Assembly: GCF_000482245.1 (NCBI RefSeq)
Contig: NZ_AWNH01000090.1
Location: forward strand, 1 to 51,838
Origin: Leptolyngbya sp. Heron Island J
Lineage (GTDB): Bacteria; Cyanobacteriota; Cyanobacteriia; Phormidesmidales; Phormidesmidaceae
Reading direction: 5' to 3'
DNA length: 51,838 bases
Part shown: in pieces, positions 1-51,838 of the stretch
Position numbering within the stretch: position 1 is the stretch's first letter
Layout: every line of letters begins with the position of its first letter
The notes under the pieces: generated by a model
The model's input: only the letters and a program-made list of their open reading frames with translations
Database searches by the model: none
Told to the model about the DNA's origin: nothing
Position numbers and translations under genes: made by a program

Positions 1-1501
1 GGGCGCATCTAGCGGTTCGGGGAGATGCAAGGTAATGCCAAAGAGTGTTGAGCGAAGAGAGCGTCAAATCGCTGATTGACCCAAGCAACTCTCAGCGCGA
101 GTAGATGATTGAGGCCCGGCTCACTCCAGCGCATCCCCACGCCTTTAAACCGTTGCTGAATCAGCCATTTACAGGCACTTTCAACCATACCAGAGCCTAT
201 CGGTAGCCCCTGGTGCTTAAACAAACGATACTGAACATGCGCTTGATGCGTCTTGAAATAGTTGTGAACTCTCTGCAGAATGGGTTTTGTTGAGGCGGCA
301 GTATTGGGTGAGCGGATAAGCCAGTGCAGCTCGTCGAGAATGCGATGTACATAGCCATGGCGCAACTGATGGCGCAGTCGCTCGAACCACATCTGTGGGG
401 TGCGTGCTGGGTTGCCATCATGATAAGCCTCAGCCGCTTGCCAGAGATGGGCAGCGGCATGATAAAAATCCAGAATGCCGGTGGCCATGTGAGCAAAGCA
501 GGTGTCGAACAATCGCCAAAAGCCCCTGGCCCCATCACTCAACCAAACCACGTGAGGCGCAGTTTCAATCCCTTGTCGAACAGCTTCTAATTGCAAGCGA
601 GGTTTGAGGCTCTCAAGATCTCCCAACACTGCTACTAATCGCCGCTGTTGCAACCGAGTGACCGATTTACCATTTCGATTGAGACGATGACTCAATCGAG
701 CAAGCAGGGCGACTTTGACCTCACGCCAGCGAGTCTTTCCTCGGGGTGTTCCTGACTGTGGTCGCAGGGGGACAGTGACCCCATCTGCCGCAATTAACAA
801 CGGCATGGCCGCCACCTCATCACTCAAAGATTCACGGGGTGGTGCGTGACCGTGCTGCCAGCGTTCAACCTCCTGCGTCCACTGCCCCATGGCTTGTTGT
901 CCATAGTGTTGTACCCACTGCCACAGACTATCATCACTGACGTGGAGTCCACTCAGTTGGGATAACAGCCAGGTGGCTAACTCAAAGGGAACAAAGACCG
1001 CTAGCAAGCAGCCCAGACGCACCAACTCTACGGATGTTTGCTGATACGCATCAATGCCCAAGGCCGTATCGAAAGGAATCGATTGACTGCCTCGGCACCC
1101 TTGAGGGCATCGCCCCACCCGTCGTCGCCAGTGCACTTGACCAACCAGCGTTAACATTTGACGCGCGGCGAAGCCTTTACTATGCAAGCGATGACCACAC
1201 ACAGAACAGGTTCCCCACGCAGTCGGGACCTGAGCTCGGTCGTTCAGCTGTTGTTCTACCAAGGTACGGGCAACATATAGCCCGATGTGCCACGCACACA
1301 AGACAATAGCGGCCAGGGTTTGACTCTTTTGAAGACGGTCGAAGAGACCTGACCAGTCTAATGGGTCAGGACACTCCTTTGAGGGAGACGCTAACATAGA
1401 AGTGAGTTTTTATGAGGGCTTGCCCAGGTTCGGGCAGCCTTTTTTCTACTTCTATTCTCGCAAATTGGGTTTACCGGTTCCCCGAACCTTCAGATGCGCC
1501 C
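1..1501 (-). mobile_element. ISKra4-like insertion sequence, complete
   Basis: The element is bounded by 22-bp imperfect terminal inverted repeats at 1-22 (starting GGGCGCATCTAG) and 1480-1501, matching at 19 of 22 positions. One transposase gene fills almost the whole interval. The left terminus is the first base of the window, so the target-site duplication cannot be tested. It sits directly beside the CRISPR-like remnants and the lone cas3 gene, and may have helped rearrange that locus. The family name rests on transposase character; the boundaries are seen directly. Confidence 0.85.
9..1397 (-). CDS. ISKra4-like family transposase
   Basis: This 462-residue protein is the transposase of the surrounding element. 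It has a cysteine-rich N-terminal zinc-finger-like region (CSVCGHR near residue 65 and a second Cys pair near 97-101). A middle DDE-type core follows, with candidate acidic residues in IAADGVTVPL and LSDGARGFW. Near the C-terminus is the motif GSGMVESACKWLIQQR, which I associate with ISKra4-type transposases. The gene starts at ATG 1397 and its TAG stop (9-11) lies inside the terminal inverted repeat. The frame is intact and the length is normal, so the element may be active. ISLre2-like families are an alternative, but the C-terminal motif fits ISKra4 better. Confidence 0.8.
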   Translation of the reverse strand: MLASPSKECPDPLDWSGLFDRLQKSQTLAAIVLCAWHIGLYVARTLVEQQLNDRAQVPTAWGTCSVCGHRLHSKGFAARQMLTLVGQVHWRRRVGRCPQGCRGSQSIPFDTALGIDAYQQTSVELVRLGCLLAVFVPFELATWLLSQLSGLHVSDDSLWQWVQHYGQQAMGQWTQEVERWQHGHAPPRESLSDEVAAMPLLIAADGVTVPLRPQSGTPRGKTRWREVKVALLARLSHRLNRNGKSVTRLQQRRLVAVLGDLESLKPRLQLEAVRQGIETAPHVVWLSDGARGFWRLFDTCFAHMATGILDFYHAAAHLWQAAEAYHDGNPARTPQMWFERLRHQLRHGYVHRILDELHWLIRSPNTAASTKPILQRVHNYFKTHQAHVQYRLFKHQGLPIGSGMVESACKWLIQQRFKGVGMRWSEPGLNHLLALRVAWVNQRFDALFAQHSLALPCISPNR

Positions 1502-1585
1502 GTTGCAGAGTTATTTGACGAGTCAAATACGTCAGAACTTTATGAAAACTGATATGTTGGTCTAGTAGGGAATCTACAAAGAGCA

Positions 1586-1685
1586 CATCTACAAACCCTT
1601 CTAGGGATTGAAATAAATATGTCTGAACTTAATGGCGTAAGCTCTTTCCCTATGAACATTCTGAAACCCCTCTCAGGGATTAAAC
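1586..1685 (+). CRISPR. Two decayed CRISPR repeat-like units (array remnant)
   Basis: Two 29-nt sequences at 1586-1614 and 1657-1685 align at about 22 of 30 columns. Both contain AAACCC, a short loop and AGGGATT, and end in forms close to the cyanobacterial repeat tail ATTGAAAC (ATTGAAAT and ATTAAAC). Their 71-bp spacing fits a 35-37 nt repeat plus a spacer of similar size. The second unit runs into the cas3 stop codon (1685-1687). No further unit is recognisable at the same period on either side, and the 5' parts of the repeats have diverged. I read this as the decayed end of an array transcribed toward cas3. With only two degenerate units, coincidence is possible. Confidence 0.5.
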
Positions 1686-3859
1686 TACACAACCCATATC
1701 TCGCCTCTGTCGTGTTTGAATCGGTACGCCAGGGTATCTAGCAGTAACGCCGATTGCCCAAACGCAACCGAATAAGGTGCATTAGCATCGTGAATGCTGC
1801 CAGCATCACTAATGGGATAAATCTGAAAATGCATCGGTAGCCGTAAGCGTAGGCGGACTTCCCGCATAGGCTTACGCAACACGTAGCAAACCAAGGCCTG
1901 CTGCTTAAGTCTTCGGTTGATGCTACCTACCCATGGATTATCCGGCTGCCAAACCTGCAAACCTTGCAGAACCTGAACTTGCCAAGCATCGGCAATAGGC
2001 TGAAGGTCACCAGGATAGGTAAACGTCCAATTCAACCGTTCCTCGCGGTAGCTGCATAGCTTCATAAACCCCAGACAATGGCGAAAACGGCCTTTTGGAA
2101 TAGGTTGTCCCGTACGTTCAGCACTTTCCTTGAGCGTGTCCAGAAAAGCCGACTTGCTCCTCATTTCAATGTCTAGATTGCTCAGTACACCAGGCAAGTC
2201 ATAGGTCTTAAACCGATCCGGTTCGTACGCCTCGGTTAAGTCATACAATCCGCACTGTAATGGACTAGAACCTCGAAAGCTGCGGGCATCTTCTGCAATG
2301 GGGTTACCGCTCTTTTGGCCAGATAGTGTTTGCCAGTCTTTCGCCCAGCCACTTAGCTGCCCTGCAACTCGCTTGAGTTGAATATCAAAGGTTTTTTCGC
2401 AACTGGCGCAGAACTTTTGGAGAGAGCCCGCATACTGCTGCTGAATGTTGGTGTTCTTCAACTGTTGAGCAAGGTAAAAGGACTGAACCCCACCCCAGCG
2501 TTTGTAGTAGCCTTCAAAGTTGTTGATTTTTCGATACTTTTCACGGATTAGGTTTTGGAAGCGGATGCGATCGCACGTCCCCCCATCTGCCAACACAGCA
2601 TCTTCCCCAGCAAACAACCGCTCCACAAAAAAGTTGGGCACCAACGCATAGGCGCGAAACCCATCAAACCTAATGTCCTGACCGTCTTTTGTGTAGCCAT
2701 CATGGCGGCCTAAACGCCCCAATCGCTGAATAAAATTTCCCGCATCTGAAGACTCAAAGACAAGGAAATTAATCTTGAAGTCCACACCGACATCGATGGT
2801 GCTGGTGCCAATCACCAAGTCAGCCGCCAGAGATTCTGTTTTCTCCTGCTGACCTGATAACCCTGTATTCTCTCGAACTGTCAAACCATGGTCAACAAAA
2901 AGCTCTCTGAAAATTGGTGTTAGTCGTTTTACAGCAGCGATCGAGTTAAGGATAATGGCTCCCTTACTGCCAGGATGCTTTAGAAACTGTTCAAGAATAG
3001 ACCCTTGATTTTCCCTCAGCCAAGTTTCAGATGCCTTAGATGTTGGTTCCATGGCCACAAATGCCAAATCAATTGGTCGTGCTACTTGCCGCCAATGCTT
3101 AGCTTTCAGTTCAGTTTCTTCAGCTTGTGTATCTGGAAATTTGTATTTGTCGGCATCAGAGGGATTGATAACACAGTATTTAAAGCCAGCCGCATCTAGC
3201 CGTTTCAAAAGTGCTTCGTTGGGTGTGGCTGACAGAAACAAAAACTTCTTATGGCGGTTTGTTACTCGGATCAACAACATTGTGTTGAGTACGCTGGCCA
3301 CTTGGGGAGCTGCAAAAACATGGAATTCGTCGAAGATAAACAGGTCAAAATCCTTATCAATCCGATTCCAAAGTTTATCGGGAGTTTCTTTGTCAGTTAA
3401 GTAGGCTCCACGATGCAAATAGTGGAAGATATCAGGGTTAGTAATGAGCACTTCCGATTGACCAGAGCGGGTTGCGATCGCACTACCTTTTCTTAATCCT
3501 TCATTCTCCGCATAAATCTCTAACTCTGGACCACTCAGACGATTGACTCTTGGCTCATTGGATGGCTGAAATTTAGCAATATAGTCCTGGATTTGAATCT
3601 CTTGATCTCTGGCCAGAGCATTAGTTGGGTACAGGCCAATAGCGCAGCTGTTTCCTTGCAAGATATCTAAATAGGCTGCAAGACTTTTCCCATCCCCAGT
3701 CATTGCCGTGTTGAACACTACATCTACATCAGAACTGTGTAATGCGTTCAAGGTTTCAACCTGATGCCATGCCAACCTCCAAGTCGCAGGCAAGTTCATA
3801 CTGGCTGGAATATTCTCAGCTGGGCAAGAATAAACGGGTTTAAGCTGAATCGAAGCCAT
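1685..3859 (-). CDS. cas3: CRISPR-associated helicase Cas3, subtype I-D (cyano-type)
   Basis: This 724-residue superfamily 2 helicase is of the cyanobacterial Cas3 type, which in subtype I-D lacks its own HD nuclease domain (carried by Cas10d) and unwinds target DNA during interference. Visible motifs are a Walker A variant TGDGKS (residues 54-59), the DEFH form of the DEAD box (177-180), SAT (210-212) and an arginine-finger motif QRLGRLGRHDG near 380. No HD domain is seen. Length is normal for the family and the frame is open. The expected next genes (cas10d, csc2, csc1, cas6, cas4, cas1, cas2) are missing; the gene ends against CRISPR-like remnants and an insertion sequence. It is divergent from a WYL regulator, as in known I-D loci. 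It may be an orphan helicase, or the rest of the operon may lie beyond the insertion sequence. Confidence 0.85.
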   Translation of the reverse strand: MASIQLKPVYSCPAENIPASMNLPATWRLAWHQVETLNALHSSDVDVVFNTAMTGDGKSLAAYLDILQGNSCAIGLYPTNALARDQEIQIQDYIAKFQPSNEPRVNRLSGPELEIYAENEGLRKGSAIATRSGQSEVLITNPDIFHYLHRGAYLTDKETPDKLWNRIDKDFDLFIFDEFHVFAAPQVASVLNTMLLIRVTNRHKKFLFLSATPNEALLKRLDAAGFKYCVINPSDADKYKFPDTQAEETELKAKHWRQVARPIDLAFVAMEPTSKASETWLRENQGSILEQFLKHPGSKGAIILNSIAAVKRLTPIFRELFVDHGLTVRENTGLSGQQEKTESLAADLVIGTSTIDVGVDFKINFLVFESSDAGNFIQRLGRLGRHDGYTKDGQDIRFDGFRAYALVPNFFVERLFAGEDAVLADGGTCDRIRFQNLIREKYRKINNFEGYYKRWGGVQSFYLAQQLKNTNIQQQYAGSLQKFCASCEKTFDIQLKRVAGQLSGWAKDWQTLSGQKSGNPIAEDARSFRGSSPLQCGLYDLTEAYEPDRFKTYDLPGVLSNLDIEMRSKSAFLDTLKESAERTGQPIPKGRFRHCLGFMKLCSYREERLNWTFTYPGDLQPIADAWQVQVLQGLQVWQPDNPWVGSINRRLKQQALVCYVLRKPMREVRLRLRLPMHFQIYPISDAGSIHDANAPYSVAFGQSALLLDTLAYRFKHDRGEIWVV

Positions 3860-3907
3860 AGCTAGGTGCTGACATTTCTTCGTAAACTGCTATCAAGCAC
3901 AATGCTT

Positions 3908-3995
3908 TAGTGCACGTGCTTTGTTGACTGGACCTATAATGGCAAGGAAAATAGCATTATTCAATAGCTGAAGCTGCAAAGTGCACTTGCACTTT
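3908..3995. promoter_or_regulatory. Duplicated operator-like motif in the cas3/WYL divergent spacer
   Basis: Two related sites share AGTGCAC(T/G)TGC. The downstream one (3978-3995) is a perfect inverted repeat, AAAGTGCA-CT-TGCACTTT. The upstream one (about 3908-3922) contains the palindromes GTGCAC and GCACGTGC. A TATAAT at 3935-3940 faces the WYL gene, with the upstream site over its -35 position and the downstream site between the -10 and the start codon. This layout suits autoregulation by the WYL protein and possible co-repression of cas3. The sites are seen; the regulator assignment is inferred from position. Confidence 0.55.
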
Positions 3996-4008
3996 TACAG
4001 AAGTCACC

Positions 4009-4863
4009 ATGGCACGCAAACGTCCCTCCATTACCCTAACTATTTCTGACTATGAAAAAGCCCAGCTAGAGGCTCTAGCAATGGAGTTTGGCCAAACCTG
4101 GGGGGACAAGCCAAACGTGTCAAAACTTATCAAAGCAATTGCTAATGGCAAGCTGCTAATAGCCAATAACCATGACTGGAGTTGCGATCGCACCACCATC
4201 CTCAACCAAGCCCTCAATCTTCTCAAAGATGGTGGGTATTTCAACGAAGCGATGGAACTGGCCCACCTATTACTAGAGCGCAGCGAATTAAATCACCCTC
4301 TAAGACAAGAGATCCAAGCTTGGGTAGACCATCCAGGGCCACCCTGGCGTATTCATATCGATAGCTTCATTCGCCAAGTACGTCCTTTTCGTCTCACCTA
4401 TCAAGACGCCGCCGACCGAATTTGGAGCTTTACCGTACGTCATGCCATCATTCAGCGTCATGAAGATCGTCAATATCTCGATTGTTGGTGCGATGAAACC
4501 CAAGGCAACCAAGATATTGAAGCGCTACATCACAACTGGTGTCTCCGACTAGATCGCATTCCTAGCGAAGCCGTCATTACCCCAGTCGAAGGACAGTGGA
4601 AACCCCAGCTTGACCATATTGAGGTTGAATTTCATTTAGTTAACCGATTAGCTGTTGCCTATCGATCAAAAAAAGGAGCCGATTTAACAAACGAATGGCT
4701 ACCTGAACAACAAATTCGACGAGTCACCCGGCAGATTCAAAACACCTTCTGGTTCTTTCGAGAAATCCGTCGTTACGATCCAGACTGCATCATTATCAGC
4801 CCACGAGATGTTCGTACCCGATTTGTTCAAAGTTTGACTCTGGCGCTCCAACACTACCAATAA
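4009..4863 (+). CDS. WYL-domain transcriptional regulator of the I-D CRISPR locus
   Basis: This 284-residue protein is like the regulators found divergent to cas3 in cyanobacterial subtype I-D loci, such as Sll7009 of Synechocystis pSYSA, proposed as a repressor there. The N-terminal 45 residues (MARKRPSITLTISDYEKAQL) resemble a ribbon-helix-helix or short DNA-binding region. A helical linker follows, and the C-terminal half (from about residue 115) has the beta-rich WYL-like part ending in RFVQSLTLALQHY. The ATG at 4009 follows two AGTGCAC-type operator sites. WYL domains sense ligands, often nucleotides or nucleic acid, but none can be named here. Its survival next to an apparently eroded cas operon suggests either recent decay or a role of its own. 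Confidence 0.7.
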   Translation: MARKRPSITLTISDYEKAQLEALAMEFGQTWGDKPNVSKLIKAIANGKLLIANNHDWSCDRTTILNQALNLLKDGGYFNEAMELAHLLLERSELNHPLRQEIQAWVDHPGPPWRIHIDSFIRQVRPFRLTYQDAADRIWSFTVRHAIIQRHEDRQYLDCWCDETQGNQDIEALHHNWCLRLDRIPSEAVITPVEGQWKPQLDHIEVEFHLVNRLAVAYRSKKGADLTNEWLPEQQIRRVTRQIQNTFWFFREIRRYDPDCIIISPRDVRTRFVQSLTLALQHYQ

Positions 4864-4921
4864 ATGAAAGCTGGTGCTGGCACATTTAAAGTAATAGCTC
4901 AGCTCTGTCCTGGAAGCCTGT

Positions 4922-5259
4922 CAAATTTCTTTAAAAGCACAACACCCAGCCATCTTCCTGAGGAACATCCTTCCCAATAGTTCGCTAGGATTTGGAGATG
5001 CGTCTTATGTTGTTAGCAATTGCCCTTTGAACATCTTGCTTAACAACCTCAGCATGGCTCCCAATATGTCAGCGATAGGATGTATCAGCTTGACTCGCTG
5101 GGTGTTGGGTTAAACGAGACAGAATATGCAACAGCTTTACCTCTTTGTTGTTTTCTCTAGCTGTTTAGTCTGCCAGGGAAGCGATGCTTTTTCACTTCAA
5201 TGTCAATATAACCTATCTCAACTCCTATGAGTGGTTTGTAGACTAAAGTTAACAATCTC
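4922..5259. ncRNA. Candidate structured RNA unit, copy 1
   Basis: One long nested hairpin can be drawn. The pairs are CAACACCCAGC 4940-4950 with 5097-5107; CATCC 4966-4970 with GGATG 5078-5082; TCGCT 4982-4986 with AGCGA 5071-5075; GGAGATGC 4994-5001 with GCAT..CTCC 5052-5061; and GTTGTTAG 5009-5016 with TTAACAAC 5040-5047. A small TTCC-TGA-GGAA hairpin sits at 4955-4965. Downstream are a second stem (AGAC..AACAGC with GCTGTT..GTCT, 5117-5171) and a third (GAAGCGA with TCACTTC). Strand, promoter and function are unknown. A palindromic DNA element is the alternative. Confidence 0.45.
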
Positions 5260-5269
5260 AAGGACTAGG

Positions 5270-5605
5270 CAAATCTCTTTAAAAACACAACACCCAATGG
5301 TCTTCCTGAGGAACATCCTTTCCAATCATTCGCTAGGACTTGGAGATGCATCTTGTTGTTGATAATTGCCCTTTGAGCACCCGATTCAACAACTTCAGCA
5401 TGGCTCCCAACTTAACAGCGATAGGATGTATCAGCTTGACCCATTGGGTGTTGGGTTGAACGAGACAGAATATGCAACAGCTTTACCTCTTTGTTGTTTT
5501 CTCTAGCTGTTTAGTCTGCCAGGGAAGCGATGTTTTTTCGCTTCAATGTCAATATAGATCATCACGCCAACAGTTTGTACTTTGTAGACCAAAGTTAACA
5601 ATCTC
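5270..5605. ncRNA. Candidate structured RNA unit, copy 2
   Basis: The fold is the same as in copy 1. The outer stem is 13 bp, CAACACCCAATGG 5288-5300 with 5441-5453, then CATCC 5314-5318/GGATG 5424-5428, TCGCT 5330-5334/AGCGA 5417-5421, GGAGATGC 5342-5349/GCAT..CTCC 5398-5407 and GTTGTTGA 5355-5362/TCAACAAC 5386-5393. Against copy 1, the outer stem has G-C to A-T and C-G to T-A, and the inner stem has A-T to G-C, all compensatory. The third hairpin here is perfect (GAAGCGA/TCGCTTC). I do not recognise the family. Confidence 0.45.
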
Positions 5606-5875
5606 TGAGAGCAGTTGCTTTTAGGCCAAAAGCCTTTAAGAGAGATAACAGGCAATACCTGAGAAGACTTTTTGGCCGTCTGTCCCCATGGTAATCAGCC
5701 GTGGTTTAAGACAGCTATGATTCAGATATAAGAGGCTTTATTTAAATCGTATAATCTTTGAGAACTTTGATGAAGTAGTTGAATAATTAGACATCTTTTG
5801 TGAATAGACACTCTACTTTAATTGCTCTTTTCTCTATTTCTGCTACTTTGACTATCGATGGCAAAAGGAGAATCT

Positions 5876-7429
5876 ATGGGCGGAGTCGTCGCGGCTGGCC
5901 ATGATGAGACAGCAGCAGCAGCAGTCGAGATCCTCAATCAGGGAGGCAATGCTTTTGATGCGGCGGTGGCGGGGGTGCTGGCGTCCTGTGTCGCGGAGTC
6001 GGTGCTGACCTCTCTAGGGGGGGGTGGTTTTTTGCTAGCGCATACCGACACTGGTGAGCATGTACTGTTTGATTTTTTTACCCAAACACCAGTCTGTAAG
6101 GAATTGCAGCATCCACTCGACTTTTATCCCATCAATGCTGACTTTGGCGATACGGTACAGGAGTTTCACATTGGTCTGGGATCAATGGCGGTGCCGGGGG
6201 TGCTCAAGGGTTTAGTGCATGTGCATCAGCGCTTGGGCCAATTGCCGTTGGAGCGGGTTGTGGCCCCGGCCGTACAGCTGGCGCGTCAGGGCGTTGTCGT
6301 CAATGATTTTTCGGCCTATGTGTATGGATTGCTCAAACCAATTTTGTTGGCGACGGCGGGTGCCCGATCTATCTATGCGCCGCAGGGGCGTTTGTTGCAG
6401 GCGGGAGACCGCTTATACATGCCTGCCTTCGCTGATGCTCTAGAGCATTTGGTACAGGGGGGTGTGGAGGCATTTTGGCAGACTATGGCGGCGCAGCTGA
6501 CCCAGACGCAGGGGGGCTATCTGACGGCAGCGGATTTTGCTAACTATCAGGTGATTGAACGTCAGCCGCTATGTCTCGATTACCATGGCACCCAGCTGCT
6601 AACCAATCCACCGCCCAGTGCCGGGGGTGGATTGATTGCCTGTTCATTAGCGCTATTGGCGGACTGTGAGCTGGCGAGCCATGGCAGTCCTGACCATCTG
6701 CTGGCCCTGAGTCAGGTGATGCGGTTTACCAATGTGGCTCGCCGTGATGGCTATGATGCTCGCATTCAGACACCCCATGTGGCTGAGGAGCTTTTGTCCA
6801 TGGGGCATTTAGGACAATATCGGGGCGAATTGATGGCTGCGATCGCAGCTCTAAAATCATCTAAACACCTGACCAATAAGCTCGGTAGCACCACCCACCT
6901 CAGTGTCATTGATACCAACGGCAACGCCGCCAGTGTTACCACCTCCAACGGCGAAGGGTCATCCTACATAATTCCTAACACCGGCATCATGGTCAATAAC
7001 ATGCTGGGTGAAGAAGACCTCAACCCCAATGGCTTTCACCAGTGGACTCCCAACCAGCGCATATCCTCAATGATGGCCCCTACCATAGTGCTACGACAGG
7101 GACGGCCTTATTTGGTGTTGGGCTCCGGCGGTTCTAACCGTATCCGCACCGCCATTCTGCAAGTCATATCCAACCTGGTGGATTTTGACATGCCCCTAGA
7201 AGCAGCCGTGGCTGCACCTCGTATTCATTGGGAAAATGACGTATTCCACCTGGAACCTGGCTTTGACCAGGCAAGCCTCACCCCCATTATCAGCACAGCC
7301 AAGCCAGTTTGGTGGCAGGCCCAGAATATGTTTTTTGGCGGGATACATGCTGTGGGACTAGATGACAACGGCTATCTACACGGGGCTGGAGACAGTCGCC
7401 GCAAGGGAGCCGTAGCTGTGGCACAATAG
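5876..7429 (+). CDS. ggt: Gamma-glutamyltransferase
   Basis: This 517-residue N-terminal-nucleophile hydrolase cleaves gamma-glutamyl bonds, as in glutathione, and transfers the group to water or amino acids. The proenzyme self-cleaves before a catalytic threonine; the candidate is in GSTTHLSVID near residue 339. The oxyanion and substrate region SGGSNRIRTA and the N-terminal NAFDAAVAG motif also fit. An upstream ATG at 5858 is in frame, but AAGGAG at 5865-5870 is ideally placed for ATG 5876, so I use the latter. No signal peptide is seen, unlike E. coli periplasmic GGT, which suggests a cytoplasmic enzyme of the GgtA/YwrD type. It stands alone downstream of the tandem hairpin region. Confidence 0.9.
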   Translation: MGGVVAAGHDETAAAAVEILNQGGNAFDAAVAGVLASCVAESVLTSLGGGGFLLAHTDTGEHVLFDFFTQTPVCKELQHPLDFYPINADFGDTVQEFHIGLGSMAVPGVLKGLVHVHQRLGQLPLERVVAPAVQLARQGVVVNDFSAYVYGLLKPILLATAGARSIYAPQGRLLQAGDRLYMPAFADALEHLVQGGVEAFWQTMAAQLTQTQGGYLTAADFANYQVIERQPLCLDYHGTQLLTNPPPSAGGGLIACSLALLADCELASHGSPDHLLALSQVMRFTNVARRDGYDARIQTPHVAEELLSMGHLGQYRGELMAAIAALKSSKHLTNKLGSTTHLSVIDTNGNAASVTTSNGEGSSYIIPNTGIMVNNMLGEEDLNPNGFHQWTPNQRISSMMAPTIVLRQGRPYLVLGSGGSNRIRTAILQVISNLVDFDMPLEAAVAAPRIHWENDVFHLEPGFDQASLTPIISTAKPVWWQAQNMFFGGIHAVGLDDNGYLHGAGDSRRKGAVAVAQ

Positions 7430-7574
7430 GGAACTGCCCTAGTTTTTCTGGCATTGCTGATCCTAGGGGCCGACTTTAGTTTTGAGATACCGTCAAGGAG
7501 CAATGGCTTGAGATCGGTTCATCCCCTAAATCAGCGATCGCATTTTTCTAAAACCCGTATTTTCCTACCTCCCC

Positions 7575-8927
7575 ATGGATAAACGCCGCTATCACATCAC
7601 TACGTTTGGCTGTCAGATGAACAAAGCCGACTCTGAGCGCATGGCTGGCATCCTCGATGATATGGGGATGAACTGGACGGAAAATCCCCTAGAGGCCGAT
7701 GTGGTGCTCTATAACACCTGCACCATTCGTGACAACGCCGAGCAAAAGGTTTATTCCTATCTGGGCAAGCAGGCCAAGCGGAAACAGTCAGACCCAAATG
7801 TGACATTAATTGTGGCCGGATGTGTGGCCCAGCAGGAAGGTGAAGCACTGCTGCGCCGGGTGCCTGAACTAGACCTAGTGATGGGACCGCAACATGCCAA
7901 TCGTCTAGGGGACTTGCTAGAGCAGGTATTTGATGGCAATCAGGTGGTGGCCACCGAGCCCGTCCATATTATGGAGGACATTACCAAGCCTCGACGGGAT
8001 AGCAAGATCAGCGCCTGGGTGAATGTGATTTATGGTTGCAACGAGCGCTGTACCTATTGTGTGGTTCCAGGCGTTCGTGGTATCGAACAGTCGCGCACCC
8101 CAGCAGCAATCCGAGCTGAGATGGAGCTGCTAGGTCAGCAAGGCTATAGCGAAGTGACACTGTTGGGGCAAAACATTGACGCCTATGGTCGTGATCTACC
8201 GGGCATTACCCCTGAAGGTCGCCGTCAAAATACGCTGACCGATCTGCTTTACTACGTACATGATGTCCCTGGCATCGAGCGGATTCGCTTTGCCACCAGC
8301 CATCCCCGCTACTTTACCGAGCGGCTGATTAAAGCTTGTGCCGAACTACCCAAGGTGTGTGAGCACTTTCACATTCCGTTTCAGTCTGGGGATAATGATG
8401 TGCTCAAGGCCATGGCACGGGGCTATACCCATGAGAAATATCGGCGGATTATCGACACCGTCCGTCAGTATGTGCCAGATGCCGCCATCAGTGCCGATGC
8501 CATTGTGGGATTTCCCGGTGAAACTGAAGAGCAGTTTCAAAATACCTTGCAGCTGGTGGATGACATTGGCTTTGACCAACTGAATACGGCGGCGTACTCG
8601 CCCCGCCCCAATACGCCAGCGGCCCTGTGGGACAAGCAGCTCGATGAAGCCACCAAGAGCGATCGCCTACAGCGGTTGAATCATTTGGTTTCTATCAAGG
8701 CAGCTGAACGGTCCCAGCGCTATGCTAATCGGGTGGAGCGTGTGTTGGTGGAAGATGTGAACCCCAAAAATCCGCACCAGGTAATGGGGCGTACGCGCAC
8801 GAATCGGCTAACCTTCTGTGAAGGTGATATTAACGAACTGAAAGGCAAAATCGTTGAAGTAAAAATTACCGAAGTCCGGGCTTTTAGCCTGACAGGAGAA
8901 CGGATTCACGTTCTGGTAGAAGCTTAA
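7575..8927 (+). CDS. miaB: tRNA-2-methylthio-N6-dimethylallyladenosine synthase MiaB
   Basis: This 450-residue radical-SAM methylthiotransferase converts i6A37 to ms2i6A37 in tRNAs reading UNN codons. The N-terminal UPF0004 domain carries the three cysteines of the auxiliary cluster ([16 protein letters not shown] and AGCVAQQEG, near residues 13, 49 and 83). The radical-SAM cluster motif [12 protein letters not shown] begins near residue 155, and a TRAM domain fills the C-terminus after about residue 385. Length matches the family and all cluster ligands are present. It is probably monocistronic; a HIP1 site lies just upstream. Confidence 0.96.
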
Positions 8928-9019
8928 CAAGCACATGTCCACACGAAATTTTATATCTGGACTTGTATCACCAACTTTAGGAATGATCTCGGCATCTACA
9001 AATAATTCGGGAGGATTTG

Positions 9020-9418
9020 ATGCAAGCTTTATTTCAAAAGTTATTCAGTCAGCACCCCACTGGTGTTAATCAGGTTCAGCGGGAGGCAATGGTCGATCTA
9101 TACCTTCTGGGAATGTACTCAGATGCCAAACTGTCTGTAGATGAACAAGACTTTTTAGACGAGGAGTTTGACAAGTTATCGTGGGAATCTGGTATTTCTC
9201 TGAGTAGCTATCTTCAGAGAGCAATTCCTAAGGTGCGTTCAGCCACAGCAGATGCTCAAGAACTGGAATCGTTTCTACAAGACATTGCTCAGCGCCTAGG
9301 CGATGGTGACTGTAAGCAAACTGCGATTGATACCCTGCAAGAACTGTTAGCTGCCGATGGCGTTGCCCAGCCTGAATCAAAGTTTATGGCAGATGTTAGC
9401 AAAGCAATGGCTATTTAG
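9020..9418 (+). CDS. TerB-like helical protein
   Basis: This 132-residue soluble, all-helical, acidic protein resembles the TerB/tellurite-resistance-like fold seen in many cyanobacterial hypotheticals (VDLYLLGMYSDAKLSVDEQDFL, followed later by LLAADGVAQPESKF). TerB-like domains are proposed to bind metal through acidic residues, and D/E residues recur at the expected helix ends. A TTG at 9017 precedes ATG 9020 in frame; GGGAGG at 9009-9014 suits the ATG. No ter genes are nearby, so function is unknown. It is followed at 18 bp by a GNAT gene and may be co-transcribed with it. Confidence 0.65.
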   Translation: MQALFQKLFSQHPTGVNQVQREAMVDLYLLGMYSDAKLSVDEQDFLDEEFDKLSWESGISLSSYLQRAIPKVRSATADAQELESFLQDIAQRLGDGDCKQTAIDTLQELLAADGVAQPESKFMADVSKAMAI

Positions 9419-9436
9419 AACCTGCTAAGTTCAACG

Positions 9437-9955
9437 ATGCTCCCACGTGTCTATATTCGGCCACCTGTCGATGATGATTGGTCATTGCTGCTGGATTTGC
9501 ATCAGCGTAGTGCTGATTACCATTTTCCCTGGGCAGAACCCGCTAAAGACGAGCAGGGCTGTAAGCGTTATATCCGCCGCTGCCAAACAGAATCCTTTGA
9601 AGGCATGTTAATCTGGCACGCTGCTGATCACCAACTGGTGGGAGTGGCTAACCTGAGTCAGATTTTTTATGGCAGTTTCCAAAATGCCTATCTGGGCTAC
9701 TACGGCAGTGTGGACTATGGCGGTCAGGGGTTAATGACCGAGGGGGTTGGACTGGTATTAAACCATGGGTTTAATACCCTTAAACTGCACCGGATTGAAG
9801 CAAATATTCAACCTGGCAACCTGGCTTCTATCAAGCTGGTCAAACGGCTAGGCTTTACCAATGAGGGATTTTCACACCAGTATCTAAAAATTAATGGAGA
9901 ATGGCGTGACCATGAGCGCTGGGCGTTGACGGTGGAGCATTGGCAAGGATGGTAA
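9437..9955 (+). CDS. GNAT-family N-acetyltransferase (RimJ/RimL-like)
   Basis: This 172-residue acetyl-CoA-dependent acyltransferase belongs to the RimJ/RimL branch, which acetylates protein N-termini or small amines. The acetyl-CoA pyrophosphate loop is visible as YGGQGLMTEG (about residue 93 on), followed by LKLHRIEANIQPGNLASIKLVKRLGF, a hallmark of this branch. The protein is a full-length single domain. It starts at ATG 9437, 18 bp after the TerB-like gene. The substrate cannot be told from sequence. Confidence 0.85.
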   Translation: MLPRVYIRPPVDDDWSLLLDLHQRSADYHFPWAEPAKDEQGCKRYIRRCQTESFEGMLIWHAADHQLVGVANLSQIFYGSFQNAYLGYYGSVDYGGQGLMTEGVGLVLNHGFNTLKLHRIEANIQPGNLASIKLVKRLGFTNEGFSHQYLKINGEWRDHERWALTVEHWQGW

Positions 9956-10037
9956 TGCGCCCCTAGATCAAACGGATTAACCTCCGGGGCATCCTAATTG
10001 GGGCATGGAAAATTAGCTAACTTAAAGGATCTAGATT

Positions 10038-10676
10038 ATGGTGCTGACAAGTACATCGCTACCAACTCAGTTAAGTGATCGTCGCTATACGCTGATCTAT
10101 GCGCCAACCCAGCTGAAACGATTGGGCATGACGCCTGGGTTTGAGCAACGGTGGCAGCAAGCCCACACTCAGATTTTAGAAATTGCTGAGCAATGTCATG
10201 CATTAGCGCCTAAGGGATTGACGGTTTATTGCAGCAGTGAAGAAACGTTTCGCTCCCATCAAGATGTTAATGTTGAGAATTTTCAAGCGTTGATGGATAC
10301 AGCCCCAGCACCGGCACAACTGACCCTGGCTCCGGTACTGCAGACGGTGTTCGAGCAGTATTTTGCTGAAAAGGCAACGGGGCAGCAGGCAAGCAATGGT
10401 GAGATTATCTTGATTTTGATTGATAATGAGCCCACAGACCGGCTGGCGATCGCAAAACAAATCGTAGCAGCATCCCAAAAACTTGATCACAACCACGAGA
10501 TTGGCATTGGTTGGATTCAGGTAGGCGATGACTCCATCACCAAAGGTTTTCTCGTCAATCTAGACAACAACTTACGAGAGAAGGGCGCTAAGTTCGATAT
10601 TGTTGATCACAAATCAATTCAACAAATTGCCACTGACAATCTAGCGAGTTTTTTGATGGGGGTATTGCGAGATTGA
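10038..10676 (+). CDS. VWA-like domain protein
   Basis: This 212-residue soluble protein has the alternating strand-helix pattern of a von Willebrand factor A domain. The usual metal-binding DxSxS motif is not clear in the first strand (YTLIYAP). The later IILILIDNEPTD and IGIGWIQVGDD strands are VWA-like. Cyanobacterial relatives are annotated as hypothetical VWA proteins. Loss of the metal motif suggests a protein-protein interaction role. The following P450 gene starts 66 bp downstream on the same strand, so they may be co-transcribed. Moderately sure of the fold, unsure of function. Confidence 0.55.
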   Translation: MVLTSTSLPTQLSDRRYTLIYAPTQLKRLGMTPGFEQRWQQAHTQILEIAEQCHALAPKGLTVYCSSEETFRSHQDVNVENFQALMDTAPAPAQLTLAPVLQTVFEQYFAEKATGQQASNGEIILILIDNEPTDRLAIAKQIVAASQKLDHNHEIGIGWIQVGDDSITKGFLVNLDNNLREKGAKFDIVDHKSIQQIATDNLASFLMGVLRD

Positions 10677-10741
10677 GGGGATGAAGCATGAGAAAATCGT
10701 TGCTACAGTAAAGGGGCATCTTAGCTCCTAAAGGCACCGTT

Positions 10742-12058
10742 ATGACCGTTTCCAACCTGCCCTTGCCCCCTGGTGATTTTGGTCTGCCTTTGATTGGCGA
10801 CACCCTCAGTTTTTTTCGTGATTCAAACTATGGCGAAAAACAGCACAAAAAATATGGACCGATCTTTAAGACACGACTATTAGGCAGTCCCACATTATTT
10901 GTTAAAGGAGCTGACGCTAACCAGTTTGTTTTAACTAATGAGAACAACTATTTTGTGGTAAGCTGGCCGCCTAGCACTCAGGCATTATTAGGAAATCTCT
11001 CCCTGGCGTTACAAACAGGTGGAGAACATCAAAATCGGCGTAAGCTGTTGGCCCAAGCCTTTATGCCCAGGGCGCTATCCAGCTATATTGACACCGTTCA
11101 ATCGATTACCCATGCCTATGGGGAAAAATGGACCAAAGCGACCACACTGACCTGGTATCCAGAACTGCGCGACTATACCTTTGATGTCGCCTGTAAGCTC
11201 TTAGTCGGATTAGACCAGGGAGCACAGACTGAGTTGGGCCACTTATTTGAGACCTGGTGTAAAGGGTTATTTTCAATTCCTTTAGCGCTGCCCTGGACGC
11301 GATTTGGTCAAGCTAAACAGGCTCGTAAACAATTATTAGTGCTGCTAGAGGAGATTATTCGCCAGCGACAACAGAGTCAAGCGTTAGGCAATGATGCCCT
11401 GAGCTTGCTGATCCAGGCAAAAGATGAGGAAGGCAATAGTCTAGGCATTGATGAACTCAAAGATCAGGTCTTGCTACTGCTATTTGCAGGACACGAAACG
11501 CTAACGTCGGCGGTTGCCTCCTTTTGTCTGTTAGTGGCCCAACATCCTCAAGTTTTAAGTGCTTTAAGAGCTGAGCAAACAGCCTTTGATCCAGCCAGTC
11601 CCATTACTTTAGATACTCTCAAACAAATGCCCTATCTGGAGCAGGTGCTACAGGAGGTATTGCGTTTGATTCCCCCGGTTGGAGGTGGATTCCGTAAGGT
11701 ACTCAAAACCTGTGAATTTAATGGGTATCGCATCCCTAAAGGGTGGACGGTGCTCTATGAAATCAATCAAACCCATCTGAACCCTGATGACTATCGCGTT
11801 CCCCATCAATTTCAGCCGGAGCGATTTGCTAAAGACGCCGAAACAATACAGCCTAATAAGTACAGCTATGTGCCGTTTGGGGGTGGCATTCGTGAATGTC
11901 TGGGGAAAGAATTTGCTCGGTTAGAAATGAAGCTGTTTGCGGTACATTTGCTACGAGGCTATCGCTGGGAGCTTTTGCCTGATCAAGACTTATCAATGGT
12001 AGTAGTACCGACACCGCATCCTCGCGATAATCTGCGGGTCCAGTTTGGGCGTTTGTGA
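10742..12058 (+). CDS. Cytochrome P450, CYP120-like
   Basis: This 438-residue haem monooxygenase resembles the CYP120 family, whose Synechocystis member CYP120A1 hydroxylates retinoic acid. The N-terminus LPPGDFGLPLIGDTLSFF has the proline-rich start typical of these cyanobacterial and plant CYP85-clan enzymes. Also visible are the I-helix oxygen motif FAGHETLTS (near 249), the ExxR motif (EVLRLIPP) and the haem-ligand loop FGGGIRECLGKEFAR, with its cysteine near residue 386. There is no membrane anchor, so it is soluble. A palindromic hairpin (12079-12100) follows. The substrate is probably a retinoid or apocarotenoid, by family only. Confidence 0.88.
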   Translation: MTVSNLPLPPGDFGLPLIGDTLSFFRDSNYGEKQHKKYGPIFKTRLLGSPTLFVKGADANQFVLTNENNYFVVSWPPSTQALLGNLSLALQTGGEHQNRRKLLAQAFMPRALSSYIDTVQSITHAYGEKWTKATTLTWYPELRDYTFDVACKLLVGLDQGAQTELGHLFETWCKGLFSIPLALPWTRFGQAKQARKQLLVLLEEIIRQRQQSQALGNDALSLLIQAKDEEGNSLGIDELKDQVLLLLFAGHETLTSAVASFCLLVAQHPQVLSALRAEQTAFDPASPITLDTLKQMPYLEQVLQEVLRLIPPVGGGFRKVLKTCEFNGYRIPKGWTVLYEINQTHLNPDDYRVPHQFQPERFAKDAETIQPNKYSYVPFGGGIRECLGKEFARLEMKLFAVHLLRGYRWELLPDQDLSMVVVPTPHPRDNLRVQFGRL

Positions 12059-12078
12059 GCCAGATGTGATATATCGTC

Positions 12079-12100
12079 AGGGCGCACCGCCGTGCGCCCT
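12079..12100. repeat. GC-rich palindrome (REP-like, possible bidirectional terminator)
   Basis: AGGGCGCAC-CGCC-GTGCGCCCT is a perfect 9-bp inverted repeat with a 4-nt loop, between the converging P450 and ndk genes. No T-run follows it. The sequence style is that of small interspersed palindromes common in cyanobacteria. Confidence 0.7.
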
Positions 12101-12116
12101 ACATTCGGCAGCCTAT

Positions 12117-12566
12117 CTATTCGTAAATCCAGCTCTTAGCACAGGAATCCCAGGCGGCTAGTTCTTCATCGGTGAACCAGAGAGCAATTTCGGACTGGGC
12201 AGTTTCGATCGCATCCGAACCATGGATGATATTACGGCCAATAGTGACGCCATAGTCGCCACGGATGGTACCGGGAGCCGCGCTAATGGGGTTCGTGGCA
12301 CCAATTAGTGTCCGGGCCGAACCGACAACACCGTCGCCTTCCCAAACCATGGCCACTACAGGGCTAGAGGTAATGAAGTCTACCAGACTCCCAAAGAAGG
12401 GGCGCTCTTTATGGACACCATAATGCTTTTCTGCCAGTTCACGGGAAACGCCCATGAACTTCATGCCAACCAGGTTAAAGCCTTTGGTTTCAAAGCGGCT
12501 GACAATCTCACCGACCAGACCGCGCTGAACACCGTCAGGCTTGATCATAATAAAAGTGCGTTCCAC
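12117..12566 (-). CDS. ndk: Nucleoside diphosphate kinase
   Basis: This 149-residue enzyme transfers the gamma-phosphate from ATP to nucleoside diphosphates through a phosphohistidine. The active-site histidine is in [13 protein letters not shown] (near residue 115). The N-terminal [20 protein letters not shown] signature is intact. Length is standard. The leader upstream (12567-12700) contains two short perfect hairpins (AGCGTC/GACGCT at 12622-12640 and CATGGT/ACCATG at 12660-12678), for which no role can be assigned. It converges on the P450 gene. Confidence 0.97.
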
Positions 12567-12831
12567 AATTTTGCTCCTAACAATACGTCTATTGAGTTAA
12601 TCAGGTCACTGGCTCGGGGTTAGCGTCTATTACCGACGCTACGCTCTGCAGCAAGCCACCATGGTCTAACAAACCATGACAAGACCTACTCAGCAATAGA
12701 GCCAGATCTAGGGTATATCCCTTTGTGGTCATTTTACGTAGACACCTTTAAAGATCAGGTGTGATGGATATTAAATCTGTGGATAGGCAATAAATACTGG
12801 CGACGAATACGTGTGAAAACTGGGCAATAAA

Positions 12832-13551
12832 CTATCCAAGTTCTTTGAATAGGGAAATCAGCCAGGCGGCAATTAGGCTGATCCAAATTGCGACTTCTAG
12901 CTTGGGTCGAGTCGTGAGCAACGCTGGCCAATTGGACCAGGTGCCTGGCTGCAAATTGGACCACCAGGCGGCAATATGATTTTTCCAAAGTCTCGGACTA
13001 TCTTGGGCTCTAAACTTCCAGGTGAACATGGAGAGTAGAAATGGAGCACCCCCCACTTTGGCATTCATGAGTAAATGAAGTGCGATCGCAACCACCATCA
13101 CCCCCCACGACACCAGGTGACCGTAGTACCAAAAATGCTCCAGCTCTCCATTTGGCAACCACTTCTCATCCATCATCTTGCCGCTAAATAACGCAAAGGT
13201 GAGCGCCACCAAAGTCAGCGTATTCACAAAGCGGCTGAGGGTATACCACCAGACAGGTTGGCCGACTTGATGCGTCAATTTTGTTAATGCCTGTGGCTGC
13301 GCTAAACGATGTTTGCCACGATTAAAGGCATAGAGCACAAACCCAGGAAAAATCAGCAGCGTGTATAGCCCAAAGGTACCGTGAATACCTTCAATCGCCT
13401 TATAGGTGGGTAGCCAAGAAACTGTTCCCCAACGACCATCGTAGGTGTTATAGGTCCAAAAGGCGGTGAGGATAGCTAACACCAAGCACAGACCCGTGAG
13501 TCCATGTAAAAGGCGCAGTAGCAAAGGTTGATAGGGAATAGTGGGCTTCAT
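12832..13551 (-). CDS. Cytochrome b561-type membrane protein
   Basis: This integral membrane protein has about five predicted transmembrane helices and resembles the cytochrome b561/Ni-Fe hydrogenase b-type fold. Histidines suited to haem ligation lie in helices (RLLHGLTGL, GIHGTFGLY, YYGHLVSWG, IALHLLMN). The frame is open up to 13701, but the first 50 residues there look unlike coding sequence. I place the start at the Met of MKPTIPYQPLL (13551), where family homology should begin; no strong Shine-Dalgarno site settles it. Its likely role is quinone-linked electron transfer in a bioenergetic membrane; partners are not visible. It is a single gene between ndk and the receptor block. Confidence 0.7.
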   Translation of the reverse strand: MKPTIPYQPLLLRLLHGLTGLCLVLAILTAFWTYNTYDGRWGTVSWLPTYKAIEGIHGTFGLYTLLIFPGFVLYAFNRGKHRLAQPQALTKLTHQVGQPVWWYTLSRFVNTLTLVALTFALFSGKMMDEKWLPNGELEHFWYYGHLVSWGVMVVAIALHLLMNAKVGGAPFLLSMFTWKFRAQDSPRLWKNHIAAWWSNLQPGTWSNWPALLTTRPKLEVAIWISLIAAWLISLFKELG

Positions 13552-13701
13552 AGAAGCTTGAAGATAGGGTTTGACAAATTGCCACGGAACTAATGGACAT
13601 TCTATGGAATCTAATTGTTCCATAGATAAAAGCCAATAATATTTTCGGGTCAACTCTATACTACGGATCTTTCTCTTAAAGTTTTTCCTGAACTCTCTCA
13701 A

Positions 13702-14091
13702 ACTTCTTAAAGTTTAGGTATTTATCTAGTGAAGTTGCTTAAAAAACTTCCACAAATACACTGATTGACCTCAACAATGGTGCCATTAGAGATGGACACA
13801 GGTGTTGCTGTTACCGATTTATAGACTGAATTGGCCTAGAGAAATAGGCATTTTCTGGCTTTAAAGGGCTTGAATTCACTTGAAAAGCCGCAAAAGTCAT
13901 ACATCTATCAAAAATGAATAATTAGTTGCAATTACGCTGAAATACTGATAACTCGGCTAGACACAATGTTGGCTAGACAACATTGTTATCGAGGTTTCTC
14001 TAACCTCCTTATATTGAGGGGTTGGCAAAGCCAAGAGAATCTTTGAACTATTAATTTCATCAAAAACTCCCTGTTCTATTTCGTCACTGCT
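13702..14091. other. 390-bp intergenic region upstream of the first receptor gene
   Basis: The region is AT-rich. The main structure is an inverted repeat ACAATGTT (13963-13970) and AACATTGT (13979-13986) separated by GGCTAGAC, where the GGCTAGACA half also repeats just upstream (13956). This is operator-like. No small gene is recognisable. Confidence 0.5.
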
Positions 14092-15900
14092 ATGCGTTCT
14101 AAAGTATCCAATACTGTTCAAACCGAATCATCTATTGCTGCCGAGACCGAGGTCCAAACTCCTCAGCGACAATCTTTTAAGCAAACCCTGATGGGATGGC
14201 TACAGTTAGACTCATTTGGTGGTCGTCTATTTTGGATGATTATGGTGGGTGCCCTGACCGGTGTCGGTGGCATGGCATTTCTCTTTAGTGAAATGGTGAA
14301 ATACCAGGCTGAAGACCAGGTGCGGAGTACCCTGGATGGCCAAGTTAATGCGATCGCATCAGTAACAGAAGCCGCCGAAACCCTCGCCAATAGCCTGGGC
14401 ATTAGCGCCACCACCCTACATGAACGGCAGGCCCAGTACGCTGATACCTATCGAGAACTCACCCTACAGCTATTTGAAAGACGTCCGCAATTTGTCGTAG
14501 GTCTGGGGTTAGGCCAGCGAGAGAACGGGTTAATTGTCGATCAGTCCTGGCTCTTTCCTTACTATTGGGTAGATGCGGCTGAAAATGAATCCACCCCCAG
14601 TCAAACCTCCATTCGTTATGAAGATTTTGCCGATAACGAAGGTGAATTTTATCCCGATGGTGATCGATATCGAGACTATTTTTTACCCCAGACAAGTGTT
14701 TGGACGGAGCCCTATCAAACCGATATCAATCAGCTGCTGACCTACTATGTGCCATTGTTTGCCAGTGATGGACGCTGGTTAGGCACAACGCTTGTGGATG
14801 TTGACAGCCAGTATTTGAGTGACCTCCTGGATCAGCCCGTTTTCCGTCAGATGGGGAACTTTACATTACTGACTCGTTCAGGGCAAATCATTGCCGATCC
14901 TGCAAATCCTGAGAACAATTTAAAGAGCTACAACGATATTCCTAAATTACAGGCTATCTGGCCACAGGTGAGCCTCAACGACACTGGTTTTTTGGAAGGG
15001 GAAACCGGCTATTGGGCCTATGCCAATGTTCCCGATCAGGACTGGGTAGTCATAGGCTATGTGCCCTATGCTGCGGTCTTTAACCGGATTGCCCTGATTA
15101 CATCGGCAGCCACGGCTCTAATGATTGCGCTACTGTCTACGGCAATTGTTCTGGCTATTCGCAGTCTCAACCGTCGTCTCCGGCCAGTGCTAAACCAGTG
15201 TAATCAGCTGGCTAAGACTGACTCTACACTACTGGCCCAGTGGGATACACAAGATGAGCTTAATCAGTTGTCCTTAGCCTTTTTCAACATGCTAGAACAG
15301 CTCAATTTACGCGAGGAAACCATTCGTCGTCATGAGCGCGAAATTCAAAAAGAGACCTTGCATGCTGACCAAGTTTCAGAACGCTTTACAGAACTCACAG
15401 CGCTGCTGGACCAATTAGCTAGCGAACAACAAACACTGGCCCGAAAAATTCAACAGCGGATGACCAATGTCACGGATGATGCCCAATCATTAGACATTCA
15501 AGTAGATGCCATCAATACTTTGGGACGGGCTTTAGATGGAGACCTCAGACGGATACCAACCCATTCAACAGAGATCCTGACATTAGTAGAACAACAGGTT
15601 GAGTCGCTCAACAACGTCTTGGCCAAGGATGCAGCCCTCACAAACACTAAACAACTAAAGGCGCTAGTTAATCACCTCTCTAACAATATAGTCACCCTCA
15701 AAGCGATTGAACGCCGTTGGCCCGATATCGAAGGTTTGCAAAAACAGACAGGTAAGATTACTCAGACCAGTCAAGTCGCATTATCAGAATCTCGCTCCAT
15801 GCTGGATACGGTCCAGGCTATTGGGCCAATGTTGTCAAAAATTGAGCAAATTTCAACGAGACTGTATCAGCAGGCCCGAGCATTTGACGTTGAGTCTTAA
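14092..15900 (+). CDS. dCache-HAMP-coiled-coil transmembrane receptor without output domain (1)
   Basis: This 602-residue membrane sensor has a cytoplasmic N-tail (1-45), TM1 (about 46-67), a periplasmic double-Cache-like ligand domain (about 68-332), TM2 (about 335-357), a HAMP linker (to about 410) and a helical coiled-coil tail to the end. The Cache region contains LFERRPQFVVGLGLGQ and DWVVIGYVPYAAVF. Neither a methyl-accepting signalling tip nor a kinase domain is present, so it cannot signal alone through CheA or a fused kinase. It is a paralogue of the next gene, with N-terminal 400 residues strikingly alike. It may pass signals by coiled-coil contact to the soluble kinase downstream. 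Confidence 0.75.
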   Translation: MRSKVSNTVQTESSIAAETEVQTPQRQSFKQTLMGWLQLDSFGGRLFWMIMVGALTGVGGMAFLFSEMVKYQAEDQVRSTLDGQVNAIASVTEAAETLANSLGISATTLHERQAQYADTYRELTLQLFERRPQFVVGLGLGQRENGLIVDQSWLFPYYWVDAAENESTPSQTSIRYEDFADNEGEFYPDGDRYRDYFLPQTSVWTEPYQTDINQLLTYYVPLFASDGRWLGTTLVDVDSQYLSDLLDQPVFRQMGNFTLLTRSGQIIADPANPENNLKSYNDIPKLQAIWPQVSLNDTGFLEGETGYWAYANVPDQDWVVIGYVPYAAVFNRIALITSAATALMIALLSTAIVLAIRSLNRRLRPVLNQCNQLAKTDSTLLAQWDTQDELNQLSLAFFNMLEQLNLREETIRRHEREIQKETLHADQVSERFTELTALLDQLASEQQTLARKIQQRMTNVTDDAQSLDIQVDAINTLGRALDGDLRRIPTHSTEILTLVEQQVESLNNVLAKDAALTNTKQLKALVNHLSNNIVTLKAIERRWPDIEGLQKQTGKITQTSQVALSESRSMLDTVQAIGPMLSKIEQISTRLYQQARAFDVES

Positions 15901-16191
15901 GGCTGATTTAGACTAAGCCGATCAGTAGAGGGGCTCAATCGTTACCCCATCACTCATCCACCCATCTACAGACTCAACCAGTGTGTTCCTCAAGATCAAA
16001 CAATTGACATAACAAATATATTTTGTTGAAGTTGTTTATTGATCCGGTGAAGATACTTTTGAAATAGCACATATAGCCTCTATAGTCAGCCAATCCACCT
16101 GCGGTCATAAAACTTATGACCTAATATATAGGATGGCGGAATAGGCTCTGCGACTTTCTTGCTTTAGCGAATTTGTTATCTCACCACAACT
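15901..16191 (+). promoter_or_regulatory. Intergenic promoter region with a perfect 19-bp palindrome
   Basis: GGTCATAA-AAC-TTATGACC (16103-16121) is a perfect inverted repeat immediately before TAATATATA (16122-16130), a plausible -10 region, some 62 bp before the second receptor gene. The position suggests an operator covering the -35/-10 spacer. No matching palindrome precedes the first receptor gene. Confidence 0.5.
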
Positions 16192-18204
16192 ATGCGCTCT
16201 TTCAAATTGCCGACGTCCAAGCAATCGATTACACCATTTAAAAATCTGCCAAATACGCCCCAAAGTTATCAACCTACTTTGATCGATCGAGCCAAGGGGT
16301 GGTTTCGTCTAAATTCCTTTGGCGGACGTCTGTTTTGGATGATTATGTTAGGTGCCGTTGCTGGCATGGGGGGCATGGCATTTCTCTTTAGTGAAATGTT
16401 AAAGCGCCAGGCAGAAGAGCAAGTCCTCAGTAATATTGACAGTAAAGTTAATGCGATCGCATCAGTAACAGACTCAGCAGAAACACTGGCCTATAGCTTA
16501 GGTGTCAGTGCGACCACCTTGCATGAACGAGGGGCTCAATTTCCCGACACCTATCGAGAATTAGTACTGCAGCTATTTGAACGCCGTCCCGAGTTTGTAG
16601 TCGGCCTCGGGTTAGGCCAAAGCGAAAACGGCATTATCAAGGAGCAGCCCTGGCTATTCCCCTACTATTCAGCCATCAACTCATCAGAAGACACCACCGT
16701 TGATCCCGGTGCAATTCGCTACGAAGACTTCGCCGATAACGCAGGTGAGTTTTATCCGAAAAGCGAACGCTATCGCAACTATTTTGAACCTCAAACCAGT
16801 TTGTGGACAGCACCCTATCAAGGGGAAAAACAGCGCTTACTCACCTATTATTATCCTTTGTTTAACAGTGACGGGCGCTGGTTAGGGACCAGCCTGGTGG
16901 ACATTGACAGCGGCCATTTAGGTAATCTGCTCAACGACGCAGTCTTTCAACAAGCAGGCCATTTCTTGCTGTTAACCCAATCGGGCCAGGTGATTACCAA
17001 TCCTAGCGATCCGGCCATTGCCGACCAAACATACCAAAATATTGCTGGTTTAGAACCCATTTGGCAGCAAGTGAACGTTGAAGCCCCAGGATTTCTCAAG
17101 GGAGACTCTGGTTACTGGGCCTATGCCACCGTCCCTGGACAAGACTGGCTTCTGTTTGGCTTTGTCCCCCATCAGGCAATCTATGGTCGGATTGTTCGCA
17201 TTGCCACGATCACCACAGGCCTGATGATATTGTTGTTGGGCACAGTTGTCTTTTTGGCGATTAGAAAGCTAAACCAGCGAATCAAACCGATCCTACTTCA
17301 GGGTAAACAGTTTGTGAATACGGATGGCAACTTGCTGGCGGAGGTTGCGATTACTCAAAAAGATGAGCTAGAACAGCTCTCCTTATCATTTTTCAATATT
17401 CTCGACCAGCTAAATCAGCATCAAGAGACTATTCGTCGCCAGGCGGAAACCATTGACAAAAGCAACCTCCACGCGGACCAGGTCACCGAAAAGTTTTTGG
17501 CCTTCGCAGCCCAGCTTGACGACGACACCTGTAAGCAACGAGTAATGATTCAAAAAGTCCGGCAGCAGCTGGCTGAGCAGGCGAACAAGTACCAATCAGT
17601 GGATAGTCGCTTAGATGGATTATTCACTCTGGCCCAGACTCTGGGCGGTTACCTGGAGAGCATGCCATCGGCAACAGAATCTGTCCAGATGTTTGATACC
17701 CTGCATCGACATCTGCTAACTCTGACTCAAGCAGTTGACCAGGCCACCCAGTCGACAGATAAATCACAGTTTCAAGCCTTGATTGCTCAACTTATAGCGG
17801 ATATGGCCAACCTCAAGGCCTACGAGCGTCAACGGCACTCATTAGAAAAATTACACCATCAGACCACTGACATTACTCAATCTAGACAGGCGACAATGGC
17901 AAATTCCCAGGCGATGGTTGCCGCCGCCCAAACCATCACCCAAATTCTGGCAGAGATTGAAACCATTACGACGACCTTGGGTAAAGATGCTAACCAGGCG
18001 TCAGATATGCTCTGGGGGGACCTGCAGCGGGGACAATTGACCATCTCTAAAGACACTCAAGCCCATACTTTGGACTTATTGGCTAGACTGCCGCAAACAC
18101 ACACATCTATGGATGCCCCGCAAAATAAACACCTCCACACAATTGACGAGCCATGGCTTGGGGAAACAGTATCGTCTAAAGCCGCTCAAAAAGGTACCCC
18201 GTGA
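16192..18204 (+). CDS. dCache-HAMP-coiled-coil transmembrane receptor without output domain (2)
   Basis: This 670-residue paralogue of the preceding gene has the same order: N-tail, TM1 (about 44-66), periplasmic double Cache, TM2 (about 334-356), HAMP and coiled coil. It carries an extra C-terminal tail of about 60 residues ending in DEPWLGETVSSKAAQKG. The Cache core is conserved (LFERRPEFVVGLGLGQ, DWLLFGFVPHQAIY), while the cytoplasmic halves have diverged, suggesting different partners. No HisKA, GGDEF or MCP tip is seen. A HIP1 site lies at the same internal place in both copies, which fits tandem gene duplication. The ligand is unknown; Cache domains often bind amino or carboxylic acids. 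Confidence 0.75.
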   Translation: MRSFKLPTSKQSITPFKNLPNTPQSYQPTLIDRAKGWFRLNSFGGRLFWMIMLGAVAGMGGMAFLFSEMLKRQAEEQVLSNIDSKVNAIASVTDSAETLAYSLGVSATTLHERGAQFPDTYRELVLQLFERRPEFVVGLGLGQSENGIIKEQPWLFPYYSAINSSEDTTVDPGAIRYEDFADNAGEFYPKSERYRNYFEPQTSLWTAPYQGEKQRLLTYYYPLFNSDGRWLGTSLVDIDSGHLGNLLNDAVFQQAGHFLLLTQSGQVITNPSDPAIADQTYQNIAGLEPIWQQVNVEAPGFLKGDSGYWAYATVPGQDWLLFGFVPHQAIYGRIVRIATITTGLMILLLGTVVFLAIRKLNQRIKPILLQGKQFVNTDGNLLAEVAITQKDELEQLSLSFFNILDQLNQHQETIRRQAETIDKSNLHADQVTEKFLAFAAQLDDDTCKQRVMIQKVRQQLAEQANKYQSVDSRLDGLFTLAQTLGGYLESMPSATESVQMFDTLHRHLLTLTQAVDQATQSTDKSQFQALIAQLIADMANLKAYERQRHSLEKLHHQTTDITQSRQATMANSQAMVAAAQTITQILAEIETITTTLGKDANQASDMLWGDLQRGQLTISKDTQAHTLDLLARLPQTHTSMDAPQNKHLHTIDEPWLGETVSSKAAQKGTP

Positions 18205-18377
18205 TCAGCATGCTCAAAAGGCATAGCCAGCCATGAGCCAGCTATCAGTTGTTACGGCGGTCAGCTGTATCGGCCGCTCGTCCAGCAAGCTCCACTTGAT
18301 CCCGTAGAGTACCAAAGCGCTGACGGTTGCTAAATTCGCCTATGATTAGAGCTGCGGCAGACAGGAGTGATAGGTTA

Positions 18378-18887
18378 ATGACTAGGTGGCAGTGGTTGAG
18401 CGTCAGACTGATGGGTATGGTTGTTGCGATCGCACTGCTGCTGACCACTGGGCCTATGGTTGCGATCGCAGAGCCCGGCGTTATTAACTACACGCTGACG
18501 GATCTCACTGGCCGCAACTTTGAAGACGCCGATCTCACCGGCACCTCTTTGGCCGCCGCCGAGGTACGAGAGGCCAACTTTCGTGGCGCTAATTTAAGCG
18601 CCACGATTTTGACAAAAGCAAAATTCATCCACACCGATTTAACCGGTGCCAACTTGTCAGAATCCTTTGCCGACCGGGTGGAGTTCACAGGCTCCACTCT
18701 AACCAATGCCATCATCAGCGATGCCCTGATGACCAGCAGCACCTTTGCCGATGCCGAAATTACAGGTGCTGATTTCTCATACACCATTCTTGACCGTTTT
18801 CAAGTCAAGTACCTATGTGAGCGGGCTGAGGGCGTCAACCCGGTAACAGGTGTGGCCACACGGGAAAGCTTAGGATGTGACGACTAA
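18378..18887 (+). CDS. Exported pentapeptide-repeat protein (thylakoid-lumen type)
   Basis: This 169-residue protein has an N-terminal signal peptide ([22 protein letters not shown]) followed by about 20 pentapeptide repeats of the A(D/N)LXX kind ([17 protein letters not shown] and onward), which form a right-handed beta-helix. The C-terminal [22 protein letters not shown], with two cysteines, matches the end of lumenal pentapeptide proteins of the TL15/TL17 kind. An open frame extends to 18327, but AGGAG at 18363-18367 favours ATG 18378. It lies between the receptor pair and the kinase and may or may not belong to that module. Confidence 0.85.
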
Positions 18888-19421
18888 ATAACAGGGACTC
18901 GGATAGTTAGCGTCAAGCCATACTGAGCCGAGATCAGTATCTTTAGCTACACCTCATACTTAAGTAAGAATCACCCTAAAAAAACTGGGCCACTGATCCT
19001 AGACCTCCAGTCATAGCCCTCTAGTTTTATAGCCATCAAGTAGGGATAAAAAAGACTCGCGCCCTCACGCAAAGGATGCGAGTCTACGATAGCGAACATG
19101 TCAACGAAATGCGCTGTTCAATAGCGTAAGGGCTTGATTGGATCTGAGCCAATTGGTCAAAAGTCTAATAGCAACAAAGCCTACCAACTATCCACATCCC
19201 AAAATCCCAAAACTCAGCTGAAAGTATAAGGCCCTCTATCGACCTCATTGAGGCTGCCAACGGTCATGTTTGGATGAATTTGTAGGACTGCGTGTTTACA
19301 CCCAAATTTGTCTTGAAGACTTGCATCTTGACGAAAAAATGTTGATTCTAGAGACAGGCGCAGATACCGCAGAATCAGCGTAAACACCACAGTTACCGGG
19401 TGAGGTAGGAGTGGATTAAAC
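18888..19421. other. 534-bp intergenic region with a minus-strand terminator
   Basis: No credible protein gene is present. The one strong signal is the hairpin with a U-tract on the minus strand at 19047-19085, described separately. It implies a minus-strand transcript arising somewhere in 19086-19421. Confidence 0.6.
19047..19085 (-). terminator. Rho-independent terminator on the minus strand
   Basis: AGACTCGC (19053-19060) pairs perfectly with GCGAGTCT (19078-19085), and the inner CCT/AGG can add three pairs. On the minus strand the stem is followed by a run of six T. On the plus strand the 3' flank is ACGATAGC, with no T-run. It therefore ends a leftward transcript, although no leftward gene lies upstream of it. 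Confidence 0.7.
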
Positions 19422-20525
19422 ATGTACATATCACCTCATTCAACATCGGGCTGTCAGTCAGAGCTAGCATCCCCTGAGATTCGCCAGCTGTGTCAAACAC
19501 AGATTGATTGTCTCAGCCAGCAGCTATCAGTTTTAGACGTTTGGCTAGTTCATTGGGATCAGCAGGCAAATCAGCATGATATGCTAACTTATCGGCAATA
19601 TAAGCCGCCAGATGAGGCTATAGCGTCATATCTGGATTCAGAACGCTGGATTACTAAGAATTTACCCTTTTTAGAACTGATACCCCTATCGGCCAGTTCG
19701 AGTGAGTCTCGGGCTTATATATGTGGTTTACGCCAGACAGAAACCCAATGTGACTACCTACTGTTGTGGACAAAAGAGCATATTTCTAATTTCCAGAAAG
19801 ACTTGATTAAGGAATACGCCCAGCTGCTTCAGCAATATCTCACCCTTCATCAGGAGCATCAACGTCAGCAGGCCAAGATCCAACTGCTAGAAGAGACATT
19901 ACAACAGGCGGATCACCAGCTTCGCAATCCCCTGTCCCTGATTCATCTTTATGCAGAAACAATCGCCCGTGGCGCTGAAAACGAAATACAGAAAGGGCAG
20001 GCCGAGTGCATCCGCCAAACCGCTGAGATTATCTCAACAAAATTAGGAGATTTACTTAACTGCGGTCGGCAAGCCTGTCTTCAAAAAGAAAACCACAATC
20101 TGCTGGTCCTATTGCAAAATGTCATTACACTATTAACGCCGCAGCTTGAGAACAAACAGCTGCGGGTAGTAACGCCGGTTGAATCGGTTTCTTTGGTCGT
20201 AGATGGCTGGCAATTTGAGCAAGTTTTACAAAACTTACTGGACAATGCGATTCACTATAGTCCCCAGGGTGGAACGATTACCGTCGACTGGCAAGTGTCT
20301 CAGCATGCCGTATTGATCTCGGTTAGGGACCAGGGCCCTGGCTTGGATGGGTCCGATATTTCAGAACTGTTTACGCCGTTTTACTCAAAGCGATCCGGTG
20401 GTACTGGCTTGGGACTTGCGATCGCAAAAAAAATCATTTTGGACCATCAAGGCAGCATCGGAGCCGAGACTCTTCCCCAGGGAGGTGCTCAGTTTTCAAT
20501 CTTTTTACCGCGCCAGGGAACATGA
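19422..20525 (+). CDS. Soluble sensor histidine kinase
   Basis: This 367-residue cytoplasmic kinase has a GAF-like or novel sensory N-terminus (about 1-130), a short coiled coil, a HisKA-type dimerisation region with phosphorylatable His165 in ADHQLRNPLSL, and a HATPase_c domain. The HATPase_c boxes are N (LLDNAIHYSP), G1 (DQGPGLDG), F (FTPFYSKRS) and G2 (GGTGLGLAIAKK). There are no membrane segments, so input must come from the cytoplasm or a partner such as the two receptors upstream. A NarL-type regulator follows 120 bp downstream on the same strand and is the likely phosphoacceptor. Confidence 0.92.
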   Translation: MYISPHSTSGCQSELASPEIRQLCQTQIDCLSQQLSVLDVWLVHWDQQANQHDMLTYRQYKPPDEAIASYLDSERWITKNLPFLELIPLSASSSESRAYICGLRQTETQCDYLLLWTKEHISNFQKDLIKEYAQLLQQYLTLHQEHQRQQAKIQLLEETLQQADHQLRNPLSLIHLYAETIARGAENEIQKGQAECIRQTAEIISTKLGDLLNCGRQACLQKENHNLLVLLQNVITLLTPQLENKQLRVVTPVESVSLVVDGWQFEQVLQNLLDNAIHYSPQGGTITVDWQVSQHAVLISVRDQGPGLDGSDISELFTPFYSKRSGGTGLGLAIAKKIILDHQGSIGAETLPQGGAQFSIFLPRQGT

Positions 20526-20645
20526 GTGATGGCCACAGGAACTGCTTTAATCCACTTTTTTTGCTAGATATTTACTTTCACATGCATAAAAGTCTCGATA
20601 GCACCATACTTACCAATATGTGTCACTTTTTAAAGTGCATCCGTT

Positions 20646-21314
20646 ATGACTGATGCCATTTCCATATTGTTAGTTGACGACAACGCCGAGTTTAGACAAG
20701 GACTACGGACCCTACTTGGCTTTTACACCGATGGTCCCGGCACCTTTGAGGTAGTAGCAGAAGCTGAATCGGTTGCCCAGGCTATTGAAATGATTGAAAC
20801 TTATAGTCCGATGATTACCCTGCTAGATATGGAGCTAGCCGAAGGTACTGGTGTAGACGTTCTACAGCGGCTGAAGACACTAGGCGCAGATACCCGCGTC
20901 CTCAGCCTGTCTGCCCATCGAGAAGATCGATGGATTTATGAAGCCATGCAGGCCGGTGCCAAAGGCTATGTTGCCAAGGATAAGCTAGGCAGCCAGCTCT
21001 ATGATGCCCTGCGCGCCGTACTGAAGGACGCCGTTTATCTAGACCCAGAACTGGCCAGTGGTTTCTTTAGACTGTTTCATGCCAACCCAACCCGACCTCT
21101 ACAAGCCGCTGAAGCCATCCGGTTAACAGACCGTGAACGCGATGTACTACACTGGCTAGTACAAGGTGCCTCCAATGAGATGATTGCAAAACAGCTGTAC
21201 ATTACTGTGGCGACAGTCAAAGCCCATCTAACGGCTATCTTTGAAAAGCTTAAAGTTCGCAGCCGCACCCAGGCCATCGTTAAAGCCATCAAGCTGGGGC
21301 TCGTTCAGGCATAG
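20646..21314 (+). CDS. NarL/FixJ-family response regulator
   Basis: This 222-residue two-component regulator has a receiver domain with the acidic pair DD (11-12), phosphoacceptor Asp61 in TLLDMEL, and the conserved Ser and Lys (LSLSAHRED, YVAKDK). A LuxR/GerE helix-turn-helix follows (LTDRERDVLHWLVQGASNEM through VRSRTQAIVKAIKLGLV). All catalytic residues are present, so it should be phosphorylatable. Position argues for pairing with the kinase just upstream. Its target genes are not evident. Confidence 0.93.
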   Translation: MTDAISILLVDDNAEFRQGLRTLLGFYTDGPGTFEVVAEAESVAQAIEMIETYSPMITLLDMELAEGTGVDVLQRLKTLGADTRVLSLSAHREDRWIYEAMQAGAKGYVAKDKLGSQLYDALRAVLKDAVYLDPELASGFFRLFHANPTRPLQAAEAIRLTDRERDVLHWLVQGASNEMIAKQLYITVATVKAHLTAIFEKLKVRSRTQAIVKAIKLGLVQA

Positions 21315-21436
21315 GGATGTCGGTAGTGGTGGAGTTTGGAATTGAGGTTTAGAACTATTAGCTGTGTTAACTGTGTTACCAAAGTAGAGGATCATAGTCA
21401 AAATTCAGCGCCTAAAATTCAAAAGTCCTTTTCCCA

Positions 21437-23278
21437 GTGCGTTCTACCTTCCCTAATCCCCTTCCCCGCCTGCGTCGCTACTACCAAGAAATTCTGAGTC
21501 TGCTAGGCAATACCCCTCGCCTTGTCCAGCTCGTTTGGTCAGCGTCGCCGGGCTGGCTGATGCTGAGTATTTTGCTAACCTTGGTTAGTGCGCTGGTGCC
21601 AGTGGCCCAGCTATACATCAGCAAGCTGATCGTCGACCAGGTGGTGTTGAGTTTAGACAATGGCGTCGCTGGGTTTACGGCTGACCTGTCATGGCTAGTG
21701 ATCGCCGGGTTTGGGCTACTGCTGCTACGGGAGATATTGAATCAGTTAGATACCTACGTTAGCCGGGTGCTAAACGATCAGTTTTTGCTCCATGCCAATG
21801 TGCAACTGCTTCAGCAGGCAATGCAGCTCGATTTAGCCCACTATGAATCCGCTGAATTTCATGATGTCCTCAACCGCGCTCAGCAAAGCGGCAGCAACTA
21901 TCCGTTGCGGGTGGTTGAAATCTTATCTCGACTGCTAGGGTCAACTACTCGGTTAGTGGGGCTACTCACCCTGCTGCTGCGATTTAGCCCCAGCGTCATC
22001 GGCTTGCTATTAGTGAGCGTACTCCCCACCTTGTGGGTAGGTATTCGATATTCCTATCGTCGATTTTGGATGAATCGTCGTCAGACGCCCTCCCGTCGCC
22101 TAGCAGACTACTTTTATGAAATTCTCACCAATCCCAAATACGTTAAAGAGGTACGGCTGTTTAACCTGGGAGAACACATGGTGGAGCAATACCGTACTAT
22201 TCGCCATGAGTTTAACCAAGAATCTCGTCGATTAGCCAAACAGCAGTCTCTAGCTCAGCTCACCATTGAACTATTGGGGGGCGTCGGCTTTTATGGCGCT
22301 TATGGGTTAGTCCTGTGGCAAACGTTGCAAGGTGTCGTCACCCTTGGCGACCTCACCCTATATTCGGGTGCCTTTCAACAGGCTCAGGGACTGATTGAGT
22401 CCATATTACTCAGTCTGGCCACACTCTATGAGTACAACCTCTATGTCTCACAATATTTCGAACTGATTGATCTCTCACCTCAGGTAGTTAGCCCTCAACA
22501 ACCAAAAGCTTTTCCGATGCCCATGAGACAGGGTCTCCGATTTAAGGATGTCTACTTTACCTATCCAGGTGCAGATCACCCTACCCTCAAAGGTATCAAC
22601 CTGACAGTAGCTCCAGGAGAGTGTATTGCCCTAGTGGGGCTAAATGGTTCAGGAAAAACCACCTTATTAAAACTGTTAACCCGTCTTTACGACATTGATC
22701 GCGGTCAAATTGTTATTGACGAAATTCCTTTAAAGAGATTCTCTCTAGAGGAACTGCGCAGTCAGATTGGCATCATGTTCCAGGACTTTGCTCGCTATGC
22801 GCTCAATGTCCAAGACAACATTGGGTTTGGTGATTTACCCCAGCGGCAAGACATCGACTTAGTGAGCCAGGCAGCCGCAGGAGCAGGAGCTACAGCCGTC
22901 ATCGAACAGCTAGAAAACGGCTATGAGACCATTTTAGGAAAAATGTTTTCCGGTGGTGTGGATCTCTCCGGCGGCCAGTGGCAAAAGATTGGCTTAGCCC
23001 GAGCATTTATGACCAATGCCCAAATCTTGATTTTGGATGAACCCACCGCCGCAGTGGATGCGATCGCAGAACACGATCTCTTCCAAAGATTCCGCCAGCT
23101 CACCCAGGGCAAAATGACCTTTCTCGTCAGCCATCGATTCTCCACCGTACGCATGGCCGACCGCATTGTTGTTTTAGAAGCAGGCAAGATCACCGAAGTG
23201 GGTACCCATGATCAATTAATGATCCAACAAGGCCGCTATGCCGAAATGTTCGAACTCCAAGCCGAAAGTTATACCTAA
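21437..23278 (+). CDS. ABC exporter, fused permease-ATPase
   Basis: This 613-residue half-transporter has an N-terminal six-helix transmembrane domain (about 35-340) and a C-terminal ATPase with Walker A GLNGSGKTTL, the Q-loop in GIMFQDFARYAL, signature LSGGQWQKIGLARAF, Walker B ILILDEPTA and the H-loop in LVSHRFSTV. It would act as a dimer in the cytoplasmic membrane, exporting lipid, peptide or drug. The start is GTG at 21437, with no better ATG nearby. There are no adjacent substrate genes or peptidase domain, so the cargo is unknown. Confidence 0.92.
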   Translation: MRSTFPNPLPRLRRYYQEILSLLGNTPRLVQLVWSASPGWLMLSILLTLVSALVPVAQLYISKLIVDQVVLSLDNGVAGFTADLSWLVIAGFGLLLLREILNQLDTYVSRVLNDQFLLHANVQLLQQAMQLDLAHYESAEFHDVLNRAQQSGSNYPLRVVEILSRLLGSTTRLVGLLTLLLRFSPSVIGLLLVSVLPTLWVGIRYSYRRFWMNRRQTPSRRLADYFYEILTNPKYVKEVRLFNLGEHMVEQYRTIRHEFNQESRRLAKQQSLAQLTIELLGGVGFYGAYGLVLWQTLQGVVTLGDLTLYSGAFQQAQGLIESILLSLATLYEYNLYVSQYFELIDLSPQVVSPQQPKAFPMPMRQGLRFKDVYFTYPGADHPTLKGINLTVAPGECIALVGLNGSGKTTLLKLLTRLYDIDRGQIVIDEIPLKRFSLEELRSQIGIMFQDFARYALNVQDNIGFGDLPQRQDIDLVSQAAAGAGATAVIEQLENGYETILGKMFSGGVDLSGGQWQKIGLARAFMTNAQILILDEPTAAVDAIAEHDLFQRFRQLTQGKMTFLVSHRFSTVRMADRIVVLEAGKITEVGTHDQLMIQQGRYAEMFELQAESYT

Positions 23279-23371
23279 TCATTGGCAACGTGACAATAAA
23301 TCCTAGGGGCAATCCCTCGTGGTTGCCCTGAATCGTCCATCGCCATCCAACGCCCCATATAATAAATCCCC

Positions 23372-24094
23372 ATGGAAATCATCTTTATCCTTGTTGATCC
23401 CGAAGAACCCGAGAATATCGGCGCAGCCGCCCGTGCCATGCACACCATGGGCTACAACGGCCTGCGTCTGGTACGCCCCCAAGCCGACCACCTGGGTGAA
23501 AAAGCCCTGGCCCTGGCCCACGGTTCCCAGCATGTATTGCACCAGGCGCAGGTTTATGATCAGCTAAAGGATGCGATCGCAGACTGCGACCTAGCCTGCG
23601 CCACCACCGCCCGTCACCGCTACGAAAAACACCATTACACCTCCGTGCGGGAGCTGCCAGACTACCTCAATGCCAAAGGCGAATGGCTACGACGCATCGC
23701 CATCGTCTTTGGAGGAGAGCGCTCCGGGCTCAAGTCTGCCGATATCGAAGCCTGTGACCTGCTGACCACCATTCCTCAACGCCAGCTACAGCCGTCAATC
23801 AACCTGGCCCAGGCCGTCATGATTTACAGCTTTGTACTATCAGCCGACCAGACCCAGGTCCACATTACCGATCAACGGCTTAACAGCGAGCCCATGCCTG
23901 CAGCAGAATACGCCAGTCTTAAACAACTGTTACAACAACTGATGGGACGGGTAGGGCTGCCAGAACGCTACCAAGGCTATGTCATCCAAGGCATCGCTCG
24001 ACTCGAACGCGAAGACCTGTATGTAATTCACAAGCTACGAGCCGCATTTGATCATGCCCTAGACCAGGCTCTTACTGAGAAAGAAACCCGGTAA
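23372..24094 (+). CDS. SPOUT RNA methyltransferase, TrmJ/TrmH group 1
   Basis: This 240-residue SPOUT-class enzyme transfers a methyl group from SAM to a ribose 2'-OH. The motifs are N-terminal PENIGAAARAM, VFGGERSGL and the SAM-binding knot PSINLAQAVMIYSF. They match the TrmJ/LasT group, where TrmJ modifies position 32 of several tRNAs. Length is right for TrmJ. The substrate could be tRNA or rRNA, so no symbol is given. Its 3' end overlaps by 23 nt, antisense, a possible 35-aa membrane peptide. Confidence 0.85.
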   Translation: MEIIFILVDPEEPENIGAAARAMHTMGYNGLRLVRPQADHLGEKALALAHGSQHVLHQAQVYDQLKDAIADCDLACATTARHRYEKHHYTSVRELPDYLNAKGEWLRRIAIVFGGERSGLKSADIEACDLLTTIPQRQLQPSINLAQAVMIYSFVLSADQTQVHITDQRLNSEPMPAAEYASLKQLLQQLMGRVGLPERYQGYVIQGIARLEREDLYVIHKLRAAFDHALDQALTEKETR

Positions 24095-24179
24095 ATATAA
24101 GCGGTAGCAAGATCAGCAAACACACAACAAACAGCAGCGTTGCCGGGTCAATATCAATAACAGGAGGCTTTTTAGACAT
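24072..24179 (-). CDS. Possible 35-aa single-span membrane peptide
   Basis: An ATG at 24179 opens a 35-codon frame ending at TAA (24072-24074). It encodes a polar N-terminus (MSKKPPVIDIDP) and one clear hydrophobic helix (LLFVVCLLILLPLIF). TATAAAT lies about 20 bp upstream as a possible -10; no Shine-Dalgarno site is obvious. Size and shape are like the small subunits of photosynthetic or NDH complexes, but I do not recognise it as any of them. It overlaps the trmJ-like gene end to end. It could be a chance frame. Confidence 0.4.
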   Translation of the reverse strand: MSKKPPVIDIDPATLLFVVCLLILLPLIFTGFLSQ

Positions 24180-24321
24180 GGCTTTTATGGTGATGATTGG
24201 ATTTATATGATCTGAGGGTACTGCACCTGTGGAGATTGCACAAAACTACCCCAGGCAGACGACGGCAGTATCGGGATCAATCGCCCGATTTATGAAAAAC
24301 TACGGATAAATTCAGCCGAGT

Positions 24322-26463
24322 GTGTCCCCCTCGATCCATGATGGAATGATCGTTGGAGTGACACCTATGGTTCATCAACAAAACGGCCTGCTTAGTGACG
24401 ATGCTTTAACCCGCCCCTGGGACGGTGCTAACTATGACTGCTCAATTGCTGTCATCGGCGGTTCAACCGCTGCCTATACCGCTGCCCTGACCGCCCTAAA
24501 ACTTAAGCTCGACGTCTGTTTAGTACAGCCCCAACGGATGGTCGGTGGCCAATTTACCGCCCAGGCTCTGCCCGCCTCTGACGATGGGGATTTACTACGC
24601 CACCAGGCCGATTTGATGACCGTAGCCGGTGAAGAATTTGCTATTTCCAAAAGCCAGCATCTGTTCCGGCAGCGGCAGCGACAGCTACAGCCAGTGGCCA
24701 GACGTGTTGTTGATGATCCAGGCGGCTCCTGGGTCTGTCCCTTGTCTACCACCCCTGTCGTCGCATCCACAGCCTTAAATGAAACCTTATTGCCCTATTT
24801 GAAATCGGGAAAACTCACCCTGATTCCCTACGCTGAACCCACCTCATTGGTTGAAGCCGCCCCCAGTGAAGAGAGTATGCGCCGGGTTATTGGGGTGATG
24901 TGTCAAGATACCAAAACCAAACATGCATTTACCGTCTATGCCAAAGTCGTCATCGAAGCCACGGACTTCGGCGACCTGCTAGAGATTGGTAATGTGCCCT
25001 CACGGGTGGGACAAGAAGCCCGCAGCGAGACTGGCGAGGCGATTCTGCCAGAGGATGCTCGCCCCCAGTGTCAACAGTCGTTTACCTTTGATGTCCTGGT
25101 CGAGCACACCTATCCTGGCAAGGGAGTCCCCATTGGTGCTCCCACCGAATATGGGCGAGTACCCTGGCTCAATCTGCATGAGTTTACCGGCGATTTTTGG
25201 GTCAAAAAAAACAACGTTTGGAAAAAACGGGATTTCTTTAATCCGTTTGGCATTTTTCGCTATCGGCGATTGTTACGACGTTCTTTAAATAAGAAAACAA
25301 TTTCTCCTGGGGATGTGGCCGTCATCAATTGGGGAACATCAAGTCACCCTGAACGGGGCCAGTGCTGCGGCAATGACTATCGTACAGGTTACTTAGTGGG
25401 TCTAAGCCGCTCTGAACGCCAACAACAGATTGAACGAGCACGGATTCGCGCCCAGGCCTATATCCATTTTTTGCAAACCAATGGTGCCTCCGACCTCAAG
25501 CCTCGGGGAGACCTGACCTGGACCCAGGATGGCATTGCCCTGGAACCCTACATCCGTGAAGCCCGACGGGGGATTGCCTTAACCACCATTCGCCATGAAG
25601 ACGTAGCAGCTAGCTTTTTTCCTAACCAGGCTCGCGGCCGCACCTTTAACGATACGTTGGGAATCGGCCAATATCACTATCTAGACTTGCACGGCAATTT
25701 AGTCGATGGTCATGTTAGCCCCAGAGGCAAAGATGTGATTGCCCTGCCCTTTACCCTACCTGCAACCGCCCTGGTGCCCATCGATACCGATGGCCTGGTC
25801 CTATCGGCCAAAAGTATTGGCACCACCCACATTACCAATGCCGCCTATCGCATGCATCCGGTAGAGTGGGCCATTGGTGAAGCCAGCGGCTTTTTGGCAG
25901 TCTTGAGTATATGGACGGGCAAACAACCCCGCGATATTGTGAAGGATGAGGCCCTGCTGCGCAAGCTACAAGGCTTTTTAACCCGGAATGGGATTCCCAT
26001 TGTGTGGTTTGATGACATATCTTACACCGACCCAGATTTTGAAGCGATCCAGGTAATGGCCGCCGCCGGGATCATCACCAGTGAGAATGCTAAAAACTTA
26101 CATTTTCGGCCCTACGGCAGCGTTAGCCGTGCGGTGGTGTGTACAGCCCTGGTTAGTCTTTTAGGACTAGAAAAAGCCACACCGGATCGGCCTTCGTTTA
26201 AGGACGTACAGCCAGGACAACACTGGGCCTACAGCGCCATAGAAACTCTCAAAGCCCAGGGAATGGTGGCCGGTGTCGGTAGAGAACGGTTTGCGCCGGA
26301 CCAGGCGATGACCCGACAGCAGCTAGGATTTTTAGTCAAAAAAGCCATGCCCCAGAGCTATGACGATGCCTTTGTCCATACGCCCCAAGATCGGCGAATT
26401 GTTCAACGTCGAGATCTCTCGCGAGTATTTTATGAGCTGCTTAAAGCCAAGCTTGCTACTTAA
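24322..26463 (+). CDS. FAD-dependent oxidoreductase fused to an SLH-like region
   Basis: This 713-residue protein has an N-terminal FAD-binding domain of the FAD_oxidored (PF12831-like) group: IAVIGGSTAAYTAAL (about residue 41, a modified GxGxxG) and a C-terminal FAD loop near MHPVEWAIGEASGFLA. Residues from about 540 onward carry SLH-like repeats (FKDVQPGQHWAYSAIETLKAQGMV and FAPDQAMTRQQLGFLVKKAM). SLH modules tether proteins to the cell wall or outer-membrane polysaccharide, so the fusion suggests a surface- or periplasm-associated redox enzyme; no signal peptide is visible. The start is GTG 24322, with ATG 24346 or 24367 possible. Confidence 0.8.
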   Translation: MSPSIHDGMIVGVTPMVHQQNGLLSDDALTRPWDGANYDCSIAVIGGSTAAYTAALTALKLKLDVCLVQPQRMVGGQFTAQALPASDDGDLLRHQADLMTVAGEEFAISKSQHLFRQRQRQLQPVARRVVDDPGGSWVCPLSTTPVVASTALNETLLPYLKSGKLTLIPYAEPTSLVEAAPSEESMRRVIGVMCQDTKTKHAFTVYAKVVIEATDFGDLLEIGNVPSRVGQEARSETGEAILPEDARPQCQQSFTFDVLVEHTYPGKGVPIGAPTEYGRVPWLNLHEFTGDFWVKKNNVWKKRDFFNPFGIFRYRRLLRRSLNKKTISPGDVAVINWGTSSHPERGQCCGNDYRTGYLVGLSRSERQQQIERARIRAQAYIHFLQTNGASDLKPRGDLTWTQDGIALEPYIREARRGIALTTIRHEDVAASFFPNQARGRTFNDTLGIGQYHYLDLHGNLVDGHVSPRGKDVIALPFTLPATALVPIDTDGLVLSAKSIGTTHITNAAYRMHPVEWAIGEASGFLAVLSIWTGKQPRDIVKDEALLRKLQGFLTRNGIPIVWFDDISYTDPDFEAIQVMAAAGIITSENAKNLHFRPYGSVSRAVVCTALVSLLGLEKATPDRPSFKDVQPGQHWAYSAIETLKAQGMVAGVGRERFAPDQAMTRQQLGFLVKKAMPQSYDDAFVHTPQDRRIVQRRDLSRVFYELLKAKLAT

Positions 26464-26582
26464 CAAATTTGGAGAAACAAAATGAGTTGCGCATTTGTGC
26501 TCTCAAATATCGGCCATTTGCACGTACTGCTAGATAGGCGAGTACTCTAGACTCCATGTATATGCACCAAGAGTTTTGAACT

Positions 26583-26735
26583 ATGGCAACTGAACAAATG
26601 ACAATTTATGTGCCGCCTCAGGTCAAAAAAGCAATCAAACAATTTGCTTCTCACAAGGAACAGTCTATGAATACAGTGGTGGTGGAGGCTTTACAGCTTG
26701 CGATCGCAACATGGACCAGCCAAAACGCCCTATAG
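26583..26735 (+). CDS. 50-aa ribbon-helix-helix protein, antitoxin-like
   Basis: A 50-codon gene from ATG 26583 to TAG 26733-26735. The sequence pattern is that of a CopG/MetJ-type ribbon-helix-helix: a beta strand (EQMTIYVPPQV), helix 1 (KAIKQFASHK) and helix 2 (SMNTVVVEALQLAIATW). Such proteins bind DNA as dimers and are often antitoxins. No toxin gene is adjacent (the next gene is a photolyase on the other strand), so it is a solitary regulator or a remnant of a toxin-antitoxin pair. It contains a HIP1 site. Confidence 0.65.
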   Translation: MATEQMTIYVPPQVKKAIKQFASHKEQSMNTVVVEALQLAIATWTSQNAL

Positions 26736-27022
26736 CTCTGCAACAACACAACAGTATCAATTCTCTAAAAAGAGATTAAAGAATAATGCAACCAAACAAG
26801 AAAAGAGATGCACCCTCAACGTGTTTGTGTCCTGCTCATAAGAGCTGTTTGGTTGTATTTACACCCTGAGTTTCAGCTCAGAATCGTTATTGAGCTTTCT
26901 ACGCTATGTCAATAATCATAGGAGAAAACGTTCTCCCATACACCAACATGTCCGTCATTCTGAGCATTCTTTATGATTGCCTGATGTAACCAGAACCAGT
27001 ATTTAGGAGCCATGAAGCAAGC
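26736..27022. other. 287-bp intergenic region rich in inverted repeats
   Basis: Four hairpins lie in a row: TCTCT-AAAA-AGAGA at 26762-26775; CAACCAAACA 26789-26798 with TGTTTGGTTG 26846-26855; CTGAG-TTTCAG-CTCAG near 26864; and GGAGAA-AACG-TTCTCC at 26921-26936. None has a clear U-tract. It could be the 3' region of the converging photolyase gene or a small structured RNA. Confidence 0.4.
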
Positions 27023-28525
27023 CTAAGGCGTCTGCTGTTCATGCCATTGACTAGCATTTTCTCGAATCTCAGCATATTCTTCAGCGGACATTTTATCCAA
27101 GTTTTTTAAAATAAAGTTCATTCTCCCCTGATTCTGTAAAATATCGCGATGCCGAGCTAGGAAATCCCAGTAGAAAAAGTTAAAGGGACAGGCATTCTCT
27201 CCTGTACGCAGCTTAGGATGATACTGACAGTCCTTACAGTAATCACTCATGCGATTGATGTAGTTGGCCGAAGCCGCATAGGGTTTAGTCGCCAACACAC
27301 CACCGTCTGCAAACAGCCCCATGCCAATCACATTTGTTTGCATCACCCAATCGTAGGCATCAATAAAGGCCGCATGGAACCAAGATTCCACCGCCTGGGG
27401 CGATAGCCCTGCAATCAGCGCAAAATTGCTTAAAATCATCAGTCTTTGAATGTGGTGGTTGTAGCCAGTGCGTTTTACCTGATCAATGCTCTGGTGCAAA
27501 CAATTCATCGGCGTATCACCGGTCCAGAAGAACTCAGGCAGCGGTTGATGGTGCTCAAAATAGTTCCCCTGGGGATAGTCTTCATCCACATAGCTATAGA
27601 GACCGCGCATATACTCTCGCCAACCTAAAACCTGACGGATAAATCCTTCTACGCTGTTGAGAGGTTGATCCTGTTGTTTATAAGCAGCCTCCACCGCTTG
27701 GATCACCTCCAGAGGATGTAAAAGCCCTAGGTTTAAGTAAGGCGAGAGCAGCCCATGCCAGAGCGTATCTTCCCCGGTCACCATGGCATCCTGGTAGGGG
27801 CCAAAGGTATTGAGTCGCACAGTAATAAAGTAGTCAAGTACCTGCAGGGCCTGGGCGCGAGTCACAGCCCAGCCAAACGGTTCTAAATCACCAAAGGTGT
27901 CTAACTTAGCCACCTCCTGCATCACCTGGCGAGTAATTTTATCGGGCTTAAACCATTGGGGAACCGGTGGATTGATCCCCTTTTTAGGCGGTTTACGATT
28001 CTCTTTGTCATAATTCCATTGACCGCCGACAGGGGTCCGCTTTTTCCCAGTGCCCTCCATCAGCATGCCGTAGCGCTTGCGGCCTTCGCGATAAAACGAC
28101 TCCATTAGCAAACTTTTGCGACCGTCGGCCCACTGCTTAAATTCGGCCACAGACCATAGAAAATGATTGTTAGGAACAATGGTCAGCTGACAGGACAGGT
28201 CCAACCCATTGAGAAAACGCGCAAAGGGTCGATCGGCAGGCTCCATTACCCGCAGTTCAGTAATTTGGTTTTGTTCAACCCACTGGCGTAGGGGGGTCAC
28301 AAAATCATCCGCAATTTCATAGGTGACGGCTCGCCCTGTGGCCTCTAGCTCAGCCGCAAAGTGCCGCATGGCCGACCAGACCAGCACCAGCTTTTGCCGA
28401 TGGTAGCGCCGTTTAGTACTGTGCCCATGGGACTCGATCAAAATTATGGGGGCATTTGCCTCACTGGCCAATGCTGATTGATCCTGCCAGAGCTGATCCC
28501 CTAGTACCCAAATCCCAACGGTCAT
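27023..28525 (-). CDS. FeS-type bacterial photolyase/cryptochrome (PhrB-like)
   Basis: This 500-residue flavoprotein is of the deoxyribodipyrimidine photolyase-related group (FeS-BCP/CryB/PhrB), which repairs (6-4) photoproducts or acts in light sensing. The four cysteines that hold the 4Fe-4S cluster in this group are visible: one in PMNCLHQSID and three in YCKDCQYHPKLRTGENACPF near the C-terminus. The N-terminal domain begins MTVGIWVLGDQLWQDQSAL, as in the family. Length is standard. It is divergent from the NblR-like gene. Light-dependent repair fits a phototroph; (6-4) specificity is inferred from family. Confidence 0.9.
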   Translation of the reverse strand: MTVGIWVLGDQLWQDQSALASEANAPIILIESHGHSTKRRYHRQKLVLVWSAMRHFAAELEATGRAVTYEIADDFVTPLRQWVEQNQITELRVMEPADRPFARFLNGLDLSCQLTIVPNNHFLWSVAEFKQWADGRKSLLMESFYREGRKRYGMLMEGTGKKRTPVGGQWNYDKENRKPPKKGINPPVPQWFKPDKITRQVMQEVAKLDTFGDLEPFGWAVTRAQALQVLDYFITVRLNTFGPYQDAMVTGEDTLWHGLLSPYLNLGLLHPLEVIQAVEAAYKQQDQPLNSVEGFIRQVLGWREYMRGLYSYVDEDYPQGNYFEHHQPLPEFFWTGDTPMNCLHQSIDQVKRTGYNHHIQRLMILSNFALIAGLSPQAVESWFHAAFIDAYDWVMQTNVIGMGLFADGGVLATKPYAASANYINRMSDYCKDCQYHPKLRTGENACPFNFFYWDFLARHRDILQNQGRMNFILKNLDKMSAEEYAEIRENASQWHEQQTP

Positions 28526-28769
28526 AAATTATCTTTGCGTTTGTATATATTCTTTAACTTATGGTGTTTGGATGAGCACGCGCTAGTATTTGCGTATAGC
28601 AAATGTTCCGATGCACGCATTGCAACTGCGGATCTGGGCTTTTATTGCTTATGTGACCATGGTTTGCCATCCCAACTGTGATGGAGACAATCGGCCTAAA
28701 CGGTGGTCTGATGAGCGAATTTAAGCTAAAGTTTGCGCTGCATGTTACCCCAATCAGGAGGTGATCTCC

Positions 28770-29459
28770 ATGAGTACTGCTGAAGCCACACCTTGTGTTT
28801 TGGTAGTCGAAGCTAACGAAGAATTGGCCCATGATGTCAGTAATGACCTGCGGGAGTCGGGCTACATTCCGTTGGTGGCTACCACCATCGATTCGGGCAT
28901 TGAAGAAGTCCGTAACCGGCATCCAGCTTTAATTGTGGTCAATCGCATGCTAGCGGGTGAGTCGGGCTTGGATCTATGTCAGCAGCTGCGATCGCAAGGT
29001 GACCGCACCCCGATGCTATTGCTCATGGCCCGCGATAATCTAGACGACCGGGTTGCCTGCATTGAAGCTGGAGCCGACGATTATTTTCTCAAACCCTATC
29101 GCAGCGACGAATTTCTCGCCCTGGTCAGCGCCTATCTACAGCCCAGCGAACACGGCATTGAGCAACTCGTCTTTGGTGAACTTACCCTCAACGTTACCAA
29201 CCGTCAGGCCACCCGTGGTAGCCAAGTCATCGACCTGACCATGAAAGAATTTGAACTGCTCAAGTATTTAATGGAGCACCCCCGCGAAGTCCTGACCCGC
29301 GAGCAAATTCTAGAAAACGTATGGGGCTACAACTTCATGGGCGAATCCAACGTGATTGAAGTATACATTCGCTACCTGCGCTTAAAGATTGACGGCAAAG
29401 GCGAAAAGCGTCTAATCCAAACCGTCCGCGGCGTCGGATACGTATTGCGAGAAGCGTAG
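28770..29459 (+). CDS. nblR: NblR-like response regulator with Asp-to-Asn receiver
   Basis: This 229-residue OmpR/PhoB-type regulator resembles NblR, which controls phycobilisome degradation (NblA) and survival under nutrient or high-light stress. The receiver has MLAGESGLDLC and ARDNLDDRVACIEAGADDYFLKPYR; the winged helix has TMKEFELLKYLMEHPREVLTREQILENVWGYNFMGESNVIEVYIRYLR. The residue at the phosphorylation site is Asn58 (VVNRML) instead of Asp, and the upstream acidic pair is reduced (VVEANE). Reports that NblR works without phosphorylation fit this. AGGAGG at 28756-28761 sets the start at ATG 28770, not GTG 28761. A palindrome overlaps the stop codon. Confidence 0.8.
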   Translation: MSTAEATPCVLVVEANEELAHDVSNDLRESGYIPLVATTIDSGIEEVRNRHPALIVVNRMLAGESGLDLCQQLRSQGDRTPMLLLMARDNLDDRVACIEAGADDYFLKPYRSDEFLALVSAYLQPSEHGIEQLVFGELTLNVTNRQATRGSQVIDLTMKEFELLKYLMEHPREVLTREQILENVWGYNFMGESNVIEVYIRYLRLKIDGKGEKRLIQTVRGVGYVLREA

Positions 29460-29476
29460 GTGGGCGGTGCCCACCT
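29458..29476. repeat. Palindrome AGGTGGGC-GGT-GCCCACCT
   Basis: A perfect 8-bp inverted repeat with a 3-nt loop overlaps the nblR-like stop codon. It is the style of small interspersed palindrome found in cyanobacteria and may also stabilise the mRNA end. No T-run follows. Confidence 0.65.
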
Positions 29477-29518
29477 AAACTCACCCAAAATCGTGATGTT
29501 TAGCAAAGGAAAACCAGC

Positions 29519-30052
29519 GTGAACAATTGGCCTCAGAAGCGATATTTTCCGGTGCTAATGCTATGCTGCCTGCTGCTAGCCTGCAGCAGCAACGAACCAA
29601 CAGCATCCGCTGAAACATCTACTGCTAACGCTGCTTCTGATGCAATCGTACTTACTGGACCCGGCCAAGTGCTTCCCATTACAGCCCAAGCCACCATCGC
29701 AGGCGAAACCTTTAACCTAGAAGTTGCCCAAACTCCTCAGCAGCAGCAGCTAGGTCTGATGTTCCGCCAAGCCCTACCCGATAACCGAGGGATGTTATTT
29801 CCCTTTAGTCCACCACGACCCGCCCGTTTCTGGATGAAAAACGTACCAGTGGGGCTGGATATGGTGTTTTTGTATCAAGGCCAGGTACAGGGCATTTTTG
29901 AAGCCCCTCCCTGTGAGTCCGACCCTTGCCCTACCTATGGCCCGGGTAGGCTGCTGGTGGACAATGTCATCGAGCTGCGTATGGGTCGTGCAGCGGAGTT
30001 GGGATTAGAGGCAGGGGATCAGGTGGAGCTTACGTTTTTAGAAGATGGATAG
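29519..30052 (+). CDS. DUF192 lipoprotein
   Basis: This 177-residue protein begins with a lipoprotein signal (VLMLCCLLLACSS, lipobox cysteine near residue 22), so it should be lipid-anchored outside the cytoplasmic membrane. The rest is a DUF192 domain with its hallmarks: ARFWMKNVPVGLDMVFL, GMLFPF and VDNVIELRMGRAAELGLEAGDQV. The function of DUF192 is unsettled. The start is GTG 29519. The gene converges with an aminotransferase gene across a long palindrome (30059-30112). Confidence 0.85.
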   Translation: MNNWPQKRYFPVLMLCCLLLACSSNEPTASAETSTANAASDAIVLTGPGQVLPITAQATIAGETFNLEVAQTPQQQQLGLMFRQALPDNRGMLFPFSPPRPARFWMKNVPVGLDMVFLYQGQVQGIFEAPPCESDPCPTYGPGRLLVDNVIELRMGRAAELGLEAGDQVELTFLEDG

Positions 30053-30058
30053 CCGCTG

Positions 30059-30112
30059 GCTTCGACTTCGCTTAGCCAGCGGGAATCTCAAGGGAGCGAG
30101 CGAAGTCGAAGC
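30059..30112. repeat. 14-bp inverted repeat between converging genes
   Basis: GCTTCGACTTCGCT at 30059-30072 pairs perfectly with 30099-30112, and an inner GCTGGC..GCCAGC pairing competes with it. The arm sequence TTCGACTTCGCT recurs at about 32019, so it is an interspersed repeat. Placed between the ends of the DUF192 and aminotransferase genes, it could limit read-through in both directions. Confidence 0.65.
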
Positions 30113-31263
30113 TAGCGCAATACCTGGCTGGCTGCCGACACGCCGCTGCCAGGGGTAAAGCCTTCGTAGCCCAGGATTTGTAGGGTGGTTTCCAGGGAGG
30201 CGATGGTGGTGAGAATGTCGCGATCGCACACAAAGCCTAAATGCCCAATCCTAAAGATCTTGCCTTTTAGATGGTCCTGACCGCCCGCCATCGCAATATC
30301 AAACTGCTTACCCATGGTCGAGCGAATATCCTCAGAACTGACCGCATCGCCGGGGATAACGGAGGTAACTGCCGGGCTACTAAACTCGTCGGGAGCAAGC
30401 AGCGGTAGACCCAACGCCTTCATCGCCGCCCGGCATGCCTGCTTCTGACGTTCGTGGCGAGCAAAGATACTTTCTAAACCTTCCGCCCTCATCATTTCTA
30501 GAGCCGCCTGCAGGCCAAAGTACAGATTGACCGGTGGCGTAAAGGGCGTGCTGTTTTTAGCAAAGGACTTACGATATTTGCCCAGGTCCATATAGAACTT
30601 AGGCAGCGTAGCCTTCTCATAGGCCGCCCAGGCTTTTTCACTCACCGAGACAAAGCCCATGCCAGGGGGGATCATAAAGCCCTTCTGGGAGCCGGAGGCA
30701 ACCACATCCAGACCCAGCTCATCCACCTTGAGATCGTAGGAAGCCAGACTCGTAACCGCATCCACAATGATGATGGCTTCACCATGGGCCTTAACATGGT
30801 CGTTAATAGCTTCTACAGGGTTGAGCACACCGCTAGAAGTTTCGCTGTGGGTGACAATAACCGCTTTGATGGCCTTTTCCGTATCAGCGGCCAGGGCTGC
30901 ACCAAAATCCTCAGGCTTTAGGGGAACACCCCAGTCTTCCTGGATGACCTGGACATCGAGGCCAAAGGCCTTGGAAATTTGCGCCCAGCGATCGCCAAAC
31001 TTACCGTTGCTGCCGACGAGGACTTTATCGCCAGCACTGAGGAAATTGATAATACCGGCTTCAACAACGCCAGTACCGCTGGCGCACAGGGTCAAGACTT
31101 CATTCTTGGTTTGGAAAAGCCATTGGAGACCTTCGTTGATTTCGCCAATGATTTTACTAAAGTCGCCGCTGCGGTGGCCGATGGGATGTTTGCCCATCGC
31201 TTGGAGGACTTTCTCGGGAACCGGCGTAGGTCCCGGAATCATCAGCATTGCTTTATTGTCCAT
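30112..31263 (-). CDS. Class V aminotransferase (alanine/ureidoglycine-glyoxylate type)
   Basis: This 383-residue PLP enzyme is of the AGXT/PucG group, transferring an amino group to glyoxylate. The PLP lysine is in ASGSQKGFMIPPGMGF (near residue 197). The N-terminus has the family motif MLMIPGPTPVPEKVL, and SGTGVVEAGI binds the PLP phosphate. Cyanobacterial copies are often labelled as a soluble hydrogenase subunit, an old misnomer. The divergent neighbour is a ureidoglycolate lyase-like gene, which raises the chance that this is an (S)-ureidoglycine-glyoxylate aminotransferase of purine breakdown rather than a photorespiratory alanine-glyoxylate enzyme. Confidence 0.85.
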   Translation of the reverse strand: MDNKAMLMIPGPTPVPEKVLQAMGKHPIGHRSGDFSKIIGEINEGLQWLFQTKNEVLTLCASGTGVVEAGIINFLSAGDKVLVGSNGKFGDRWAQISKAFGLDVQVIQEDWGVPLKPEDFGAALAADTEKAIKAVIVTHSETSSGVLNPVEAINDHVKAHGEAIIIVDAVTSLASYDLKVDELGLDVVASGSQKGFMIPPGMGFVSVSEKAWAAYEKATLPKFYMDLGKYRKSFAKNSTPFTPPVNLYFGLQAALEMMRAEGLESIFARHERQKQACRAAMKALGLPLLAPDEFSSPAVTSVIPGDAVSSEDIRSTMGKQFDIAMAGGQDHLKGKIFRIGHLGFVCDRDILTTIASLETTLQILGYEGFTPGSGVSAASQVLR

Positions 31264-31504
31264 GGGTCTAGGGGAGGATGTATCAAAAGTGCATTCCCCA
31301 GAATCGCATAAGTTCTGACGTACCTTGCCGCATTTTTGATGTGTTGTAAGGTTTGGGCCAAAGCCGGGACATGGGCAGTAGGCAATCGGGCAAATCTCGT
31401 AGGGGCACCCACAAGGGGATACCCGCCTCTGGATTAATTTGTCCTTTCACTGGACGCAATTTGGGATTGTCAGCAAAATGTAGGAGTTGCCCCCTTACGT
31501 CGCC

Positions 31505-31990
31505 ATGGAAACTACTTTGCAACAGCTTCAGGCCCAACCTTTGACTGCTGAAGCATTTCGGCCTTTTGGACAGGTGCTAAGCCCCCAGTGGGATGGTAAA
31601 CCTTATGATAAGGAAGACGCTCAGCTCAAGCTAGATGCGGGGATTCCGCGTTTTTACATCATGCAGTTGGAGCGTAAGGGCAGGCGGTTTGATCAGATTA
31701 CGCGGCATCTGGCTTGCACGCAGTGTTTGGGGTCGTTGGAGGGGAAGGAGTGGCTGATGGCAGTAGCCCCCCCCTGTGAGGGCAGTACGCCGGACCTGCA
31801 ACAGATTCAGGCGTTTAGAATTCCTGGGGATTGTTTTATTAAGTTAGAGGTAGGCACCTGGCATGCAGGGCCTTACTTTGAGACAGATGTGATTAATTTC
31901 TACAATTTAGAACTGAGTGATACCAATGTGGTGGATCACGATACGTGTGATTTGGGACAGACCTATGGGGTAAGTTTTGAGATTGTCTAA
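31505..31990 (+). CDS. Ureidoglycolate lyase-like cupin
   Basis: This 161-residue protein of the ureidoglycolate lyase (AllA-like) family in a cupin fold cleaves ureidoglycolate to urea and glyoxylate. Family features include LTAEAFRPFGQVL at the N-terminus and WHAGPYFETDVINFYNLEL in the C-terminal half. The frame opens at a TTG at 31487, but ATG 31505 is the more likely start. It is divergent from the aminotransferase with about 240 bp between, shared by both promoters. No other allantoin genes are visible. Activity is inferred; some family members may act on other ureido acids. Confidence 0.75.
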   Translation: METTLQQLQAQPLTAEAFRPFGQVLSPQWDGKPYDKEDAQLKLDAGIPRFYIMQLERKGRRFDQITRHLACTQCLGSLEGKEWLMAVAPPCEGSTPDLQQIQAFRIPGDCFIKLEVGTWHAGPYFETDVINFYNLELSDTNVVDHDTCDLGQTYGVSFEIV

Positions 31991-32082
31991 CGAGTTAAGG
32001 TGAAGAGTAGAGAGTGGGCTTCGACTTCGCTCAACCTAGTGACAGTAAAGGGGAGAAAGTGAAGAGTGGAGAGTAGGGTAGG

Positions 32083-32100
32083 GGCATTGCATGCAATGCC
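32083..32100. repeat. 18-bp perfect palindrome GGCATTGCA/TGCAATGCC
   Basis: A perfect palindrome without a loop, in the spacer before the Uma2 gene and near the TTCGACTTCGCT motif at 32019. It is typical of small interspersed palindromes in cyanobacteria. Confidence 0.65.
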
Positions 32101-32136
32101 TAAAGAGTAGAGTTTTGACAAAGCTGATTAACAACG

Positions 32137-32715
32137 ATGATTGCGGTAAAAGATAATTCTCCTCAGCTTACTCCCGACGAATACTTCGTCTGGGAAGAGA
32201 AGCAACAGGAAAACTATGAATATATCGACGGTCAAGTCTATGCCATGGGCGGCGGCAGTGTTAACCATAGTCGCCTCGCTATTCGCTTGACGAGCCTATT
32301 TGACACTCATCTGGAAAACACTGGCTGTATTACTGGCAACTCAGACCTAAAGGTTAACATCGTCGAAACCACCAACTATACCTATCCAGATGCCAGCGTC
32401 ACCTGCGATGAGCGAGATCAGACTACAACCCAGTACATTACCTATCCTTGTCTAATTGTTGAAGTGTTATCCGATAGTACCGAAGCCTACGATCGCGGTG
32501 GTAAGTTTAGACTCTATCGCAACAATCCGGTTTTACAAGATTACTTATTGGTCAGTTCCACCCGGATTGAGATGGATTTGTATCATCAAAAAGAGACGGG
32601 GGAATGGATCATTCTCAATTACAAGCCTGGCGATATGATCGAGCTAAAGAGCATCAATCTTAGTTTTCCCATTGAGCAGGTTTATCGCGGTCTAGTGCTG
32701 GATCAGGTATCCTGA
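32137..32715 (+). CDS. Uma2-family (DUF820) PD-(D/E)XK-like protein
   Basis: This 192-residue member of the Uma2/DUF820 family is extremely expanded in cyanobacteria. The restriction-endonuclease-like core is visible: an N-terminal EQQENYEYIDGQ helix-strand region, the metal-site Asp in YPDASVTCDE, and LIVEVLSDSTEAYDRGGKF, where Glu and the later Lys complete the active site. Their cellular role is unknown. It stands alone, converging with another nuclease-like gene 28 bp away. Confidence 0.85.
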   Translation: MIAVKDNSPQLTPDEYFVWEEKQQENYEYIDGQVYAMGGGSVNHSRLAIRLTSLFDTHLENTGCITGNSDLKVNIVETTNYTYPDASVTCDERDQTTTQYITYPCLIVEVLSDSTEAYDRGGKFRLYRNNPVLQDYLLVSSTRIEMDLYHQKETGEWIILNYKPGDMIELKSINLSFPIEQVYRGLVLDQVS

Positions 32716-32743
32716 ACCTTGTGCTCTGGGTGGCGACAGTTGA

Positions 32744-33352
32744 TCAGGTAAGAGCTGCTACGAGGATACGCATGAGATCGTCTAGGTCTTCAGGGACACG
32801 ATAGCTGTCTAGACCTTGTTTAAAGTGTTTGGTGTTGCGATCTAACCAAGCAAATTGCCAGACGGTTCCTGTTGTGATGCCACCTAACAACATAGTCTGC
32901 TCAGGGGTTTTATCCCACTGGTCTAAGGCAGCCATCTCAGCAATGAGCTGGGTAAACCCGTAATCTAAGTCCTGGCGTTTGGCTTCAATAACCAGCAGTT
33001 CTGTTTGGGTTCTCAGCAGGTAGTCTAAATACCCCTGCAGCTGAGTGCTGACCTTAATGGGGTATTCAATCCGTAATTGGGCTTTGGTGTAGTGGACTAG
33101 CTCTGATACTACTCGCGAGATTAGAACCTCACGTCTTGAGGTTTCGCTGGCTAAGTCTACATATGGCAGTATCTCTTCGATACGGGCATGGAGTTCTTGA
33201 ATACGGTCTAGTTCTCCTTGAAAACGGGGTAAGGCTAAGCGCTGGCGACTCAGGGTATAACCCAGCTCAATTGCAAATTCATCAGCCGGAATCTTGAGGT
33301 CAAAGATTTTACTGAAAGTATAGGACTGATCGGGATTAAGCCCTTGAGTCAT
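32744..33352 (-). CDS. PD-(D/E)XK nuclease-like hypothetical protein
   Basis: This 202-residue protein has a likely restriction-like core. YPIKVSTQLQGYLDYLLRTQTELLVIEAKRQDL contains a candidate catalytic Asp followed by ELLVIEAKR, the E-x-K strand typical of type I HsdR N-terminal and related nucleases. The N-terminal 80 residues are helical. No methylase or specificity subunit is adjacent, so it is not a restriction system on this evidence. Cyanobacterial genomes carry many such single genes. Confidence 0.55.
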   Translation of the reverse strand: MTQGLNPDQSYTFSKIFDLKIPADEFAIELGYTLSRQRLALPRFQGELDRIQELHARIEEILPYVDLASETSRREVLISRVVSELVHYTKAQLRIEYPIKVSTQLQGYLDYLLRTQTELLVIEAKRQDLDYGFTQLIAEMAALDQWDKTPEQTMLLGGITTGTVWQFAWLDRNTKHFKQGLDSYRVPEDLDDLMRILVAALT

Positions 33353-33512
33353 GGTTTACTCCTTGATTCAATACGGGTTTTAGTTGGTGATTGTTAAGTA
33401 AAACAATAAAATCGTCTATGACTTACACTCTATACGAGCACTGGTGAAGTACCTACCCCTTTAGTAGACTGCAGAATCTGATTGCCCGGTCCCGAAGGCG
33501 ATCGCGAACTGA

Positions 33513-34544
33513 TCAGCAAATGCGGGGCAGTTGTTCACCGCTCAGAAAATCAAGAATGCGCTGGGAGCTAAGAGCATTTTTTATCATGACCAACGCCCTT
33601 TGGTCATCCACAACGTGACCAATGATTTGAGCTTGCGCATGGTGCTGTTGTAAACAGTCCAGCACGTCTGACGCTGCACTTGCTGGTACAAACGCAACAA
33701 AGCGGCCTTCATTGGCGATATACAGTGGATCAAGCCCCAAAATTTCACAAGCGCCTTGGACTTGTCCTTCCACAGGAATCGCTGCACTCTCTAGCTCAAT
33801 AGTCAGACGAGCGGCCAATGCAATTTCATTCAAAGCACTAGCCAACCCTCCACGGGTTAGATCTCGTAAACAATGGACTGGCCAACGCTGCAGTAACTCA
33901 AGCACAGGGTCTACTAGAGGAGCAGAATCACTCTCAATCGTGGTTTCAAACGTCAGACCTTCGCGAGCAGATAAAATAGCAATCCCATGGCGGCCAATAT
34001 CTCCACTGAGAATCACCGCATCGCCTACTTGGACAGAGCGGGGGCCGATAAAACCCCTGTGTTCCAATACGCCAATGCCTGAGGTATTAATAAATATGCC
34101 ATCTCCTTTACCTCGATCAACTACCTTTGTATCGCCAGTAACAATCTTCACATGGGATTGTTGAGCAGCTGTCTGAATTGACTGGACTACTTGCCATAGG
34201 GTCTCCATCGGTAGGCCCTCTTCTAAAATAAAACTGAGGCTGAGATAGCAGGGTCTGGCTCCAGCCATGGCCAGATCATTAACCGTGCCATGAATCGCGA
34301 GGGAACCAATATTTCCCCCTGGAAAAAACAGCGGTGTCACCACATAGGAATCAGTAGTAAATGCTAGCCGGTTACCAGCCATAGTTAGACTAGCGGCATC
34401 ATGCTGCCAGTCTGGCTCAGGCTGAAATGTAGCCAGCAGCATATCTTCAATTAGTTGGTGCATGAGACGTCCTCCCCCTCCATGGGCCAGAAGCACCTGA
34501 GGGTATTGCTGGAAGGGAATAGGACAGGTAACAGCAGATTGCAT
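33513..34544 (-). CDS. hypE: Hydrogenase maturation factor HypE
   Basis: This 343-residue AIR-synthase-type enzyme dehydrates a carbamoyl group on its own C-terminal cysteine to a thiocyanate, giving the CN ligands of the NiFe site. Both hallmarks are present: N-terminal [17 protein letters not shown] and the extreme C-terminus PRIC with the carrier cysteine. Internal [15 protein letters not shown] is the family signature. The frame opens at 34604, but the Met at 34544 ([11 protein letters not shown]) fits the family start. HypD, its partner through HypC, is encoded 5 kb away; no hypABCF or hydrogenase genes are in view. Confidence 0.95.
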
Positions 34545-34716
34545 AACACTATCTTGATTTAACTTAATGATCGGCCCGGAGCTGCTCGCTAGAATATAGG
34601 CCAATTCTTTGGTTCCTCAGGAGTTCCTCAGGATATTTTTTTATGCTCTAAGTGGGAATTTAGTTTCATCCGCTAGGTTCTCTTCATCCTCTAGCAAGAT
34701 GTAGGAGGAAGTTAGT

Positions 34717-34938
34717 ATGTGGTCTGCATTCTTTACCGCCGTTGCCATACTTCTCGTGACTGTCAGAGTTTTTCTAACAGCGGATAAGCAATTTGAAGTT
34801 ATCTCTGCAGGCCTCACGGCTACGGCCTGCGTGATGATTATGATTGGAGTCTCTCCCGTGGTGCTTCAGATGGTCTTGTTAGTGGCTATTTTTCTGATGG
34901 AAAACTGGCTCCTAGCTCAACAGCCCAAAATCAGTTGA
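34717..34938 (+). CDS. Small two-span membrane protein
   Basis: This 73-residue, very hydrophobic protein has two predicted membrane helices (residues about 3-20 and 30-64) and a short polar C-terminus. A good Shine-Dalgarno site (TAGGAGGAAG, about 34701-34710) precedes ATG 34717, so it is probably real. I do not recognise a family. It is divergent from hypE and may share its promoter region. Confidence 0.6.
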   Translation: MWSAFFTAVAILLVTVRVFLTADKQFEVISAGLTATACVMIMIGVSPVVLQMVLLVAIFLMENWLLAQQPKIS

Positions 34939-35073
34939 ATATATATCTAGATATCCTTGAGATTATGCGATCGCACTATCGATCATGTGGGCATGCATCC
35001 TCAACGTCGCCAGGTTGACCACATGGAGACGGTTGCAGCCAATTAGAACTGTGGCAGAACTATAGCCTCAGCC

Positions 35074-35550
35074 TCATTCAGCAGGAATCGCCAACACCGG
35101 ACAGATGGCATGGTGTAAAACATAGTTGCTGATACTGCCTAAGAATAATTCATCTAGTTTGGAACGATCGGGCTGACGAATAACGATCAAGTCAGCTTGC
35201 CAAGTCTTGGCCATATCGCAGATAACGTGACCAGTATTACCAATATTTTGTGAAAATTCTACCTCTACTCCGGCAGCTTGCGCCTTTTCAGCCAGAGACT
35301 TCAGCATCTCTAATCCTTGATTTTCAAACTCTTCCCATCGTTGCCGATAGCCTTGCATCAGCTCATCTGTAATCACTGGATACCGATATAGGGTTGGATT
35401 CGGTAATGCTGGCGTGCCTTTCATCTCGGGAGAGATCACATGCAATAACATGAGGCCAGCTTGATTTTGTTGAGCCAGAGTCAAAGCCCGATCAAACACC
35501 ATCTGATCCGTCATCGGTGTTTGGATCGGCGCAAGAATCTTAGAAAACAT
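35074..35550 (-). CDS. Universal stress protein, UspA family
   Basis: This 158-residue single-domain Usp has the N-terminal MFSKILAPIQTPMTDQMVFDRAL and C-terminal LFLGSISNYVLHHAICPVLAIP that define the family. The ATP-binding loop G-x2-G-x9-G(S/T) is altered (IRQPDRSKLDELFLGS), so nucleotide binding may be weak or absent. It is divergent from ftsH, with about 270 bp between. Usp genes often mark stress or anaerobic islands, which suits the neighbourhood. Confidence 0.9.
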   Translation of the reverse strand: MFSKILAPIQTPMTDQMVFDRALTLAQQNQAGLMLLHVISPEMKGTPALPNPTLYRYPVITDELMQGYRQRWEEFENQGLEMLKSLAEKAQAAGVEVEFSQNIGNTGHVICDMAKTWQADLIVIRQPDRSKLDELFLGSISNYVLHHAICPVLAIPAE

Positions 35551-35819
35551 AGAACCTCCATCAAAGTGCTATTGCCACGGAGAAAACTCACGCCTAATAT
35601 CATACCTATTTCTCTCACCTACAAAGTAACAATTCCCACAAGCAATCAGCAGCCATTTTATAAAATGTGACCTCTTGCCGCCATTGTCCAATAGCCATTA
35701 AATCCATCCATCCCATGCTCATAAGTTCCTCAAATCGCCTGTTTACACTAGAGACATGCAACGGATGCCACTGGGCATTGTGGCTACGCTAGCAAACGTG
35801 TAGATACCATGGCTTGCTC

Positions 35820-37811
35820 ATGCAAAAACGTACTCCTTCTCCTCCGGTGAACCCATCACCAGACAAACCCAGCGATTTTCGGCCTAGCCTGATCAACCTG
35901 GGATGGCTGCTGGTTTGGCTACTGATCATGATGTTCACAGTTACCCGGATGCCACAACGTCCTAAAGAGGTGCCCTACAGTGAATTTCTCACCCAGGTTG
36001 AAAGTGGCGAAGTCGCAACCGTAGAAGTCAGCGAACATCAGATTGCATACACCCTCAAAACCTCTGCTGAGCAAACAGCAGACGAAGCACCAGCGGCACC
36101 AGAAACCTCCATTACGACACCTTTGCCCGCTGACCCCGATTTGTCTCGTATTCTACGCAACCACGACGTTGAAATTACAGCCCTACCCACCAATGGAGGT
36201 AACTGGTTTGGCGGCATCTGGGGTTTGTTATTCCCTCTATTAATGTTGTGGATACTGTGGGGAGCCTTTGCCAACCGGATGCAAGAAGGCCCGGCAGCCC
36301 TCAATGTAGGCAAGAGTAAAGCTCGAATTTACGCCCAGGGTAGTAGCCAGGTCACGTTTGACGATGTAGCTGGCGTGGATGAAGCGAAGGAAGAGCTACA
36401 GGAAATTGTCGGCTTTCTCAAAGATTCGAAGAAATATACGCGACTGGGAGCCAAAATTCCTAAGGGTGTTTTGTTAGTCGGTCCACCGGGTACGGGTAAA
36501 ACTCTATTGGCACGCGCTATTGCAGGAGAAGCCAATGTCCCCTTCTTTAGTATTTCAGCCTCAGAGTTTATTGAAATGTTTGTGGGGGTGGGTGCTTCAC
36601 GGGTACGAGATCTCTTTGATCAGGCTAAAAAACAGGCCCCTTGTATCGTTTTCATTGATGAGCTGGATGCGTTAGGCAAATCACGAACCGCTAATAATCC
36701 CTTTGCTAGTAATGATGAACGAGAGCAAACCCTCAACCAGCTTTTGGCAGAGATGGACGGGTTTGAGCCCAATGCTGGGGTGATTTTACTGGCAGCAACC
36801 AACCGTCCAGAAGTATTAGACCCGGCGCTACTGAGAGCTGGCCGCTTCGACCGACGTGTGGTGGTGGATCGACCCGACAAAAAAGGACGGGAAGCTATTT
36901 TGGAAGTCCATGCTAAGTCGGTGCATTTAGCGGATGATGTAACCTTATCGAAGCTAGCTGCCCGCACTCCTGGATTTGCTGGGGCTGATTTGGCCAACTT
37001 AATTAATGAGGCCGCCCTACTGGCGGCTCGAAAAAATCGAGAGGCGGTGACAATGGCAGATTTTAATGAAGCCATTGAACGACTGTTAACAGGGTTAGAG
37101 AAGAAGTCACGCATCCTCAGTGACTTGGAAAAACGCACAGTCGCCTACCACGAAGTCGGACATGCAATTATCGGGACATTGATGCCAGGCTCCGGTAAGG
37201 TAGAAAAAATCTCTATCGTTCCTAGAGGAGTAGCGGCGCTAGGCTACACTCTGCAGCTGCCAGAAGATGATCGTTTTTTGATGATGGAAGATGAGATTCG
37301 GGGTCGCCTGATGACGTTGCTAGGGGGACGGGCTGCTGAAGAACTGATTTTTGACCGGGTTTCGACAGGAGCTAGTGATGATATTCAAAAAGCAACTGAC
37401 TTAGCAGAACGCTGCATCACCCTCTATGGTATGAGTAAAATTCTGGGACCTGTAGCCATAGAACGTCCTCAGGCTCAGTTTTTAGAAGGACTCTCACAAC
37501 CACGTCGTCCTATTAGCCCTCACCTCTCAGAAACAATTGATCGAGAAATTAAAGAATTGATTGATCAGGCTTATCAAAGGGCTCTAGAGCTGCTGGTAAG
37601 AAATCAAGATGTTTTAGAACGCATGGCTCAGCAGCTTCTAGAAACAGAAACTCTAGAGGGTGATACGCTAAAAACACTGTTATTAGAGATTCAGCCATCT
37701 ACGGGTCTGCAATCCTGGCTAAACCCAGGACATCAGCGGCTACAGGCACTATCGAATAACTCACGAGGAGATCGACAGTATGAAACACCCTATCAGCTCA
37801 GACCATCATAG
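35820..37811 (+). CDS. ftsH: ATP-dependent zinc metalloprotease FtsH
   Basis: This 663-residue membrane-bound AAA+ protease degrades misassembled membrane proteins; in cyanobacteria FtsH enzymes serve photosystem repair. Domains: TM1 (about 25-45), a lumenal/periplasmic loop, TM2 (about 135-155), AAA with Walker [11 protein letters not shown] (near 220), Walker [13 protein letters not shown] with the arginine finger ([12 protein letters not shown]), and the zinc site HEVGH near 443. The frame includes an upstream TTG at 35814; ATG 35820 is the likelier start. It overlaps the next gene by 32 nt. Which of the four cyanobacterial FtsH classes it belongs to cannot be settled here. Confidence 0.96.
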
Positions 37812-38340
37812 CTTTACTCAAACTGTCATGAAGCTAGTAGTCATGCTAGGCCTCACCCTCTTGCTTGTACTCCTATGGTCTGCGCCTGTAGCTTTAGCAA
37901 AAGTACAGTTTTTGAAAGAAGCCGATCAATGGGTTTATCAATCACAACAGACGCTCACCGATACGATGGGCAATAGTTGGGAGATCACAGCACTAAAACC
38001 CATGGAACAGCCTAGAGCAGGAGTTTATTTGTGGTTAACAACCCAGACCGATAGCATCCATCTTGATGCAACTCAACCTTTGATAGTCAAGACCAATTCA
38101 GGAGAAGAATTAAGTGCCTCCAACCTGACTCGGCAACATTTTATCGGTGACTTACCAGCCTCAAATATTGCCCAGTACGATATCCGTCCACTACTGCCAT
38201 ACCTTCAGGATACGCACTCCCTAAAACTACAGCTATCCACTAAGACAAGAGATGACGTCAATATCTTGATTCCCCATGATGTTTTAGAGGAGTGGTTAAA
38301 TGTAGGAACTTGCCAGAGTTTAATCTGTGCTGATTCATAA
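37780..38340 (+). CDS. Secreted DUF3122 protein
   Basis: This 186-residue protein has an N-terminal signal or anchor segment (LVVMLGLTLLLVLLWSAPVALA, cleavage likely after residue 40). The mature domain resembles cyanobacterial DUF3122: WVYQSQQTLTDTMGNSWEI, HLDATQPLIVKTNSG and YDIRPLLPYL. Its role is unknown. A GAGGAG sequence about 10 nt upstream of ATG 37780 lies within the ftsH coding region, and the reading frames overlap by 32 nt, so it is probably co-translated with FtsH. A functional link at the thylakoid or plasma membrane is likely but not shown. Confidence 0.75.
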   Translation: MKHPISSDHHSFTQTVMKLVVMLGLTLLLVLLWSAPVALAKVQFLKEADQWVYQSQQTLTDTMGNSWEITALKPMEQPRAGVYLWLTTQTDSIHLDATQPLIVKTNSGEELSASNLTRQHFIGDLPASNIAQYDIRPLLPYLQDTHSLKLQLSTKTRDDVNILIPHDVLEEWLNVGTCQSLICADS

Positions 38341-38484
38341 TGCTTCGGTCCACATTGAGATTGAGGTTGTGAGGTGCAGCTTTAAGTGGAGAGTTGAATT
38401 CGTCGCTTATCTTTACTGTAGTCTCTCATCCAACGATAACTAGATAACGAAGTTGAGAAACTTATGAGCCTACAGTGGCCAATA

Positions 38485-39600
38485 TCAATTGAATGCAACC
38501 GCACGATAGCGATGATAGGCAGCACAGGCTCCCTCGGAAGAAACCATCGGTGCACCGAGGGGATGTTCTGGGCAGCACTGCGTCCCAAAAGCAGGACACT
38601 CATGGGGCTTTTTTAGCCCCTGTAGGATGAGGCCACTGATGCAGGTATTGTTAGAGGGAGTAAGGGCGTGGAGGAGTGGGAGATTGGGTAGCCGATCGGC
38701 AAACCGTAATTGGGCATCAAGGTCAGCGTAAGGTTTCCGTAACCCCAAACCACTTTGGGCGAGAGTACCTAGACCTCGCCATACCCGAGGCATAATCTGA
38801 AAGACTTCGTTCATCAGCTGCTGTGCTGGTAGATTCCCTTGAGGTTGAACAGATCGGCCATATTGATTTTCCACCTGTGCATGGCCGGTTTCTAGCTGCT
38901 TCAGGCACAGATACACCCCCTGCAAAATATCAACCGGCTCAAACCCAGTCACCACAATGGGAGTGTGATATCTTGCTGCAATCTGATGATATCCTGCATA
39001 TCCTGTCACCGTACACACATGACCTGCGGCTAAAAACGCCTGGACCTGACAATCAGGTGATGACAAAATCGCCTCCATGGCAGGGGGTACCAATACATGG
39101 GCGAGCAACACCGAAAAGTTGTTAACCTGCTGCTGGTGGGCCTGATAGACGGCCATGGCCGTGGCTGGCGCTGTGGTCTCAAACCCCACGGCAAAAAATA
39201 CCACCTGTCGGTCTGGATGCTTACGGGCTAACGTTAGCGCATCTAGCGGAGAGTACACCATGCGTACATCTCCGCCCTGGGCTTTGACAGCCAATAAATC
39301 CGTTGACGTGCCGGGTACTCGCAGCATGTCACCATAGGAGCAAAAGATAATCTCGGGCTGGGCTGCCAGGGTAAGTGCCTGATCGATAATAGTCATATCG
39401 GTCACACAGACCGGGCAGCCAGGACCATGAATTAAGGTGATGCTTGGGGGCAGCAGCTGATCAAGCCCATATTTGATGATGGTATGGGTTTGACCGCCAC
39501 AGATTTCCATCAGAGACCAGGGACGAGTAACTAGGGCAGAAATCTCTGCGACATAGTCTTGAACCACAGCCTCATCTCGGTATTCACTGACATATTTCAT
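38485..39600 (-). CDS. hypD: Hydrogenase maturation factor HypD
   Basis: This 371-residue iron-sulfur scaffold, with HypC, carries the Fe(CN)2CO unit for NiFe hydrogenase assembly. All family landmarks are visible: [45 protein letters not shown] and the C-terminal cysteine set ([29 protein letters not shown]), which binds the 4Fe-4S cluster. Length is normal. It is the last gene of the nifJ-to-hypD operon, 8 bp after the phosphofructokinase stop, which ties hydrogenase maturation to pyruvate oxidation in expression. Confidence 0.96.
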
Positions 39601-39608
39601 CGGTCACG

Positions 39609-40817
39609 TTAGCGGTTACGTTGCTCTGTCACCATCATGGTCTCAGCTAGCCGAACGGGCTCACCGATATAAATACCCAGATCCTGTGCTGTTTTCACCC
39701 AAGGATCGCCCAAGGTGACTGGGCTGGGACAAACAGCTGCTTGATGTTGTTGTTTGATAAAAGGTATTACCTGATCGAGGGGCTTACTGTCCGCCTGCCC
39801 ATGGGACCAAATGACCATCTGCTGATACTGTTCATCTGCAATTAAATCTACTGCCTTACAACCAAAGGCGGCGGCAATTAATCGATCTAAGGATGACGGG
39901 ACACTGCTGCGCTGAATATGCCCCAGGGTTGTTGCTCGGGTTTCCACATCCTGTAAATGGCAAACGTTGATTAACGCTGTGGGTGATTTGGCCTGACAGA
40001 GGCGCTGGGCATGGGCTTGAATCTGTTGTGCCAGGGTATCACCGATGTATTTTTCTTTCGCACCTAAATGATTATGCACCCCTTCTGCTACCACCACTAG
40101 AGCAAACTGCCGGTCAACCTGCCGCAGCTGTACTAACTGTTGGCAGATGCCATCCAATACGTTTTCAGTAATTTGTGGGGTTAATTCTGGGATCAAAATC
40201 ACATCAGCTCCCCCGGCAATACCAGAGCGGAGTGCCAAATGACCGGCATCGCGCCCCATCACCTGAGCCACAATAATGCGGCTATGACTAGCAGCCGTAA
40301 ACGTAAGATCGTAAAGTGCACGGGTAATAGTATCAACGGCGGTGTCAAACCCCAGTGCTTGTTCAGTAAATGGAATATCATTATCAATGGTTTTGGGGAT
40401 GGCAATCCAGTTCCAATGTCCTCGCTGAGCCAAGTCAGAAATAATATCCAGGCTGCCATCACCGCCAAGAGCGATCAAGGCATCTAAGCCTAACAAACGA
40501 TAGCCCTCTAAAATCTCACGAGCATTGTCAGGGTCGCTGGGATTGCCTTTATTTAGAGCACCGAGAATACTGCCACTGAGAAACTGGAGAATATCCACAC
40601 CACGCAGTAGACCTGGAATATCAAACCCATGGTCTCGCAGCTGAAAATCTTCAATAGTACAGCGGCCTTGCTCTAAATTGATTAGACCTTGGGTGCCGTA
40701 GGGAATACCGTAAACCTGCCAGCCGCGTCTGGTTGCACTTTTAACTACAGAGCGAATCACAGCGTTGAGTCCAGGACAATCACCACCACTCGTGAGAATA
40801 CCAATTCTTTTAGTCAC
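39609..40817 (-). CDS. pfkA: 6-phosphofructokinase
   Basis: This 402-residue glycolytic enzyme phosphorylates fructose 6-phosphate. Motifs: GILTSGGDCPGLNAVIR for the nucleotide, GGDGS, the catalytic loop PKTIDNDI and MGRDAGHLAL. The diagnostic residues are mixed: Gly after GGD, as in ATP-dependent enzymes (E. coli position 104), but Lys in PKTIDND (position 124), as in pyrophosphate enzymes and many plant-type ATP enzymes. ATP use is most likely. It sits between the DHOD-like gene (31-bp gap) and hypD (8-bp gap), in an operon apparently devoted to fermentative carbon flow. Confidence 0.93.
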   Translation of the reverse strand: MTKRIGILTSGGDCPGLNAVIRSVVKSATRRGWQVYGIPYGTQGLINLEQGRCTIEDFQLRDHGFDIPGLLRGVDILQFLSGSILGALNKGNPSDPDNAREILEGYRLLGLDALIALGGDGSLDIISDLAQRGHWNWIAIPKTIDNDIPFTEQALGFDTAVDTITRALYDLTFTAASHSRIIVAQVMGRDAGHLALRSGIAGGADVILIPELTPQITENVLDGICQQLVQLRQVDRQFALVVVAEGVHNHLGAKEKYIGDTLAQQIQAHAQRLCQAKSPTALINVCHLQDVETRATTLGHIQRSSVPSSLDRLIAAAFGCKAVDLIADEQYQQMVIWSHGQADSKPLDQVIPFIKQQHQAAVCPSPVTLGDPWVKTAQDLGIYIGEPVRLAETMMVTEQRNR

Positions 40818-40848
40818 AGTTGAGAAAAATATAAAAGAGTAAAATCAA

Positions 40849-41871
40849 TTATGGAGCCAGATGAATGGATAGTTGTTGAGGTCGATAGCTCTGTAACGAT
40901 TTGATATACTGTGCTCGCTCAAAGGCACTGGGGTCAGGACAGTTAATCTGGCTCATACTGCCCTTTAGCTGACTGAGGGAACTATACTCATGGTCCTGTA
41001 ACCACTTGCGTAGCTCCTGGTCAACGGTGCGTAGATGATCAATCCCATGATTCAACAGTGCGCTTACCATCATGGTTACATCAGCCCCTGCCATCAACAG
41101 TTTGATCACATCTTCAGCATGGTGAATACCCCCCGTTGCGGCAAAATCTACCGGAATGGTGCCATAGAGAATGGCAATCCACCGTAAGGGTAACCGTAAG
41201 TCTTGAGAGGTACTGAGCAACACATGGGGATAGACTTCCAGGGTGTCGATATCAATGTCAGGCTGATAGAAACGATTAAACAGCACCAGACCATTGATTC
41301 CGGCCTGGGAGAGACTATGGACAAAGTTGGCCAAATTTGTAAAGTAGGGGCTTAGTTTGACCGCAATCGGTAGATCAACGCTATGGGTGACCGAATGCAC
41401 GATGTCTAAATACGCCTGTTCAATTTGGGCGGCTGTCATACTGACATCTGTTGGCACAGCATAGAAATTGAGTTCTAACGCATCAGCTCCAGCAGACTCA
41501 ATTTGCTTGGCATAGTCGGCCCAACCATCAGTGGTCGTACCGTTGAGACTGGCAATAATGGGAATATCTAATTGTTGTTTAGCGGTTTGAATGTGTTCTA
41601 AATAGGCTTCAGCGCTGACATGAAACAGAGGCCGCTGGGGAAAGTAGGTCAGCGCCTCTCCATAGCTCTCGGTTCCCTGGGTCAGATAGTAGTCGAGTTC
41701 AAAGCGATCTTTATGTAATTGTTCTTCAAATAGAGAATGCAGCACAATCGCCCCTGCGCCAGCATCTTCTATCTGGCGAAGATTGCTGAGATTTTCGGTA
41801 AGGGGGCCACAGGCACCGACTACTAGGGGAGAACGCAGGGGCAGACCAAGGTAGGTGGTGGAGATGTCCAT
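40849..41871 (-). CDS. Dihydroorotate dehydrogenase-like flavoprotein
   Basis: This 340-residue TIM-barrel FMN enzyme resembles dihydroorotate dehydrogenase/DPYD. Features: MDISTTYLGLPLRSPLVVGACGP, PIIASLNGTTTDGW, ELNFYAVP, VKLSPYF and the phosphate-binding ATGGIHHAEDV. In other cyanobacteria a gene of this kind lies next to nifJ, as here, and is thought to act in redox or fermentative metabolism rather than pyrimidine synthesis. An in-frame GTG exists at 41904; ATG 41871 fits the family N-terminus. It follows the small nifJ-coupled peptide by 47 bp. Substrate unknown. Confidence 0.85.
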   Translation of the reverse strand: MDISTTYLGLPLRSPLVVGACGPLTENLSNLRQIEDAGAGAIVLHSLFEEQLHKDRFELDYYLTQGTESYGEALTYFPQRPLFHVSAEAYLEHIQTAKQQLDIPIIASLNGTTTDGWADYAKQIESAGADALELNFYAVPTDVSMTAAQIEQAYLDIVHSVTHSVDLPIAVKLSPYFTNLANFVHSLSQAGINGLVLFNRFYQPDIDIDTLEVYPHVLLSTSQDLRLPLRWIAILYGTIPVDFAATGGIHHAEDVIKLLMAGADVTMMVSALLNHGIDHLRTVDQELRKWLQDHEYSSLSQLKGSMSQINCPDPSAFERAQYIKSLQSYRPQQLSIHLAP

Positions 41872-41918
41872 AGTGTGAATCATTGATGAGACTATAGGAA
41901 ACACAGAGTATTAGGACG

Positions 41919-42050
41919 TCAAAGCACATATACGGGGCTGAGTAAATTTGGTTCCTGGCTGACCCACAGAGCCCACAGTAGAGCGATTAAAGCCAATAGC
42001 CACCATTTCAAGGGTTTCCATCTAAGGGGATTGACGCGAATGTTAATCAT
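41919..42050 (-). CDS. 43-aa membrane peptide coupled to nifJ
   Basis: ATG 42050 overlaps the nifJ stop as ATGA, and the frame runs 43 codons to TGA (41919-41921). The product has a basic N-terminus (MINIRVNPLRWKPLKWW), one hydrophobic Trp-rich helix (LLALIALLWALWV) and a short tail. The ATGA overlap, same strand and operon position (nifJ upstream, DHOD-like gene 47 bp downstream) argue that it is translated. I do not recognise a family. It might anchor or regulate NifJ at the membrane; that is inference. Confidence 0.6.
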   Translation of the reverse strand: MINIRVNPLRWKPLKWWLLALIALLWALWVSQEPNLLSPVYVL

Positions 42051-45000
42051 GGTTTTTCCTCTCCTAATGAAGCTAAATATTGATATAGGTGCCACCGGGT
42101 TTGCACGTCTTGTTGGGCCTGCTGTAACAATTCTTTGGCAACCTGGGGCTGGCTGTGAACTAGCATTTTGAAACGATTTTCGGCATACATGGACTGTTCT
42201 AGCGGTAGCTTCGGCGCACGGCTATCAACAATCAGAGGATTTTCACCAGCCAAGTGACGACGTGGATCATAACGGTATAGCAGCCAGCGACCGGAATCAA
42301 CTATTGATTTTTGATGTCCCATGGCAGTGGACATGTTGATACCGTGGGCAATGCAGTGGGCATAGGCAATGATCAAAGAGGGGCCATCATAGGACTCGGC
42401 TTCTAGAAAAGCTTTGAGGGTGTGTTCATCGCGGGCCCCCATGGCTACACTGGCTACGTAGGCATGGCCATAGGTCATAGCCATTAGACCTAGATCTTTT
42501 TTCGCTGTTGTTTTACCACCGGCTGCAAACTTGGCTACAGCGGCTCTGGGTGTAGCCTTAGATTGTTGACCACCAGTATTGGAGTAGACTTCTGTATCGA
42601 GAACAAGGATATTAATGTTGCGATCGCAACTTAGCACATGATCCAATCCACCGTAGCCAATATCATAGCCCCAGCCATCACCCCCCACAATCCAGACACT
42701 CTTTTTCACAAGATAGTCCGTCAGAGGCAGCAGCCGTTGGATCATCTCCTTCAGCTCTAAGGAAATCTCTTGCTCAATCATTTCCCCTAAAATTTCTTTG
42801 AGATGACCGACACGTTCCCGCTGCTCTGCAATATCCGCCTCATCTTTTTGCGATGCCTGCAAAATTTGCTGAGCCAGTTGCTCCATCGGAGAAAAGCCAA
42901 CTTCCACCACCATCTCTGAATCGACCTGCTGCAGAAGTTGAGCGGCATAGTCTGCCTGCTTATCAATCGACACCCGGAACCCCAAGCCAAATTCCGCATT
43001 ATCTTCAAACAGTGAGTTGGACCAGGCCGGTCCACGCCCCTCTGCATTATGGCTCCAGGGCGTGGTGGGTAAGTTGCCACCATAGATAGAAGAACAGCCG
43101 GTGGCATTGGCTACCAGTAAGCGATCGCCAAACAGCTGGGTGAGCAGTTTAAGATAGGGCGTCTCACCACAGCCAGCGCAAGCACCCGAAAATTCAAACA
43201 AGGGTTGCTGCATTTGCTGTTGACTAATCTTATGGAGATTGAGTTGCTGTCGATCGGGATCAGGCAGATTGAGAAAGAACTCCCAATTAGGTTTCTCCTG
43301 CTGTCGTAAATCAACAACCTTATGCGTGCCATTGGCCGAGGCCTTCTGATAGACAGGCGTCATATTGATCGCCTTATGTCGAGGAATCGACTTATTCCTG
43401 GCCGGACAGACATCAACACAGACACCACACCCAGTACAATCTTCAGCCGCTACCTGGAGGGTAAATTCTTGTCCTGACCACTCGCGAGCGGGGGTGTGCT
43501 GAAAGTTCTCTGGGGCTCCATCTAATGCCTCAGGTTGGTACACTTTGCCACGAATAACGCCATGGGGACAGGCCATCACACACTTACCACATTGAACACA
43601 GACATCCGGGTCCCACACAGGAATCGCCTGAGCAATGTTGCGTTTCTCCCACTGAGCCGTGCCTGTCGGATAGGTGCCATCACAGGGCAACGCACTCACA
43701 GGAATGGTATCCCCCTGGCGCTGCATCATCTTGCCAAGAACAGTTTTTACAAAATCAGGTGCTGTATCGGGTACTGGAGAGTTTAGTGGTGGAACCTGAC
43801 TGTTCTGTTGGCTACTCTGTTGGCTGCTCTGCGTTGCTTCTGGCAAAGGGATCTTATACAGATTTTGCAGGGTTTGCTCCACCGCATCCAGGTTCATCGA
43901 TACAACTGAGTCACCTTTTTTGGCATAGGTTTTGGTAATCGATGCCCGAATGGCTTTAACCGCTTCAGCGGTAGGCAAAATCTTTGATAGAGCAAAGAAA
44001 CACGTCTGCATCACCGTATTAATCCGACCGCCTAAACCAACAGCGCGGGCCACATCATAAGCATTAATGGCATATACCTCAAGCTGTTTTTGCAGAATCT
44101 GGATCTGGATGCGTTTAGGGAGCTGATTCCATATTTGGTCGAGCGCATAGGGAGCATTTAACAACAATGTGGCTCCTGGCATCGCTGGACCTAAAATATC
44201 AAGCTGGTCTAAGAGCATCCATTGGTGGCAAGCAATAAAATTTGCCTGATTAATCAGGTAAGGAGCATGGATCGCATCAGAGCCAAAACGCAGGTGAGAG
44301 ATGGTCACCGAACCCGACTTTTTCGAATCGTAAACAAAGTAACCTTGAGCACAGTTGTTTGTGGCCTCACCAATAATTTTGATCGTATTTTTATTAGCGC
44401 CTACTGTTCCATCTGAACCTAGACCGTAAAAAATGGCACGGATAGTTTGGTCTGACTCGATTGAAAAGGTCTCATCGTAGTTCAAACTGCTGTAGGTAAT
44501 GTCATCGTCAATGCCAATGGTAAAGTGGTTTTTGGGCTCTTTTTGATTATGTTGAAATCCATCTAGTAAAAGATTATCAAAAACAGCCTTAACCATGGCC
44601 GGGGTAAATTCTTTAGACGATAGGCCATATCGTCCCCCTACAATCATCGGCAATGCATTATCGATGGTGGTAAATCGCTCCTCTAGGAGGGCTGTCAGCA
44701 CATCTAAATACAGCGGTTCCCCGACACTCCCTGGTTCCTTTGTCCGATCTAACACACTGATTGCCTTGACGGTTTTGGGTAGCACTGCGACAAACTTTTG
44801 GGCATCAAAGGGACGATAGAGTCGTACCTTGACCACACCGACATTTTCTCCCACCTCATTGAGGGCATCCACCGTTGCCTGAACCGTTTCACAACCAGAC
44901 CCCATTAGCACCATCACCCGTTCTGCATCAGGAGCACCATAATATTGAAACGGCTGATATTGTCGACCTGTGAGCTGGGCAAATCTGTTCATGGCTTGCT

Positions 45001-45748
45001 CAACAATATCCACACAGCGAGGATAGTAGGGATTCACGGCTTCTCGGGCCTGGAAGAAGACATCGGGATTCTGTGCTGTCCCTCGAATCACTGGATGGTC
45101 CGGACTCAGAGCCCGTTGACGATGTTGGGTAATCAGTTCGTTATCGATTAGAGAACGCAAACTCTCATCGGAAAGGGTATCTATTTTTTGAATTTCATGG
45201 GAGGTGCGGAAACCATCGAAAAAGTGAATAAAGGGAACCCGGCTGGCAAGGGAGGCAAGGGTTGCGATCGCAGCCATATCCTGAGCTTCCTGCACTGAGG
45301 CCGAACACAGCAGGCCAAACCCGGTACTGCGAGCCGCCATCACATCGCTATGGTCACCAAAAATTGACAGCGCCTGGGCCGCCACCGACCGTGCCGCGAC
45401 ATGAATCACACAGGGTGTTAGCTCCCCGGCAATCTTATATAGATTAGGCAACATTAACAGCAGTCCCTGAGAGGCCGTAAATGTTGTCGTCAGTGCCCCT
45501 GTCTGCAAGGAACCATGGATGGCTCCTGCCACTCCCCCTTCACTCTGCATTTCTATAATGGTGGGTACTGTACCCCACAGATTAGGCTTTTTGCCAGCCG
45601 CCCAGGCATCGGCCCATTCTCCCATCGGTGAAGCCGGGGTAATCGGATAAATCGCAATTACTTCATTTAACGCATACGCCACCCGGGCAACGGCTTCATT
45701 GCCATCCAGTGTGGCAGCGGGGGGCTGGTGCAATAGGGTGGTCGTCAT
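42047..45748 (-). CDS. nifJ: Pyruvate:ferredoxin (flavodoxin) oxidoreductase
   Basis: This 1233-residue single-chain enzyme oxidises pyruvate to acetyl-CoA and CO2, reducing ferredoxin or flavodoxin. Domains in order: pyrimidine-binding TPP domain (ATLDGNEAVARVAYALNEV, with YPITPASPMGEWAD), domain II, gamma-like domain (GLGSDGTVGANKNTIKIIG), a two-cluster ferredoxin domain (CVQCGKCVMACPHG and CTGCGVCVDVCPARN), and a TPP-pyrophosphate domain (CAGCGETPYLKLL, GGDGWGYDIGYGGLDHVL). All cluster cysteines are present. The likely start is ATG 45748, 9 nt inside the open frame. It heads an operon with a 43-aa peptide, a DHOD-like gene, pfk and hypD. Confidence 0.97.
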   Translation of the reverse strand: MTTTLLHQPPAATLDGNEAVARVAYALNEVIAIYPITPASPMGEWADAWAAGKKPNLWGTVPTIIEMQSEGGVAGAIHGSLQTGALTTTFTASQGLLLMLPNLYKIAGELTPCVIHVAARSVAAQALSIFGDHSDVMAARSTGFGLLCSASVQEAQDMAAIATLASLASRVPFIHFFDGFRTSHEIQKIDTLSDESLRSLIDNELITQHRQRALSPDHPVIRGTAQNPDVFFQAREAVNPYYPRCVDIVEQAMNRFAQLTGRQYQPFQYYGAPDAERVMVLMGSGCETVQATVDALNEVGENVGVVKVRLYRPFDAQKFVAVLPKTVKAISVLDRTKEPGSVGEPLYLDVLTALLEERFTTIDNALPMIVGGRYGLSSKEFTPAMVKAVFDNLLLDGFQHNQKEPKNHFTIGIDDDITYSSLNYDETFSIESDQTIRAIFYGLGSDGTVGANKNTIKIIGEATNNCAQGYFVYDSKKSGSVTISHLRFGSDAIHAPYLINQANFIACHQWMLLDQLDILGPAMPGATLLLNAPYALDQIWNQLPKRIQIQILQKQLEVYAINAYDVARAVGLGGRINTVMQTCFFALSKILPTAEAVKAIRASITKTYAKKGDSVVSMNLDAVEQTLQNLYKIPLPEATQSSQQSSQQNSQVPPLNSPVPDTAPDFVKTVLGKMMQRQGDTIPVSALPCDGTYPTGTAQWEKRNIAQAIPVWDPDVCVQCGKCVMACPHGVIRGKVYQPEALDGAPENFQHTPAREWSGQEFTLQVAAEDCTGCGVCVDVCPARNKSIPRHKAINMTPVYQKASANGTHKVVDLRQQEKPNWEFFLNLPDPDRQQLNLHKISQQQMQQPLFEFSGACAGCGETPYLKLLTQLFGDRLLVANATGCSSIYGGNLPTTPWSHNAEGRGPAWSNSLFEDNAEFGLGFRVSIDKQADYAAQLLQQVDSEMVVEVGFSPMEQLAQQILQASQKDEADIAEQRERVGHLKEILGEMIEQEISLELKEMIQRLLPLTDYLVKKSVWIVGGDGWGYDIGYGGLDHVLSCDRNINILVLDTEVYSNTGGQQSKATPRAAVAKFAAGGKTTAKKDLGLMAMTYGHAYVASVAMGARDEHTLKAFLEAESYDGPSLIIAYAHCIAHGINMSTAMGHQKSIVDSGRWLLYRYDPRRHLAGENPLIVDSRAPKLPLEQSMYAENRFKMLVHSQPQVAKELLQQAQQDVQTRWHLYQYLASLGEEKP

Positions 45749-45952
45749 CGGTTGCAATCCTCCATCGGGGTTTCAACAACAGGCTGATGAAACCAGCGGT
45801 ATCTAACATCTTTAGAGTACGCAGGAAGTTTGAGGATGTTATGAGGGCTACAGCTATTCCAGGAGGGGAAAATACTACTGACAAAAATTCTCGCCCCCCT
45901 AATATCATGGAGCCATCCCTGAATGGACAACAACTCTATTAACCGACTTTAC

Positions 45953-48475
45953 CTACAAGAGGAGCTCTGATTTGAGCGTTGACTGCTGACGATGGTTAGT
46001 ATCCTCACATTTTTGAGCAGCCGATACTAATGCATTGTCTAAGATTTGCTCGATGCGATCGCACTTAACAAATTCCATCTCCTGCCGCACATGATCTGGC
46101 ACATCCACCAGATCCTTTTCATTTTGCAGCGGCAACAGGACGCGACGAATACCAGCCCGGTGAGCGGCCAATACCTTCTCTCGAATGCCCCCCACAGGCA
46201 ACACATCACCACTGAGGTCAATTTCCCCGGTCATGGCCGTATCCGTGCGTACCGACTGATGCAGCAATAGCGAAGCCATCGCCGTTAGCATGGTTACCCC
46301 AGCTGAGGGACCATCCTTGGGAATGGCTCCGGCAGGGACATGCAGATGCACTCCGTTATCCTTTAATAGAGCTAGATCAATGCCTAAATCCTCGGCATGG
46401 GACCAAATGTAAGAGCGAGCGATGCGGACCGACTCTTCCATCACATCACCGAGCTGTCCGGTCAAAGTCAACTCTTTACCCTGGGGTAATAGCACCGCTT
46501 CAACAAAGAGCACATCGCCTCCAGCCAGGGTCCAGGCCAAACCTGTTGCCACCCCTGGTTGAGGTCGCTGTCGTCGCTCATCTCGCAAATAGCGCGGTGG
46601 ACCTAACCAGGTTTCCAACTGTTCAGGATGGATATGAACCGAGATTGTTTCCCCAGCCGCATACTTCACGGCAATTTTGCGACAGAGACTGCCCAGCTGT
46701 TGCTCTAAATGGCGCACACCCGCTTCTCGGGTATAGTGATCAATCACCAGGCGTAGAGTCACTTCTGGCAAAATAATCGCATCCTTGGGTAAACCGGCTT
46801 TTTCTAGCTGCCGGGGAAGTAGATAGGTTTGTGCGATCGCAAGCTTATCGCGATCGGCATAACCTGACAGTTCTACCAACTCTAATCGGTCCAATAAGGG
46901 CGGCGGCACCTTCGAGAGATCATTGGCCGTGCCAATAAAGATTACCTGAGACAGGTCAAAATCCACATCCAAATACAAATCATGGAAGCAATAGTTTTGC
47001 TGTGGATCGAGAATTTCCAACAATACCGACGCCGGGTCTCCCCGATAATCCATCCCTACCTTATCCAGCTCATCCAGCATGATCACCGGGTTCTTCACAC
47101 CAGCCCGATGAATTGCCTGAATAATCCGGCCTGGCATCGCACCGATATAGGTACGACGGTGTCCTCGCAACTCGGCTTCATCCCGTAGTCCGCCCAGACT
47201 GATGCGTTCAAACGGACGGCCCAACGCCCGAGCAATTGAGCGACCCAGGCTGGTTTTACCCACCCCTGGCGGTCCCACAAAACAAACCACCGTGCCGATA
47301 GCATAGCGTTCTGCCTGTACTTGAATGGATTCATCAGTATCAGATGGCTGTTGCTGACGTTTGAGTTTAAAGGTAGCTAAATGCTCAATAATGCGCTCTT
47401 TTACTTTTTTTAGACCATAATGATCTGCATCGAGAACAGTATTAGCATTTTGCAAATCTAAATTATCCTCAACGATTTTCTGCCACGGCATTTCTAGCAA
47501 CCAGTCCAGATAGGTGCGAATGACCCCACCTTCCGCAGAACTAATACCAATGCGTTCAAGCCGAGCCAGCTCCCGCTTTACTTGTTTCTCAGCCACTTCT
47601 GGTAGAGTAGTTGCTTCCAGAGTTTGGCGGAGGTCAGCAATTTCTTCTTGGTCAGGACTACCTTGCCCCAGTTCCTCTTGAATTTTCTTTAATTGCTGTC
47701 GTAGGAAAAATTCTCGTTGCTGCTCATCGATTTCCTTTTTGGTTTCCCCTAAAATTTGACTGCGCAGCCGTTGTTCCTCGACATATTTTTGTAAGTCGCC
47801 TAGCACCTGTCTGAGTAGAGTCTCCAAATGATTTTCAGCCAATGCCGCCTGGATTTGCAGCACATCCTGCTGCATCAAAATAACTGACTGATAAGCGATT
47901 TGAGCGGCATCGTCATTGTTGATTAAAACAGCTAACAATTCGTCAGGAAAGTTGGGGTTAACAGCTGCAGTTTCTTCCCAAAGCGACTTGATGGCATCAT
48001 TCAGGGCATTGATGGTTGCCGCCTCTCCCCCAGCTGCTACAGCAGCCTCCACTGTCAACGCCGGCAGCCTGCGAAACTCAACTTCAAATCCTTGATCGGT
48101 GACACATAATTTCTCCAGCTGTATACGCTCTAATCCCTCAACCAGCAACTGAATCGGACCGATGGGCAATCGTGCCATCCGCCGCACCGCACCAAGGGTA
48201 GCGACAGAATATAGATCGGATAAATTCTTGGCTTCCGCTTCTGCGTCACGGGTCTTCGCCAATCGCTTGAGACATTCTGGACGCATTGCTGCAATCACCA
48301 GCTGCTTATTCTCTGTGGCCACGGCTGTTTCCACAGAAGTAATGGAATGGGGACGTCCAGCCACTAATGGTAGAGTAATGGCGGGCAATAGTACGGTGTC
48401 TCGCACCGGGAGGAGAAACCCGGATTCGAGTTGAGCAATTTTTTTAGCGGAATGGGGTAGCCACAGCATGGTCAT
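45953..48475 (-). CDS. lon: ATP-dependent Lon protease
   Basis: This 840-residue cytosolic AAA+ serine protease degrades misfolded and regulatory proteins. It has an N-terminal LON substrate domain (LLPVRDTVLLPAITLPL onward), a coiled-coil region, an AAA module with Walker A GPPGVGKTSLG near 398 and MLDELDKVG, and a protease domain with the Ser-Lys dyad: Ser in PKDGPSAGVTM near 723 and Lys in GGIREKVLAAHRAG. Length is slightly longer than E. coli Lon. As far as I recall, lon is missing from the common model cyanobacteria, so its presence here is notable. The gap to nifJ is 204 bp, enough for a separate promoter. Confidence 0.95.
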   Translation of the reverse strand: MTMLWLPHSAKKIAQLESGFLLPVRDTVLLPAITLPLVAGRPHSITSVETAVATENKQLVIAAMRPECLKRLAKTRDAEAEAKNLSDLYSVATLGAVRRMARLPIGPIQLLVEGLERIQLEKLCVTDQGFEVEFRRLPALTVEAAVAAGGEAATINALNDAIKSLWEETAAVNPNFPDELLAVLINNDDAAQIAYQSVILMQQDVLQIQAALAENHLETLLRQVLGDLQKYVEEQRLRSQILGETKKEIDEQQREFFLRQQLKKIQEELGQGSPDQEEIADLRQTLEATTLPEVAEKQVKRELARLERIGISSAEGGVIRTYLDWLLEMPWQKIVEDNLDLQNANTVLDADHYGLKKVKERIIEHLATFKLKRQQQPSDTDESIQVQAERYAIGTVVCFVGPPGVGKTSLGRSIARALGRPFERISLGGLRDEAELRGHRRTYIGAMPGRIIQAIHRAGVKNPVIMLDELDKVGMDYRGDPASVLLEILDPQQNYCFHDLYLDVDFDLSQVIFIGTANDLSKVPPPLLDRLELVELSGYADRDKLAIAQTYLLPRQLEKAGLPKDAIILPEVTLRLVIDHYTREAGVRHLEQQLGSLCRKIAVKYAAGETISVHIHPEQLETWLGPPRYLRDERRQRPQPGVATGLAWTLAGGDVLFVEAVLLPQGKELTLTGQLGDVMEESVRIARSYIWSHAEDLGIDLALLKDNGVHLHVPAGAIPKDGPSAGVTMLTAMASLLLHQSVRTDTAMTGEIDLSGDVLPVGGIREKVLAAHRAGIRRVLLPLQNEKDLVDVPDHVRQEMEFVKCDRIEQILDNALVSAAQKCEDTNHRQQSTLKSELLL

Positions 48476-48693
48476 TATTTCCCCCCTTGTGATGGGTAAG
48501 CGCTCTACAGAATAGTGACTACATAGGGACTCACATTATTCTCTTGAGAAACAACAGCTTTGTGCAAGCTCGCCATAACATCCAGCCTTAATCAGTCCTG
48601 TCAACAGATAGAAGGATTTAACTGAATATACTTCTAGTATAAGACGAAGAGGATAGTCGCATGATGAGTTAAACCGTACCTGTAGATTGTGAT

Positions 48694-49185
48694 TTATGTT
48701 TTGTATCGATTTATTGCATCTACTAGTTGGTCAGGGTGTTGCGAACCTATAAGCAAGCGTCGACCATCTTTAAAGACAATTTGTACCCCTTGATTACCGC
48801 TGACTGTATAGGCTTTGCCCCCCAGCCCAAACCGGATACCCCAGCCATCAAAATCACGTAGTGGACGATATTTTCGTGCTTCGTAGGTTTGAATTGCGTT
48901 GTAGTCAATATATTTAGAACAAAACGGGAAGGGCAAAGCATGAAGATGCAAACCATTGGCTCGAACCTCTGTCCGCATACCTCCCCCTAGGAACAGCAGC
49001 GGCATGGCAATACCAAATGCGAACCAATAGATTATCAGCATCAGATCAGGGGCAGATCGAGTTCCCACAGGCTGACCAGCAATCAGCTGTTGGTAAGCCG
49101 AATACCATATGAGACCTGCGATTGGCAAAATCACTAACCAAACCCAGCCCAGACTGCTAAATCGCTGAACTTCTTGATAGCTCAT
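48694..49185 (-). CDS. Two-span membrane protein (DUF6141-like)
   Basis: This 163-residue protein has two N-terminal membrane helices (about 13-33 and 47-67) and a C-terminal beta-rich domain of PH-like character (MRTEVRANGLHLHALPFPF, YDFDGWGIRFGLGGKAYTV-like region and GVQIVFKDGRRLLIGSQHPDQL). The name DUF6141 is my best guess. The ATG at 49185 overlaps the stop of the upstream condensation-domain gene (ATGA), so the two are translationally coupled and may act together at a membrane. Confidence 0.6.
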   Translation of the reverse strand: MSYQEVQRFSSLGWVWLVILPIAGLIWYSAYQQLIAGQPVGTRSAPDLMLIIYWFAFGIAMPLLFLGGGMRTEVRANGLHLHALPFPFCSKYIDYNAIQTYEARKYRPLRDFDGWGIRFGLGGKAYTVSGNQGVQIVFKDGRRLLIGSQHPDQLVDAINRYKT

Positions 49186-50552
49186 TTAGATGCCTCCTTA
49201 ATGACAGCCTCTTCTAGATATTTCATTGCGGTATCTTTAAGCTGCATGATCGTACTGGTCTCAATGAAGGTTTCTCCATAGGTCAGAGTGAGATTCATGT
49301 TGCCGCCGACGGTAACCACCTCCAATACTTTTTCAATAATGTCAGAATAAACAGCAGGCCCCATAAGCGCATCTAAATGCAAGCCCCCATAATCAACTGG
49401 AATACTTAATCGACCTAAATTGCTGATCGTCATTCCAGCAAACAATTTATCTAGACCTGTCCGTTTGACATAACTAACCGCCATCTTGTCATCTAAGTAG
49501 CCATGTTTTGCAAAGACCATGCCATCCAGAAATGATGGGGTCAGTAAGCTAAGTTTCTGTGCAGCAAAAATATTTTTGTCAGTTAGCTGCTGTCTCGTTT
49601 TTTTGTCAATGATGCGAGCCATTTCCCAAAAGGGACGCTCTTTAGCTGCTTTCAGTTTAAATTTTACTGCTGAGACATAAAATCCAACTGCTTCGTCCAC
49701 TGGCTTTGTCAGACGATTTCTAAAATCAACCGGCACTAGAATGTTGTGAAAATAATCATGGGCATCGCCCTGGATCTGTTTTTGAGCTTTCAGAAATGCA
49801 GTGTAGAGAGCACTATTGACGGTAACCTGTTCCTGCTGGCAGCAAGCCACTAGCATAGCTGTTTGAGATGGTGCCATGTCCCATCGTAAGACAGAGGCAC
49901 GGTGTCTCTGCCAAAAAGTATTGTGCAGATTTTGGTAATCTTCGTCATTAAAGGTAATCGCTTTACGTAGCCATTTTTGATTGATGCTTTTGATAATAAT
50001 TTTGCGAAGCCAGTTAACAGAAATAGAGGGTGGTAAATACTCTTGGGATGCTATAGGGATCACCTGCTTAGGCTCAGGTTCATAGGCAGGATGCCCTAAA
50101 TAGGTCATGAGGTCACGGATTAGGTATACCAATGAGCGACCATCGCAGATACTATGATGAGCCGTAATAATCAAGTCGGAAATCTCCGGCGACTCCAGTA
50201 AAATAATGCGAATCAACGGACCTGTTGCAATGAAGAAAGGCTGTTGCAGCTGGTCTGCAGCTACTTCGGTCCAATCTTTTTCAGTCGCTCTTGGTTTAGT
50301 TTCAATGGGGACTTCTGGTACATTCGTTTGGACAAACCATCCTGTGGCGTCATCGCCTAAATGAATACGGACTCCTAGCAGAGGATGTTTCTGTCTGGCC
50401 TTCAAAATTGCTGACTGCAGCAGTTTTGGAGTTACTTGGCCCCGGATTCTGGCTCCCATCACAATATTGGCATTGGGCATTCCCAAAAACCGACGTTCTG
50501 GACCATTCATTTTTTGTCGGAATCTGTTTTTTTGAGACGCTTGAGTCTTCAT
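49182..50552 (-). CDS. Condensation-domain acyltransferase (PapA5-like)
   Basis: This 456-residue stand-alone acyltransferase of the condensation/PapA/WS-DGAT superfamily carries the catalytic HHxxxDG motif as AHHSICDGRSL (near residue 132). The C-terminal half has ILVPVDFRNR, a typical structural motif, and ISNLGRL, as in PapA5-like proteins. Such enzymes esterify or amidate alcohols or amines with acyl-CoA or carrier-bound acyl groups. No NRPS or PKS genes lie in view. It is coupled by ATGA overlap to a two-TM protein downstream. Substrate unknown; the start could also be at MNGPERRFLGM (residue 15). Confidence 0.8.
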   Translation of the reverse strand: MKTQASQKNRFRQKMNGPERRFLGMPNANIVMGARIRGQVTPKLLQSAILKARQKHPLLGVRIHLGDDATGWFVQTNVPEVPIETKPRATEKDWTEVAADQLQQPFFIATGPLIRIILLESPEISDLIITAHHSICDGRSLVYLIRDLMTYLGHPAYEPEPKQVIPIASQEYLPPSISVNWLRKIIIKSINQKWLRKAITFNDEDYQNLHNTFWQRHRASVLRWDMAPSQTAMLVACCQQEQVTVNSALYTAFLKAQKQIQGDAHDYFHNILVPVDFRNRLTKPVDEAVGFYVSAVKFKLKAAKERPFWEMARIIDKKTRQQLTDKNIFAAQKLSLLTPSFLDGMVFAKHGYLDDKMAVSYVKRTGLDKLFAGMTISNLGRLSIPVDYGGLHLDALMGPAVYSDIIEKVLEVVTVGGNMNLTLTYGETFIETSTIMQLKDTAMKYLEEAVIKEASK

Positions 50553-50862
50553 TGCTACCCCTCCGCTTCCTCAATGTGTCAGCCGGACATTGAGGCCATA
50601 CGCCATCAGATCGACTACTCTCACCTTTAAGTTTGAGGGCAACCTATGAGGAACTTATGAGGAGATTTATGCTACGGATACAGAGTATTTTTTTAGGTTG
50701 AACAACATCGTAACTTTGATAAGTTTTTGTCTAGGAATTAGCTTTTCTATATACGACAAAATTTGAGCACTTAGGAATAGGGATGCAATTAGATTTTATT
50801 TTGGCTCAATAGCTGTTTCAGGGAGGTTGCTAACTTTAAGATGAGCAGGGTAGTGTCATGGA

Positions 50863-51420
50863 ATGAATCCTCCTGCCAGCCTACCTATGCTAACGCTTTC
50901 TAAGTTAATCGATGAGGACAAATGCTACGAGACTATTCGCACAATGCGTTGGCCTGAGGGCGTTTGCTGTATTGATTGTGGCTCGAAAAGCATTACTAAA
51001 CGAGGGAAGCATGACACCTATTCAGCGCGGCAACGCTATATCTGTGGGGAGTGTGGTCGTCACTTTGATGACTTAACCGACACCCTCTTTGCGGGTCGTC
51101 ATCAACCGTTACAGACCTGGATGGCGTGCTTATATCTGATGGGACTCAATGTCTCGAACCAACAAATTGCCGAAGAGTTGAGTCTGCACAAAGATGATGT
51201 GCATCAGATGACGAGTGAATTACGTCAAGCGGTGGCCGACAAGCGACCAGAAGTCCAGTTATCAGGGACGGTGGAGTTTGATGAAGTGTATGTGACAGCA
51301 GGCCATAAGGGGCAGCCAGAGAAGGTCAAAAAAAAGGGCGCAAGGGGCGCAGGCGGAAACTCAAAGGGTTTCGGGGGCACGGTACGCTCGAAACGGAGAA
51401 ACCGCCGATCTTCGGGATGA
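50863..51420 (+). CDS. IS1595-family transposase, N-terminal frame
   Basis: This 185-residue frame supplies the zinc ribbon (CCIDCGS and YICGECGRHF, about residues 34-65), a helix-turn-helix region and the first catalytic Asp of the ISXO2-like DDE core (TVEFDEVYV). After a run of eight A (51328-51335) the sequence leaves the family consensus, because the true continuation lies in the -1 frame (KGRKGRRRKLKGF..PPIFGM). The A-run contains the slippery heptamer A-AAA-AAG in register with the zero frame, so a -1 slip would give a full-length transposase of about 315 residues. It stops at TGA 51418-51420, overlapping the next ATG. Confidence 0.85.
   Translation: MNPPASLPMLTLSKLIDEDKCYETIRTMRWPEGVCCIDCGSKSITKRGKHDTYSARQRYICGECGRHFDDLTDTLFAGRHQPLQTWMACLYLMGLNVSNQQIAEELSLHKDDVHQMTSELRQAVADKRPEVQLSGTVEFDEVYVTAGHKGQPEKVKKKGARGAGGNSKGFGGTVRSKRRNRRSSG
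51328..51336 (+). other. Slippery A8-G site for -1 frameshifting
   Basis: Eight A followed by G, read as AAA AAA AAG in the zero frame. The -1 frame is open from here through the second transposase frame. This is the classic geometry for programmed -1 frameshifting or transcriptional slippage in bacterial insertion sequences. Confidence 0.6.
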
Positions 51421-51815
51421 TTCAGCGAGGCGGAGAGGTGGTGATTAAAATGCTGTCAAATGTTCAACAACAAACTATTAAGCCAATCATTCAGTCCATC
51501 GTGAAACCTGGCACCCTCATCTATACCGACGAGTATGATATCTATGCTCGTCTAGAGAGTTGGGGATATACTCACAAAAGTGTTTGCCACAGTGCCGGAG
51601 AATATGCCCGAGATGACGATGGCGATGGTTTCTGTGAAGTCCATGTCAATACGATGGAAGGCTTCTGGTCATTGCTGCGGTCATGGTTGAGACCTCATCG
51701 AGGTATCTCACAAGAGAAATTGCCGATATATTTGGGGTTCTTTGAGTTTGTGCATAATGCCAGAAAAAGGGGGAAAGCCTTGCTGGGTAGTCTATTGAGT
51801 ACATTGCTCGTCTAA
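51417..51815 (+). CDS. IS1595-family transposase, C-terminal frame
   Basis: This 132-residue frame supplies the rest of the ISXO2-like catalytic core: MIQRGGEVVIKML, the second Asp in LIYTDEYDIY, and the third catalytic position in HVNTMEGFWSLLRSWL. It lies in the -1 frame relative to the upstream part and continues open upstream to the A8 run, so it is probably expressed mainly as a fusion. The ATG at 51417 (ATGA overlap) could also allow re-initiation of a truncated form. The stop at 51813-51815 abuts the terminal repeat. Confidence 0.85.
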   Translation: MIQRGGEVVIKMLSNVQQQTIKPIIQSIVKPGTLIYTDEYDIYARLESWGYTHKSVCHSAGEYARDDDGDGFCEVHVNTMEGFWSLLRSWLRPHRGISQEKLPIYLGFFEFVHNARKRGKALLGSLLSTLLV

Positions 51816-51838
51816 CTCCCTGAAACGCCGATTGAGCC

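Follow-up and report, generated by a model that had tools for sequence, protein, structure and literature searches.

Tandem copies of a putative gene for a structured, non-coding RNA in Leptolyngbya sp. Heron Island J, with relatives in many other cyanobacteria

The window, by which we mean the whole 51,838-nt stretch of the Leptolyngbya sp. Heron Island J genome that was analyzed, carries two direct tandem copies of an element at 4922-5259 and 5270-5605, which are 85% identical over the whole copy. The repeat can be divided into two blocks, 4922-5006 paired with 5270-5354 (87% identity, spacing 348) and 5008-5259 paired with 5354-5605 (85%, spacing 346). A gene for gamma-glutamyltransferase (TIGR00066) adjoins the element, and miaB (TIGR01574) is near it. 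Between an ISKra4 transposase (9-1397) and the element lie genes for a type I-D helicase of the Cas3d type and for a divergent WYL-domain protein (1685-4863); in the four same-genus loci compared, that side is occupied by other genes, an indication that this genome has undergone a rearrangement or insertion.

The first-pass annotation had described the interval 4922-5605 as two direct tandem copies sharing one fold, and both parts of this description are borne out. The interval was placed correctly, since it still contains the end of the upstream copy's promoter box (5599), and a nested hairpin of ~168 nt with smaller hairpins is predicted for both copies, on either strand. The paired differences cited between the copies are also correct: 4949/5098 G-C against 5297/5444 A-T, 4950/5097 C-G against 5298/5443 T-A, and 5015/5041 A-T against 5361/5387 G-C. 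The predicted folding energies are −94.1 and −100.9 kcal/mol for the minus strand versus −89.0 and −92.2 kcal/mol for the plus strand, so that the minus strand would fold slightly more stably. By BLAST and by a covariance model built from 94 matches (R2), the element occupies a single place in its own genome, with both tandem copies there. The features of the two copies are as follows, all on the minus strand.

5270-5605, minus: upstream copy (first in the RNA sense), from promoter box to tail; R2 match 5455-5559, 85.4 bits, E 2.9e-17, this sequence being among the model's own
4922-5259, minus: downstream copy; R2 match 5109-5213, 80.9 bits, E 3.2e-16, this sequence likewise being among the model's own
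5583-5599, minus: conserved promoter box GTTAACTTTGGTCTACA, upstream copy (from the sequence; box in 83 of 93 loci)
5237-5253, minus: conserved promoter box GTTAACTTTAGTCTACA, downstream copy (from the sequence; same locus survey)
5551-5556, minus: −10 element TATATT, upstream copy (TAnnnT in 91 of 93 loci)
5205-5210, minus: −10 element TATATT, downstream copy (same TAnnnT survey)
5524-5544, minus: hairpin P1, upstream copy (alignment and pair statistics)
5178-5198, minus: hairpin P1, downstream copy (alignment and pair statistics)
5464-5520, minus: domain P2, upstream copy (alignment and pair statistics)
5118-5174, minus: domain P2, downstream copy (alignment and pair statistics)
5482-5491, minus: Shine-Dalgarno-like loop AAGAGGUAAA, upstream copy (loop scoring)
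5136-5145, minus: Shine-Dalgarno-like loop AAGAGGUAAA, downstream copy (loop scoring)
5288-5453, minus: long nested hairpin P3, upstream copy (P3a, P3b, internal loop, P3c, P3d)
4940-5107, minus: long nested hairpin P3, downstream copy (same parts)
5277-5287, minus: U-rich tail, upstream copy, after P3

Read along the minus strand, the order is thus promoter box, −10 box, P1, P2 (enclosing P2b and the Shine-Dalgarno-like loop), P3, and U-rich tail. The RNA is predicted to be about 260 nt long and would start at about 5545-5550 in the upstream copy; in genus g35, the RNAs span 257-268 nt when counted from where P1 begins to where the P3a stem ends. P1 has the stem GAAGC/GCUUC. The P2 helix GGCAGA/UCUGUC is near-invariant, with its G-U pair kept in 48 of 49 sequences, and inside P2 lie the P2b helix AACAGC/GCUGUU and the loop AAGAGGUAAA, which is replaced by AAGGAG in distant members. 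P3 is built from a basal stem of 13 pairs (P3a, CAACACCCAA/TTGGGTGTTG), P3b, a large variable internal loop around which P3b and P3c covary, P3c itself, and P3d. Of the 94 core matches, 87 are followed by a P3 basal stem with a score of 25 or more; among shuffles the count is 6 of 94, and among neighbouring stretches it is 19 of 176. One of the seven core matches lacking such a stem lies at an assembly gap. The U tail TGTTTTTAAAG is short and not a textbook terminator, and a terminator scan of one relative gave none on the RNA strand.

Conservation of this structure was scored over 50 pairs in 49 full-length sequences. Standard pairs make up 93.1% of the 2404 pair cells, as against 39-46% when the partners are slid, a control that favours the structure, since the alignment used for scoring is also the one from which the structure was built. 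The weakest helix is the innermost, P3d, with 71.9% of cells paired. Two-sided changes were found in 29 of the 50 pairs (shuffled mean 13.7, sd 2.0), and covariation scored 0.200, as against 0.125 after shuffling; each value was reached in 0 of 500 shuffles, where shuffling preserves the column make-up but not kinship. A P3 stem had been scored in 87 sequences, of which 49 went into alignment A3 and 54 into A4; the more divergent and insertion-bearing ones, which MAFFT aligns poorly, were left out. The claim of selection on an RNA structure, made at first from the two copies, is strongly supported by this sequence comparison: across 49 homologues the same fold persists, with covariation and far beyond chance, and a lack of significant covariation in a wider alignment, named in advance as evidence against the claim, was not what we found.

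The same alignment bears on the strand. G-U cells outnumber A-C cells by 139 to 19 when the poorly paired P3d (helix 8) is omitted, and by 164 to 37 when it is included, and we therefore assign the RNA to the minus strand. Wobble pairs had been read at first as mixed evidence on strand; they do carry a strand signal, and the apparent mixture resolves to minus. The element contains no ORF of at least 60 aa. No conserved sense frame runs through the 49 sequences, whose longest ORFs span 9-79 aa, with no column covered in more than 23 of the 49. A reading of the element as a gene for a small protein was rejected for lack of a conserved frame.

A second conserved arrangement lies upstream of P1. 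An activator-like promoter box with the consensus GTAAAGTTTAGTTGCA precedes P1 in 83 of 93 loci, compared with 8.4 expected from shuffles, and in 80 of these 83 the distance from box to P1 is 55-59 nt. In 91 of 93 loci, P1 is closely preceded by a −10 box of the form TAnnnT, where shuffles give 48.7. Both copies in the window keep a promoter box of their own. When the box pattern was searched in 8 genomes with one mismatch allowed, it matched 14 places, 6 of them at the RNA (five exact and one more); in G370 and G382, the box that belongs to the RNA escaped the pattern. The 8 places away from the RNA are at chance level, because a reversed control pattern gave 9; none of them is an exact match to GTAAAGTTTAGTTGCA. 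In the window, GTAAAGTTTAGTTGCA at 5237-5253 and 5583-5599 resembles the site of a putative regulator. We regard the conserved promoter layout as indirect support for transcription of the RNA.

The element was originally assigned to no recognizable family, and a match to a known one had been named as grounds for dismissing it. The original assessment agrees with Rfam 15, whose 4227 models gave no match at the gathering threshold in the 51,838 bases of the window. A relaxed search of 4800-5900 returned four hits below gathering (E 0.52-2); the two that overlie the element are both lncRNA fragments and fall far under their cut-offs.

To map the spread of the RNA, we searched other cyanobacterial genomes. 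BLASTN found the element in 11 of 39 genomes, its own included, and in some of these it is also tandem. R1, a covariance model built from 12 sequences and covering the first ~109 nt of the RNA, matched 86 genomes in a set of 386 sampled evenly across the phylum, and 13 of 13 genomes of genus g35. With R2, a covariance-model search of the kind first proposed as a check, the RNA was found in 90 of the 386 genomes and in 52 of 143 genera, with two to four matches in 21 of the 90. The RNA is present in many genomes of family f22 and reaches well beyond it. A tree of eight element copies from the genus of the window was mostly unresolved, with a single starred fork joining G004_3p and G005_b_partial. 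In G005, the second tandem copy stops at a run of N directly behind P2 (L141 6026-6130), and in G150 several rearranged or partial copies stand in a row, with an insert inside the P2 loop (L099 5058-6123).

Copies of the RNA also occur on plasmids. BLAST with a Nostoc-type copy matched three Nostoc plasmids over 60-94% of the query, with no listed gene under the match, and the two of these copies that were checked scored 89.5 and 82.4 bits with R2; the same search with the window copy gave no match. Two of the plasmid copies are those in L143 (6003-6113) and L144 (6003-6111), on pANSO36A and UHCC 0302 unnamed5, the latter typed as conjugative. Such copies make occasional transfer, and thus horizontal spread, possible. 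In viral contigs, a search with one near-exact pattern, which would miss divergent copies, did not find the RNA.

The plasmid copies, together with the tandem arrangement in this and some other genomes, are what one might expect of a mobile element (a MITE, retroelement or intron fragment) that has been duplicated in tandem, but the remaining evidence makes this reading hardly credible. A MITE was rejected because the element forms one tandem locus in its genome and is not dispersed. Terminal inverted repeats as such were not found, in line with the first description; the longest inverted repeat is the internal P3a stem, and the others are 12-13-nt pairs. The gamma-glutamyltransferase gene adjoins the element not only in the window but in all four same-genus loci (G002, G004, G005 and G006) and in G011, which belongs to another genus of the same family, and miaB is near it in the window, in G011, and in three of the four same-genus loci (all but G005). 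A mobile element would also have to be reconciled with a promoter and fold conserved over many families and with the lack of an Rfam match. The locus set searched for neighbours comprised 80 loci and the window, and at the 80 other loci no relatives of cas3d (TIGR03158), of the WYL gene or of the ISKra4 transposase were found within about 5.5 kb of the RNA; a defence-linked role was rejected on this synteny. The first-pass suggestion of a mobile or defence-linked RNA is thus not supported, given the single locus, the conserved neighbourhood, the lack of cas3 or WYL relatives near the RNA at the 80 other loci, and the lack of a viral match to the one pattern tried.

The neighbour that does recur is a gene for a protein of about 256 aa, which we call P0001 (start MSIIALRAWYLQDYEP; examples at L049:8014-8781, minus strand, and G000:C18:2449-3207). 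P0001 was matched in 88 of the 386 genomes. Searches of Pfam, NCBIfam, PADLOC and solved structures gave no match for it; of four relatives, one had two hits, neither of which reached the cut-offs of Pfam. By eye it appeared TIR-like, which no search supported. At E 0.001, 66 of the 386 genomes have both the RNA and P0001, 24 only the RNA, 22 only P0001, and 274 neither. In 38 of the 66, from several families and including G006 of the window's own genus, P0001 lies downstream of the RNA on the same strand.

This arrangement is consistent with a long cis-acting leader (a riboswitch or attenuator) for P0001, with the stand-alone copies as relics or secondary. Several observations are difficult to fit with such a role. 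RNA and P0001 are not adjacent in 28 of the 66 genomes (contig breaks may hide a few), among them that of the window, which has two copies of the RNA on C90 and P0001 on C18; the 24 and 22 genomes with only one of the two point the same way. Two genomes, G100 and G415, have an intact RNA (92.8 and 80.8 bits) next to an apparently broken P0001 with internal stops and split matches. The spacing between RNA and P0001 varies from roughly 6 to 1394 nt, and each tandem copy in the window keeps its own promoter box. Because of the non-adjacency, the one-sided occurrence and the broken P0001 in G100 and G415, we consider a pure leader role unlikely. A functional partnership of the RNA with P0001 is possible, as is a role in cis in those genomes where P0001 adjoins it on the same strand.

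The loop in P2 could be scored in 90 of 94 cases, the other four lacking the anchor; 67 of these loops are of the GAGGU type, 22 of the AAGGAG type, and 1 of another type. All 90 have at least 5 nt complementary to the anti-Shine-Dalgarno sequence at the 3' end of 16S rRNA, compared with 31% of shuffles, a result in keeping with a ribosome-directed RNA whose AAGAGGUAAA/AAGGAG loop pairs with this end and modulates translation. The energetic excess is weak, whether shuffles or other parts of the RNA serve as the comparison. The median energy of loop and anti-Shine-Dalgarno pairing is −7.2 kcal/mol, versus −5.6 for shuffled sequences and −5.9 for windows elsewhere in these RNAs. With a cut-off of −6 kcal/mol or lower we find 90 of 90 loops, 389 of 900 shuffled sequences and 461 of 937 other windows; at or below −8 kcal/mol, the counts are 30 of 90, 183 of 900 and 240 of 937. 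The sequences are related, so that 90 loops are not 90 events, and the loop could equally be a protein site. Because the energy advantage is small, we treat a ribosome role as a hypothesis only, and a rather improbable one.

The long hairpin invites comparison with 6S RNA (RF00013, SsaA), which in bacteria is stand-alone and structured and has interruptions in its long hairpin. The likeness would lie in these features; the RNA described here differs in its 5' domain, its size and its genome place, and has no Rfam match. A second 6S-like RNA, in which P3, opened by the internal loop that separates P3b from P3c, would mimic an open promoter and be bound by RNA polymerase, would fit the long hairpin and the covariation of P3b and P3c around a large variable internal loop. 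A separate 6S gene is nevertheless present elsewhere in the same genome (G000:C14:237287-237470), of 19 genomes searched, 18 have a match to the Rfam 6S model, which finds nothing within the window, and the RNA has an extra conserved 5' domain, which 6S is not known to have. We therefore judge this reading very unlikely.

Among the small RNAs reported from cyanobacteria, the closest candidate is 2462444f of Nostoc sp. PCC 7120, which is 258 nt long, verified by Northern blot and represented by many reads according to its report (PMC4734099). The same report counts homologues in 24 of 27 heterocystous genomes, with only heterocystous strains in its table, and describes induction by nitrogen limitation, in ntcA and hetR mutants too (PMC4734099). 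Its size fits (258 nt against about 260 nt), as does its spread, our RNA being common in family f22. In contrast, our RNA reaches well beyond f22, whereas 2462444f is listed there as heterocystous only (PMC4734099), and the prediction of 2462444f rests on a short terminator hairpin, which P3 is not. On size and spread, the two may be the same. Yfr1, Yfr2, NsrR1 and other named RNAs resemble ours in being conserved cyanobacterial non-coding RNAs (PMC4734099), while ours has no match to any Rfam family. Yfr1 is given there as 54-57 nt with a different conserved motif (PMC4734099), and NsrR1 as about 111 nt (2050703 to 2050814), reported as confined to heterocystous strains and close relatives (PMC6166021). 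The six selected RNAs of Nodularia spumigena listed in PMC3610870, 6S and tmRNA among them, sit at other places than the match of our RNA in G315. The literature that we read yielded no description of the RNA family, its structure or its breadth; members may already have been seen as anonymous transcripts.

Together, the sequence comparisons lead us to propose that each copy is probably the gene of a non-coding RNA of ~260 nt that stands alone, is highly structured, is transcribed from the minus strand and acts in trans. In the mechanism we envisage, RNA polymerase with a primary-type sigma factor and a dedicated regulator at the box would start the RNA just before P1, and transcription would stop at the P3a stem and the U-rich tail. 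The P2 helix with its G-U pair and the exposed AAGAGGUAAA/AAGGAG loop would form a binding face for a protein or for the 3' end of 16S rRNA, and P3 would serve as a rigid arm. The RNA would act in trans within a ribonucleoprotein, with the tandem copies raising its dose and the 256-aa P0001 protein as the first candidate for a partner or target. The fuller picture is one that we offer only tentatively, as possible but doubtful: a cyanobacterial class of ribonucleoprotein RNA with its own transcription factor and P0001 as its partner, in which the Shine-Dalgarno-like loop and the arm act on ribosomes or on RNA polymerase.

To our knowledge, few large structured bacterial RNAs are kept over much of a phylum, and the functions of 6S, OLE and the raiA motif took years to find. 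If this fuller picture is true, the cyanobacteria would have an RNA class over much of the phylum, of a standing comparable to that of 6S or OLE RNA. The RNA is sharply defined by its promoter box, P1, P2 and P3, it occurs in cultured Nostoc-type cyanobacteria, and it is amenable to deletion and to pull-down. The P0001 family and the promoter box at its fixed distance would provide two direct handles on its function.
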